NCBI GenBank assembly: GCA_037952775.1
Contig: JBANAY010000003.1
Span: 22,816,001-22,880,000 of the forward strand
Length of the DNA stretch: 64,000 bases
Source: Clonostachys chloroleuca
Taxonomy: Eukaryota > Ascomycota > Sordariomycetes > Hypocreales > Bionectriaceae
Direction: 5' to 3'
Under the pieces are notes generated by a model. The model searched no databases, had not been told where the DNA came from, and saw only the letters and a list, made by a program, of their open reading frames with translations. The position numbers were made by a program, and so were the translations under genes. Positions 1 to 64,000 of this stretch are shown here, piece after piece; position 1 is the first letter of the stretch; each line of letters begins with the position of its first letter.

Positions 1-1414
1 CGATGATTGAATATAAGCATATCAATAAGAAGCCCTCCAGCCAATGGCTCTTGCCATCGGCGATGAGGTAGTTGACCAGGAGAACGGCGACAAACATAAC
101 TGCCACCTGGAACAGGTCGAAGCTGAGATTCATCTCGTCCAATCCAAGGCCCCAGCCGATGATGATAAGGAGCGGGAAGAGGAGCAGCGCAACCTGCATA
201 CTGGACCCGACGGCGACACCGATTGCCAGATCCATCTTGTCCTTGATGGCGACGGTGACGGCCGTGGCGTGCTCGGCCGCATTGCCTACGATCGGGAGAA
301 GAATTAGACCGACGAATTCCTTCTTGAGACTGCTGTTCTCCGTCACCGAGTCGATCGAGTCCACCATGTAGTCGGCGCATAGGGCGATGATGACGGTGGA
401 AAAGACGAGAGTGCCGAGCGCGACGAAGAAGTGCAGCTGGGGCTCCTCCTCCTCATCCTCCTCTTCCCCATCGTTGCCGGCTTGCTTGAAAATGGCCGAG
501 TTCTCGTTACCATTAGAAACACCGCCACTCATGAGAGCACCGGGCAGCGCAATACCTCGCCCCACGGCGCCCTCATCGAGGGAGTTTTTGGTCCAGGGCT
601 TGGCGGCGACCTTTTGACTCTCCTCGGAGAAGACCGTCTTGTGAGTCTTGAGCTGGAAGAGGAGATAGGCGCTGTAGACGACGAGCAGAATCACAGATGT
701 GCCGCGCGAGAGACCGGCGATGTCCTCGACCGGGTTGTCCGTCGTGTAGTCGAAAACTGTGGGAATGATGACGGCGGCGATGGCGAGCGCGAGGAGAGAC
801 GTTGCCGTCTGCGCGGCTGTCTCGTTGAAGTACTGCTGTGGCCGTCTCAGACCGCCGAAGAAGAAGCAGCAGCCCATGACAAGCAGCAGATTCGAGAGGA
901 TGGACCCGATGAGGGAAGTCCTCACAATGACGTACTCGTGCTTCACCAGGGCCAGGATGGCGACGATGAGTTCCACGGCGTTTCCGAATGTCGCGTTGAT
1001 CAGGCCGCCCCAGACCTCACCAGTCCGCAAAGCGATTTCCTCCGTCGCAAAGCCCAGCATGGCTGCTAGGGGGATGATGGCGATGAAGTTGACTACGAAG
1101 ACGGCGACCCGGCTGATTGAGGAGACATAGTTGATCGCGATGCCGACAGGCGCTGCCAGGAGAAGGATGTTGATCCACGAACTGAGCAGTGTGCGCTGGA
1201 TCTGGTTGGCGGCCGTGAAAGGTTGGTGCTTTCCAAGTGATTTGCTCTGGGCATCATCCTCGTCCTCCCGTTTCCGTCCAGACTCACCCGAGGCGCCATC
1301 GCGGGAAAAGTTGCGGCTCCAGTTGATCTGACGAAAGACATTCCATGACTGCTCAGTGCTCGTCCGGCTAAGAGAGTGGGCCCGTCGCTTGAGCTTGAAT
1401 GAATTGAATCTCAT
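1..1414 (-). CDS. Vacuolar Ca2+/H+ exchanger (CAX/VCX1 family), 3' end outside window
   Basis: Single open frame from the ATG at 1414 (MRFNSFKLKRR) to the left edge, about 471 codons without a stop or needed intron. The protein would exchange cytosolic Ca2+ for vacuolar H+, clearing calcium into the vacuole. A basic, Ser-rich cytosolic N-terminus (about 75 residues) precedes several hydrophobic helices. Both CAX signature repeats are visible: GNAVELIVAILAL in the first half and GNAAEHATAV in the second, each with the Glu used in cation exchange. An acidic run (GEEEDEEE) lies between the halves, as in the family's central acidic loop. The last residues in the window (HWLEGFLLICLYSI) match the final helix, so only a short C-terminus is missing. 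Family assignment is secure; yeast VCX1 orthology is inference. Confidence 0.93.
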   Translation of the reverse strand, partial: MRFNSFKLKRRAHSLSRTSTEQSWNVFRQINWSRNFSRDGASGESGRKREDEDDAQSKSLGKHQPFTAANQIQRTLLSSWINILLLAAPVGIAINYVSSISRVAVFVVNFIAIIPLAAMLGFATEEIALRTGEVWGGLINATFGNAVELIVAILALVKHEYVIVRTSLIGSILSNLLLVMGCCFFFGGLRRPQQYFNETAAQTATSLLALAIAAVIIPTVFDYTTDNPVEDIAGLSRGTSVILLVVYSAYLLFQLKTHKTVFSEESQKVAAKPWTKNSLDEGAVGRGIALPGALMSGGVSNGNENSAIFKQAGNDGEEEDEEEEPQLHFFVALGTLVFSTVIIALCADYMVDSIDSVTENSSLKKEFVGLILLPIVGNAAEHATAVTVAIKDKMDLAIGVAVGSSMQVALLLFPLLIIIGWGLGLDEMNLSFDLFQVAVMFVAVLLVNYLIADGKSHWLEGFLLICLYSII

Positions 1415-3017
1415 GACGGGAGAGTGCTGCTAGAAGTTTGGAGGAAATAATTACTGTGGAAATATAAAAGACGACGCGCGAGAGTCAACAAGAAGACGAG
1501 GGCTTGGATGGAAGGACTCCCGAAAAAGGGGCCAAGCGCGGTGGTGATCAACCCGTTTAATGCTGCCATCTCCTGCGAAACCATCCTCACAATCAAACCA
1601 ATCCTTGAGGGGCACCAAATCTTGCGCGCCCCTGTCAGGCTGAATTGCACAGCGCATCCAAGATCCAGTCAGTCCATGACGTTGAGCTGGGTGGCTGCCA
1701 CTGAGGCGTCATGACGCTGCGCCCCAGGTCCAAAGCACATTTTGCGTGCCGGCAGGCCGAGACCTCACACATAAAGAGCACGCTAATGCCAAGCCAGGGG
1801 CCATGGGCCTGGCTTAGATAGATTGCTTCTCGGATACAACGTGCCGAGTCTCCATCGTGGCACGACCTCGTTGGCCCTTTGATTCGTCACACACGGGTTT
1901 TGTAACAGCACTCGCAGTAAATCCTGGCTACTTTGTTATTGCACACGTCAAGTTTGGAAGCTAGCGGCCGTGGTGTTACGTCCCCTCCTAGGATGGTCCA
2001 AAACTTGGTTTGTGCAAAATAAGCCCGCCGGGCACTAGATCATATCTTCCCCGCCGACGGGAGGTGAAGAATGCTGGCGCATTGCGGCATCCGCCACTTC
2101 CCGCGCTCGCGAATTTTGGTACAACTTACGAATACCGAGGCTGACTTCCGAGGAGGAGTGTGTGGTGACGAGGGTTCGTGGAAGTCATGTGGATCTTCTG
2201 GTTAGATTAGACCGGTATTGCACATACAAGGAGTTATAATGGAAGCTGAGAGTTGACTTTTTATTCCAGATGAGGGATTCAAAACGACTGCTGCCCAGTG
2301 CCTATCGTTTTTGCTCCTCCGCACATCTTTTATGTGCGTGTTGCGCCGTGACATCTAACTACGACCGTCGGTCAGCGTCGTACTCTGACAATGCTGCTAT
2401 CACGGTACCTGTACTTCTCATACACGCCTGTAGTATACGAAACCCTGCCTCTTGCAGATATAGCTCGTTGTACACGGGCGAAATTGCTGTCTGTGAGCTC
2501 ACTTAGCTCAGCCGAGGTGAAGAGAGCCAGCAGTAACAACTGATGAAGTTATAGACAGGCTCGTTAACAATTTATGTTTGGGATGTTTGCATCATTTGGC
2601 TGGCTCAGATAGGCTTATGGGATGCTCGAAAGTACATACCATAATGTCTAAGAGATGTAAGGGCTTTAGGTATGAGTTTTGAAGCTGGCTGTGGTTCTTG
2701 GATTGGCCGATGGAGGTAGGCAATGTCGTGCAATCCTTAATATCTCAACCTAATTCGATTACTGAAGCCAGATCATGTCCCGAGGCTAAGATGATAATAT
2801 GAATTACCTTGCCCTCGTCGGTATTGTGTGGCTTCGAACTTGAATTGATGGCTGACTGAGGCTGCAAGATGTGTCGGTTGCTATCTTTCTTTTATCACAC
2901 GATGGACCTCATATAGCATTACGAATAGAGAAATGAGACGTTATGGGAATATGAGTAAATTACGAGTTGAGTGACTCTTCTACATATATTTGCCTCTGTA
3001 GGCGTAAGCCAGTCTCC
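1415..3017. other. Intergenic; exchanger promoter and a 25-bp inverted repeat
   Basis: No credible gene; short open frames lack family features. The part next to 1414 must hold the exchanger promoter. At 1791-1815 there is an inverted repeat, AAGCCAGG and CCTGGCTT around a GC-rich nine-base loop. The part near 3017 is the 3' flank of the GH172 gene. Confidence 0.6.
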
Positions 3018-4403
3018 TTATTGATCCTTTGACAGACCCTGTAGCCAGCGCTGCCGAAGCGCCTTTGCATCCTCGATGTTTTTCTTCGACCGCTGCCGAG
3101 AATCGCGAGCTCTCCGATCAAGCCACTCCTCGCGATCCTTGACAAAGGCCTCCAGACGGTCCTGACGCTGTTCTACCAGAGACTTGCGTAGCGGGTCAAG
3201 GGCCTCAATCTTAGGTGGTGATGGGTGATCGCCAGCAGGGAACTCGGGCTTGCGTGCGACTCGCTTCTCTGCAGGCAGAATGTCCAGCTTGGGGCCTGGG
3301 AGCGTCTGGTACCAGTACGCCGTCGTCGACCAGTCGTCGCGGAGGTGGTTGGCGTGGCCCGTCTCCAGCGTGACCTTGATCTTCTTGCTGAACCGGACAG
3401 GGTCGACTAGATGCCAGCGGTAAGAGACTTGATGGTTTGGGACGTCCTCTTCGTGAATGATGCTCCCGCAAAATGGATACGAGTTCTTCTGCATGCCCCA
3501 GCCCTGACCGAAGTAGTCCTCGCCGCCTGTGCCATGCATGGAAGGAGGCCAGGTGTCGTCGTCGATGAAGATCATATCATCGCCTTCTCCCCACCAGGTG
3601 CCCTGGAAGTGTGCCACACTATGATTGCAGCCAATGTACTGGCCTGCCCCTTCTGTCTCGAGAATGACGTAGTTATCTTTTCCGTCGAGGTTGGGGACCT
3701 GCGTCTCCAGACTATTTGTCTGAAGGTCCTGTGGCGCCCAGCCGTTGGTTGGGTTCTCTCGCCTCCAATGGGCATGGAAGTACAAGGTGTCCTTGCTCAG
3801 TGGTTCTGGATGGAGCTCATAGTCGATGTAGAAGTATTGGAAGTAGGCTTCCTGGCCCTGGTTTTCCACTTCGATCCGAGCTCGCTTGTTGAACGGCATG
3901 GGAAGATAGCAGTTGAAGGCCGCGGCACCTCCAAACTTCTTCTCCTCGGACGGCTTGACAGAGACAGTGAAAGGAAGAGACTGGAAGTTGGCGGCCATGG
4001 AGTGTCCCAAGCAAAAGAAGTCCCCTATGGGCGCAATGACGTTTGGGGTTTCCGAGTCATCCCAGTACATCTTGATGATGACGTTTCGATAGTAGTCAGG
4101 ATCGCTAACCTCGAAGCTAAGTCCGAGGGCGTTGTGAACCTCCATCATGGCCACGCCCGATTTGGAGTATGGAATCAGTCCAGGTCCGACAATGCGACGG
4201 CACGTTTGAACAAACCACAGGTGCGTGATGGTGCCTGGACCCTCGATGTCGGCGAGAATAGCGTTCTCGCCGGGCTGGATAACCCAGGCATCCTCGTTCT
4301 TGCCACTGTGATCCCAACTGGCAAGGCGTGCAGTACGAGCCGTCTTGAGTTTTGCGGCATTGGAGAGAAGATCTCCACCGAGAGGATAGCTTGAAGTGGC
4401 CAT
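3018..4403 (-). CDS. GH172-type glycoside hydrolase (DUF2961 family), intracellular
   Basis: Intronless, 461 aa, ATG at 4403. DUF2961 proteins form glycoside hydrolase family GH172, whose characterised bacterial members act on fructofuranosyl or arabinofuranosyl linkages, including difructose anhydride I. Visible family marks are HLWF near residue 61, WWGEGDD with Glu273, and GTGGEDYF with Glu295. The two Glu lie 22 residues apart in the motifs proposed to carry the catalytic pair. No signal peptide or membrane segment is seen, so a cytosolic location is expected. The C-terminal 70 residues are charged and helical (many Arg, Lys, Glu), beyond the usual domain. It is divergent from the regulator at 4916 and in the same block as a GH32 enzyme and a sugar permease, which points to a fructose-containing substrate. 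The exact substrate is inference. Confidence 0.85.
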   Translation of the reverse strand: MATSSYPLGGDLLSNAAKLKTARTARLASWDHSGKNEDAWVIQPGENAILADIEGPGTITHLWFVQTCRRIVGPGLIPYSKSGVAMMEVHNALGLSFEVSDPDYYRNVIIKMYWDDSETPNVIAPIGDFFCLGHSMAANFQSLPFTVSVKPSEEKKFGGAAAFNCYLPMPFNKRARIEVENQGQEAYFQYFYIDYELHPEPLSKDTLYFHAHWRRENPTNGWAPQDLQTNSLETQVPNLDGKDNYVILETEGAGQYIGCNHSVAHFQGTWWGEGDDMIFIDDDTWPPSMHGTGGEDYFGQGWGMQKNSYPFCGSIIHEEDVPNHQVSYRWHLVDPVRFSKKIKVTLETGHANHLRDDWSTTAYWYQTLPGPKLDILPAEKRVARKPEFPAGDHPSPPKIEALDPLRKSLVEQRQDRLEAFVKDREEWLDRRARDSRQRSKKNIEDAKALRQRWLQGLSKDQ

Positions 4404-4915
4404 GTTTGCTTTTTGAATAGCTTGAAGCGCACGCTTTTCGTTTCTGGGTTGTTGTCAAAGTTGAGACTGGCACATGCAGGCTCATCTGTCGTTCCTTCGG
4501 CATCATATTTATGGTCGATGTTGGTATTAGAGGGATGACAGCTCTCTTCGGAGTAGAATCAGTGCCATTACTGCGGTCCAATAGACTTGTGATAATTGTG
4601 CTTCATCATTCCACCGCTCAGTCTCACGTACCCGCGGAATGTCGGAAGTGTATACCGATTAGACCCAGGCTCAAGACTGGCAGCAGCGGAGGGACGAATC
4701 AACGCTCCTGGCTCGAATGTTCCGAGCTATTGACCCCAGTATTACCCCAGTTTATCTCCCCATGTGACCTCAAGAGTCATCTCCACCTGTTCGCGGATGC
4801 GTATATGTCATTCCGATCCCCGATCCTGTTCTCTTGAACCTTTCAACTACACACTACGAAGCCAGATGATACTAGATCTCTCTGAGGGCGTGAGAAGGGC
4901 CTTGCGTTTGCGTTC
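4404..4915. promoter_or_regulatory. Divergent promoter between GH172 gene and Zn2Cys6 regulator
   Basis: This 512-bp gap separates two outward-facing start codons, so it must serve both genes. A direct pair of CGG triplets with a five-base gap lies at 4635-4645 (CGG-N5-CGG), the sort of site bound by Zn2Cys6 dimers. Whether the adjacent regulator binds it is a guess. Confidence 0.45.
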
Positions 4916-6805
4916 ATGGCAGACTACCCCCGGAAAAGAGCATCCATTGCATGCGAAATCTGCCGAGCACGGCGCACCAGATGCGATGGCCAGCGGCCTC
5001 GTTGTGGATTCTGTATTACACACGATGCGGACTGCATCTACCGCCAGGCCGCGGAGCCTCCCCCGTCTAAGTAGGTACATCTTTGTTGTTTCTGGATGGT
5101 CCAATGCCTCAATATTGGCTTCAAAATCATGAGATCTAGAAGACTGATTTTAATATAACCAAGACTGGAAAGTGAGGTTGCAACCATCCGACAGCAACTT
5201 GACCAGGTTCTTGATATACTCGCAGAGAGAAATGGACTGGTCCCGGACCGGCCGATATCTATCCCAACGCATGCATCTACTAATCCTGAAGGGATGTCTA
5301 CACATACGGACCAGAGCAACCCTGCTACCGACATAATTGACGACTCCACATTCCCCGTAATGACTATTCAGCGTCAATCCATGATGGAGGTTCTCAATCT
5401 GGATCCGGACACAGGCTCCTGGTTGATTGGTTTGGAAAGACAACCGCTCGACGGGTCTCACACACCACGTATGGCTGCATCTAAGATGTTTTTGCTGCGG
5501 AACGAGCGTGTTGGATCCGCGCTGGGTGCATTCGCTGACAGGATCCACTGCTGGTACCCAGTGCTCTCCTTCGAGTTTCCCACAAACTTCTCCAGCTTCC
5601 TCAGTGGGCACGTCTCCAGCCCAGTGGACACTTGTCTTGCCCTCTTGGCCCTGGCCATAGGCTCCCTTGCCGAGAAGAGTAATATTGCTGAGGCCTTGCA
5701 TGAGAGACCAGACGCGCCTTACTTTGACGAAGCTGCTGGGATGTTGCAAGATATCCTCTGTGACTACACATTGGGCGGTCTTCAATGCCTGATTTTATTC
5801 AGCATCTACTTCATGTGTCGCCTGAAACCATGCCAGGCCCACGACTACATCCTCATGGCGTCGTTCAAGGCACAAAACATGCTGAAGAGCCGTACCTTCT
5901 CGGATGACAACTCCCGGTCCGAGTCTCTCCAACGCGCGTACTGGGCTGTTCTCCTTATAGAAAGTGAGTTAGCTGTCCAGCTGGACCTGGCTGAAAGCGG
6001 AATATGGAAGTATGACGATAATGTCCCATTACCAGCTGGAGACCACATCTGGCAACATCCAAGAGAAACCAACTTGTCCCCAGACTCAGGTATGGACCAT
6101 CTATCGCCGCAGGATTCAACGGACCTGACGCGATCATACTTCATGGCCGAGATAGCCATGCGGAGGATGCTCCAGCGCTGCACAACCTCCGTGAGCAAGT
6201 CAGCCGGCGGGCGCCTCCGGTACGCGCCGCTGATAGCTGCCGAACTCGAGCTCCAGTTGAACGAATGGTACGATTATCTTCCTCCGCTCCTACGTTTCCA
6301 GAAGAGCCCCTCCAAAGTCAATGAGCTGGCCATACTTCCCACCACGCTCTTCCTACAGACGCAATACTCGGCGTGCAAGATCTCAATCTTTTGGCCCGCG
6401 ATATACCAGGCGATTGAGACTGGAACTGCCAACGATGAATTGCTGCACTATTGTGAGAAATTCCTCGACGAATACATGTCATTTGTTCTAGCTGCTTCCG
6501 CCTCTCTGAAAAGCTGTCTGCCGAATGCTTGGACGCTTGCTGCAAGGTATTACGTGAAAATCCTTTTCTTCTACGAATATGGCATGGTAGTTGACTGGTT
6601 GTTTAGCTTGTTCATCATATCAATGGCTGCGATCAGGGCACTCTCGGTAGATTGTATACGGAAACTAAGGCATGAGCAACTGTACCATTACATTCATGCT
6701 GCTTTGGAGGCTGTGGGCGAAGTCGCACCGTTTAGTCCTTCGCTCATGGCTCTGCATGGAATCTTTAGAAACGCCGTAGACTCCATCAGCTCATCGCCGG
6801 GCTGA
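4916..6805 (+). CDS. Zn2Cys6 transcription factor of the fructan-type cluster
   Basis: Proposed exons 4916-5070, 5164-6546 and 6607-6805, giving 578 aa. The N-terminus carries the binuclear zinc cluster CEICRARRTRCDGQRPRCGFC, here split as C-x2-C-x6-C and C-x2-C, followed by the linker and a short coiled coil (EVATIRQQLDQVLDILAE) after the first intron. The middle and C-terminal parts look like the fungal-specific regulatory domain. The 60-bp second intron (6547-6606) is a multiple of three, so the unspliced frame also stays open. Splicing gives WTLAASLFIISMAAIRA, the normal form of this helix in the family. The gene sits between GH172 and GH32, so control of sugar breakdown is likely. The regulated genes are inferred from position only. 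Confidence 0.87.
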
Positions 6806-6868
6806 TTCTGCAACTTCAGGTAATGGAAACATTGAATTGGATGGACGAAAGTCTATTACGCATCATTT

Positions 6869-8702
6869 CTATTGATCTTCGTAAATGGTTCCCAGTTGCG
6901 TCCAAAATTCTGTTCTCTTGAACGTGGCGGCACCATCTACACCCTGGGCAAACATGCTTAGATAGATAGCAGCAGGGTCGCTTGTGTAAATAACAGTCGA
7001 CAGAGCAAATCGCTCATTTGCGTATACCTCGAGAGTATTCCCATCGGAGAAAATTCGCAATGTGAGTGGTTCAAGCACGAGCTGGTTGCCTTGTTCCTGA
7101 GTGAAAAGTGTCATCGCACCTCGTTCCTTACTCCTGTTCACATCGGAGAGCGTACTTGAGTTTGATCGTATGACGGTAATCTCCTCTTCTTGGGGCAGGA
7201 AGTTGATTGTTGTAGACGTTTTCATATGAGTTGTATGGCGAACGTGGAAGCCAACTGCCGTGCATCCTTCTTGTATCTCGATTGTCGTTTCCAACTCCCA
7301 CCGAGCGGATTTGACCGGTGAAAGATACGCTTCTGTTGTACCCGATGGCAAAGCCAGATTCTCGACTACCGTAGGGTCGCCTTTTCTGAGTTGCGAGAGC
7401 TCTGTTAAGGGACGAATACCCAGCGTCTCAATCACGTATCTCGATGACTGAGTTTCTTTAAGCGCATACACAGATGTTATCTCACTTAAGGGAGTTTTGA
7501 GCGCCTTGACTACCCCTGGTGTTCTCTGCAAGAACAACTCACGGGGTAGTGCAAGACATCCTGCCCAACCCTTGTTCTTGGCATATTTGGCTGCGAGATC
7601 ATCTTCTTTAATCCACCCCCACACGATTCGGCGGCTTCCGTTTGGGTCATAAAACGATCCCGCAGCATAGTAGCATCCATGATCCAGATATCCGTCGAAA
7701 TCAATTTTCATTGAGACACCGTCTTCGCCTTTGATCAGAGAACCACTGAACCAGAATGAATAGCTGACCGTCCTTCTCGGAACCGAATCCTGGACAGAGT
7801 CGAGATATTCCATGAGCCATGGCCTTTCATGTCCCCCTTCTGAGCCGCATATGATAAACTCTCTGCTTGAATTGGCTAGGTCATCCCGCAGAGTCATGAA
7901 GTTGCCGCACTCCCAGTTCACGCCGAAATCTGCGCTCCACTTGGACGAACGGCGGAAATTAGGAGTAGAGCTCGTTAGGACACCAATGTAGTCCCAGCTG
8001 AATAATTTATCCGGTTGTATGGCATAGAGAAATATCGCAGGCCCCTTGTCCTTGATGCCGCCAGAAATAACACCATACAGGGTGTCTTCAGTACCTCGAA
8101 GCCGGTCAAGGGACTCCCACCGGGAAAGATACGGGTCTCTCCAGCCTGTGACGGTCAAGGACTCTGGCTCCTCGGGCAGGATAGGATTTCCTTCAAACTT
8201 GTCCCACGTAGCCCCGCCATCTTTTGATACTGCAGCCGCAAGGCTTTCGCTACCCCGGATATAGGGAATTGACCAGTGGATCGGGAGGTGGCAGACTGAC
8301 GTGTAAAACAATGTGATCATTCCATCTTCTCCATGAGGTCCTGATGGTATGAAGCACCCTGTGAAGACTCCTTCTTTATCATATACCTTATCTGGAGACA
8401 GAGCCGGTGAAGTGTTCGAGCTGTGCTTCCATGTTACAAGGTCTTTGCTTGTGGCATGCCCCCATGACATGTTTCCCCACTCACAGCCTTGAGGATTCCC
8501 TGAGACGGGATGTTAGTGCTACTGTGCTCGAAATTTGAGTTATTGAAGAATACGAACATTGGTAGAATAGATGATATGTGTTAGTAATAGGATCGAATCC
8601 TGGGCCACATGGATCGTTCATCCAGCCGTGAGGTGCTATAAAGTGGAACCTAGGGCGTACGGCCTTGGAAAATTCGTCTTTCTCTATACTGGGTTGCCGC
8701 AT
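6869..8702 (-). CDS. GH32 beta-fructofuranosidase (invertase/inulinase-like), intracellular
   Basis: Two exons, 8702-8558 and 8499-6869, joined over a 58-bp intron that restores YHLFYQWNPQG; 591 aa. The family releases fructose from sucrose, inulin or fructo-oligosaccharides. All three catalytic blocks are present: WMNDPCG with nucleophile Asp30, GWRDP with Asp170 (transition-state stabiliser), and WECGNF with Glu245 (acid/base). The five-blade propeller region is followed by a C-terminal beta-sandwich (from about residue 420). No signal peptide precedes residue 20, unlike secreted invertases, so it probably works in the cytosol on imported sugar. It is convergent with the regulator (63 bp between stop codons) and divergent from the permease. 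WMNDPCG has Cys where many members have Asn. Exact substrate cannot be read from sequence. Confidence 0.93.
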
Positions 8703-9446
8703 TTTCTTTGTTATTTCGTAGGATGTGGAGGATTTGTTTTAATATGAGAAAAAAGATAAATATTGGGTCTTGATATCTAAGAGGAGGGATGGTTAAGAAG
8801 TAACACCGAGGCTGAAAAGTATAGCAAACTGATCCCACAATAAACACTCGCTAAGTGTTAATGCTCGACCCAAAGAACATCCATCTATGCACACTTGACT
8901 TCGTCTTGAAGCTTACCTGGCTTTTCCGCTTTCTGACATGGTATCGGATGCACCTCCGACACTCCGCATATGCCTCAAAAACCCTCGCCCCTCCATGTCT
9001 TAGCGCTCGCGGAGTTCATCTCTGGTTCCGCGGCGTGGGTCATCGAACTGTCGTCTGCCACAGAGCCTGTGGACAATCAAACTTGCTTCCAGTTCACTGC
9101 ATGTCACCCGTTCATGCTCCCCAGATCAGATGACAATGGCATGAAAGCAACTAAGTAAAGCGCTAAATTACTCCATATGGGGAATTCCGCATTGACGACC
9201 ACACACCTAAATTCATACCGTACTGGGGAGATTGCCACAAGGGTGGTTGCTCCATTCAGTCTCTCTGTACATTGCATGGTAAAACCTGCTTTCTATACGT
9301 CAAGGAGTATAAATACTCTATGTTCTCTCTCATGATTAACTAAAGTATCTGAAAACATCATTCAATACTATCTTGGTCTCCCATATCAGCTCTCAACCAT
9401 ACTCTACCTATGCATAAAAAGTATAGCACTCCTGTGCTACTCAAAG
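8703..9446. promoter_or_regulatory. Divergent promoter between GH32 gene and sugar permease
   Basis: About 740 bp between two outward-facing genes. It contains an inverted CGG-N8-CCG pair near 8944-8957 that could bind a Zn2Cys6 dimer. It may also hold the unresolved first exon of the permease. Confidence 0.4.
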
Positions 9447-11385
9447 CTGGACTCCTATAGAGTGGAACGCTGATGAAAACTCTCTTAGTATTGACTACAC
9501 AACTGTCGATGGAAGCCAGAAATGGGCAATCCTTCGAGAGCATTGGAAATATGGCCTGTGGGGTAAGTAGACAACCTGGTTGGCCTCTTTCGCCAAGTGA
9601 AGACTAAACTGGATAGCCCTCTGGTCCTCCATCGGTTCCATGATGCTGGGCTGGGACTATGTCGCTGGAGGTCAGCTTGCCGCACTCCCCGAGTTTAGAA
9701 AGCAATTCGGAATTCGTCAAGAAGATGGCTCCATGCTTCTCCCAGCCCACTACCTAGCAGCCTGGGCCGCCGTTGGCCTGGCATGTGACATCGTTGCCGC
9801 TCTTATTTCAGCCCCGTTCCTGGAAAAGTACGGACGAAAACATCAAATCATTGTCGCGTCGATCATCTCTGTCGTTGGTGTATTGCTGCAACAGCTTGCC
9901 ACGGAGTGGAAGATGCACCTAGCTGGTCGGGCAGTCAATGGTACGTATGCCTCCAAAGCCATCGCCTTCCTTCACGCCCATGTTCTATTTACTAAAGACA
10001 GCACAGGCGCTGCCGTGGGCATCATGTTCACTATTTCGCCTCTTTGGATAGGAGAAACTTGCAGGCCAGAATTGCGAGGCTTGTTTCTCTGCTTATTCAA
10101 TGCGAGCATCGTCCTTGGACAGTTTCTCATGTGTGTAATCCCGTAGTCGTTCAACGTTGGAATTCCAACATACCTAACTTGATATAGTGTTGTTATTGGT
10201 TACGGGGCCAGTAACATCGAGGGCAAGTGGCAATGGTGGACAGTCGTTGTCTCGATGTACATATTCCCTGGTAGGTTCAAGGGAAACGGATTACTGATCG
10301 ATGCTTGGCTTACGATAACTCACAGCTATCTTGCTTGCCGGATACCCTTGGTTTCCTGAATCACCTTACTGGCTCATACGTGAGGCAAGGGCAGACGATG
10401 CCAGGAAGTCTCTTCAGCGAATGTACAGCCGCGAAGCTCAAGAGTTCATCGAAATAGAGATGCGTCGGCTGGAAGAGGATGTTCGATTCAATTCCGAACT
10501 CAACAGCGATCTGCAAGACGCTGGGTTCGAGATCTTTGGACTTCACATTGGTGCCGAGCTTCAGTGCTTTCGGGGAAGCAATCTGAAGCGCACACTTACG
10601 GCCATGTTTGCCGCCAGCGGACAACAACTGATTGGAGCAAGCTTTGTCATTGGCTACGCAACCTACTTCTTCGAGCTGATTGGCATCTCCAACTTCTTCT
10701 TGGCATCTTGCCTGATGTATGTGGTTATGCTCCTCTCGACCACGGCAGCATTCCCTCTTGTAGAGATTGTTGGGCGTCGAGGTCTGATTGTGCCTGCTCT
10801 TTTCGCAATGAGCGGCCTGTTGCTATTGATGGGCATCTTGGGGTGGTTTCAGGACAGGAGCGGCGCCCTATGGGCTATTGTCGTTATCACCTACCTTTGG
10901 GCCGTGGTATATCAGGTATCACTGGGAGCGTGTGGCTTTGTGCTCGCATCCGAGGTCGCGACCTTGCGTCTCCGAGCGGCTACGCAAGCATTGGTCACCG
11001 TCATGAATGGTGTCTGGGGCCTCATCATGCAGTTTACCGTACCGTACATGATCAACACGGATGCGGGGAACCTTGGTGGCAAAACAGGGCTCATTTTCTT
11101 CGGCACTGGTATCCTGACGGCTATTGCAGGGTATTTTCTTTTCCCTGAGACAAAGGTATACAGTTCAGTTTACCCTAAATAGTTATCCTTTGTAGCATCA
11201 TTGAAGCTGACGATATCTTTACCTAGGGTCTTTCTTTTGAACGCATTGACGAACTTTATAACAAGGGTACTGCTCCAAGACATTTCAAAAAGAAATCTAC
11301 CGAGATGGATCTTTCAATGGCATCTAGACAGGGAGTAAAAGATGGGGAAGATGTTGCGAATGTGGTTGAGATTTCAAAAGTGTGA
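9447..11385 (+). CDS. MFS sugar permease (maltose/alpha-glucoside-type, SP family); 5' end unresolved
   Basis: Exons that join in frame are up to 9562, 9617-9940, 10007-10130, 10188-10270, 10326-11155 and 11227-11385. Introns are 54, 66, 57, 55 and 71 bp. The spliced protein shows the sugar-porter pattern: helix 1 [37 protein letters not shown] at the central loop and [16 protein letters not shown] at the end. The reading frame enters from an acceptor at either 9446 or 9460, because an in-frame TAG lies just upstream and no ATG follows it. A short first exon with the start codon therefore lies further 5' and was not identified. It shares a promoter region with GH32, which suggests it imports that enzyme's substrate. 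Substrate is inferred. Confidence 0.87.
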
Positions 11386-11836
11386 AGGGAAGCCTTAGGA
11401 ACCTCTGAAAAGCCAGTATAACTTTCTGTTCTATTCATTGCGTTGAGATGTTGGGTCTGGCATCTCCTATTGTTGTTTAACTTCATACTAGAAATCTCTT
11501 CCGAAACTTTTTGTGCAAATACTACAACGCTTGAATCTGCCTATTCAAATTACGATAGCCGTCGAATCAACTTATATCTAGTAAGATCTCTGCCCTCAGC
11601 CATAGCTACCGGAGAACCAAGAACACGCGTATATGTTTCACTCTTTCTTAGTAGAACGATGAACATTTTTTCTGCATCTACAGAAGGTTAGTCTTATTAG
11701 CTCTGACTTTGGAGAATACGTTCGCAGGTAATAGAAGAGTAATAGCTTTTTTAATACATAGAAGAAGAATATATATAGATCTCTTAAGCATCTATAATTC
11801 GTTCTAATAATTCTTGTCCCAACCCCCAGGCCTCCC
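11386..11836. other. Intergenic, AT-rich in part
   Basis: 3' flank of the permease followed by an AT-rich stretch (about 11690-11810). No gene supported. Confidence 0.5.
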
Positions 11837-12081
11837 TTAGGTCTCCTGATTGGTACCGTATGAGTCATTTATCCTAGACATCAATTCGAGTGGCTTCTGA
11901 TACCATTTTATGGTTTGAAGGTCGGCTAGGCCGGCAAATAAGAGGAGTCTAACATGAATGCCTAACTCGATATGTTGTGGTCGGCGTCCTGTAGCCCTGC
12001 GGCTTTTTCTCGTTAGTCGCGTATTTTTTCGTTGGTGAATTAGGCCTACTGCCTCTCATTAAAAGCGGAGTTTGTGTGTAC

Positions 12082-12777
12082 TTACGTCCTTCTCTGCACG
12101 TAGTCTGCCACGAATCTATGCAACGAAGTCACAAGACCGACTTGGATCACATACGCCGGTACCCCGAATGGAATCCCCGCTTCATAAACGGCGAGTAGAC
12201 CGCCTATGAAAATGGCGTGTGCGTACACGGCGGGGCCCGTGAAAACGCGGTCCAGCTTCAGAACGCGGTAAGAAAAGATGATCAGCCTCACATAGATGAA
12301 ACCGTTCACCAGCTTGACGGAACCGCGGTGAAGCTCCTCGTCATCTGTATAGAGAGCAGCTAACGTTAGAAAAGGGCGAGTTAGACCCGAGACTTGATAC
12401 GTTGGACGGGTCGTTTGGTCTCCTCGGATCAAGGTCTTCGCCAGATATAGTGTGGTTGCTGATTGAAGCAAGCAAAGTGCAAGATCCAAGAGGTCTGGGG
12501 AGGGCTGATTTGTCAAGGCGGTAATGTGATAGCGAATGATCTCGGCAGCTCCAGCAACCATATGTATATATAACGGAGTATTGCTGGCTTTGCGAAACTT
12601 GGCGGCATAGAGTGGTACACTTTTGCGCGTATGGTAGACCAATACCGCAAAAAAGGTACAGAGTAAGAGGATTGGCTCCATAGAGACGGGTTTGGATGAT
12701 GAAGATATATCGATGTACCTGTAGGTTGCTTCCTTTGGTGGCGGGGTTTGGGTTCGAGGGAGGAGGGCTATCAGCAT
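12082..12777 (-). CDS. Fungal polytopic membrane protein of unknown function
   Basis: Open frame of 231 aa from ATG 12777. An internal Met at residue 33 (MEPILLLC) directly before the first hydrophobic helix is an equally good start. About six hydrophobic segments are visible; I do not recognise the family. The stop codon overlaps a perfect splice donor (GTAAGT, 12085-12080). If used, with the branch-like GACTAAC and acceptor at 11997, a second exon 11996-11837 extends the frame by 52 codons to a TAA, giving 283 aa. The added tail has no membrane segment. Both models are possible. The coordinates given are for the unspliced form. Confidence 0.6.
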   Translation of the reverse strand: MLIALLPRTQTPPPKEATYRYIDISSSSKPVSMEPILLLCTFFAVLVYHTRKSVPLYAAKFRKASNTPLYIHMVAGAAEIIRYHITALTNQPSPDLLDLALCLLQSATTLYLAKTLIRGDQTTRPTYQVSGLTRPFLTLAALYTDDEELHRGSVKLVNGFIYVRLIIFSYRVLKLDRVFTGPAVYAHAIFIGGLLAVYEAGIPFGVPAYVIQVGLVTSLHRFVADYVQRRT

Positions 12778-14462
12778 TTTTTAGTGCCGCGGAGACTCCC
12801 GCGATTTAATACCGTTGATGCCGCTATAGCGTCTAGCCCTGGAGCGGCCTTCGGAGCGAGATGACCAGCCTGTGAGCGGATTGTCGATTTACGTGATTGA
12901 GGCGTTCCACTGAGTCTCAGTGGTACATGGGGCAAATCGCGTTATGCCGGACCCTGAGAATTGTCATCATTGTTATTATAACTGCATCGTGCCGCCGGCA
13001 GCTAGATAGTTATAGGAAGTGTATCTCCCGTACGGTTTGCGATCTGCGAGTGGTCTAGTCATAGTCAAGACACTAAAGGGGCGGCACATTTCGGTTACGG
13101 TCCGGCTTCGCCGTCTGTATCCGATTTTACCCTTTGAATCCGATTTCTCACCTTTGGATCGTTGGCTCTAGATTTGAGTGAAAGGGGGCAGAGGTGAGAA
13201 GTCTTAATATACACGTCTATACGCGTCGAATACTTGCCCGCCATCAGCACGAAAAAGGTATACATAAGGACGCGATTTCGTATGTCGAAAATGTTATTAT
13301 GGCGTCAAGACTCATCGTTTATGCGAGATCTCAGAATGAAATTGGAATTTTCCTGATTCCAATGCCCCTAATGGGGCCTTACCATCGACCCTTCATTGGT
13401 TGGTAAAGATATGACGTCTGGTGTGATAGCCTGCCGGCAAGGATGAAACACTCCTATCATCGGCCTACGGGAGCGCTTTGATAGCCCAGTCGGACGTTTG
13501 TGTTCTCTTGTAAGGTGTATGAAACGGTTTCTAATGGCAGAGTTCTATCGCCACGACGCTGCTCCAGAGGCTGTCTGCCCTGCCAAATGTTGAGTAACTG
13601 GTGAGTGGCGGGCAGGAGAGATGTGGCAGAACAGCAGTGTGTATCGATATCAAGGGTCATGTGACAGAAAAGTGCCTTTTCGAACGACATAGGCCGTGCG
13701 CTAACACTAACCGCTTTATTTTAATGCAATTTTCCGCTCGTTTTGACACATTGGCATGCTCGTAAACTAACGGCTCAGAGCCGATAGCCGAGTGGTGAAG
13801 GGTGACCATCTCCTCCACCCCAAGTTAGCCGGGGAAGAGGGAAACCTTGCAATATGCGGTCTTCACAAATGGTATACCGGACTTCATCTAGCATATTTAT
13901 CAAGATATGACACCACGAAGGATTCTACGCCTCAGACTCCTCGCTGATCTGTCTCAGGGCGCGACTTGATCATGCTCGAGTCCGTCACTGCAACATACAC
14001 CGGGATATCATATCTATGCATCGCTTTGGAAAGCCTGCATTTCGCCTAATTCTTCCAAAACCCCGCAAGACTTCAGTATCTAATGTCTAGGGTTATCCGC
14101 CCCGTGCTGAACATCCTTCACCTGACCACATGGCAGCGCAGTACCTTTTTGACAAAGCTAGCAAGATGCTCACATCAGGGCATCACAAGCTGGCAGAATT
14201 AAATTGCCGTCTTAAATACATTTTTTAGAACTATGCAGTCGGGGCAATTCAACCCGGACGAAGTAGAAATTAAAATCTATCCCATTCAATTATAACTACT
14301 AAGTCTTAGCCTCAGACAAGGCAATAATATCAAGGTACCGTAAGCGAGCGCTTGGGATCAAAATCAAATAGGAAAAGTAGAGGAGATGCTAGTAGCGCAA
14401 CGAGGTATAAATGAAAGCCGAGCGTGCTGAGATAAGAGGTTGCATGTGATATTCTGAGATGC
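12778..14462. other. Intergenic, no gene recognised
   Basis: 1.7 kb without a supportable gene. A 77-codon open frame on the minus strand at 13457-13690 has an ATG but no family feature. A tRNA-like D-arm string near 13780 has no matching T-arm. Confidence 0.5.
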
Positions 14463-14917
14463 CTAGGCGGCCTTCTTCCAAGTAGCCTTCAAGTCCTTCT
14501 TGATCTCTTTGCTCATCGCCTTAGCCTCGGCCTTCATGGCCTTCCTCTCCTGCTTGGTGAGCTGGCCGGACTTCTTGGCCGCCTTGAGGTCCCTCGTATA
14601 CCCGGACAGGACACTGGTGACTGCCTCGACGGTGCATCGGGTGCAGCCCTGGCCATCCAGCGCGGTGGTGCCTGGAGCGAGGGCTTGCAGCCTGTCGTTG
14701 ACGTGAAACTGGCGCAGGTGCTTGTCAATCGTGGGCGTCGTGGATGCGCCGTGGCGGGGGCAGATTCTAACAGTGGCCGTCAGGTTAGATAGGCATTCAA
14801 GGGGGAATGTATTTTTAGAGAGACCTACTGCTGCTGCTTTTCAGTGACATCTGGGACACCCGAGGCGGCATCGTACACCGGGGGGGCTGTTGCTGATGGG
14901 AGGACTGTTTGAGTCAT
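14463..14917 (-). CDS. Small Lys/Ala-rich protein of unknown function
   Basis: Two exons, 14917-14829 and 14766-14463, over a 62-bp intron with donor GTAGGT and acceptor GTTAG; 130 aa. The splice turns an otherwise truncated frame into a continuous protein. The N-terminal 30 residues are low in structure (Pro, Ala, Thr). A middle part has CPRHG and a CTRC pair that could bind metal. The last 40 residues are a charged helix rich in Lys and Ala (KKSGQLTKQERKAMK). No signal peptide or membrane segment. Both exons keep coding character and the intron is canonical, so I take it as real; function unknown. Confidence 0.65.
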
Positions 14918-16204
14918 GATGGATGGTCTAGTGAAACTGTGTAAAAGACGAAGTTGTTGATAGTGTGCAGGTTGGTAGTCGATGAAATAACAGTGCTGAT
15001 GATGGCGAATCTCCAAATTCCAGCTGGACCATTGTGTCTTTATATTGTGATACGGCATGGCCTGGCTAAGACACTCGGGCAATTCCGAGCCCCGGCCGTG
15101 GTCATCGAGCCCGTCTGACACGGGGAATCTGTACCCATCAGAAGGCGGCCACGCTCTCGGCAAATTCGGCGACCGAGCACAGCCAAAGTCTCCATCCGGG
15201 ACGCATAACCGCCAGCCAGAGGCAGCAATCACGGTGCGAGTTCGTCGCCTGGACACGCACTGCATTGCGCAGCCCTACACCAACTCGCATATCGCCCAAT
15301 AATGAAGCACGGTCTTTTACCAGTTACGTCGCTATTCCGCAACCAATAATTGCCTCCCTCTTATAAGTAACAGTCATAGCCAATGCAAACCTCCGAGCTG
15401 CCTGGGACGTGGCTGAGGCTTATGCTCAAGCAATCGACTAGTTCAACTGTGGCGGTTTATCAACTGCGCAAACTCCAAGCAGGGATGCCTTATCATCGTA
15501 CGGAGAGAGTGACGTAGCTTTCCCTGGAGCGGTCGCGAAGAAGTATTCCCTTGATGGATTCTTTATTTAGGACACACTTAAGCGGAGGCTTTTAGTTGAC
15601 CCAAGCCCCGAAAAAAGCTTTCAGATCTCAATCTATTTCATAGCCCCTGGCGTAGGTGGCTTTTCATTTTTACCGACGATGCGGACTGGTGGCTTAGTTG
15701 CATACAGAGTGTGTTTCTGCCTACTGTCTTGAAGTGAGTCACTATGACACCATATGATAGACGTGGACACAATAATAACCGTGGCGAGCAGTAAGCCACA
15801 CACAGTGTTCCTAATTTTTAAGATTATGGTCCCGACAAGCATATCCTGAGACGAACAGTGTCGAACATAGCGGCGCAACCACCAATGAATCAGTTTGTGG
15901 AGGAAAGCAATTACTGACAAAAAACCCTATTGGGTGAGATCTCACCTTTTCGGTAAACAGTTCATGTGACTATTCCCAATTTGCTAAGACTTTATTTCAT
16001 CTGTGGTAGGTCATTTCTAAATGGAGCGCTCATAATTAATTATATACCCGAAGTACGAATCAGAAACCCAGTTGTCGTTCTCCCTCTGAGAGATTCTTTG
16101 TTTCCACCCAACGCAAAAGTGCTCTTCTATTCTAAGTCTAAGCCTAATTCCAAAGGTGTATTCCTCTAACGCAACAAATCTGTACATCTAGAATGTGTAA
16201 TCGC
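14918..16204. other. Intergenic, no gene recognised
   Basis: Promoter side of the small protein and 3' flank of the acetate permease. A 95-codon open frame at 15633-15920 (minus) lacks an ATG at its head and has no family match. Confidence 0.5.
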
Positions 16205-17193
16205 TCAAACAATATGCTTGGCTCGTTTCATACGTAGCTCTTTTCCTTGGTCGGACCAGGGGAAGTGGATGACAGGAACGCTGAAAAATGAATTACTACA
16301 TTCAATTTTCGATTAGCTTATGGTCGTCTTTCGGGAACGATGAACGGCATTCAAAAATGTGATAACTAACCTGCTGTCTTGGATACCAGCCAAAGCATTG
16401 TACCAAGCTAAGAACGCGGCAAGGAACCCAAAAAAGCCGCCAGCTTTCTTGAGAGCGGCAGCAGCGTCTGCATTGCCCATATCATGAGCATAGTTCTCGA
16501 CAGAAAGGCACAGGAAGGCAATGTCAAGGACAAAAAACAATGAGAAGAAAGCCACCGTAGATCTCAGAGTGCACAGCAGCAGTATCGTGGTGAAGATGAA
16601 CCAGCCAGTCAGGAAAAATCCAACCGGGTTGGCTGTCTCCCCATTGTAGGGACCATCCGCTTGCGTGATACCCCACGTGGGTGTTTGGAGGAGACCGTAG
16701 GCGATCCAAAATCCTCCGTATGAAGATAGAGCTGTCGCGCCAAAAGTGTTCCCGACAGCCATTTCCCTGATCGCTCACGAGTTAATATGGTTTGGAGAAT
16801 GAGTTATTGAACAAAAACATACCACATGCCAGCCAAGAGCTGTACTACACCACCATATGCAAAAGCCAGTGGCACAACAATCGTCGGGGCTGTGACCCCA
16901 CGAACCTCCATGTTCACACACGAGAGGACGAAAGTGGTCAAGGCAAAGGCACTCAACCCCAGAGGGGCAGGGTTGGCGAACTTGCGGTGTTCTAGCGGCC
17001 TCCACAGGCCAGGGTGCAACCGACCACCAGAGGGCAGAGCCATACCGTTCGGGAGGAAGAGGTTTCCATTGGGGAGATACTGAGATTCATCAGGATTGAA
17101 GTGATGCTCGGAGGTATTTGAGAGCACCGGATGGAACCCGTTCTCCTTGGGGAGGCTCTGTTGTAGTTGTTGTTTTGGGTCCGGATCAACCAT
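16205..17193 (-). CDS. Acetate/ammonium permease, GPR1/FUN34/YaaH (AceTr) family
   Basis: Exons 17193-16823, 16766-16371 and 16280-16205, introns 56 and 90 bp, 280 aa. The family moves acetate (with protons) across the plasma membrane. The diagnostic NPAPLG motif opens the first of six helices. Across the first splice the frame reads AGMWEMAVGNTFGATALSSYGGFW, split here as AGMWEM and GNTFGATALSSYGGFW, which is highly typical. The last exon supplies HFPWSDQGKELR, the usual cytosolic tail before a basic end. The ATG at 17193 is the first in frame; an upstream TTG is not needed. A cytosolic N-terminus of about 75 residues precedes the helices. Neighbours give no further clue. Confidence 0.93.
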
Positions 17194-18654
17194 CGTGATC
17201 GTCTGGAATTTTTTTCTCAAACGAAATATCGGGTGATGCTCTCACAACAAGGAGAATAAATTACTTGAAAAGACAGGATTCAGTCGCACTGGATTGGATA
17301 CACTGATGATGATAGGAATTCGTAAAGGGGTGATCGGGGATATTCATGGGCCAGATATTCTTTATATTCCAGGTGGTGGGGTGATTTTGAGCCAAGACAC
17401 GAGATTTGCTCTAGGGTCCGAGTCTCGAGATAGAGCCGCCGTGGAGTGACCGAAGAGCGGGTTCGGGGGCCTTAATCAAGAACTTTTCCTCGGAGTGAGA
17501 CGAGATAAGAAAGGTGAAAATGGTGCCACGGCAGAGCTACGTTTCAACGCCCTGTTGGTATTGCCGCACTCCAAGCTGCCCAAATTCTCGTGATTCGGAC
17601 ATCTCATCGCTACAATCATGACAGGGGCATGAGAGATTTTGTGAGGCACCTAGTGGAAGAGGTACCGTAAGGCATTTGTCCAAGTATATACAATCCGTAT
17701 CATAGCTGCTCGGAGAATCAGACTTGACATCGGGCCGCCAGACCCAGTGGAAGCACGCGGATGTGTTCCCTGGCTCGTGAAATTACGGACGACCGACAGA
17801 AACCTGTTTCGATGATCGCCAGCGACTGACGGACGCCCCTGAGCGAGCGTAGCATCGACATCGACAGCAACAGGGGCTCTATGCACAGCCAACATCCTCA
17901 GTCTAGACCCCCAGCAGAATACTGACTCATTTATGGCATGTACGTATTATTATGTTAGCCATCATCACGACAGTCGCCTAACAAGCATTCCTCCTCCCCA
18001 CCAGTTAAGCTTGTTCCAAAGTTTGTTGCCAGCCAGCTCCACAGTCATATTGGATTTAATATTATTTCGTAATTTCCTGCTATTTCAGCTTTCCTCCTTG
18101 TGTTCTAATCTTGACTGCCTGATAATTGCTTTGGCTGTCGGGTCATGTCGGCTCGTTAGCGACATCCCAGCTCGCTGATTCAGTGCTGAATTTTCCAATT
18201 GATCATTCTGCGCATCCCTGACACCTGGCGACATACCGGTAAATTATGTCGCCTGAGGTGACATACTTGATGACTGGACACGCAGCGACTGACAGGCGAA
18301 AATAATACGGAAAGTCGGTCAGCGTACCGGGATTCACCGTTAGGGGTGAAGTGAGGACTTGGCGGTGCCCTTGGGAGGGAACAATATTCTGCACTCCTTC
18401 ACTAATAATAACTGTCTGGCATCTACGGAGCCCCTATCGAGATTGACATTCCTAATGCATGGACCCTGTTTTCTTACGTTTACGGTCTGCGGATGGGAGA
18501 TGCATAAGTCACAACACGAGCGATCATCACATCACGTTACTATGGTTCCCCAATCCCAGCGATCGAAAATGTACGTTGATTGAATGCCGACAGCAAAATA
18601 ATATGTCCAAGATATATACAAGGAAAAGAACACTCCGTGCAGAGGAGTTATCGA
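17194..18654. other. Intergenic, acetate permease promoter side
   Basis: 1.46 kb with no gene supported on either strand; short frames only. Confidence 0.5.
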
Positions 18655-18782
18655 ATAAAAGAAGTAGAAAAGAGAAAAGAAAAAGGGAAAAGAAAAAATG
18701 AAAAGAAAAAGAAGAAGACGAAAAGAGAAAAGGAAAGAAAAGAAAATAGAAGAAGAAAATGGAGAAAAGGAAAGGAAAAGAC
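18655..18782 (+). repeat. Polypurine (GA-rich) tract
   Basis: About 128 bp that is almost purely A and G on the plus strand, made of irregular AAAAGAGA, AAAAGG and GAAGAAG blocks. It ends just before the stop codon of the GT2 gene, so in that transcript it would be a pyrimidine-rich 3' UTR. Such tracts can form triplex DNA. Confidence 0.8.
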
Positions 18783-18785
18783 AGC

Positions 18786-20737
18786 CTAAGAGGTTGTCGC
18801 AATGGTAGCTTTCCAAGCAAGGAAGCTCCCCAGAGCAGCACTGATCAGGAAGAAATAGGTCGCCGCCATGCCACCCATCAGTCCGACAAACACATGGTTC
18901 GTCAACCATCGTGCTGCCGATCCGCAAACGATGGCCATCCACACGACGAAGAATCCGTTCTCCCACCAAGCCTTCCAAACCCCGTCCTTCTTAGCTTTCT
19001 CGCTACTCGACCTCATCGTCGTACCCCATCCATCTGCCGTCAGGGTGATCAAGCTCCAGAAGTACACTGCCGGCATAGGAACGTGGTAGAAGATCAAGCC
19101 AGGTAGCAGCCATTTCCACGTTCCCGGCGTCAACCGATGTGTGTTGCGCAGATAGTTGTACGACCACCCGACGATGCATCGGATCGCAAGGTCTTCTATG
19201 GGCAAAGTGACCAGCGCCTTGCCTGTGAAGAAATAAATCAGGGTGGCGAAGAGACTGCCGATGGGGACGAATTCGCGCTTGATCATGCCGCAGAACAATA
19301 GAGGGTGGTTTACTGCGTACACGCTCGGCTCGAGGAGTGATTCGATGTGGGTTCCGCGAGACCAGCGGATTTGCTGCTTCAGCCAGCCGGCCAGAGTGGT
19401 AGGCGTATCGGTCGCCGTGAGGACGTCAGAGGCGAAAGCGACGCCCCATCCTCGTTTGAGTAGGTTTGTTGTCAAGTGGCGGTCCTCGTTGATGATCTGT
19501 ACAAAATCACTGTCAGCTCTGCAACGTGAAGGTGGGTTTCTGTGAGTCTTACCATTCGCTTGCCCACGATCGTCTGCAAGTACCACGGGATCAGGATGTG
19601 AGGCAGCGCAGAGAGGCGGAACATGGTGCTTGGCCCGCACTGACAGTCGCTCGACAAGGTTGAACCAGCCATCGATCGATTGACATATAACTCCCCCAGT
19701 AAACCGTCTCGGCCATTCGGGCGACGGCCGACTCGGTGCTGTTATGCAGGAACAATCCGGAACTTGCTCCTCCGATCGAAGGGTCCGTCGCCATCGTATC
19801 GACCGTGCCGCTGATCGAATTACTCGAGACTATGGAGTCGGAGTCGGAGCTCCAAATGAATTCGATGCCCAGAATATCCGCGATGGCAAGAGAGTAGATA
19901 TATGATGTAAACATGATGCCCTTCTTGTGCATGTGTCGTTGGCGAATGCATAAAGAACGGATGTGGTTTGAACCACTGAAGACGATCTTCGCATTGGTGA
20001 GCATTTCCCGCGCAAGGAGGAGACACTGTCGCATGGCAATCTCGTGGATCTCGTTATAGTCGATCGGCAGACCGGCCTTCTCTCTTGATAATATCTCTTG
20101 ATCGTAGATTTGATGCGCAACCTCGCCCAGTGGCTCCGGAACATGGATGACGTGCGAATTAGTCGGAAAGACCTGCGCAACAGCGATATATTAGAGGTGA
20201 AACCAGGATCATGAATGCACGCATCACTTCGCTTACCTCGTTAAACACCTGAACCATCTCCATATCTTCCTCGGCATCTCCATCTATCCCGGCGATAACA
20301 AACCCGCAGCTTTGGGCGTCTTTGTAGCTCGTCAGCGCCCTCGTGAAAAGGGCAGGGTCCTCCCGCCAACCCACAATAGCAGCAATACACTCCTTCTTCC
20401 CCGAGGTCGACCATTCTATAGCACCCTTTTCCAGATTTACCTCCGTGTCGTCCTTCTCCGTGAGTGTGGCCTTCTCCTGGTCTTGATCGCCGCTATCCCC
20501 GCTGCCCTTGTAATACTCCATCCGGCGACTTTCGTTGAGAAATCGGTTGAGCTCTGTGAGGCCAATGGAAACGAATAAATCGAGCGTTACTGGCCACCGA
20601 CAGCCCGAAATGATCATCCAGTATATCGTGAAGAAGACCACACATCCAACGATGTTAATTACTTTGCGAACGGAAGATATCTGGCGTGGACTAGCCACCG
20701 CCGGCGCCCCGAACCCGTCGGGGTGAAGTGCTTCCAT
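18786..20737 (-). pseudogene. GT2 polysaccharide synthase (hyaluronan/capsule-synthase-like) with one frameshift
   Basis: Exons 20737-20237, 20172-19553 and 19496-18786, introns 64 and 56 bp. Motifs of processive family-2 glycosyltransferases are present in order: GIDGD, SSDSDS, CGPSTMFR, INEDR and QQIRWSR (the QxxRW block). Two N-terminal and several C-terminal membrane helices fit extrusion of a beta-linked polymer. Summed exons are 1832 nt, one short of a frame. The break is at 19671-19681, where the tandem ATCGATCG precedes ATGG. A third ATCG unit would read IDRSMAGST, which matches the family; as written, the upstream frame continues into a stop. The gene is otherwise intact (about 611 aa), so this is either a recent null mutation or an assembly error. 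Confidence 0.82.
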
Positions 20738-21869
20738 TATCAAGTTGCTCTATCAAAGAGTCAACATATGCAAGAAAGGGATAAAAAGTAAGTCAAGAAA
20801 AGAGCACAGAAGAAAAGAATCGAAAACAGCACCCAGCGCTGGCAGAATGAAGAGAAGGGAACCAGCCGCTCGTCAATCAAGTCAAGCAAGCCAGACGTGG
20901 AGAAGCCATGATGCAAGGCACCAGGAGTATTTATTCATCCTCTCCGGCATTCGAAGCCCCGCGCACCGGAGTATTCCCACGTATGGAACGTTTCCTGTCT
21001 AATCAATGCACGTTAGTTTCGCTAAGGTCTCCAGACACTTCCGAAGAGCCCCTAGAGGGGGATTCCGCAGTTGATCGGGAGAGGACCCTTGCTTCGGCCA
21101 CATCCATATTAGCGGCGGCCTCAGCAAACAACCCTGTTCGTCTAGGGGACGGTGCCTGCTTTACCGCTGCTTACTACTGTAAGATTTAGCCATTCTTAGC
21201 ATAAGTTGCTTGGCATTCGTCTTCTATCGCCGAAAGCTCGTTGGTGAGAGGGAGATTTAGTGGTTTCCCAATAACAGGACGAGAGAAGCGGCTGTTGTGT
21301 CGACTTCGGCGTGCTTTAGGTCTTTAGGAGGCAACGGTCTACCAAGCAAACCTCGAAAGGCCCAGATCTAAGACCCCAGCACATTACAGCCTCCAGGTGA
21401 GCCGTGAGTCCGTGACAAGCCTTGGCCCCATCGCTGGACGGGAATACAATCAATCCATACCCACTCGTCGCCAGTTGATGAATCAATTGACTCCTTTCGC
21501 GACCAGAAAGAGCAGGTAGCCTGTCGAGGGTATTTTTAACCAAGATAAGATGCTACGTCACGTCAAGGCTTGTCGCAACACTTGCTTGTCTCACTCGCCA
21601 GATCCTAACCCACGCCGTCACTCATTATTAACCCAACCAATGTCACGCTTCATTCGAGCCCCAATCTAGGCCCATTTTGCGACGAAACTCCGTCGGTAAC
21701 ATCAATTTAACATCAAACACCGCCAGCCGCTGTCTCTCGGGTCGCTGTAGCTACATATCTAAACCGATCGCACTATTTGCGTTTCCATTTTCCTTTTTTG
21801 GCTTTCTTCCTTACCTTGTCTTCGTTTCCTAGACTCGTATTTCGATTCCAGTCTCCAGCGAACAGCAAT
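20738..21869. other. Intergenic between GT2 and small membrane peptide (divergent)
   Basis: 1.1 kb between outward-facing genes. No other gene supported. Confidence 0.5.
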
Positions 21870-22088
21870 ATGGCTGCCACCTATCGCAACAACCGGCAGG
21901 CTCCGATCCTGATCATGATCTTCTGCATTTTCATCATTATATGGATGCTTAATCCATCATTCACGCGCTACAGGCACATTGCCTCGCATGCGGCTCATAA
22001 AGCTACCTGCCACTATCATTACATGAAGTCTCACCTCGCGACGATGATCTCTTACGAGCCTAAGAACGGGTTGGAGACGCCAATGTAG
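21870..22088 (+). CDS. Small single-span membrane protein (72 aa), unknown
   Basis: Short frame from an ATG in good context (AGCAATATGGCTGCC). After 12 polar residues comes one strong hydrophobic helix (ILIMIFCIFIIIW), then a basic, His-rich tail. A pyrimidine-rich leader precedes it and a T-rich 3' region follows, as in an expressed small gene. No family recognised. Support is only the start context and the clear membrane segment. Confidence 0.45.
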   Translation: MAATYRNNRQAPILIMIFCIFIIIWMLNPSFTRYRHIASHAAHKATCHYHYMKSHLATMISYEPKNGLETPM

Positions 22089-23216
22089 CGTCAATTATCG
22101 ACCACGTCTTACCATTTCCATTTTTCAAAATCTGCATATTTTTTGGGGGTGTGTCTATGTGACAATCTGGCTTTTTAGCTCTTGACATCACGGCGTTTTG
22201 TTGATGTGGAAAGAGGACAAGGGGAGTATGGGAGGTGTCACCGGGTTAGCATTTGTTTGATTATAACTTCTTCTTCTATGATATAATTTTATATTTTCAT
22301 CTTTTACGAAATCCAATACGATTCATTGAAACCTTCTCGTGAGATTGATGCCATTTGTGGTGAGGCTGACGTCAAATGCTTGTTCGAGGAGGAAAAGCTC
22401 ATCATAGACCCTTTGGACCAACATAGTTAGGCACAGTGATAAACATGTCCTAAAGTTACTCATAAGATCCGGATACTCTGATGAATTCCCTTGTCTCATT
22501 TAAAATCGACGTCAGATAGCGCTAGACAAACACTCTATAGATGGCAACAAATCTGAAGGTTTTCTTCAGAAGCACAAGGCACAGGGTAGCTCATCATTGC
22601 ACAGTCCGAAAAGTAACAACTCGGCGGTTGACCTTGAATAGCGAAGACTTGCAACGAACCGGATTCGGCTCTCGTTTGAGACGCGCAAGGTGTGTTTTTG
22701 CTGCTCGTGATTAAAGGAATTTCTTACGAATTTATTAATATCTCTGAGCATCCGTTTTGAGTTTCCAAACAACTGCATAACGCGCATAGTCTGATACAAT
22801 CGGCCCCGTGTCTCGGCGCGTCTTGGCGCGTAGCAGCAAACGGCTAAACGGCCAGCAACACACCACCTCATGCGACATCGAGAGATGGTGTTTGAATTCG
22901 GAGATGATCGCTGCTCGAGAGAGTTCCTATGGCATTGCACCCGGTTAGTTCCCGACGGTGCATCTGTGGCAGACAATCTGGTTATGATTAGCGGAAATGA
23001 TCTCACTGTTGGTCCACCACTAGGCCATCGGCACCGAATCGGCAGATGACTGCCTAGTGCTCCAAGACTTCATTTGAGGAGAGAAATGTTGACGAAATGC
23101 TTGGATTAATTCCGTATCTCCATTGAAAATTCCGAATGAAATGACTATTTAGACGCCGCATTTCGACAGTGAGCATTGTTTGTTTCTCCAATGTTCGCGC
23201 CAAATTAAGCCGCAAG
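22089..23216. other. Intergenic, no gene recognised
   Basis: Includes the promoter of the antiporter at 23217. A 146-codon minus-strand frame at 22566-23006 shows no domain and skewed composition (Arg, Cys), so I leave it out. Confidence 0.5.
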
Positions 23217-24884
23217 ATGACCCTCTCCGCCGACGATGAAAAATCTGGAGAGCCTTCCTCAACCCTCCCTAAAGAAGAAGCCACAGAACGACAATCGGGA
23301 GTTCAGAATCATCACAAAGATGGAACACCAGCTGGCTTCACGACAACTTCTCCGTCTGAGGACCAGGAAGCACAACAGCCGCCCATTCACTCCATCTTCT
23401 CCTCGCGAATGAAGGTCTTCGTTGTGTTGATGACCGTGTTCAGCACTCTCTTCTCCCCCTTCTCGTCTTTCATTTATATACCCGCCCTAACCCCTATAGC
23501 GGAATCCTACCACCGCTCTGTCGCCGAGCTCAACTTCACCGTCACTGTGTACCAAATCATGCAGGCAGTGGCGCCGCTCTTCTTTGGAGACTTGAGCGAC
23601 CAGATTGGCCGCCGCCCCGTCTACGTGCTCACATTTGCCATATATCTCGGATCCAACATTGGACTGGCGCTGCAGAACAACTTTGCCGCCCTGATGGTCC
23701 TCCGCACTCTTCAGAGCACCGGAAGCAGCGCGACCGTCGCGATTGGCAGTGCCGTCATGGCCGATCTGACGACCAGCGCAGAGAGAGGCGGGTATATCAC
23801 TGCAGTGCAGGCGAGCGTCATGTTTGCCCCCGCGCTCGCTCCTGTCCTGGGTGGTATCCTGACACAGTTTCTGGGTTGGCGATCAACCTTTTGGTTTCTC
23901 GTCATCTCGGCGGCGGTTTTTGTTGTCATCTATGTCCCCTTTGTTCCGGAGGTAGGTCTTGCCAGCAGTATTTGCATAATCAAATCTGGACTAACAGGAT
24001 ATAATATATAGACTGCACGAAGTATTGTCGGGAATGGATCCATTCCTCCTCCAAGGCTTAATTGGTCTCTTGCCTCGTCGAGGCAGTGGCGCCAGCAGAA
24101 ACAAGAGGCCGAGTCTGCCACTCCCGCGATAGATATGCCCAAGCCGGTGAAGAAGCCATTCAGAATCCCGGTTCCAAACATCTTCGCGGCAGTGCGTATA
24201 ATATTCGAAAAAGATGTCGGTCTCCTGATGCTCTTCATGTCGCTCTTCGTCATGGCCAACTATGCAATGTTGGTCCCGCTGCAGGATGTGATTCGCAGGC
24301 AGTACGGATTCAACGATCTCCAAGTCGGGCTGTGCTACATCCCCTTTGCTATCGGATCGGTTTTTGGGGCTGTCATTGTTGGACGCATGCTCAACTGGAA
24401 CTATGCCAGGGTGGCTAAGAGCATCGGGGTCTCGGCGGATAGGAAGCGAGGCGACGACCTCCGCAAATTCCCCATTGAGAAGGCAAGGTTGGACCTGATG
24501 TGGCCCCCGACGATACTTGCCATCATCACTATCGTGGTATGGGGATGGGTCGTTGACGCTGGCACCAGCCTTGCAGCTCCGATGGTAGTGCTCTTTTTTG
24601 CCGGCATGGGGCTTTCTGGGCCTGTCTCCATCCTCAACACTCTCCTAGTGGACCTGTATCCTATGAATCCCGGCAGGGTCTCCTCGTCCTTTAATCTTAC
24701 AAGAGCAACTCTGAGTGCTGTTGGGACGGCTGTTGTTCAGTACATCATCGATGCTTGGGGATATGGGTGGACCTACGTCTTTATGGGGCTGGTCGTATTA
24801 GCAGCTAGCCCTAGCATAATCATTGTTAGGAGATGGGGACCAAAATGGAGGGAGGAGAGGTACCGCAGGTTCGAAAAAGCTTAG
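23217..24884 (+). CDS. MFS multidrug:H+ antiporter, DHA1 family (QDR-like)
   Basis: Exons 23217-23951 and 24012-24884 around a 60-bp intron; 535 aa. ATG 23217 is preferred over an upstream in-frame GTG. A 65-residue hydrophilic N-terminus precedes 12 predicted helices. DHA1 marks include GDLSDQIGRRPVY at the loop between helices 2 and 3 (motif A) and the helix-5 region GGYITAVQASVMFAPALAPVLGG (split: GGYITAVQ and APALAPVLGG, motif C of antiporters). A basic cytosolic loop (KKPFRIP) separates the halves. Such proteins export drugs, weak acids or metabolites at the plasma membrane. No biosynthetic genes adjoin it, so no specific cargo is suggested. Confidence 0.9.
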
Positions 24885-25572
24885 AGATGGTATCAAAATA
24901 TTAAAGTAGATGGATAACTGGAAAGGGAAGGCTACCGGATGTATTTGACAGTTTGGGGTTACTAAGAGGTCCGCCGACGTAATCGAGTCACCCAATAGCA
25001 TGTATGGACGGTGATTTCTATTGTTCATTGAAGTGATATCAGAAAGAAGCACCTGAAGGCAAAAACATACAACAGCCGGTATTTGCTGGTTATTACTGAC
25101 CTAACTACTAGTCGGCCCCTTACCAGCTTAACGCTCGGAGAGCAGACGGGGTTTTGCAACAGTCACCTCTATCGTCCGCCGTATTATCCACCCAACCGGG
25201 TGACATTGCACACCGAAATCCCTCACGCCTACACGCCCACACCTATTGCCTTCTAACAACGCCATCGCGATGGTCGGCACACAACATATCACGTCTAAAA
25301 AGGCTCGAATTTGCGGCGCATTTGAAATTATGAAGGGCGAAGGGATACATTTTCAAAAGATTGATCTTTTCAACCACTTTGGCGTCTCTCGTCGCAGTGG
25401 CTATGGCGTCTGTCCAATGGTATAGCTGGTCAGATCGTGAAGCCTCCACCATTTCAGGTGTATGGGCGTCGAAGGTTGATAGCTGGTGTGTAGTCACGAA
25501 ACCGAAGGGGGTTCGCATAAAGACAAAAAACTCATGAGCTAAAGGAGTACTAGGAACTCAATAGTGCTTTAA
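24885..25572. other. Intergenic between convergent genes
   Basis: A 91-codon minus-strand frame at 25243-25518 has no recognisable domain and is not called. Otherwise empty. Confidence 0.5.
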
Positions 25573-26598
25573 TCACTCCTGGAGTGAAGTTTGGAATGCA
25601 GTGGACGGACTAGGGGTGACAATCGATCCTTTGACAACTTGGACACCCGCGCCAACAAGGTCCACCTCGAGATGGTTATCTTCACTAACATGCAGCACAA
25701 CGCGAATCACGCATTCTCGTCCGACCTTCAGCCCTTGTCGTACAGTAATTTCCCCTTTGCCTCCCTTGATGTTGAGGGCGCCGTGCTTGTATAGATAAGC
25801 AGACAAAGGGCCTGCAGCACTTCCTGTAGCTGGATCTTCTCCCGACATACTGGGGGAGAAGAAGCGGGCTTCATATGTATCAGCACCAGCTCGTGCGAAG
25901 AAGAAAATTCCGTGTGCTCTCTCATCTGCAATTTTGAGTTGCGCAAGAAGCTTTTCACGCCGGACCCCGACGCGGTTCAAGGCTTCGGTGGATGCCAATG
26001 GGACGAGGAGGTGGTGTGTTGTGGAGGTGGACAGAACTTGTGGCTGGAGGGCCCTTGTAGCCTCTACACTCTGAAGCGACCAGCCAATATCTTGCTCCAA
26101 TATCCCCACAGCTTCGGCTAGTGAAGCGAGGTCCGGATGGTAGGCGTGCAGCTTTGGCGGCGCTTGGCGTAGGACGACTTGAATCCCATCTCTTCCGGAA
26201 GCGCTGACCAGATTACCCCGTTGGATCTTGAGTGATGTCACATCTTGTCCGAGTTCTTGATAAACGGTTGTCTCTTCGATGCCGTCAACTGATTGCGGCG
26301 ACGCCCTCTTCGACTCCAGCTTGCCGCTTTGGGCAAGATGCCACCATGCACCCAGAATGTTATGACCGGCGCCAAAAACCTCCCTTCCATCGGGCAGGAA
26401 CGATCGCAGTCTAGCATCAGCTTTATCCTGAGCCACCGGAAGAACAAAAGTAGTCTCAGATAGATTGAATTGACGGGCGATGAGCTGCATCTGTGTGGTT
26501 GTCAGGGTGCTGGTGGTTGCATCGACGACAGCAAGTGGGTTGCCTTTGAAAGGTACGTCGGAGAAGACGTCCACTATCTCGAAATTTAAAGAAGACAT
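25573..26598 (-). CDS. PhzF-family isomerase-like protein
   Basis: Intronless, 341 aa, ATG 26598. PhzF proteins have the two-lobed diaminopimelate-epimerase fold and include the phenazine-pathway isomerase, but most fungal members have unknown substrates. Visible marks are the opening VDVFSDVPFKGNPLAVV, the conserved general acid/base Glu48 in NLSETTFV, and the second-lobe loop SGEDPATGSAAGPLSAYL. The usual GHPT after the first lobe is GHNI here, a small departure that may affect the substrate pocket. No signal peptide. It is not in a phenazine cluster, and its neighbour is a drug antiporter 0.7 kb away in convergent orientation, so phenazine synthesis should not be assumed. Confidence 0.92.
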   Translation of the reverse strand: MSSLNFEIVDVFSDVPFKGNPLAVVDATTSTLTTTQMQLIARQFNLSETTFVLPVAQDKADARLRSFLPDGREVFGAGHNILGAWWHLAQSGKLESKRASPQSVDGIEETTVYQELGQDVTSLKIQRGNLVSASGRDGIQVVLRQAPPKLHAYHPDLASLAEAVGILEQDIGWSLQSVEATRALQPQVLSTSTTHHLLVPLASTEALNRVGVRREKLLAQLKIADERAHGIFFFARAGADTYEARFFSPSMSGEDPATGSAAGPLSAYLYKHGALNIKGGKGEITVRQGLKVGRECVIRVVLHVSEDNHLEVDLVGAGVQVVKGSIVTPSPSTAFQTSLQE

Positions 26599-27978
26599 GG
26601 CGATACGTTGTTATTCTTTGGTTAGACTTTGATTTTTCACCCTAGCCTTAACTCTCGAGGCATTGTATAGCTTATATACTTGCTTGTGAGGGTGACTACT
26701 CGACGCCAAGGCGAGTAGGAAGGTGAAATTCTTAGCCGTTTGGCGTCATCAACCACATGGTGCTGCTGCCGCCAAGGAGTGTTGATTACGAATGCACAAG
26801 ATTACCAATCCTTGACCACAAATGCATCCACCAATGCAGCTCACCTCGCAATGAATGTGACTCGTGTCCTTCAGCTTTGTCTTGTCGTGTCCGTGTTTCT
26901 CGTGTCCAGCGCTTAGCATTATGTGTTGTAATCCTGAGCTTTGTCTGACACATAACAAACCAGACGGGCTTCTCTCCCCTGCAAATATTCACGCCAAAAA
27001 ACTCTTCTTTCGCTCTCCTCCTCACGTCCCCTGGCTTAGCTTGCCCTGCTGAGACAGGTGCTAAGTCAGCCACCCCCATGGTCACTTCTACCTAGGTGCG
27101 CTGCCGATCAGAACTGACAAACCGTGGATTATGGGTTGTAAGTGTCGCCAAGCGAAAGGGTCAATGAGCCACATCTACAACCTATTAGAGTTGACTATGC
27201 GAAGCAATTGCCCTAGCTAGCCTAATGAAGAATGTTAATATCACATCGTATCTAGAACCCTTCTCATTAATAATTGATTTTCTGGATAGGCGCTCAGGCT
27301 CCGTAGCTTCCAGTGACTACCTACTTGCAGTATCTTGAACCATATATATTGTACCAAAGCTCAAGCAGAATCGCAGAATGCGGTTGGGCGCAAGGAGTGG
27401 GGCCGTATAGATCGCATTCGGCTCGTATATGAGTCTTGTATCGCCTTGTTGAACCGTATTCTTCGGTCTCACTCATCCTCTAGGGCTCAATCGGGGCTCG
27501 TCCTCACGCGGCTGGGGTCTCAAGCGCGGGTTTCCCGTCTCGGAGGGTTCGAAATGTCCGCGGTGTTGTTGGATCTCGTGACGTCCTTGTGCTTGGCCAA
27601 CCGGACACGGCGCCACCCCTCTATTGAAGACTAGATAGCCCATCAGGCTAGAGCTAGCAGAATCCCGTAAAAAACCTACTCCGTCCACATTGCGAGATCT
27701 CGACGAAAACCGTCATGCCCCAGATGCGCGTAGTACGTATGGCAGCGCAGAGTAGAGAGAAACAGCTTTCTACAGTATCTCTTTCACGGTACGGAGAATA
27801 TCGGAATACATGCCTTTTGTAACTGCAGCTTGTCGAACGGGAAAGGAAGAGGACGGGAATTGCGAGGCTAGAAAGAGCTTATTTCAGAAGCCGGTGGAAC
27901 GAGGGTACAACAATATCCTGGAATGGAATCTGATTGAATCGATTTTCAATTAATCAATGATCCTTTGTTATGCACTTG
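26599..27978. other. Intergenic, no gene recognised
   Basis: 1.4 kb. Promoter side of the PhzF gene. Only short frames without domains. Confidence 0.5.
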
Positions 27979-28260
27979 TTATTCAGGGTTAATCAAACCA
28001 TTTTTGTAGAACAGGTTGCAGCGGCGGTTGCCGGCTTCATTACCGGACGCAAATCCGAGGAACAGATGCGGTTCCCCCGCTGCGGTCGTGCAGATACCCA
28101 TGCCCTCTGGCTCCCTGAAGTCTAGAGACTTGCCAGCTTGGGTGAATATGGATCCCTGATGGATCTTGCCGGTATCTACATCAACGCTGATGATCTCCGA
28201 GTCCAGATTTCCACCATTGGCATCGTTGGCGGCGGCCCAAGGTCCGGTCCTTGCCGCAGC
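27979..28260 (-). pseudogene. 3' fragment of a fungal beta-propeller-like (TagC/P68-RBP type) gene
   Basis: Ninety-three codons ending at a normal TAA (27979-27981). The peptide holds GNLDSEIISVDVDTGKI, FREPEGMGIC and HLFLGFASG, resembling the C-terminal blade of fungal secreted proteins annotated as teichoic-acid-biosynthesis-C-like. The frame is closed upstream by TGA at about 28268. A possible splice acceptor (CCCAG) ends at 28261, but no upstream exon is found; AT-rich sequence follows instead. I read it as the surviving tail of a gene cut off by rearrangement. Family name is a moderate-confidence recollection. Confidence 0.5.
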
Positions 28261-30347
28261 CTGGGCAGGTCAATCGACACGCCAAATACGAGACAACAAA
28301 CAGTAGAGAAGAGGGTACATGCCGGGAAATTAGCCTCCTAGGCTGCGCGAAGCCCAAATGAGACCTTCATCAACATCCAGAAACCACCAACAATTCCCGG
28401 CACCAAATCACCACACCCCAGCCACCATCAACTAGACCAAATCTCTCAGGCCTCCCGGTGCGATTCACTGAATACGTGCAAGTACAGGAATACCGGAAGG
28501 TCATCACACCCCACCGAAAGTGTTGGCCCACCAGATACATTAACGTCCACGGGAGGATGTAAAAGGGCGTGGACGCCAAGGAGAAATATATATATACCAC
28601 GTGCAGAGTGGTTTCATCCGTACGGGGAATTTACTATACCTGTTAGGTTGGAAATTATAATAACGGTATAAATAGAGTCGGTAGAACGCCGAAAGACTAT
28701 AATCAAATAGAAATTTAGGAATAAGGATAAGGAGGAGATTACTTGATACTAAAGTATTTAGGTTACTATAAAGGTAATCTGTAAGGTCTAAATTAGTCAC
28801 AGAAGGCTATATTTTAGATATTCAGAAAGCTTTTATTGACTAGACTATATAAAGGAGAAATTAGATAGTATTATTAGTAGTAGGTATCTTATTTATAGCA
28901 TTTATAAGTAGAAAGGGCTATAATCGCCTACCAGAAGTAAGTATCCCCAGACTTTGTCCCAACGAATATCAAAGATGTTAATCCAAGAAACTCCGAAATT
29001 TCATAATATATTAACTCTTCTCACCGTTATCTGTCGGTTTAGACAATCAACAAAGGGTGTAGCTACGCTGTCTACGGCTAAAAGCCCCAAGAATCACATC
29101 TTTATTTTGTATAGACGCGTTGGAGTGAGTAGGGAAACAATAGGCAGACCGGTACCGGTGCATCTGGGAAGGGGCAAAGTACGCTGACTTGGGATTTGAT
29201 TGCCCTCCGCCTGTGCAAGACACTCACATGATCACGTTCCAGTGTCGTATCCAGCACCAGGTATTTCCCGACCCAGAGGCATATTGATCATATTATTTTG
29301 TTTATTTTTGTGCTACATCTTACATATGCTTAGACTTGATCTGTTCTATTAACTAATATTATATTGTATTGCTTATTCACAAGCTGCTATGTGCAAGCTC
29401 AACCGACTCACACCTCTTCTTATTGCTCATTCTGAAATGAGTGATTGTATTGCTTGTTCTTTTTGTATTTATACTGGAATGTGTACCCTTAATTATACAC
29501 TCTCCTAGTCGTGATGTTTTAACAGCACCACAGCTAGCTTCCTCGTAACATTACAGGCGACTTTTCTATATTACTCCGGCTACCTGTAACACTACAGCCG
29601 ACGTTATTGTAGTACTCAGTTGAAAGCCGGCTGGGACAGACAATAAATCAATCAATCCGCTGATAGGGCAGAGAAGGGACTTAACATAATCTTTATAAAT
29701 AAAAGTCCTAAGAGCAATAGTTATTTTAAAGAGATATACTAGATTCTAAAGACAGAGGTCAGGGGATAGCCTTTAAGATCCTAATACTCCCAGAATACGA
29801 AGATACAATAGGATCCAGTGCTTCCTGGTAGGTATGGTCGTATGTAATAGGAAGGGGAGGTGATCTGATTCATAAGTCGTCCGGGGCTTGGCTGGGAGCT
29901 GCTGGTGATGTTGCTGTTGTTGTATCTTCATCAAACCTTGTCAGCGGGGACAAGACTGGTATGAGGACCACAGGCCTCACTTTCAGGCAATGTTTCAAGT
30001 GAGAACAAGTATCATGTGTAGAAAGAAACTTCTCTAGAACGAGCATAAGACTGGGCCAACCTAAGTGTTGATAGATATCTACAATTTTATCCCCAAGCTG
30101 TGAGTTAAATGGGCCCCACCCTAATAGACTATTGCTTGTTATTAGATAGGAAGACACAAGAAAGGGAGATATGGCTAAACTACTACTCCAACACTGATTT
30201 TAATATCAACAACTATATCTAATTTCTAATAGACATGACCTGATAATCTCGGGCGGTGGCGTGGTGAAGATCAATGACAGGGTCTGAGATTTACATGACC
30301 ACGCACACCAAATTCCACATCCGTGATTGTAACTCCTTGTACTGGAT
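28261..30347. repeat. AT-rich gene-free tract with probable RIP-mutated repeat relics
   Basis: From about 28570 to 28950 and again near 29680-29800 the sequence is very rich in TA and TAG/TAA triplets, unlike its flanks. Fragments resembling a reverse transcriptase (ILDIQKAF near 28815 on the plus strand, followed by stops) hint at a LINE-like relic, weakly. A pair of related strings (CGTAACATTACAGGCGAC and CTGTAACACTACAGCCGAC) lies near 29546-29600. No intact gene. Confidence 0.45.
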
Positions 30348-31379
30348 TCACCACATAACCTTCTTTATAGCTGAAGTTAAGATGGCAGCCATTTTCTCAT
30401 GCTCAGCTGCGTTTGGATGATAGTCACATCCCACCTCCGAACCCTGCGTCGGGAAATCGACAACATGCGCCTTGCTACCGAGCTTCTCCGCAGCCGCCTT
30501 CAAAACACTCACATGAGTCGTGTGCTGTGAGTCTTCCGCGGTGGGATATGTGTCACTGAGCATCGGGCTTGAGGTGAGGAAAAGTTCTGCTTTGGGGTAA
30601 TGGCTGCGTATTGTCTCTGCAAACGCGATCATGCCGTCGGTGAACATTGTTGCATTGACCGGGTCACGGATGTTAAGGTACGAGAAGTCATTGGTGCCCA
30701 GATTAATAACAACAATGTCCGGAGTCTCAGCCCTAGGAAACGTGTAGCTGTTGTCTTCGTCATTGGTGCCGTAGCGAGTCCATAGCTGCGGCATGAGGAC
30801 GGGGTCGTTGGACCCGATGGTGTTTCGTATCAATCCTATCCCGGACCAAGCAAGAATATCATACTCAGCCGACAAGCTTTTAGCCGTCAGAGCGCCGTAG
30901 GTTTTGGGTGCGTTCTCGAGGAAAGCGGAATTGGTACAAGGATAAGTCCCATCTAAGCCATAGCCTACGGAGATGGAGTCCCCGATGATTTGGATCCGTC
31001 GCCGTGAAACGGAATCAGCGCCGAGTGAGCCACGGAATATTTTCACATCGCCAAGGGCAAAAGTACCGTAAACAGTTTCCGACCTTTTACGAATCTGAAC
31101 AGTGTGTTGACCTCGCACAAGGGAGGGCGTACTGATGCTCGTTTCATTTACGTTTGCGATAATGATTGGAGTGCCTCCGTCGATCAGCAACTCGACACTA
31201 TTAGTGCCTGAAATCGAGGTAACCCCCACGCTTGCTGAAGTTCCCGTGAAAGAAAAGGAAAGGCCAGTAGCAGGCCAAGTCAATTCCCGTGTTGTTGGAT
31301 TTACCCGCCCGAGAAATCTTATCGCTTGGGAAGTGCTCAAGATGGCAAAGGCGGAGATTACGGCTAACAGGCGGGCCAT
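30348..31379 (-). CDS. Secreted carbohydrate esterase family 2 (SGNH acetylesterase)
   Basis: Intronless, 343 aa, ATG 31379. A signal peptide (MARLLAVISAFAILSTSQA) predicts secretion. Residues about 20-120 match the beta-sandwich that precedes the catalytic part in CE2 enzymes, and the rest is an SGNH hydrolase. Catalytic block I is GDSISVGYG with nucleophile Ser135, block III is GTND with Asn230, and the C-terminal DYHP supplies His321. Family members remove acetyl groups from xylan, glucomannan or other polysaccharides. Four Cys, consistent with an extracellular protein, and N-glycosylation sites (NET, NAT) are present. Exact polysaccharide is unknown. It is not obviously co-regulated with the sugar permease on its 5' side. 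Confidence 0.92.
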   Translation of the reverse strand: MARLLAVISAFAILSTSQAIRFLGRVNPTTRELTWPATGLSFSFTGTSASVGVTSISGTNSVELLIDGGTPIIIANVNETSISTPSLVRGQHTVQIRKRSETVYGTFALGDVKIFRGSLGADSVSRRRIQIIGDSISVGYGLDGTYPCTNSAFLENAPKTYGALTAKSLSAEYDILAWSGIGLIRNTIGSNDPVLMPQLWTRYGTNDEDNSYTFPRAETPDIVVINLGTNDFSYLNIRDPVNATMFTDGMIAFAETIRSHYPKAELFLTSSPMLSDTYPTAEDSQHTTHVSVLKAAAEKLGSKAHVVDFPTQGSEVGCDYHPNAAEHEKMAAILTSAIKKVMW

Positions 31380-31943
31380 GGTGATAAGTTTGGGAATCAG
31401 TAGAATTAGAATAATTGGTCGGGCGGTTGACTTTCAAAAAGTGAGCAAGCATAGATATACCATTGCTTGCACTCATGCAACCTGTCCCGTTCTTTCCAAT
31501 GGAATTGGTGGACGCATCGGCTCGACGGCAAAAGATCTTTAGCTCTATCCTGAATTTCTGTGCTAGGATTCAAAAATGCCTATGGGGATACACACTCCGA
31601 CACGGAAGATTATGAATTTACCCGGCGAGAAGAGCCTGTAAAGAACAGCCGTTTCGGGCAATTAAACTGACATGTTCGGGCTGCATATGAAAAGGCGACC
31701 ATCATGCAACATTGCTATGATTGAACGGAAAGGAACCGAAGTTCAGCTGGGGGAAAACCAGGCTATTAGTAGTGGCTCTGTCGTAGACTATGGTAGGATT
31801 ATAGAGTCCATCTCGTATAGTGTTATCACATTTGAACGGGCTGGTTCCAAAAGTAACGATAATATTTGAAGAGACTGGGTTCATAGTCGCGTTGCGAGTT
31901 TTTCTCTCTCGTCGAGCTTCAATCTAAGAACCCGCTATGCCCA
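31380..31943. other. Intergenic, esterase promoter
   Basis: 564 bp upstream of the esterase; no gene supported. Confidence 0.5.
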
Positions 31944-33935
31944 CTAATCAACATGTTCAAAAGCAGGGGAGTCTTTTTTCGCATTCTGCTCGTCCTCCAT
32001 TCGAGATACTCTTGAGGGGACAAACTTGCCCCTGACTGACCCAAAGGCGAAAAGCTCGTCCATATCCTCGAGAGCAAGACCTAAGAGAACCCAGGTTAGC
32101 ATTAAAATTAATGATGAGATTGCTGAGCCTTCTCACCTTTAGTTTCTGGCACAAAGAACCAAGCAAACACGACCATGGTGAAACAGAAAGACCCATATAA
32201 GAAGTATGTTCCGAATCCGTGGGAGCCCATGGTTGCGAACATGCTCAATGTACCCTTAGCTACCACGAAATTGAACAGCCACTGGCTCGCAGTAGCCATA
32301 CCCATTTGCAAGGCACGCATGCGGGCTGCCGGAATTTCCTGAAAGTTATGTCAGAATTGCGAAGTTCTGAGAGTTTGGGATAACAAAATTCTCTAGTGAT
32401 ACGTACTGAGCAGTAGATCCAAACGACAGGCCCCCAACCAAACTGGTACACCGCGGCAAAGATGTAGATAGCAACAAGGGCCACGTAGCCGGCAGCTGTA
32501 GGGCCAGCATCCGCCTTGGGAGGGTCGAATCGGATATAAAATCCAACGTAGAATAGTGCAATTCCCTGTCGAATCTGGATTAGTATGGGATTTTGATCGA
32601 TGGCAAGGTATGCCGCGTACCTGAACGATGCCTGTCCAAAGAAGACTCTTTCGGCGGCCCAGACTATCGGCAACAAAGAGGATAAAGATGGCACAGGAAA
32701 CCATTTTCACAATTCCATAGATGCCAGTCGCGAAAAGGCCAGATTCGGAGGAAGACAAGCCAATGCTCTTGAAAATCTCTGGGCTGTAATAGGTCATCGC
32801 ATTGGTTCCAGTCAAGTTGCTCCACATCATCAACGTGATGCAGAGGAACGAGCGCTTCCTGTTTGATGGGACTGTAAAGGCTTCCTTGACCAATGTCCAG
32901 CCTGAGCTATTTGCGGCCAGAGCCCGCTCCTCCTCCAACTGCATAGAAATGCCATTCATTTCTTGTTGGATATAAGGATGATCGGTCGGCAGGCCTCGAA
33001 GCTTAGCCAAGACGAGAAGAGCCTTTTCGGGTGATTTCTGAGCAATGAAGCGAGGCGACTCGTTTGCAAGGAGCATTCCGATGAAGAGAATGACGGCTGG
33101 TAGTGCTTGGAGGGCCAAGGGAAGGATGTATTGGATGTCCCCCTTCAGGTGCAGGAGAGAGCCGTAGTTGATCCAAAAAGCAAGCTGTTCGCATCTATCA
33201 GCAAAGACCGTATTTCATTCACCTACAGTGCCCTTCTACATACCGTGAGGCCAGTAACAATCGACAGTTGGTAGCAGCCAGTGAGCAACCCTCTGATTCC
33301 ACGAGGAGCGTTCTCCGATACATACAGCGGATTCACTGTTGAAGCAATGCCGATAGCGACACCCGCGATAAATCTGGAAGATTAGCTCGCTATACAACCT
33401 TGAATGGTGAATGATGCTTCTTACCGCCCGATATACATAGCTGCAAGGTGGCCGCTGGCACCGGCCTGCAATGCTACACCGACAAACACAAACAACGAAG
33501 CTGTCACGAGGGACATCCGCCGACCGATCTTATTCGCTAACCACATGGAGAACAGACAGCCCAGGAATGCACCAGCTTGGATAACGGAGACGATGTTGGA
33601 TGAGAGGTCTGCCAACACGACGGTCGGCTTCCCGGTGAGATCATATTTGCTGTAATTTGTCAGAATGCAGGGATACAGCTGGGAAGCGGATTTATTTGCT
33701 ACTCTTTAAAAGTGGTCATGGTGAGAACACCTCCGATGATTCCCATGTCCATTCCAAACAACAATGCACCGCCGCAAGCCTACGTAAACGATAACCGTTA
33801 GAGAAGAATGGGTTAGATGCTCAATGCAAAACTTACCACCACACAGACTACCACCGTCCGAAAGTTGTAAATTTCGGGAGGATCTGACTCGATTGCATCA
33901 TTTTTGATAACTTTCTTAAGGAGTTGGTGGAACAT
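31944..33935 (-). CDS. MFS sugar/quinate-type permease, eight exons
   Basis: Exons 33935-33837, 33779-33703, 33649-33425, 33373-33244, 33184-32621, 32565-32407, 32338-32137 and 32080-31944. The introns are 51-68 bp and canonical; total 530 aa. Sugar-porter marks appear across splices: [15 protein letters not shown] (helix 1), NKIGRRMS (motif A), [22 protein letters not shown] after helix 6, [14 protein letters not shown] (helix 7), EIPAARMRA and [18 protein letters not shown] (end). The helix-7 and helix-8 region resembles fungal quinate permeases most closely, but hexose or disaccharide transport is equally possible. ATG 33935 begins a normal cytosolic N-terminus; a longer in-frame start at 34070 would add an unlikely hydrophobic leader. 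It should be a plasma-membrane proton symporter. Confidence 0.92.
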
Positions 33936-35240
33936 GATGCTATAGCACAGCCAGTCGTACCGGAATACAAGTGAGAATTCGATGCAGAGATAGCGCCAAC
34001 ATGCTCGTTTCTTATGGGAAGTCTGCCTCGTTATAAACTTTCTTGTTAGCATGAGCACTATCCTCACCATAGTTAGCTATGGGGTAATGCGCTATTCCTA
34101 GCCCCCCATCGTTAGAGTATGGCGACGGCAATAGACGGAGTAGGAGCGGTTAGCGAGGAAATGTGAGGGGGCTGCCCAGTCGTTAGAGAGATCTTGCATC
34201 TGCCCCAGCTTCCCCGCGCATTGGTCAGCTCTAAGTCTGGGGAATGAGCTTGAGGAGTGGGGATAATACATGGGGAAGAATGACGCTCGAGACCATTCTC
34301 GAGGCACTCTGTGGACGGAACTTCATTCTCGCCTAGCATGTTTTCGGCTAAGGGAGGAAAAGATCAGCGCATGACGACTAGCGGCAATAGACGGCTTCCG
34401 TGGCGAAAGGTTCATTGATATGGTAACCACTATGCTCCATGGTGGCGGAATATTCTCAGCCTTTGTTTTGACATGGAAACAATATGAATTATCCACCAAT
34501 CCCCGGTGTCTGTTGGTAAGTAGATCATGAAGAGTTGCAAGCGAGTGACATATAGCATGGTACACCAAAGCTCTGTTCACGCGCGCCAGGGACCTCATTT
34601 TCTTATGAATAATACTGAACCCAACAGTAAGAATAAACAATCTTTATTCTGCAGTATTTAGCTTGATATTCTGTTTATTACCGATTGATTGTTTAGATTT
34701 TGTGTTGATATTGTGTTGGAATTCAGTGCTATATGTTTAGGCTCTAGTCATTCCGTACTATTCACAAGCATGTTGTATGTCGACATTTCATTATTAGCTA
34801 TGTAAACCCCTAGGACATTCCATAAGAGCATGAGAGGTGAGTTGAATAAGCAAACATTGGCTAAGCGCGCACAAATTTCACGCTACATCTACTCTAAGTG
34901 GTTAGATGAGAGCTGTCTCTCGTGGAGATAGAGCCATAGACTGGTAACTGAGGTAATCACAAGGGAAATCAACCGCGATGTTACCTGAAACAGCAGATGC
35001 TGAACATCTGGTTTGTGCGAGGTCCTAAATGCAGTGTCTAATCGGTGCCATGGGGAATTCTCTTCGATGCCTATCTACTAATATATGAGATATCTACGGT
35101 CTCTAGAGTATATTGCAAATCAACTACACCTTAATTCCTCATGTTTCCTCATGTGCACACGAAAGTAAAGATACAGAGCTATGATATTTATGGATTGTTT
35201 TTCGCCCAAGTGCGTCTACACATTTGGATTTGGCTATGGT
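33936..35240. other. Intergenic, permease promoter side
   Basis: 1.3 kb, no gene supported. The stretch 34640-34760 is AT-rich. Confidence 0.5.
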
Positions 35241-36424
35241 TTACAATCCGTCAAGAGGTCGGTACACCTTCATCCAACGCTGTGTTTCAGTTAGCTTTAC
35301 CATACGACCCAGCTTAAAACAATTCGGTTTGCTTACCTTATCATACGGCTTTTCGGGGTCAACGAAGCGAACATCAGTGGCCAGACGGATCTTGTTCTCC
35401 GGATCCTTGTTCTTGCAGCTTGCGTGGACCATGAAGGGGTTGTGGAAGATAACGTCGCCTGCTTCGTACTCTGCAATCAACCACTTGCGTTTGGTTTCTT
35501 TCCCATATGCCACGGTGTCGCGGCTGAGGAAGCCGCCGTCGTTCATGTTCTTGTTGAAGGCGCTTATCCTCTCCTCGTCGGTCAAGTTATGCGCATTATC
35601 AGCAAAGTCTTTCTCGGTCTTCATCCCAATGTCCGTGGACCTCTCGAGATACATTAGGCCGCCACCTTGAAGCGAGACATCGCCGATTGGAACCCAAGCT
35701 GTCAAGCTTGTGGGCGGACCTGCACGGAGGTACATTTGGTCAAAGTGCACAGGGGTCAGTTCACTGTTGGGCACAAAGGCTCTCAGCATGGTGCGCTGCA
35801 GCATCTGAGGGTTCTTCCAGCCCATGAAGCGGCTCACAAACTGCCGAAGCTCTGGGCATTGACAGAAGTCGACGTAGAAAGGAGCCTCGTGGGCTGAGAC
35901 CATGAGCTCTACGTATTTATCGCTTTCGGGGTCGTCCTTTAGGCCAAATAAACGACGTAAATTGCCAGGCGGCATGTATTTTCGAGTATCGGCACCAGAG
36001 AAGATGCCTTCTACGGCGTCAGTGCCGGGTTTCAGCAGGCCGCTGGGAGCCATGTGCTCAAAGTAGGCACGGCGACAGGCAAGTGAGGTTTCTTTAGGGA
36101 TACACTTCTTGATCTAAAGCCCCCAAAGGTGTTAGTATTGTACGATACTGAGGCATCTGGATTTGGGTGGGCTGAACGCACAAACAGGTAGCCATCGCGT
36201 TCATAACGCTCGTGCATAATCTCAAGAGGAGTGTCAACGGCCGTTGGCTGGAGGTATCCTACTGAACCGGGCTCCATGGGGCCAAAGTTGGACTGTAGGT
36301 CGAGCGTATCTGGATCAACTGGATAGTAGCTGCCATAGCCATCGTCTACAGTAGACTTGAGATCCTTACTCGGTGGAATCACCGAGGATTGTGCTTGAGG
36401 CGTGTCGATACGGCTGGGGGCCAT
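35241..36424 (-). CDS. Phytanoyl-CoA dioxygenase (PhyH) family 2-oxoglutarate/Fe(II) oxygenase
   Basis: Exons 36424-36182, 36113-35337 and 35279-35241, giving 352 aa. The last intron (57 bp) is a multiple of three and would read through as 19 extra residues. Splicing gives PEKPYDKRWMKVYRPLDGL, split as PEKPYDK and RWMKVYRPLDGL, the normal end of this family. Iron ligands are seen in HFD (His204, Asp206) and MVHAS (His311); Arg324 in IRLATDVRF would bind 2-oxoglutarate. The N-terminal 80 residues are variable, with DGYLF at the start of the fold. ATG 36424 is chosen because upstream in-frame sequence lacks ATG. No targeting signal is obvious. It is divergent from a Zn2Cys6 regulator, so both may act on one substrate; the substrate is unknown. 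Confidence 0.9.
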
Positions 36425-37001
36425 CTTGTGTTTGACGAGAGCTGGGCGATTCAGGTAAATATCAGCAAAAGAACTGGAGAAATCGTCAATTTTTGTCCCT
36501 AAACAAGTCTCGAGAAATTTTTCATGGCCAGGAGAAATAATGTATTTATGAACCACGATGGGGGCTGGCGGTATTCATGCTGATCAAGGGATATTCATGT
36601 TACGGCCGAGCGATGTTCATCACGACCCACTACATAGTAGCTAACGTCAATCGAGGAAGCAATACGAGACGATTGGCGAATAGAAACAAGCGGTATTCAG
36701 ATTATTGGTGTCAAGCTGCATCATGTCGCCTCTGACTCGCGGCGGAAGAGTGGTGCCGTCAAGGTTTGGCCGTCTACAGCCGTCTATAACCATCGTGCGG
36801 GGTCACAGATCGTCTCTCTCCACAATCTCCAGATTCTCCCATCTATAACCGTCTACTACCGGCATCTGTTGGCGTCCCGGCCTTGCTTTCCTCCAAGTTC
36901 ATTCCACCCGGTGACCGACAGTACCGTGACCAACCCTGGCTTCCCCATAGTCGTGTGAATAGCCTTGCTCCACTGACTGAGTTCTTTGAGAACACCGAAA
37001 G
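36425..37001. promoter_or_regulatory. Divergent promoter between PhyH oxygenase and Zn2Cys6 regulator
   Basis: 577 bp between two outward-facing ATGs. It contains closely spaced related strings (CCGTCTACAGCCGTCTATAACC near 36770-36791, split as CCGTCTACAG and CCGTCTATAACC, and CCGTCTACTACC near 36850) that could be repeated factor sites. Confidence 0.45.
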
Positions 37002-39257
37002 ATGACTAAAGGTCTCGGCCTGCGCCAGTATTGCGCGTGTGTCAGATGCCGAGGGCGCAAAATCAAGTGTGATCTGTGAGTACCCTTTGAACAGTCAATA
37101 TAACCTTGTATCGCGGGGAGGTAACTAGTTGTAACTGACACTGGACTCGTCCTTAGCCAGAGCGTAGGGGAACCGGGTAAACCACCCTGTGCTAAATGTG
37201 CGCGTGAGGGCGCGGAGTGTGTAATCGCCCAATCTCGGCGCGGTGGTAACTATTCCCACCTTCGTGGGTCGCGCCAAAAAGCACCAAACAAAGCTGTCCA
37301 GGAACCTGCAGCCTTCACACCATCAAGTGACCATGTTTCACCTCATCAGCACAAACCTGGTGATCATGATAGTTTACAGAACCCATCTGATGCCTTACTT
37401 ATCCTCGCCCATGCAGCCGAACAGCCAGATGAACAAATTGGAGCCGAGACTGCCGTGATAGGAGCAACTTACGTTGGTGGAGATCTATCATCAATATCCC
37501 AACCAACCGCAAGGGCTGGGAGAACAGCTAAGAACCCCAAACAGGTTGTAACCCTATCAAGATCAAATGAGCCAGATCATTTCATCGCTGAGCATTATGG
37601 CCCTATCCAAGACGGCTCTCTGGACCTGACAACAATTACGAAGCTTGTTCGGCAGTAAGCAAATACCCAAGCCCCAGGTTCTATCAATGACTAATGAACT
37701 CTAGTTATGCAGAAAATTATCACCAATTTCTCCCCATCTGCCCAGCGTCTACGTTACAAACTGAAAATATCCTTCGAACAATTGAACATGAGCCTTTTCT
37801 TTTAACTGCCATTCTTGTGGTAGCCTCGCAGAGCCAACTAGACTTTGCGAGTGTACATGAGTCAATCTGGAAGCATATGAAACAGCTGATTATAGATGTG
37901 GTCCTTGGAGCGGCTGGTGCACGCAGTGTCGGATGCGTTGAAGGTCTATTACTTCTTGGAGAGTGGACCATGCAGGATCAGACCAAAGATGGCGGAGAAG
38001 GGGCTGCTTGGTCAGTTCTAGGGCTGGCCGTACGGACTGCATATCTCCTTCGACTGGAAGACAGCTCTTTCAAGACTCCTGGAGAAGAGAACGATGCCAG
38101 CCTTGTGCGGAACCGTCTGGCTTGGACGTGTATGTACGTCCCGTGATCACAAGATGCTTCCTCACTGACTTGATTTAGTCACATATCTTTCAGACCGCCA
38201 AATATCAATCCGGATGGGGCAGGCATTCTGGTGCAGAGGGCCAGCCCTTTCCACGAGATTCACAGCCCAAGACTTCCCGACCCTCCAGGCCAAACAAGCC
38301 GGCGACGAAGACTTCGCATCCTTGGTACAAGCTCAGCTTGAGCTAACCACGTTGTTTGGCAATGCGCACGACATTTTGTTTGCTTCAAGGTCACGCACTG
38401 CTGAATTGATGATGCGCGGGGACTACTCCAAATATGTTGATGACACTGTTCGAGCAATGGCGGCGTGGCAACGCGTTTGGGGGTCAATATCCGTCTCATC
38501 CCATCTCACTAGCTGCTTGTCCTTGACGTATGAATACCTTCGGCTTTACGTCAATGCGTTCGCTTTCCAAGCTGTCCTTTATCGAACCTCAGTGATGAGA
38601 AGTTCTGATCGACAGACCACCACAGATGCCTCTCGCGCGTCGATGATGTTTCCAGACTCAACAATGGCGTCCCCAGATGCGAGACCGATATACGAGGCGA
38701 TTGATGCTGCAGAGAAGATGCTCAAAATTGTGACCGAGGAAATAAACCCCGGGAAACACCTTCGCTACATGCCAGCACGATTCTATCTGTAGGTCTGCTG
38801 CCCGTCATATTGACCTCCATCTTACTCAACTTTTCGCAGATATGAGATTCACTCTTCTGTGTTCCTTTATAAAGCCCATGCTGTTGGAGCCATCCCAACC
38901 GAGAAGTTCAGCGAAATGACAGAGCTCATGTGTAGATTTGTCACCACGCTCAAGTCTGCGGCCACGGATGAGGAACACATCGCCTCAAAGTTCGCAAAGC
39001 TGCTAGAACGGCTTTGGTTTCGCCGAGCCAACACCTCCGCGCCGGGGAGCCATTTGCAGTCCGGCATTGTAAATGATCGACTAATCGGGACGGAAATATC
39101 CGGCTTAATGGGCTCAGATCTTGCCGGGGGCCAAATTCCTCAATACGATGAGCTGATCTTGCCGGAATTTGATTGTGCAGACCCTATAGATGCTCTTTTT
39201 GCTATGCCACCAGTGTTCCCAATGGATCAAGCCGGCTTCTTCGGGTATGGAAACTAG
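37002..39257 (+). CDS. Zn2Cys6 transcription factor divergent from PhyH gene
   Basis: Exons 37002-37075, 37157-37654, 37705-38129, 38179-38788 and 38840-39257; introns 81, 50, 49 and 51 bp; 674 aa. The zinc cluster is split by the first intron: CACVRCRGRKIKCDL then PPCAKCAREGAEC, followed by SRRGGNYSH, a linker seen in Aro80-like regulators. The fungal-specific domain is clear across splices, for example VRHYAENYHQFLPICP and AWTFTYLSDRQISIRMGQAFW (split AWTFTYLSDRQ and ISIRMGQAFW). The C-terminus is acidic and could activate transcription. Resemblance to amino-acid-catabolism regulators is suggestive only. Head-to-head placement makes the oxygenase its most likely target. Confidence 0.9.
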
Positions 39258-40017
39258 TGTAGAGAAGACATTGCCGTGATAATTGTATCATTTGTATGCA
39301 GCCTACTGATTATTTTTTTCTTGGATCCTGTTATAGCTCAAGGAGTCCCCTTTTGCTCCAGTAGACCGCCCTTAATATATCCGGGTGGTATACAGATAAA
39401 AGATAATACTTGTTTTCGTTAACCTGTTTTCCAAGACCTAATAGCAAAAAGAACCATTCCCGACCCCAACCTGAACTCCTGCGCTACCTATCAGTTATGA
39501 CTACAGCTATGAGTTAAGGTTAGGTCGAACCCTATTAAGCTCTCGGGATGACTCTTAGTTTTTTTTCTACATTACAAACTGTGTCATGTGGCTACATCAC
39601 ACGTGGCCTGAACGCTTTTCTTTTGAACTTTTTTCTTTTGCCTCGTTCCCCTCTTACTGATAAAAGAATTGAGATGAAATTGAAATAACTATGGACGCAG
39701 CACAATGTTGAAATTGTCTTTACTTTGGTGACGAAATGAGCACCCACCCATCTTCTTGATGGCCTTTGACGAAACAATGCGGTAGAATGCAGACCCTCTT
39801 TCAAGGCTCCTCTCTGAGGACTGCTCTCAATAGCGTTGGTCCTAGTGTGTGAGATATAGCATATATTCCTGTTAGGTTCTAGCTAGCTAGTTGACCTATA
39901 TGTCCGTTGGTTAAATAGGGGCTTAAGAGATTACGTGGATCAGATCTATGTAACCACAAGAGCTTCTCACTAAGTAGGTCTAATTACAAACCAACAACAT
40001 CAACAGTATTTGGTACG
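39258..40017. other. Intergenic, no gene recognised
   Basis: 760 bp of 3' flanks; nothing supported. Confidence 0.5.
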
Positions 40018-40809
40018 CTACATGTCGGTTCTGTTCGGCCATTTCCAACAACGAACGAGCCTGCTTTGAAGTGCAGGGTACGCCGCATAGCCGCCTGCAT
40101 GGCAAATCAGCTCAGTGCGCTCTTTGGTCTCTACCTGGTTGTTTGGACCACCCAAGCCGTACCACGAATGGATACTGCAGTACTCCGCAATGGTCGGAAG
40201 ACGTAAATTCTGTAGCTGGGGGATGTCAAATACCACCCAGGCTCGCTGCCGATATAGTCGACGCAAGTCGTGGGGATACCACGTTGCACCTTGTATCCCT
40301 TCATACATGCAGTTGTCGTAATTGACAGTTGCATGAACGCTTGTACCTTCCAAATAGGGCAGATTATGTACCGACTGCCCGCATAGCTGGATTACCAGCT
40401 CTTGAAAGTCTGCAATACTGTTGGAAAGAGTATTAGTCAACAGGTCGAAGCCGCAACTAGCCATGAAACTGAATGGAAGGTCACTCCACCCGGCAAAACC
40501 AAGTTCATACATCCCCCCCGATCCGTATATCCCTGATTCGTATATAGGGAACAACCGTTTGGAACATCCCAAAATCGCCGAGAATATAGTTTAGGGGTAT
40601 TCTTATAAATTTGGATCTCCGAATGTTTAGGTATTAGTATCTTGAGCACCTCCGAGATAATCGCGCCATAGCAGGTCAACATATACTCACGAACATATCT
40701 AAGTAGGCTAGACTCTCGACGTATTTATATTGAATATTTATATCTTAATAGAATATACTAGTTCTAATAATGAAAAGGATCAGATACAGACTCTTCAGGA
40801 ATAAATACT

Positions 40810-40814
40810 ATTAT
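40810..40814. repeat. Target-site duplication, left copy (ATTAT)
   Basis: ATTAT directly before the left LTR; the same five bases follow the right LTR at 44537-44541. Five-base duplications are typical of LTR-retrotransposon integrase. Confidence 0.85.
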
Positions 40815-40993
40815 TGTCGGGATAGCTAGTTAGTCAGGGCTCTTGCGATCACGTGGCCTAACCACGTGACCGCTCCAGCCTCTATTTAACCCCGGGCCAC
40901 GGGCCCGTAGGCCAGCTAGCTAGCTAGATAAGAACATACACAGAATACAACAGAACCTATCCAACAGCATATGCTAAGGAAGTCCTTCCAATA
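40815..40993 (+). repeat. Left LTR (179 bp)
   Basis: Matches 44358-44536 at every position except the second-last base (T here, C there). It contains an inverted pair of CACGTG E-boxes (TCACGTGG and CCACGTGA, about 40849-40867), a TATA-like CTATTTAA about 15 bp downstream, and a run of TAGC repeats. These could form the element's promoter. Confidence 0.9.
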
Positions 40994-41284
40994 CTGATCA
41001 GTGCTGCAAGGCAGCTACAGATCAGCTAAGAAGAAGAGATAGGATCTCCGAAATACTCAGGAAAGTGCAGTCCTTCTGTGAGTATTAATCCTATGCTACA
41101 GGCTAGAAGAAGTGAGTAGAATAACGACGCTGTTATCTTTCTGCAGCTTCAACTAGTTGCTTTAGAGACTGCTTGTTCCTCCAACGACGCTGTTGGCACT
41201 GGAAACACCTCTAAAGAGCGTCATATCACGCAGACAACGCTGCCCCTTTCAGTAGGCTAGGCAGCTAGTCGTGACACAGCTGTC

Positions 41285-43690
41285 TCAACGGACAGCTGTA
41301 TCGCGAGCCCACGAAGGAGCTGTCCGTACGAAGCTACGGCTTCGGACAGCTATTTCGTAGGAATCTGACGAGCCCGTCTGTGTGAGCCTTCCGGCCTGGA
41401 CAGCCGTATCGTCAGAGCCCGAAAAGCGCGTCTGTTCAAACCTTCCGGTTTGGACAGCTTCATCGCAAATCCCTGACCTTCCTGTCCTGACGAGCCTGCG
41501 GCTATGGACAGCTAGGTCAGCCAAACCCGAAGAATGCGTCTGTTCCAACCTGTATGGTTGGACAGCCCTACCGCAAGCCCGCGATCCCTCTGTCCGTACG
41601 AGCTTGTGGCTACAGACAGACGTATCGCGAAGACCCGACCGCTCTGTCCCGACGAGCCTGCGGCTACGGACAGCTGGATCGTACACCTTCGAAGAGCCTG
41701 TCTAACCCACCCTTCCTGCGTTAGACAGCTATCTCTAGCTAGAGGCAGCTAGAGGGAGTAACAAGGAAGAGGGGCTATTAGAGATCTAACTAGCTACCTA
41801 ATAGCTAGTTAAATAGCCCTACGGACCCTCTGGAAACCACCTTTGGGGACGGCTAACAGGAGCGACTGTTACATAGCTAGAGAGTATCTAGCAGTATGTA
41901 TGCCATTCAAGAGCTATCCCGCAACCCAAACGCCTGGCCAGGTAGCTACCTATCCACACGGTCTCTCTCGGTGGATAGGATCACGAAGAAACTGTCCGTA
42001 CGAGCCCGCGGCTACGGACAGCGATAACACTCGAACACGAAGGCCCTGTCTGCCTAGCCCGTCCCTCGCAGATACCAGCTTCGTGCCCATACGAAAAGCC
42101 TGTCTGACCTGCTTTCCTTCGTCAGACAGCCGTATCCCGAAGACCCGACCTCTCTGTCCTAACGAACCTACGACCACAGACAGCCGAGTCAGTCAACTCT
42201 GAAAAGCGTGTCCGTCTGAGCCCTCGAGCCCGGACAGCCTGACCGCCCATCTACGAATAGCCCGTCCGTACGAGCCCTACGAGAAGACGGCTATTTCAAT
42301 CTCAACTGAATGAACCCGACCAACTTGATCAATCAACCCGGACCTTTCGTTCCCTTTCATGATCACAAGCCCGGGAACACGGAGGACCTGATTGACCCCG
42401 AAACTGCCCCTGATCACGAAAATCCCTCAAGATGAGAGTTATATCTGACCGCTCCGACCCCTGTCAGACAGCCAATTCCTCTGCCGCGATAAGCCTGTCC
42501 GTACGAGCCTGTGGCTACGGACAACCGTATCGCAAGCCCCTGACCTACCTGTCTTGGCTAGCCCCTGACGACAGACAGCTAGATCAGGGATCCCTGACGA
42601 TCCCGTCCATCCAAGCCGACCCCACAGACAGCCAATTGGTCTGCAGCCGATAATCCTGTCTGGCCGGATTGAATACAACAGACACCCCTATCGTCAACCC
42701 ACGAAGCCCCTGTCCACACAAGCCGTTAGAAGTGGACAGCTTCACCGCTGAACCTGAAGACCCTGTCCGTGCTAGCCGAGAGCCACGGACAGCCATTTCG
42801 TCTTCCTTTGAAAGTGTTGTCTGGGGGCTAGCTAAGAGCCACAGACAGCTACTTCGCTGAACCTGATAACTCTGTCCGTGCTAGTCAAGAACTACGGACA
42901 GCTACATCATCTTCCCTTGAAGACCCTGTCCGTGCTAGTTGAGAACCACGGACAGCCTCTTCGTCTGACCCTGACGACCTTGTCTAATTGACCCGACTTC
43001 CTTGGACAGCCACATCGTCTTCCCTTGATGAATGCGTCCATCCGGACCGGCCAGCCCGGATGAACCCGTCGTCAAACAACTGCTTCTAACAGCAGCGAAA
43101 TCGTCCCTGCCGACACGATCGGACGAACCCGTCAATTTTAAACTAGCCCGGCTAGCTAGTTGTCTTTTCAACAGCCTTCGTTGAAGACCCTCGGTAGCTA
43201 ACACAGCCAATTTGCTAGCGAGTCTGACCAACCGAAGCCGGCCCGACCGATCCAACGAGACACACCTCTCGTGGCAACAGCTAGGTAACCTAGCTAGCTG
43301 TCTTGCCGTGTCTAATACAACCGAAAATGCCGGACCCTTCGGACCTGCTGACAGCAGCCTCTCCTTCCCTCTCTTGGACAGCTGTATCGCAAACCCACGA
43401 TCCCTCTGTCCACCTCTCCAGACCTCCTTGGACAGCCGTATCGCAAGCACGCGATAACCCCGTCCAACCTCCCTTTCCCTCGCGGACAGCCTAGTCAGTC
43501 GGGCCCGACTGACCTGTCTGCTATCTCATAATAAAGAAAAGACTGCCTGTGGTAGTTATCAGTCTACTTTCTCTTTCCCTCTTGGACAGCTGCGTCATGA
43601 CTCCGCGATAGCTCTGTCCGAGATTCCCTTCCCTCGTGGACGCCTTCGTCAGCCGAACCTGACGACCCCGTCCGCAACAGACAGCTTCTC
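41285..43690. repeat. Array of about 54-bp dual-hairpin modules (with gaps), further copies at 44165-44330
   Basis: About 35 imperfect modules. Each has arm C[T/C]GTC[C/T], an 18-nt loop, arm [G/A]GACAG, then a C and a 24-nt spacer that is itself a smaller dyad. Examples of arm A are 41992-42000 with 42013-42021 (CTGTCCGTA/TACGGACAG), 42763-42771 with 42784-42792 (CTGTCCGTG/CACGGACAG), 41698-41706 with 41720-41728 (CTGTCTAAC/GTTAGACAG) and 42100-42108 with 42121-42129 (CTGTCTGAC/GTCAGACAG). Spacer dyads include TATCG/CGATA (43439-43456), TCGTCAG/CTGACGA (43646-43665) and the perfect palindrome 43494-43513. Arms covary between modules. Blocks at 41740-41985, 42300-42450 and 43080-43360 are poor in modules. 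Confidence 0.88.
43533..43551 (+). repeat. Internal copy of the polypurine-tract sequence
   Basis: AAAGAAAAGACTGCCTGTG here repeats exactly at 44341-44359, where it forms the end of the interior and the first bases of the right LTR. The internal copy interrupts a hairpin module. Confidence 0.8.
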
Positions 43691-43739
43691 GGGCTTTGAA
43701 CCTAGCCCTGATCACTACAGCCCGTATCCTCAGGAATAC

Positions 43740-44150
43740 GATCAAGCCTCCGTCAACAGCTTCAACAGCTATGACCTGACGGACCTAGCGTTGATCGTAT
43801 TAGCCTAGATTCTCGAGCATCCGATCAAGCCTCCGTCAACGCCTTCAAAGATGACCGGTCTGACTAACGCCGCGTTGATCGCATTAGCCGCGATCCGCGA
43901 AGATAGGATCAGACGGCCTTGAAGATGACTAGTCTGACGGACCTAGCATTGATCGTGCGAGCCGAGACTCGCGAGAATACGATCACAACCCGGTCAACGG
44001 CTTCGAGAGCTCTCAGCCGGATAGACCGTAGGTTGATCGTATTAGCCGCTGTTCACGTGAATGCAATCAGGACCCAGTTAGCAGCTTCGCGAGCTGCCGG
44101 CTTGAGCGACCTATTGTTGATCGTATTAGCAGCTATTCTCAAGAGGTGGC
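43740..44150. repeat. Second dyad array, about five units of 74-84 bp
   Basis: Units run from GATCA to TTGATC and the linker GTATTAGCC. The first unit has GATCAA (43740-43745) facing TTGATC (43791-43796), with CCGTC (43750-43754) facing GACGG (43778-43782) inside. The fourth unit has CGGTC facing GACCG. This repeat family differs in sequence from the 54-bp modules but shares the nested-palindrome design. Confidence 0.75.
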
Positions 44151-44340
44151 TACGATGATGACAGCTACGGAAACCAGCTGCCGGACAGCTGCTTCAAGCC
44201 CCTATGAAAGACCTGTCTGTAACTCCCTTCCCTCTTGGACACCTTAGTCAACTAGACCCGACCTTCCTGTCTGTAATAGCCTTCCCTCCTAGACAGCCCG
44301 GTCAACTGGGCCTGACTAACTTGTCCGTGTTTCGCTTCAT

Positions 44341-44357
44341 AAAGAAAAGACTGCCTG
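44341..44357 (+). other. Polypurine tract of the LTR element
   Basis: AAAGAAAAGACTGCCTG immediately before the right LTR, the position used to prime plus-strand DNA in LTR elements. Only its first nine bases are pure purine. Confidence 0.5.
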
Positions 44358-44536
44358 TGTCGGGATAGCTAGTTAGTCAGGGCTCTTGCGATCACGTGGC
44401 CTAACCACGTGACCGCTCCAGCCTCTATTTAACCCCGGGCCACGGGCCCGTAGGCCAGCTAGCTAGCTAGATAAGAACATACACAGAATACAACAGAACC
44501 TATCCAACAGCATATGCTAAGGAAGTCCTTCCAACA
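44358..44536 (+). repeat. Right LTR (179 bp)
   Basis: Partner of the left LTR, ending CCAACA, followed by the ATTAT duplication at 44537-44541. Confidence 0.9.
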
Positions 44537-45734
44537 ATTATAATATTATCCTCTATATCATCAACAGGGATTGACCCCCTAGGACTATAATCAAAGTTCC
44601 AGTAAGTATACAACATTTCGAAAAACTTTAGGTCAAGGCCCCCTTTAAGCTATTGCATCCGGGAATAGCAGCAAGGCTGGTGGATACCTCCGACTGGGAT
44701 CTTCGCTCCGATCCATAGGCTATAAATCTTACAAATCAGCTCATACCGGATAAATTCCTTGAAAATTCATCATTGTTCATCAATACTTAAGATTTTAAGG
44801 TCAAAAAATATATTCATCAGTAAGCTCACATTAGGAGAATCCTTGTGAGAAGTCGGGATAGGCCTAACCTAGGAATTGCCAATAGGACCGGCAAGTATCT
44901 GTACAGTTTGCTTTACCGAGGTAATCCTCTATATACAGCAAGATACGGTTATAGAGTGCGAGGAGGGATCTCCATCCCTCGCGGTTATTAGGTCTCAGAA
45001 AAGGATTTAGAAGCTGTTTAGCTCCCCAGGTATTAAGGTGTTTTTCTACAGAGGTAACTCGCTCCGCTAGCGTGCATTTAGTAACATCTGCCTCTGGGAA
45101 AAGTATAACTACCATAAAATCCTGAATAAGAGAATCATCGTCAAGGAGGATATTCTGGGTATACTTGCGTTCAATATAATCAACATAATAGGAATACATA
45201 TTAAACATAGCAGGAGAGGCTCTAGATAGCGAGAGACATAGGTCAAGATCTTTAGTCAAGACCAGGATCTTGAGTTAATCTCGATCTCGACAGGAAGCTT
45301 CTGAAAAGGATCCATTGCTTGAGATTTGAGTGTTTCAATGAAGGCAGCGATGTACGATCGACTGATTCGACTGACGGCGAAGGTAACGATGTGTGACACT
45401 TGACTTGTCTGCAATGGAGCGACGAAGACAGCGATTTGCGAAATAGAGGGATTGTCGAAATGGACTTGAACTGTGCGGTTCATTCAGGTATGTTCGCAGC
45501 GGCCGGGGATGGCGGCCTTCAAATAGATGGAAGCAGCATTTTAAGGTTCATAAAAGTAGTCACGCCGACGAAAGAGTCATTACACCGGGCATAGCTATTA
45601 TTGGTGTTGAACCTTATGTACAGCCGGGCGCAAGTCTTGTAGCCGGGCAAAAAGGCTGAAGTTTAATGTGCTGTGATACTGGGTATGGTGTCAAGTTGTT
45701 TAATTCTTGGTGTTAAGGAATTTCCCCTTTTTTT

Positions 45735-46918
45735 TCAGCAGCTGCCGCATAACTGTATAGCTCTCTCACTTACTACTACTACTCTGGATGGTGAGCTCCT
45801 GATCGCAAACGAAGCCTCTAATCCCGATCCCTTTTGGGCTATTAGAGGCGGGGGCGGGGGGCACTTTCGGTATTATAGTTGAAGCCACATTCAAAACATA
45901 TCCAACGACATCCATAATTCCCTTTCATTGGTACATCAACTCGATTTTAAGTGTCAACGAGACAAACTCGGATGGCCGCACACCAACGAGTGAAGCAATG
46001 GCATATCTGTTCTCAGAGTTGCCCGACCTCCACAGCAAAGGGATCTCGGCCTATTTCTTTGTCTTTGCAGACAACATCAGGTGCCACGCCATACACCGGG
46101 ATCACTTGGCCAATGCCACGGACGCGAATGAGATCCGGGGCCCTATCCTGACCAAGATGCAATCGTTCGAGGGCATGACTTCGTTCCAGAGCAAGCATTA
46201 CCACTACTCCAACTTCAAGGACTTCTATGACACTACCTCTGGGCCATCGAACGACCCCCCTATCCCCACGAACCACGGCAATGTTCCGTTTGACAGCCGC
46301 TTGTTGGGCCCAGACCACTTGCGGAGCCCTGACCTCACCAGTGCCCTCAGTGGAACAGGGGGGTCATACGGTGTATTGATGACTGGGCCAGGGATGGTGG
46401 TTGGTGATGGAAAGGATACATCTGCGAACCCTGGTTAGAGGAAAGCCACTGTCCTGATCAATGCTTTCAAAAGCAATACTACAAACGCCGACGGGCTACG
46501 AGAATTGGCGCCTGATATGGAGGACCTACATCAATGAGGTTCGGAACATCCAGCCCTCCTTTCGGTATCCAGCAAACCAAAGTAACCGCTCATCGATTAG
46601 GCTAGCATTTACGACCCAGACTGGAGCAAGTCTTTCTGGGGTGATAATTACCCACGTTTATCTACTATCAAAGAGGAGATCGACCCAGACATGGTGTTCT
46701 GGGTAAGCCCGGGCATCAACGCCAACTACGTGGAGGTAGTCGATGGCAGAGTCTGCCGCGTCCAGTCTACTCCGCAGGAGCCATCTAAACACGCGCCAGG
46801 CATGGATAGAGTTGTCGAGGCCGATCTGGAGAATGATACTGTGTTTCTGTTTGGAAACCAGGAGTTGACTGGCATCCAGCTTCCGGCCACCGGGGACCTT
46901 GTTGGGCTACAGCCATAG
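45735..46918 (+). pseudogene. Berberine-bridge-type FAD-linked oxidase, 5'-truncated and frameshifted
   Basis: The C-terminal two thirds of a BBE-like oxidase can be followed through several frames. ANEASNPDPFWAIRGGGGG is next to a run of six G where five are needed to continue into TFGIIVEATFKTYP. Then come ETNSDGRTPTSEAMAYLF, a TAG at the place of a Trp (before RKATVLINAF), TYINEVRNIQPSF in another frame, and finally SFWGDNYPRLSTIKEEIDP and VFWVSPGINANYVEVVDGR (split VFWVSPGINA). The N-terminal FAD-attachment part is missing, so the copy is inactive. BBE-like oxidases act on alkaloids, sugars and other secondary metabolites. Confidence 0.78.
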
Positions 46919-47648
46919 GCTTGCCCGGTGGCCTTGACTGGTGATGAGGATTCGCGGATCATGGCCGCACTGCATGTTTATTGGAAGATTTTCGGCCAGT
47001 CAAGTCACCTTTCAGGTATTAAAGACAAGACAAGTGCAGCATATACAATAGTTGACCCTTAGATTTACGATATAAGGGTAATTGTATTTCCACTTATCTC
47101 AGGTCTCGTTTCACACTGAGAATTACCATCTGTAATGTATGTACAGGTGAGAACTAAGATTACTATTAAAGCCTTTATCGCATTTGAGTGCACTGAGAAG
47201 CAGTCTTACTGTCTAACGCGTGCGAAAAGCCTGTCCCCGAACAATACGATAAATATGATGGCTGCCGCAAGGGAAGGTTAGTCGCGTAAATATTCCAACA
47301 TCAGTCTCAGTGATCATAATCAGGATAAGTGTAATCAAGCACTGAAACGCGCTTGGGTGGAAACTTGACGACCCCGCGGTCGGATTTCTTGATCAGGCCC
47401 CTGGCATTCACAATTGATGCTCCTAGGACGTTGGCCAGGAATGGGTACAATTGTTTAGCCGTTCTCGGTGCTGGGGGCGGCAAAGGATCATGTCATTGTC
47501 GGTTTGTTTCCCGGAAGAGTATGTTATTAAGCCCGGAACCCTCTATGCTGTAGGATTAATAAAGTTATTTGATGTACAAAATAATCCACAATGTCGAATC
47601 AAATCTAACACCTAGTGCCCCTTCATAACCTCAAGGCTCACTGCTGAT
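46919..47648. other. Intergenic, no gene recognised
   Basis: 730 bp of 3' flanks; nothing supported. Confidence 0.5.
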
Positions 47649-50600
47649 CTAGTAAACATCACCACCCAGAGCTTCAGTATCTATATAAGACGTCTCGCCA
47701 ACTGCCCGCTTAAGAAGCGCTATGAGCTCATCTACAGTTCCAAGAAACCGCACAAACGCATACATGGCTGCCATCCAGTGCCTTCCCTCTTGACCAGCCA
47801 GGAAGTCCTTTGCGTTGCCGTCCGCCTGCGACTCTCCCCGCAGCTTCTTGAACTGCATCGCCCTGCCCACCAACGGTGTCGGCAGGATTGCGGGTAGCGG
47901 GTCGCCGGAGGCCAAAGAATGTTGAGCAAGTGTCAGGGTTGACATGATGTCCGCAATCAAATTTTCATCTCCGGCACTAAGCTGGCGCATGAACAGTGTA
48001 CGTGCTGGAAGCGGCAGTTTCGTAACTGTCAAAGTCAGCTGCGTGATGTAGATGTTGAGATTGTTGCAAAGATGGTTTGAGAGGCTGAGGGTTTTGGTGT
48101 CAATGTTGGACGTTGAGAACTCGAATCTTGTCTTCTCAATTGGCCGAATTATCGAGCTGAAGAGTTCTTCGGATGCGGTCGACTTTTTTTCAACAACTTC
48201 GACAAGATCCTCCGGAGGCGATCGCCATGTCGAAATGAGCAAAGCGTAACGGTCCCTGACGCTGGAAATCTGACTGGACAAGATTTGTCGATAGTGTCGG
48301 TTCCCGGATAGAGGCCGTGGCAAAAGCGCAATCAACACCGCCGCGCCGAATCCAATGAGCACAAGGAGGATCCTTCGCCAAAGGACATCATATCCCACCC
48401 CGGGATTGCCATAGCTGGGGATATGTGTGTCGACCCAGCTATATGCCACGACCATGTACATTGTCGAAGTGAGCATGATGCCCGCTGCCATGTGCTCGGG
48501 CGGAGCGAACAGCCTCCACCACATCATTCCGACGATGGCAACAGCCATGATAGCAGCCAATCCGTAGGGATTTCCTGGACCGTTGCCAGCGCCGATATAC
48601 CAGCACACTAGACCAAGCACGCCTCCGGCCACGGTGCCGAGAGTACGGATAACAATTCCTGAGACGAAGTCGGACATGAAGGGTTCAAGTGCCATCTGCG
48701 CCATGATCAGCGCCCACATTCCCTTCTCGCGGTAGTAGAAGCCTGCGGATGAGGGTATGACGGCAGGGACGGCCAAAGCAATCGTCAAAACCAGAGTACG
48801 CAAAGCATGCAGGCCCTCGACGTTGGTGAAGAAGTTGATCAAGGCGAGGAAAGCCACGCTCGGTGTCCGACGTTGACGGCCGGTCGGTCGTTGCATGCTT
48901 TCCAGGAGCGTGGCCGCGGTTTTGCCCACTTCTGTCTCGGTCTGCTCCTTTGACCGGTTAAAGAATCGCTTCTTCTTCTTCTCTGGTTTAGATATCGCTG
49001 ACATGGTCCGGGTAAGATTCAGGGCACCAGGAGTGGTAGAGGGAGGCTGATCATGGGACAGGCCCAAAGACACAATTCGACTGAGGCCTTTGGGGAGCCA
49101 TACGCGCTTTGTTTTTCTGACCCGTTCGATCTCAACCACTCGTTCCAGAATCGCCATGACGTCGTTGGAAATATTGATTATCCGCTCTTGGTACAACAAA
49201 CCCGACATCAAGCCAAGGAACGGAGGCGTACGGTTATCAGCGTATATAACTTTACCATCGGCATCGAAAAGGTGGGAGTGGGGGGCGATGAGATGCTCTG
49301 CGGCCGATTCCAGAAAATCTTCTAGCGCCTCTTGCAGCAAGCTGCCGGCTCGTTCGTGTTCAAGTATCGTGTCATCCTGAGGAACCGTAGATAATGCCTC
49401 AACAATGGCGCGGATGCCTTGGCTCAGGGCGTGCAACAAAGGCGTGACACAAGATGTCAGCGCTTCAGTCGACTTGGCTATCATCTCTTCCGTATCAGGA
49501 TGTCTCGTGGCATCGCGCAAGTCGGCTGCTTTGGCGATGTGATAGGCTAGCGGTTGCTGTTTACCGTCGGAATCTTCGAGCGCTGCGGCAGCTTTCGTGA
49601 GGGCCTCGTCTTTGGCGGCGAGCTCTTGTCGAGATATCGAAAGCTGTAGCAAGTCTAGCAAAGAAACCAAGGCTTGTCGTAGAGGTTTCAGGAGACTGTC
49701 GATGTCGTCGGGGCTCCATCTGCGATATGAGCAATCCAATTGCAGGAACTTGCCGGCCGATTCGATGCTCTTATAGACCAGCGTCAAGTCGCCCTTGTAC
49801 TTTTGCAGCCTTGCTACATCGAATCTGGCCCTTGCTTTGAAATGCCAGCTCTGAGCTTTGATGTAGCTATCCATTTGACGCAAGAGACTGACCATGTCGC
49901 CGAGCATGATTTGTGATGTAGACTGTGGGAAGAGAAGCAGGTTGCACACCGCGCCAATTCCAACCGCAATCGCAGTTGGGAGGATCAGCGTTTTGGGTAT
50001 TGTTCCTTGGAAAGTCGGGATAAGCGGCGCCGTGGTAAAGTAGATATCTGCAACCACCATGGAAAACAATGTCACGAGAGCCAGATTCGGGGCGGCTACT
50101 TTGACGCGAGCCTATAGAGTCGTATCGTTAAACCAACATGAAGGGAAGAATCGAGGCGATGAGAGACCTTACCATGAAGTACACAAACAATCCTAGCATG
50201 CAAAAGTACGTGACTGACACCCGAGTATCGAGCATGAAGCCTTCGTAAATGGCGATCTGCATGTACGTCCCTTGACCAGAGGCTTGCTCGGCATTGGTGG
50301 TGTTTTGTGGTATCGATTGCTGCAACTCCTGATATCGAGCTTGCAAGTCGGCTTGAGGCCTCGCCGCGAGAGCGGCTTTCATGGAGATGACGCCCCAGGC
50401 CCAGCCAAGGGCAATCCCGACGCAGATCATCAGGCCGGCCATGACGTGAATGAAGACAACACCGGACGGCGGCATGATAAATAGGACGATGCTGCAGCGA
50501 CGGTGAGTGTCTGGCCAAGAAAGATGGGGGAAGCGTATATCACCATCCAAAAAATGCGGCCTGGCCGAGGAGTCGAAGCGTATCGTCAATGAAGATGAAG

Positions 50601-50770
50601 AGCGTCAGGATCCATACAGCCAGGGAGCATTTGAAGAGGATCTTGAGGTCCTTCGCATTGAAGTGATCCAACCACGCAGGGAGTTTCTTGGGGTTGTTGA
50701 AGGCGATGAAAGATGCCTCTTCATCGTCCGCGGCATCGAGCTCTTTCGAGCTCTGCCAAAGGTGCCGCAT
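47649..50770 (-). CDS. Fungal FUSC/ArAE-type membrane transporter (DUF2421 family)
   Basis: Exons 50770-50544, 50491-50173 and 50111-47649; introns 52 and 61 bp; 1002 aa. The layout is that of fungal aromatic-acid-exporter-like proteins: an N-terminal block of about six helices (CSLAVWILTLFIFIDD, MPPSGVVFIHVMAGLMI, TYFCMLGLFVYFM), a long cytosolic helical region with a KKKKRFF basic patch, a second helix block (VLTIALAVPAVIPSSAGFYY, split; LVCWYIGAGNGPGNPYG) and a C-terminal DUF2421-like domain. Relatives are linked to brefeldin A sensitivity and to efflux of organic anions; function here is inferred from family only. The frame is intact while the genes on both sides are broken. A 15-codon gap-free fit at each splice supports the model. 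Confidence 0.88.
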
Positions 50771-51431
50771 CTCTGGTCGTTCTGCGACGAGTCGGCTATC
50801 GCGGTGTTTCTATGATGTTGCTTTTGATTAAGGGAACCCCTGGGTTATGGGGGGAATGGGCCAAGGCCATGACCGATGCCTTGTTGATCAGCAGCGACAT
50901 CCAGCTCATTAGAAAGGCATCTTTGCGGTTAGACCAATGCACAGGTCTGCATAAAATAATTTATTTGCATAAACGGCGGGTCGGAAGGTAGAGCTGCCGG
51001 GCATAAAACCGGCGCCGTCCGTTGAGCTACATATGTGTAGTCGCTCTCGCTATCGGCATCGTTCAAATCGGGTTCATGTAAAACTCCGAGCCCGATCGCT
51101 TGAAGCGGGTTTGATAGCCTTGAATCGAATATTCAAAACATGCGAGTCAGCTCCGAATGCCCAGTAGGATTGTACCTTTTCAAAAGCTTCCAGGCAGGAG
51201 TTCAAGAGTCCAGTAGGCAGCAAAGAATGAAACCCCCGGGCCTTAGTTCTTCCGGCGGCGGACCAGTCCTAATCTATTATTGGCATGGCTCTAGCGAATA
51301 ACAAAGTCCTACCTCAACAATCTATTTATAAATACATCCTTCATGCCGGCACGAGTGACAGGCTGCGGCTCTCAGCTTTGATTGCCAATGCCACCGGCTT
51401 TCTGCATGTCCCTTCCAACTAGCTAAATATT
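50771..51431. other. Divergent intergenic region
   Basis: 660 bp between the transporter and the DUF7730 gene; promoters of both. No other gene supported. Confidence 0.5.
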
Positions 51432-52608
51432 ATGTCGTCGCCGCCTCCAAAACGAGGCCCTCTGGAGATTGCTGTAGAGGCAGCACTAACGGCAGTCGCA
51501 TGCTGCGTTCTCACACCTCTAGTGCTACCTATTCTCGCGGTGAAAGGTGCCAACAGCTGGAGGAAGCAGTGGCTCAAGAAGAGAGAGAGAGAACGAAGCC
51601 AAAGAGAGATCAAGCGGAAGTGCTTTCAGTCCCGGGACCGCCCTCGGACCAAAAAGAGTTCCGAGGGCACCGGACCTCTTTTCACTCGGCTTCCCCCGAA
51701 ATTAGGCGTCGCATTCTTATCCAAGCATTTGGCGAGCGGACTCTCCACCTGGACCTTGCTTTTATAAGAAGCGGCGGCTCATCTGCAAAGTGGAGGTGGT
51801 ATAGCTGCGTCTGCCATAGCGATAAACCAGGCCTGCATCACACAGGAAGGCTTGCAAGGGGGAAAACACCCTGTGGTTACCATGGATCCCCGTACGAGAG
51901 AGACCAGAGAAACCCGTTGGCATGTCCCAGATCAGATCCATCAGTTCCGGCTCATGCAGGACCATGCCCTGACAATTGCCGCGTCGGGGCATCCGGCTGG
52001 CTCTTGACATGTCGGCAGGCGTAAGTACTATTTCCGATTTGCATAGAGAATCAGCATTTTTTGTTAAGTTATAAAGGGATGAACTAGCTAACATGTATCT
52101 CAACGACAGAAATATTGAAGGGCTTGAGGTCCTCTATGGGACCAACACCATTCATATCGACACACGCATTCTTTTGCTTGGCCTCCATGAAATCCTATCA
52201 CCGGAAAAGTTGTGCTTGATGAAGGATCTCGAAATCAATGTATCTAGAATCATTGACGTTGCTTCTTACTTCAAAGGGCTCTCCAACGAAACTCCACCTG
52301 AAAACGTATCAGTTTTGTTTCCATCTCTACGCCGATTGCGACTCACTGTTCCCGGCATGGACTACTTTTCCCAGGAGCAAGTAGACAAACTAGCACAAAG
52401 AATCCTATTGCCTAGCACAGAAGTCATAGTGTCCCACGATCCTGGCTTACAATGGCATGATGAGGGGAATATAGAATTTAGACCAGACGGTACGTTTAAT
52501 GTTGCTTACTTTGTTTTCCATTTAATGCAACTGACATATACCCAGTACTGTGATTTGTTGTCATCTATTCACTCCCGTTGGCTATCATCGATAGCTACAA
52601 GGACCTAA
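51432..52608 (+). pseudogene. DUF7730-type fungal protein with a one-base frameshift
   Basis: ATG 51432 starts a frame with a hydrophobic segment and a long basic helix, reaching GPLFTRLPP. The family continues EIRRRILIQAFGERTLHLDL, which is found one frame over. The junction is a run of five C at about 51691-51695 where six are required. Downstream, an 89-bp intron (52021-52109) joins TCRQA to NIEGLEVLYGTNTIHI, the family hallmark. A further 55-bp intron at 52491-52545 may end the gene early (VL-stop); otherwise the frame runs to 52608. Function of the family is unknown. The single indel may be a null mutation or a homopolymer error. Confidence 0.72.
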
Positions 52609-53128
52609 AATTACTGGGGTTGTTTCGGAAGATGAAGCTCATAAAGGACGGCTGAGACGACGGCTGACAGGTGTTCTTTACGATTCCGCTGATAGAGGAA
52701 AGAACTTTGAGACCTCAACTCTAGAATGGTTCCTTTACCAGGAGCCTGACGGGTGAATTGCACCATGTCGATGAATTCTCGGTAATAAATTTTGTCCTAG
52801 GTGCTGGACCATGATCAGCTCTGTCAAAATCACCTTTTTATCTTCAGACTAGCACATCATTGCTCCTATTCTACATGTTTGAATGACTGTGATGTATCCC
52901 TCCAAGGACCATCAGGTACTCCTCGCGAGAATGCTATGACATATACTAACAGTCTCATGTTCACCTCTCTTGTGCCAGGTAAGAAATAACTCATTATCTT
53001 CATAAGGGACTTGACGTGCGACACATCAATCCGAGTGGCAGTTGTGTTTGACAAAGATCCTTCGAGCTCAAGTGGAGCGGGTACCTCGAGCCTGGGGTGT
53101 GGCATGTAAGGCTCAGAGAGAGGGCTTG
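52609..53128. other. Intergenic between convergent broken genes
   Basis: 520 bp, nothing supported. Confidence 0.5.
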
Positions 53129-55054
53129 TTATCCCGGACCCAAGCTCTGACCGCACTGTCCCATCAAGCTCGCCCGTGGAAGGCTTTGGATAGATGGATA
53201 GACTCCCAATTGGTAGCTAGACTTCGTCTCATATTGCTCGGGTTGCTCGTTGTTTGGGAACACTGGGAGATTTTCTGGAGCGCGGCGGCGTTTGAGGAAC
53301 CATAGACCGGCAACCAGCAACACCAGGAATGCCACGCCTCCAACAACGCCTCCCACGATCGGTCCAATGTTGCGTGATTTACTAGTATCCGAATCGCCGT
53401 TCGATGAGTCTGTCATGGTAGGAGCGGGCATGGTTTGAGTAGTGTCCGTGCTCGATTCTTGAGTGGTCAGTCTTCTATTCATAAACCGACATGAAGGGAC
53501 ACTTTACTCACTTTTGTTGAACACGGCTTCCACTTGGGGGCTGGCCCAAGAAACTTGCTGACGATCCCTAAAATTGTGAGATGCGCAAAACATCTAAAAG
53601 ATGCCGGAATACTCACTTTCTAGCATACCACTCTTGGACAATTTGGGGTGATTCATAAGGCTTGACGTCAGGGTCATACTCCTCCTTCCACCTCAGTTCA
53701 GTGAGGTCGAATATGCCGACGCCGTTGGGCCATGTATCTGGCGACTTCCAGGTGTCATTTTTTACCACAAAATCCCCAACACCACCCACTGATATCATCT
53801 GTCAGTTTCCTATGTGGGCGCATCTATGACGCGTCCGTACATCTGAGTCGACTCCAAATTGCGTTGGACAGAATCAATGAAATCCAGGGAGAGAGAGGAT
53901 ACAAATCTTCTGAACCCCGGAAGATGGGCCAATGCCTCCAAAGATGAAACTAGACGAATCACCGTAAGCAAGATTCCAAATTCACGTCAGAAGGATAGAA
54001 GGCGTCCGCCGCGAGCCGCTACCAAAGTGATGCAGCAGAGAGACGGGTGAAGTCGAGACTTACATTTCGTACGTCCCATTCTGGGCTTTTTTGCTCCAAC
54101 AGCACAGAAACTATTGCGCGGCTCTGGTTCGGCACCTATTGTTTGCTGATCGTACCACATTTGGTTGATAGGGTCGTATAAAGTTACGTGAGTAAGGTTG
54201 TTCTTTTGAGCTTTTCCGCTCTCGTTTTTCCAGGAGCCACCAAGTACCAGCGCGAAGGGGCTACCGAGTAGCCCGTCGATGCATATCGCTTCTCCAAACT
54301 CGTTTCGTCGACTGCTCAGATCCATGGTTCTGTTGATGTTTCTTCCCCACCTAGAGTCTGTCATGTCGTATGCCAGAACTCCTTCAAATATGCTGAACTT
54401 GTTGCCTTTGACGGTATCGCCGGCCGAGTAGCCGCCGAAATAGAGGCCCAGGTCACTTCAAGACTTTAGAGCCCCATCTTTCCCTGGGGGATGTGATCGT
54501 TCGTTTGCCGAGGTGATCTTCCATTGCATGCCCTCCTTCCCAGCAGCTACTAAGACGCCCATGCTGTTATCTGGTCTATCATTTATCGAATAACCCCAGG
54601 CTGGTGTTCCCGCCCACCTGTATAGTTCATTCTTGTCCGGGTTCGTCCACAGGATAAACTAGCCGGCTGGATTTCAGCGGGGTATTCGGCATATCTGTAA
54701 AGGTCATGGACATTACTCGGCTCCCATTTGGTGGTTAACGGATCAAAGTTGTGTTTTTGACTTTTATTGTCAGCTTTCAGTCAGACCAAAACATAGGACC
54801 TTGATTGATATACCAGCCTCAGAATCGTTGCTCCACGAAGCCTTTGTGCCATCGATATATCCCGAAATATCCCCGCCATCAACAAAAAGAGAATCACATA
54901 GAACGGCGACTGTACGGAATTAGCTCACTGAGATGGAATAATTAGGACGGGGTGCCGGACTGGAGTGAAATGCTCGCCGCCGATAGATCGGGCCACCATC
55001 GGCGGCCACAAGGCCACAGAGGAGACAAAGGAGTGGCAGAATTTTAGACCACAT
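53129..55054 (-). pseudogene. Kelch-repeat membrane protein gene, decayed
   Basis: Starts at 55054 with a signal-like MWSKILPLLCLLCGLVAADG. Kelch-type strings follow in changing frames: DSLFVDGGDISGYIDG, LWTNPDKNELYRWAGT, LYFGGYSAGDTVKG, GTYEI-FIFGGIGPSSG (across an intron), QMISVGGVGDF and SWASPQVEAVF. The last exon has a Gly/Val-rich membrane helix (IGPIVGGVVGGVAFLVLLV) and a basic KRRR stop-transfer. Damage includes in-frame TAA after ISVS, TGA after ALKS, a run of six A near 54102-54107 where five are needed, and TGA codons where Trp and Arg are expected (GFH-stop-FCP; IGN-stop-QMISV). The last two fit C-to-T/G-to-A change. Fungal kelch proteins of this type are surface or secreted and poorly characterised. 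Confidence 0.75.
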
Positions 55055-55734
55055 TGCTGCAAAAGTCCATGACAGTAGAATGGAAAATCGTTTTGAGAAA
55101 TGCGAGTCAAGTTGGGGGGATTATAAGTATTTGCCGGCGCATGCTATCCCTTAGACCAACATGCAAAACACCCAGCCCCCAACTTAGGATTTCCAAAGTT
55201 CTTCTCGTTCCTTGTTTTATGGTGGTACTGCAGCCTTGTGTGCATTAATCGTCTATACTAAGAATGCCACTGTGGCATAGCACCGGCGCGTGATGAAACA
55301 TCCACTGGGTATGTAAAATTGCTTCCAGATGCGACACAAGCATCAGCGCAGTCGCGACTGGTCTTCCTTTCATTAGGTACATATGATAATCGTCAAGAAA
55401 CAGGCTTTTCCATCTTTAATGGCATCTCACGGGTATTTCACCCCAGTGGCAACCAAGCAGCACCAGGCATTGTCTCAAAGATCCAATACATCTGAGATAC
55501 CGTCTCGGAAATCCAATACATTCGGGACAGGTTCTCAATAGTCAAATACATTCACAGCTACAAATGGTCACACCCATTACAGCGAAGGTAACACGAAACT
55601 TTACTGAAATACCTTCAATCTTACAACCTACAGGCCATTGAACGTACGCTGGGAAATTACATTAGTCACGCGTTCAGTGGACGACAAGGATGAGCTGGAC
55701 AGTGATGAATATCATAAGAGATATGTCTAGAATT
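55055..55734. other. Intergenic with a short three-copy repeat
   Basis: 680 bp without genes. At about 55470-55555 three imperfect copies of a 31-33 bp unit occur, sharing TCTCAAAGATCCAATACAT, TCTCGGAAATCCAATACAT and TCTCAATAGTCAAATACAT. Confidence 0.55.
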
Positions 55735-57615
55735 CTATGATTTAAATGAGAGCATTTTCTTGGTTGTCTCCAAGTTCCTTGGCACCAATCTAACATGCGT
55801 GAATGCTGGGGCAGCCTGGTGATTTCCCTTGGATAACAATCCTTCCAAAGGATCCCACGTAGCTGGATCACACACATCGCCAGCAGGCAAGACGCGAAAA
55901 TGCGCGACTAGGTGGAGAAACACGGTATAAAGAGCCTTGGAAGCAACATGGCTTGCCACGCACATCCGGCCACCCATGCCGAAGGCAAATTGATGCCGAT
56001 GAACATCCTCACCCTCGAGCCATCTCTCCGGGTCGAAGATGTCTGCATCCGCAAACACGTCCGTATCTTCAAAATTTTCCGTCAGCTAAACTGTATTCTT
56101 GCGTATGTTCTTATGCTCTTACCTCGAGAACAGGCCCAGGTGTTTAAAAACAGAAGGGTTTTGGGTGGAATATTGGCGCCGCTCCAGTTAACATATCCAT
56201 GAGTAGCTTTAGGCAGGGCAAGTCGCAGGACCACAAAGAATCGCCCGATTTCTTTAGTAAGAGCTTCTATGTAATCAATCCGAGTGTGTGCAACGTCAGG
56301 TGCTGACGCGATGTTGTCTCCAGCTTCGATGATCGATTGGTACGCTTTCTGTTGGATGTCTTGCCTGTTTGCTAACAACTGCATGCCCCAGAGCAGGGAG
56401 CGTTTCGTGGTGTCTGATCCGGCCATCATGCTCATGCTGATACTCAGGAGTTCTCCCTCTGTCAACCCCTTGCTGTCGGGATCTTTCAGGACATTGCCTT
56501 GGATACTTTGAAATTGTCAACGAAGAAACGATTTCTTATTAGTTACATGGCGATACTCACCATGGTTTATCAACCCCCAGATCAATTTCTCCTCGTAAAT
56601 TCTTTTGCAAGAGAGCATGATAAGCATAGCGCCGCTTCCCAATGTCGGCCATAAGTTTTTCGCCCTTGGAAAATCCAAGGAGCTCGGCTGCCGAACTGAA
56701 AGGGCGCAGCAATGGGATGTAATTTAGGTAGTTCCCAGAAACGTCGCGATATTTAGTAATCATCTCCTCAATGTATAGTATTTCGGAGAGAAGGATGTTG
56801 TTATGCAGATCCTTGACGTCCTCAACCCTTTTCTCACGTTAGCAACGTACCCTCAGGTTGGCGACTAACAGAACATACCGTGTACCATAGCTCAGGGTCA
56901 AGCTGAGATTCAGAGCAAACTTCTGGCATACATCAAGCACGTTGGTGGAACTCTGAGTTCCTCCTTTCGAGGCCGCAAGCAAATCGTTGAGAAATGCCCG
57001 AGATTCAAGGTTCAAAATCTATCACCATCAGTCCAGTGCCCGACTTTTCTAACAAGGGCTTGCAAAGGAGTAACATACCGGCAGGTAGCTCTCGACGCTT
57101 GTTTTGTTAAGTGCTGTGGCGGCAACCTTCCGTCGCCTTTTGCAGCTGTGGTCCCATTCGCTTGTCCCGATGCTGGTCACAGTATTCCCTTTCTGGACTT
57201 TGCTATGCAAAACATAGAAACGAGGACGGCCGTTTGTTGCGTTGCGTTGCGATATGAAGAAATCTCTGGCCGCAGCGGCGCTATTGACGACAACAGTAGT
57301 CGTGTTCCCCAATTGGAGTTGGAAAACATCACCATAGCGTTTCGCCCACTGGCGGTATTCTTCGGCCGGGATCTTGCCACGCAGTGATGGAAGGCTTCCA
57401 AGCAATGGGTAGCCTCGGGGACCAGGCAGATTCGGGATACGAGTGGAATAACGAACGAACTCATTGACTAGGATATAAATGAACAGGAAGGAGGCCGGAA
57501 TCAACAATAACAATAGGACTGATCCGTACCCCAAGCCCAGAACGCGAAGGGCATGATGGAATTGGGAAGCAAGAGACATGGCGTAGATTTGGGCAGACTG
57601 AAACGATTGTATCAT
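55735..57615 (-). CDS. Cytochrome P450, phenylacetate-hydroxylase-like (CYP504-type)
   Basis: Exons 57615-57079, 57018-56879, 56827-56561, 56505-56123 and 56066-55735; introns 60, 51, 55 and 56 bp; 552 aa. An N-terminal helix (SVLLLLLIPASFLFIYIL) anchors it in the ER, followed by the hinge NLPGPRGYPLLGSLP. P450 marks are the I-helix AGSDTT, the K-helix ExxR (EIGR), PERW, and the heme loop FAFGMGGRMCVASH with Cys478 as thiolate ligand. The FGMGxRMCVASH form is typical of fungal phenylacetate 2-hydroxylase relatives, so an aromatic acid is a reasonable but unproven substrate. A second Met (residue 13) could also start translation. It is head-to-head with the dipeptidase. Confidence 0.9.
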
Positions 57616-58156
57616 GTATAGACACCGCCAAAATCTTCACCTCGAGGCTGCTTTGAGGTCCTCGACAGAAGCGTTGTATTACTTGTTGACCACAACACTG
57701 ATCCTTCATTGACTAACTAAAACCCCTCACATTTCGTTGAAAACTTTATATCACGATACACGGAAGCCCATGCCTCAGCTGTCAGGCACGGGTTGTATTT
57801 ATAAGCCCTAAGGCTCGAGGCTTGTGAATCCCTGCTCTGCGTGGGGTCTTCTCCGATGCGTCAAATATGCTGGTCCTGATAGGATCATGGCCTCATGGAA
57901 GTAAGGCGGATATATGGGCTATAATCACGCAATCGCCGGCTTCGTCGTTCAACTTCCATCTTAGGATTGAGATCGATTTGTGGCACCCTGTCCGAATTAT
58001 CCATGCAAAGGTGACCGAAATCGGATCTTTGTAAAGAAAAGTGTTGATGGGGAGCTTCCGCTATGGTCCATATGAGATCCAATCTTCTCAGACGCATTTT
58101 GTTTGTTCTCCCTACACTATCTAGTACAAGTGCTGAGATCAGTGGCAGACTTAGAG
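57616..58156. promoter_or_regulatory. Divergent promoter of P450 and dipeptidase
   Basis: 541 bp between two outward-facing ATGs, so both promoters must lie here. An in-frame TTG at 58103 precedes the dipeptidase ATG but is unlikely to be used. Confidence 0.5.
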
Positions 58157-59737
58157 ATGTCGTCTGAATCAGAACGACCGGGCCAGCCCGAAGCCCTTCG
58201 GCCTGAGATTCCAGAGCCACAGGCGTCCACAAGCCTGGGACGGCACGATCAAGCTGTTATTCTACGGCCACGACATCGCTCTGGTCTTTTTTCCTGGCCA
58301 TACGCTCTCGCTGCCGTAGGGTTCGCTATTCTTTCTACGCCGTTTGCTTGGTTACTCTCGGCCGAAACACCAATCGACCCAACAAACTATGCTTTACGAA
58401 CTAAGACTGTCCTCCAAACAACCCCTCTTATCGATGGACACAACGACCTGCCATGGCTCTTGCGAGTTGAACTTCATAACCGCATCCGTGACGACAAATT
58501 CGACCCACGGCAGAAGCTCCTCGGCCATACGGATATTTCTCGCATGAGACAGGGCCAAATGGGTGGTCAATTCTGGAGCGTATATGTCCATTGCGATGCG
58601 GCGCAAAAGCACTTCGACGACCCTTCCGTAAGTACCAATTAATAGGTACATATTATGTTGTCGTGTGGTTAACTTGCTTGCCCTCCAGTGGGTTGTTAGA
58701 GATACGCTTGAGCAAATCGATGTAGCGAAGAGATTCATTTCAGAATATCCCGACGTCTTCCAGTATTGCACCACGCCATCATGTGTGCGCCAGGCTTTTG
58801 CCAAAGGACGCATTGCCAGCATGCTTGGCATCGAGGGCGGGCACCAACTTGGAGGCTCAATTGCAGCAATCCGACAAGCATATGACCTCGGCGTGAGATA
58901 CATCACGACAACTCACAACTGTGATAATGCGTGGGCAACGGCGGCATCGACAGTAGCTGCCAAGGGACCAGGCGCAGATCGAGGGTTGACTCCGTTCGGT
59001 GCAGCTTACGTCAAGGAGATGAATCGCTTAGGCATGCTTCTGGATCTCTCACATGTGTCTCATCAGACGATGAGGGACGTGCTGTCACTCACCCGTGCAC
59101 CCATCATCTTTTCCCACTCCGGCGCGTACTCTGTATCTCCCCATCTGCGCAATGTGCCCGATGATGTACTGCGCAGCGTGCGCCAAAACGGGGGAATAGT
59201 CATGGCGGTATTTGTCAATCGCTTTTTGAACATGAAGAACCCAGATTCCGCTACCATTCACGACGTTGTTGATCATATCTGGCATATTGCTGAAGTCGCT
59301 GGATGGGAGCATGTAGGCATTGGATCTGACTTTAGCGGCACACCGTTCACTCCAATAGGACTCGAGGTAAAATGATGAGCCTGTATCATGAAAGCAAGAG
59401 ACGCCGCTAATAACCTATCTTTTAGGACGTATCAAAGTTCCCAAATCTCATTGAGCTTCTGATGGCGCGAGGAGCAACAGACGATCAGATTAGACTTTTG
59501 GTAGGAGATAATTTGCTCAGAGTTTGGGCGAACATTGAGCAAAGGGCCAAGGAGATCCAATCAGAGGAGCCACCTGTCGAAGAAGAGTGGGAGGGGAGGA
59601 AGTGGCAGCATGGGTACAAGAGCTCGCCTTACATGCTTCGTGAAACACGTGAAATTGCGATCAAGGAAGATTGGGGGCAGCCTCACCAGTTCAATGTCGC
59701 CACTAAAGGAAATAATGACGGACAAAACAATGAGTAG
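58157..59737 (+). CDS. Membrane dipeptidase (peptidase family M19, renal-dipeptidase-like)
   Basis: Exons 58157-58627, 58689-59366 and 59426-59737; introns 61 and 59 bp; 486 aa. The enzyme is a zinc hydrolase of dipeptides. Metal and active-site blocks are complete: DGHNDLPW (His95, Asp97), [11 protein letters not shown] (bridging Glu), [21 protein letters not shown], and GSDFSG. A single N-terminal helix ([22 protein letters not shown]) would anchor it as a type II membrane protein, a feature also found in dipeptidases of fungal metabolite clusters that trim gamma-glutamyl/Cys-Gly adducts. Here no NRPS or GST is visible, so that role is only a possibility. Shares a promoter with the P450. 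Confidence 0.93.
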
Positions 59738-60417
59738 GCCTAGTTTCGAGTGGGGAGTTGTCGTAACCATTCTTGGGCGTGTTATGATAACAATCCATTG
59801 TGAATTATGCACGTTGAATCTCTCGTTACCAATCAGATTTTGATGAGCCTTGGGACCCAAGGATCTGGTAACTAGTACTATTCCTGGACTAATTCGTTCC
59901 CCGTAATTTGATTTGGATAAGAAGCGATATCGGTCCAAAGAATGTGTCTGGTCACGGTTTCTTCTGATGACTGGTTATACGAAGATCCACAAACCTCCTG
60001 TCATCCCCGGGAATAACACGAGGCAAGATAAGAAACTGTGGAGGAACGTAGCAACGCTACCGCTGTCATGGGTAGTTGTCTCATTATTGTCCGGATGATG
60101 CAATTTAGAGTTTACCAATCGAGTGTTCCGTTAGTGATTGCGACATAGAACCCCAGCAAGAAGTGATTAGAATTGCAGGGGTGCTCTAGTTATACAAAAC
60201 CCAGGCCTCATCCCTCAGGCACGGGTTTCTATTCTCCCTCCAAGGAGTATTCAACATATTGCTGGGTCATCTAATGGAGTGTTGTGGGGAAGCAAGAGTG
60301 GGTGGTATTTAAGCGGTTTTCATCCCCGGAGTTGGGAGACAAATCTGTGATGCTAAAAACAACCCTATCTTTACTTATCATTCTATATATTGCAATTCCA
60401 CCAAATTCTTCATATTT
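59738..60417. other. Intergenic, permease promoter
   Basis: 680 bp, nothing else supported. Confidence 0.5.
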
Positions 60418-61984
60418 ATGATGTCTGATAGTGGTCACGATGAGAAAACTCCGCCTCAGGCGGATAAAAATAGCGCTTCTCAGGTCGCCGTCCCCTTGGA
60501 AGCTACAGAAAGCTCAGAGCAGGCTCTCGTTCGGCGCCTGCTTCGAAAGACTGATTTGTTGGTAATGCCCGGCCTATGCTTGGCTTACTTTACAAACACT
60601 CTGGACAGAAGCAACCTGGGGAATGCGAAGACCGACACTATTGTGGAGGATCTACACCTAGGCACCAACGAGTTCTCCTTGATGCTGGTGGTGTTTTATA
60701 TTCCATATGCCCTTCTCAATATTCCATGGTCGCTTCTCGCCAAGAAGTTCAACCCAGCCGTTATCATCCCCCTTGCTGTTTGTCTGTGGGGAATCGTTAC
60801 TATCGCATCTGTGGCTTCCAAAAACGGAGGGCATTTGATGGCATGCAGAGTTCTAGTGGGTGCGATCGAGGCAAGCTATAAGCCTTGCGAAGTTTTCTAC
60901 TTGAGTCTATTCTATACCAGGAAAGAAATGAGCTTTCGCGTTGGTATGGTTGGCCAGTTTGGATTCATCGCAGGTGCCGTGAGCGGGCTGATCAGCTGGG
61001 GTGTCTTTCAGTGGAACGGGAATCTTCAGGTAAGCAGGTCTACATCATGGCGATCAAGGTGCTCTATCTAACAATGTGAAACTCAGGGATGGCAATACCT
61101 ATTTATCATTGAGGGTGCTATCACAGTTCTTGTTGCTGCGTGGCTTTTCGTCTGGGCTCCAAGAAGTCCTCAAAAATGTCGATTCTTCAGCGCCGAGGAG
61201 AAAGCATTGGCTCAATCTCGACTTGAGCTCGACTCACAAGACCAAGACAAATATTTTCGGTGGGATGAAGCATTTGCGCAACTCAAGATGTGGCAGACTT
61301 GGGTCTTTGCCTTCATGGCTTTGCTCTATGGAATTGGTGTGGCCAGTAGCTCGAACTTCTTGCCGGTAAGTAGGCTTTGATCGTTACATACTACCACCAT
61401 AATGGCTAACAGTTTTAAACTAGACTATGGTTAAAAGACTCACAAAAAACACGGTCCAAGCCAATCTTTACACAGTCGGTCCGAACCTCGTGGCTTCCGC
61501 TGTGCAGTTGACCATAACGTGGCTCTCGGACCGCTACCAACAGCGAGCCTACTTCTCCTGCGGCAGCGTTGTCGTATCAATCTTGGGATGGATTCTCCTA
61601 GGCACGCTTAATCTGGTGAAGAGCCCCAAGGCTGGTTACTTCCTCACCTATCTTGTCCCATGTGTGACTTTCATCCCCAGCAATCTGGTTCCTGTTTGGC
61701 TTTCCTCCAACACGCCCACCACGACTGGCCGAGCAGTGTCCCTGGGTCTCAACTATACCTTCATGAACCTGGCCGGAGTTCTATCGTCCGTATCATTCCG
61801 CGACAATGAGGCGCCTGTTCACAAAACAGCCTTGATCCTAGCAGGAGCGACCCAAGCTGGGTTTGCAGTGACTGCTCTAGCCATGAGGTATTACTATGTC
61901 CAGATGAATAATAAGTTGGACAAGGGGGTAATCCCGTATGCACCAGGGATGTCACGCCGTCCTGAATACCGCTACGCTGTGTAG
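60418..61984 (+). CDS. MFS anion:cation symporter (ACS family, Dal5/Tna1-like)
   Basis: Exons 60418-61029, 61087-61365 and 61424-61984; introns 57 and 58 bp; 483 aa. Two Met codons open the frame (60418, 60421). ACS marks are LRKTDLLVMPGLCLAYFTN with LDRSNLGNAK (helix 1 and loop), FYIPYALLNIPWSLLAKKF, and GWQYLFIIEGAITVLVA at the second-exon start. Family members import organic anions such as nicotinate, allantoate, pantothenate or dipeptides. The C-terminal helix set and short cytosolic tail (YRYAV) are complete. Placement after a dipeptidase makes dipeptide or amino-acid-derived cargo an attractive inference. Confidence 0.92.
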
Positions 61985-62860
61985 AGATCGCGGGCAATTG
62001 ATTTCTTAGCGATCCATATTACTGAGTATTAGCAGTGGCTCGGTTTTTGTTCCCCAGTGGCGCGGGTTGATAGGACACGGGACACATCAGTCAGAAAGGG
62101 AATAAAGGAATATACGGAATGGTAAAGAGGGTATTTTCGCACTGTATCTGCCTCTTCTCTCAATGCATCCTTCTCTTGTTCATTTCAAGCGCTGAATAAG
62201 CCACGACGCGTCAAGACGCGTCTCATTGTTTACGTGCCCTTAAAGTAAGACAAAACTGGAGCAAATTCGACTTGGTGGTTCCTGAGCGTTAGCTACCCTA
62301 TAGTTCGGCCAGTAACCGTCGAAATGAAGTGTTTGGCTTTCACCAGTCAACAGGAAATTGCATATATAGAGCATTGAATATGCCCTAGAATGGTCTGATC
62401 ACTCTGAGAGAAATAATTTCCGGTAACTCTCCCTCAGACACTGTCTTTTTCTGTTTGGTGATTGAGTGAGTAAAATTGCGATGTTGGCGATAAGATTCTG
62501 GTGTCAAATGCTGTCGAGTATAAGGTGTTACGTTTAACATAACAAACCACGTTGCCGTGAAGAGTTATATTCACATTAGAATAAAACGCGCGAGATGAGA
62601 GATGAGGTTTCTTCCAGGCTCGTCAACAGAAGGGGCGTATCACGTGACGAAGTCATGGCTGTTTTGCGTAGACTTTCTTAGTGCAGTAATTTATGGAGCG
62701 GTGCTTAAAATTAGGTAATTGCCTCCTGAGTTCTCAACTAAATCTTTATTAACTTCACTTCTCCTCGCCCTTGGATTCACCATCCATTGGAAATCGATCC
62801 GGCGAGTGTCTGCCTTGAATCTAGAGAACTCTCTTGATAACAGAACAATGTAATGTCTTA
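61985..62860. other. Intergenic, regulator promoter
   Basis: 876 bp with no gene supported. A CACGTG box lies near 62641. Confidence 0.5.
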
Positions 62861-64000
62861 ATGGATCAAGACCAATTCGTCTCCTCACGTTTCCCAAACC
62901 GCCGCCGGGCTACCCAGGCATGTGTTCCTTGCCGAACAAGGAAGACAAGATGTGACGCTGCACAGCCGAAATGCGGCTACTGTGCCCAGCACAACGTGGA
63001 GTGTATATACCGTGAAGCTCAACAGCCGCGTATCGACCACGGTACTCAGGTTATCCTGGAAAGAATTCAGCTCCTGGAGGACCGCCTGACCTCTGTACAA
63101 CTTGTGGATGCTACCCCAGCAGCGTCCGTTCTACCGTCTCGCCCGACCCAGGCTCAACCTCCCCAAAATACTGAAACAGAGCCAGAGGGACGGATTGCCT
63201 CATCTCACACCGCAAATGCGAATCATGTTCATGACTGGCCAATCGTCCGGCAGCTGCTGTCTGAGGCCCCTGGGCTTGAACGTCAGCTTGCTGGAGGTGC
63301 CACAGACATTTTCTTCGAGTCTCCAACACAGATGCGACCTCCCCCTTTGTCGTGGAGACTTTTCGAACAATTCTCATCCGATTCTAATCTCGAGTATCAG
63401 CGCCTCATTGAAATCTACTTTGCAGAGGTTAACGTTATCTTCCCATTGCTCTCTTCCGACGACCTCTACCTGATCTATGGCCAGGTGGTAACAGAGGACA
63501 CCGCTGAGTGGCAAGAGACCAAGACGTCTGTTCCTGTTGGCGAATATGCTTTGCTTCTGCTCGTGCTCACAATGGCTACATATGTGTTCAAGGGTTGTAA
63601 CAAGGTGATGCTGTCATTGAATCCGATGCCAGATGACCCCCAAGAGGATTTGCTGTGGAGCAAGGCGGTACTCCTACTTGGACCTGTCTCTTCGGAGATG
63701 TCAATTGTAGCTGCCCAATGCCTCATGCTGGCCAGGTGCGTTATGGTGAAACCATGTTGATTTTCTCCGTTCTCCGCCTAGCCTTCGTCTTGGCATATAC
63801 TGATTTTAAACAGCCTATACCGAGGCGCGAAGGGTCGTGTGGCTGAATCTTTTCATTGGAGTCATTTGGCTGCCGTGAAGTGCGACGCGCTGGCTCATTC
63901 TTACCTACATATCAAACATATCCGTCCGCCGGATGAGTTCGCCCGCTTATTTTGGGTTGCTTATATCTACGAGAGCGATTTTGTCTCCGAGGTTTCACTC
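62861..64000 (+). CDS. Zn2Cys6 transcription factor, cut by right window edge
   Basis: Exon 1 62861-63735, intron 63736-63813 (78 bp), exon 2 from 63814 to the edge without a stop. The ATG at 62861 begins MDQDQFVSSRF. The zinc cluster is CVPCRTRKTRCDAAQPKCGYC, read here as C-x2-C-x6-C then C-x2-C, followed by a coiled coil (VILERIQLLEDRL). The fungal-specific domain starts near residue 160 (IEIYFAEVNVIFPLL) and continues across the splice (QCLMLASLYRGAKGR). It likely governs the P450, dipeptidase and permease to its left, by position only. Confidence 0.9.

Follow-up and report, generated by a model that had tools for sequence, protein, structure and literature searches.

The hairpin array is real and is housed in an LTR retrotransposon of 3,722 bp (40815-44536). 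The observations suggest that what the element retains is its folded shape, and the reading tentatively favored here, at somewhat short of an even chance, is that of a large non-autonomous LTR retrotransposon with an RNA maintained as a chain of hairpins. The parts of the element, in positions of the window (the whole 64-kb stretch of DNA analysed), are as follows.

40810-40814, no strand: left target-site duplication ATTAT, identical to 44537-44541
40815-40993, + strand: 5' LTR, 179 bp, TATA-like TATTTAA inside; 178 of 179 positions identical to the 3' LTR
40994-41284, + strand: leader, of which the first ~230 nt also occur in another LTR family, one heavily mutated by RIP
41121-41136, + strand: leader hairpin ATAAC-GACGCT-GTTAT (sequence, fold); loop ACGC if a G-U pair forms
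41181-41196, + strand: leader hairpin CCAAC-GACGCT-GTTGG (sequence, fold); loop as in 41121-41136, stem different
41308-41740, + strand: type I modules 1-8 (dyad scan, half-swap folding); regional z -8.3 on +
41741-41979, + strand: interruption with other hairpins, without the 54-bp module; 41741-41990 z -2.5 on +
41980-42302, + strand: type I modules 9-14 (dyad scan, half-swap folding); 41991-42300 z -4.1 on +
42303-42482, + strand: interruption, no excess structure; 42301-42480 z -0.1 on + and -1.3 on -
42483-43075, + strand: type I modules 15-25 (dyad scan, half-swap folding); 42481-43060 z -7.4 on +
43076-43350: interruption (array break)
43376-43673, + strand: type II units 1-5, GGACAG...TCR...YGA...CTGTCC, mostly pyrimidine-rich linkers; 43351-43680 z -7.0 on +
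43531-43551, + strand: 21 nt that duplicate the polypurine-tract region inside the element, identical to 44339-44359
43693-44160, + strand: second repeat of ~84-bp units with their own dyads (family D4/D6); weak or no arm matching
44183-44326, + strand: type II units 6-8 (half-swap folding), weak because 44161-44340 reaches a z of only -0.9 on +
44339-44357, + strand: polypurine-tract-like sequence directly 5' of the 3' LTR (position, composition)
44358-44536, + strand: 3' LTR, 179 bp, one difference from the 5' LTR (LTR comparison)
44537-44541, no strand: right target-site duplication ATTAT, identical to the left copy

Two LTRs and a target-site duplication identify the element as an LTR retrotransposon, and the sequence next to the 3' LTR has the position and composition of a polypurine tract, matching a related family at the equivalent site in 17 of 18 nt (E 0.21 on its own). 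Its internal copy falls within a 78-bp repeat of 77% identity. The sequence after the LTR lacks the TGG start of a primer-binding site, complementarity of 8 nt or more to the LTR, as for self-priming, was not found, and a 27-nt LTR pattern gave no match in one viral-contig scan. In the host genome the LTR has at least 20 near-full matches and one partial match, and the search for further copies proposed in the first-pass annotation returned at least three complete elements and at least 14 single LTRs. Three copies, each with its own target duplication (TATAC in copy L022, ATTTC in copy L023) and with 0-2 LTR substitutions, are recent. The 5' LTR of L023 starts with TC, not TG.

The initial description of a coding-free LTR element was borne out. 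None of the six longest of its 44 stop-to-stop frames matches Pfam at E<=0.1, and a coding interior was rejected on this result together with the module spacing, which departs from multiples of three (53, 55, 107 bp), and the 1-nt indels that separate the copies. Long frames do occur on either strand, a consequence of how few stops the 54-bp unit contains. Rfam yielded nothing at the gathering threshold in the window and no hammerhead ribozyme in window or element; a weak unrelated match (E 0.43) lies in the element.

According to the first-pass annotation, the array consists of about 35 modules of roughly 54 bp, each with two dyads. The ~54-bp dyad module stands: a mechanical scan gave 36 candidate CTGTCY...RGACAG dyads, of which 27 were retained, with three added by spacing. 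However, the array is interrupted and comprises two hairpin types in opposite phase. Type I (25 modules of ~54 bp, 41308-43075) forms a two-tier hairpin of CTGTCY...RGACAG plus an outer stem, and type II (eight units in 43376-44326) has the other phase, GGACAG...CTGTCC; this split was drawn after the per-module results had been seen. Joint use of both dyads in each module was not found, since the main dyad matches in 41308-43075 and the spacer dyad in 43376-44326; as a general unit, the spacer dyad found no support over 30 spacers (z -0.8 on +), and for 41308-43075 it was rejected by half-swap folding. Only one of 435 module pairs is more than 80% identical. Outside the scan motif, GA (96%), the C after GACAG (92%) and TC (84-96%) are nearly constant, against a mean of 53% in variable columns, while the constancy of GTC and GACAG is partly built in because both were scan criteria.

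Compared with dinucleotide shuffles, the stretches 41285-41740, 42481-43060 and 43351-43680 fold with z of -8.3, -7.4 and -7.0 on the + strand and of -4.5, -5.8 and -3.8 on the - strand, three control stretches ranging from -0.7 to -1.9 and +0.3. In a register-free test, each module half was folded with its own partner or with a half of another module. Own halves of type I are clearly favored on + (z -7.5, 22 of 25 modules; wrong phase +0.8) and on - (z -6.7, 20 of 25; wrong phase +1.6), and type II gives the same picture in the spacer phase, with z of -3.0 on + (7 of 8 units; other phase -0.2) and -2.3 on - (5 of 8; other phase -1.6). With frame-shifted halves the signal is near 0 in five of seven shifts, and shifts of +-7 nt, which still overlap the hairpin, give -4.4 and -3.4. 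The advantage survives thinning to modules below 60% identity (z -4.3, 13-16 modules kept). By part, arms match in the outer flanks (z -4.2) and in the main plus inner arms (z -3.6), and loop sides alone have no within-module matching (z -0.2). No arm matching in this test was found for the 84-bp repeat and for some type I and type II units.

Covariation is partial. Relative to column shuffles, the covariation score (0.243 vs 0.180 +- 0.017) and the number of cells changed on both sides (50 vs 34.3) are raised, neither being reached in 500 shuffles, and 74.6% rather than 70.1% of pair cells pair. In contrast, double-change pairs (9 vs 8.8) and further pair types (26 vs 26.6), the two of the five column-shuffle measures least inflated by relatedness, show no excess. 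A phylogeny-aware null, named in the first-pass annotation as a possible refutation, was beaten by the 25 type I modules in paired fraction (0.749 vs 0.673 +- 0.030) and mean MFE (-17.3 vs -12.5 +- 1.2), each with 0 of 300, and in covariation score with P 0.01. RNAalifold retains six pairs only, without the outer stem, and a covariation term of -0.17. When the register is held fixed, each stem segment gains 0.2-0.4 bp (P 0.02-0.07) and the deeper loop nothing; taken alone this signal is weak, and half-swap folding was used instead. The proposal that pairs change always on both arms fails: in the 30 modules the main stem ends with CG 14 times, UA 7 times, UG 5 times and another combination 4 times, and at five outer and inner pair positions 12-19 of the 30 modules do not pair. 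Selected structure is supported by half-swap folding, the phylogeny-aware null and the low structure of array stretches outside the element, but not proven, and strict compensation in every module is not supported.

In the favored reading, the + strand RNA would have ends of the standard kind (LTR, leader, polypurine tract), with ~33 hairpins of ~36-54 nt in place of gag-pol. Selection on the full-length RNA intermediate would maintain the hairpins, and proteins would be supplied by another LTR element that reads leader and polypurine tract. As the least certain steps, the constant stem motif might be a repeated binding site offering many weak grips on a structural protein, either Gag or a host RNA-binding protein, and such binding could protect and package the non-coding RNA. 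Non-coding LTR elements must hold in their RNA all that is needed for copying by the proteins of another element. An element with dozens of hairpins that have diverged around a single short motif would give a direct handle on that requirement: the constant motif would point to a candidate site of binding, and the covarying flanks would mark positions that just need pairing. It would also be a case of selection acting on RNA shape within a gene-free transposon.

The strongest rival, which we consider unlikely, is self-templated homogenisation, in which reverse transcription switches template between the arms and rewrites one from the other, so that arms match without functional selection and modules spread via slippage. 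The copies do gain and exchange whole modules (a 54-nt insertion, a 98-nt insertion and one replaced module), and arms match on both strands, as a DNA-level process predicts. At the 19 paired sites that differ in L022, ten changes lead to an A-C mismatch on + (a wobble on -), two to G-U, three break pairs otherwise and four turn G-U into Watson-Crick pairs; the absence of compensatory changes among the 31 array substitutions of this copy likewise suits homogenisation. In L023, 27 of 36 differences, including all three double changes, fall within 42885-42958, as if a single module had been swapped. However, homogenisation leaves unexplained the 84-96% constancy of GA, TC and the C after GACAG, as well as the strand-specific shortage of G at unpaired positions, which are 12% G and 37% C on the + strand of the array and balanced in the leader.

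Doubtful as well is a function at the DNA level, where inverted half-sites TGTC/GACA with flanking GA/TC would be putative protein-binding or cruciform sites that owe their symmetry to dimer binding and not to RNA. Such a function is in line with the symmetric motif, which recurs in array stretches at other genomic loci, and with the stem mismatches (3 G-T, 6 A-C), which reveal no RNA-strand bias. Against it, the stretches adjacent to the motif match too, with the exception of the loop sides on their own, and loop and linker composition is strand-asymmetric. Tests of strand by wobble count, mismatch type and pairing in context conflict, and block 42301-43080 makes hairpins better on - (0.53 vs 0.33 on +).

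It is quite improbable that the fold is kept while sequence diversifies by compensatory change and dissimilar modules thus escape RIP. Because RIP destroys repeats, tandem binding hairpins would then persist only if modules were dissimilar, and covariation would let one binding structure be present many times while tandem homology is avoided. For the differences between copies, RIP is not indicated as the cause: the transitions in CpA/TpA context number 3 of 25 and 8 of 34, although by its dinucleotide indices (1.28, 0.95) the element itself falls on the RIP side.

A captured palindromic minisatellite in slow decay, without present function, would suit the similar arrays at five other loci, where the sequence pieces around them hold no match to the element LTR, and the 84-bp repeat and other units without arm matching, but is the least probable explanation: independent arm decay of one palindrome, raised initially as the alternative, predicts that own and foreign halves fold equally, which is contradicted by the z of -7.5 and disfavored by the phylogeny-aware null, and six related stretches outside the element have at most a slight excess of structure (z +1.8 to -2.1), whereas four chosen element stretches reach -5.0 to -7.4 on + and -3.0 to -6.9 on - in the same comparison.

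The view that no fungal element built this way has been described agrees with the titles and abstract openings of the open-access papers searched. In plants, however, LTR elements that are non-coding and have a conserved RNA structure are an established kind, according to the sections of PMC7215508 consulted. There, LARD elements (Sukkula and others; Kalendar 2004, as cited) are described as LTR elements without coding capacity that have a core domain, depend on a partner and, by that account, specify an RNA secondary structure that is well conserved; a short-module hairpin array is not mentioned in these sections. The same sections list TRIM and Cassandra as non-coding LTR elements with a predicted conserved RNA fold, Cassandra having 5S rRNA sequence. 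The present element resembles LARD in that no gag or pol was found in the six longest of 44 frames and in its 3.4-kb interior with conserved RNA structure, a conservation across modules, not species, with partial covariation. It differs in being fungal, in its size of 3.7 kb and in its core, where short modules of two phases, their arms partly covarying, make up an array. The 3.4-kb interior separates it from TRIM, which has almost no internal domain, and the lack of any Rfam family at gathering score, 5S rRNA included, from Cassandra. Retrozymes are non-autonomous LTR-bounded RNA elements with hammerhead ribozymes; the element is likewise non-autonomous and LTR-bounded, but has no hammerhead match in Rfam. 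Gammaretroviral leaders contain a pair of hairpins with GACG tetraloops (PMC5874298). The leader of the element also has two hairpins with one shared GACG-containing loop, yet this loop is the 6-nt GACGCT (or ACGC closed by G-U), a mere resemblance that concerns the leader and not the array.

The first ~230 nt of the leader have 26 further matches in the genome at 68-79% identity. Leader and polypurine tract are common to the element and the RIP-mutated LTR family of 7.45 kb, which is a better helper candidate than the gypsy copies, although no gag-pol could be assigned to it. One searched copy of this family contains no hairpin array, which RIP could have erased. A gypsy helper was rejected: seven copies that score equally, L060 among them, have no DNA match to the element at E<=1. 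Matches in tblastn to the gag-pol of L060 near leader matches appear outside the family-aligned stretch. A protease-like motif read by eye in L031 lies beyond the aligned part and was left out of the count. Two RVT_1 matches, at C4:11356122 and C3:22366147, are situated at most 7.5 kb downstream of leader matches, at differing distances.

The element at window positions 40815–44536 is an LTR retrotransposon, bounded by LTRs of 179 bp with one differing position and flanked on either side by ATTAT. The window covers 22816001–22880000 of host contig C3. A window protein near the element is 95% identical to a protein of Clonostachys byssicola, which makes the host a Clonostachys-like ascomycete. 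A search for further copies in the host (59.4 Mb, four contigs), proposed in the first-pass annotation, returned at least 20 near-full LTR matches and at least one partial match. Six of these 20 near-full matches are the ends of three complete elements, namely the window copy and two others, L022 and L023. The remaining 14 are taken as single LTRs, since the genome search found the array region only in the three elements and the 1.5-kb flanks of the 14 contain no array matches. L022 has the target duplication TATAC and two LTR substitutions, L023 the target duplication ATTTC and none. Given these individual target duplications and so few LTR substitutions, the element has transposed as one unit and has done so recently.

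Beyond the leader, the interior consists largely of hairpins. Type I modules (about 54 bp, main dyad CTGTCY...RGACAG) occupy 41308–43075, and type II units, defined by the spacer phase GGACAG...CTGTCC, 43376–44326. From 36 candidate dyads of a mechanical scan 27 were kept, three of them shifted to the common register (41432, 41540, 42212), and three modules were added by spacing (42046, 42602, 43034), giving 30. Dyads at 41826, 41959, 43015, 43101, 43359, 43514, 43567, 43750 and 43991 were left out; an initial table of 33 modules also held 43352, 43514 and 43560, which were removed on inspection. Type II units, eight in all, were hand-picked. Constancy across the type I modules is 84–100% in the columns GA, GTC, GACAGC and TC and averages 53% in variable columns; three loop columns reach 80%. 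GTC and GACAG were scan criteria, and constancy is independent of module finding only for GA (96%), the C that follows GACAG (92%) and TC (84–96%). The simplest reading is a recognition motif within the stem, with the outer and adjoining pairs freer to change together.

Folding against dinucleotide shuffles, a check suggested at first pass, showed excess structure: the three main array stretches give local z values of −8.3, −7.4 and −7.0 on the plus strand and −4.5, −5.8 and −3.8 on the minus strand, compared with −0.7 to −1.9 and +0.3 for three control stretches. Clear excess is absent in 42301–42480 and 44161–44340.

Since covariation must be separated from a conserved consensus, the 5' half of each module was folded with the 3' halves of all other modules. 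Own halves gain 3.4 kcal/mol over swapped ones on the plus strand (30 modules, z −6.5; minus strand z −5.6), with z −4.3 when the set is thinned to modules below 60% identity (13–16 kept) and −3.0 below 55% (8–11 kept). The hairpin halves of this mobile element, in which no genes were detected, match beyond their common consensus. The first-pass annotation had assigned two nested dyads to every module; arm matching is carried by the main dyad in type I (plus z −7.5, 22 of 25 beating swaps; minus z −6.7, 20 of 25) and the spacer dyad in type II (plus z −3.0, 7 of 8; minus z −2.3, 5 of 8), a regional split chosen after the per-module values were seen. The other phase shows no such matching in type I spacers (plus z +0.8, minus +1.6) or in five type II main dyads (−0.2 and −1.6), and all 30 spacers together give z −0.8. 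Frame-shifted type I modules yield z near 0 in five of seven shifts, and −4.4 and −3.4 in the shifts of ±7 nt, which still overlap the hairpin. Both the outer flanks (z −4.2) and the main plus inner arms (z −3.6) contribute; loop sides alone do not match (z −0.2). Of the two hairpins of the 84-bp repeat at 43693–44160 (five units each), the first shows no matching (z +0.9) and the second weak matching at best (plus z −1.6, minus z −2.0).

The claim that the arms change in a coordinated manner stands in part. When substitutions were redistributed over a tree that FastTree built from the 25 type I modules, as a simplified stand-in for R-scape, none of 300 replicates reached the observed percentage paired or mean MFE, and the covariation score has P 0.01. 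Standard pairs fill 74.6% of pair cells versus 70.1% in shuffles. However, double-change pairs (9 versus 8.8) and further pair types (26 versus 26.6) show no excess over shuffles. RNAalifold predicts six pairs from the module alignment, without the outer stem, and the fixed-register gain is 0.2–0.4 bp per stem segment. The arm-matching effect is therefore partial.

Between L023 and the window copy 36 array positions differ. Of these, 27 fall within 42885–42958, best read as the replacement of one module, and all three pairs altered on both sides are there too. L022 differs at 31 array positions and carries one additional module of 54 nt as well as an insertion of 98 nt; none of its differences are compensatory, and 13 of 19 at paired sites disrupt a pair on the plus strand. 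Plus-strand destabilisation is below that of random differences of matching type, both for L023 (−0.22 versus 0.54 ± 0.32) and for L022 (0.10 versus 0.90 ± 0.34). On the minus strand L022 is likewise lower (−0.31 versus 0.37 ± 0.24) and L023 only slightly so (0.15 versus 0.49 ± 0.35).

The plus strand has the stronger local z in most array stretches, its unpaired array bases are G-poor and those of the leader balanced, its hairpins form better in two of three blocks, and the order of LTR, leader and polypurine tract dictates which way the RNA intermediate runs. Against it, stem mismatches do not favour G-U (three, versus six A-C), the L022 differences are tolerated better on the minus strand, and block 42301–43080 folds better there. 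Plus-strand RNA is considered the more likely acting form, on the inference that transposition cannot proceed without it.

Allowing one mismatch, the spacer pattern has at least 107 matches genome-wide versus one for the reversed pattern. Among the matches listed, eight sites, three within one array, lie outside the three elements and were fetched as loci L067–L072. Related array stretches were found by model and BLAST in L067 and L069, and by BLAST to other loci in L068 and L072; that of L070 is weak by model and has its own short tandem copies, and neither method found one in L071. For six array stretches outside the element (200–430 nt), z ranges from +1.8 to −2.1 on either strand, compared with −5.0 to −7.4 (plus) and −3.0 to −6.9 (minus) for four chosen stretches of element copies (351–371 nt), a natural comparison rather than a clean control given that the outside stretches are undated and some are shorter. 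At these other loci, members of the sequence family remain and the fold is largely gone.

These results suggest that selection acts on the RNA intermediate. Repeated motif hairpins could present a structural protein with numerous points to bind, which would stabilise and package the untranslated RNA. Taken together, a non-autonomous LTR element whose RNA is kept by selection as a string of hairpins, perhaps protein-binding, is the best explanation, held at slightly less than even confidence because GTC and GACAG were search criteria and two covariation measures are flat. LARDs, known from plants, are LTR elements that encode no protein, rely on another element and reportedly specify a well-conserved RNA fold (PMC7215508). 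As far as tested, the element resembles them in having no detected gag or pol and a structured internal domain. In listings and abstract openings of the open-access literature, a covarying hairpin array is not described for any element of this type.

The first ~230 nt of the leader after the 5' LTR are common to 26 other genomic places (68–79%), with differences that by eye are mostly C/T or G/A, the pattern expected from RIP. In the single copy read to its end, this is an LTR family of 7.45 kb with 28% GC and strong RIP indices; a short match to the element, at 17 of 18 nt with a stand-alone E of 0.21, lies directly 5' of its 3' LTR. Searches did not establish a gag-pol in the family.

Features of the leader and of the RIP-mutated family
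41121–41136 and 41181–41196: leader hairpins with the same GACGCT and different stems, both in the part aligned with the RIP-mutated family
Host contig C4, 11320900–11332900 (joined L058 and L059): RIP-mutated LTR family copy, LTRs near 774–962 and 8037–8225 of the joined stretch, sharing leader and polypurine tract with the element

A pattern search of loci L028–L053 (1.5 kb on each side) and a model search of L058 and L059 did not find the array motif in this family; RIP could have erased it. A single AGCGTC at 41217–41222 is complementary to the GACGCT of the two leader hairpins. The leader with these hairpins is a more conventional candidate packaging or dimer signal than the array. The pair resembles, as a lead only, the pair of GACG-loop hairpins of gammaretroviral leaders (PMC5874298). 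The GC-normal locus L046 (contig C1, 1102681) carries the start of the leader at 79–80% identity, and by eye the arms of its leader hairpin seem to co-vary with the element's.

Inside the array, 43531–43551 is an exact 21-nt copy of the polypurine-tract region 44339–44359, situated in a 78-bp repeat otherwise 77% identical; a central polypurine tract is a possible reading. Contigs C1 and C3 carry seven equally scoring gypsy-type copies with a frame of 1290 aa that is open. The one read (L060) is free of RIP mutation, in a genome that has many RIP-mutated copies. Elsewhere in the window, a GA-rich low-complexity tract spans 18653–18781, and a 41-bp tandem repeat is present in two copies at 29537–29617.
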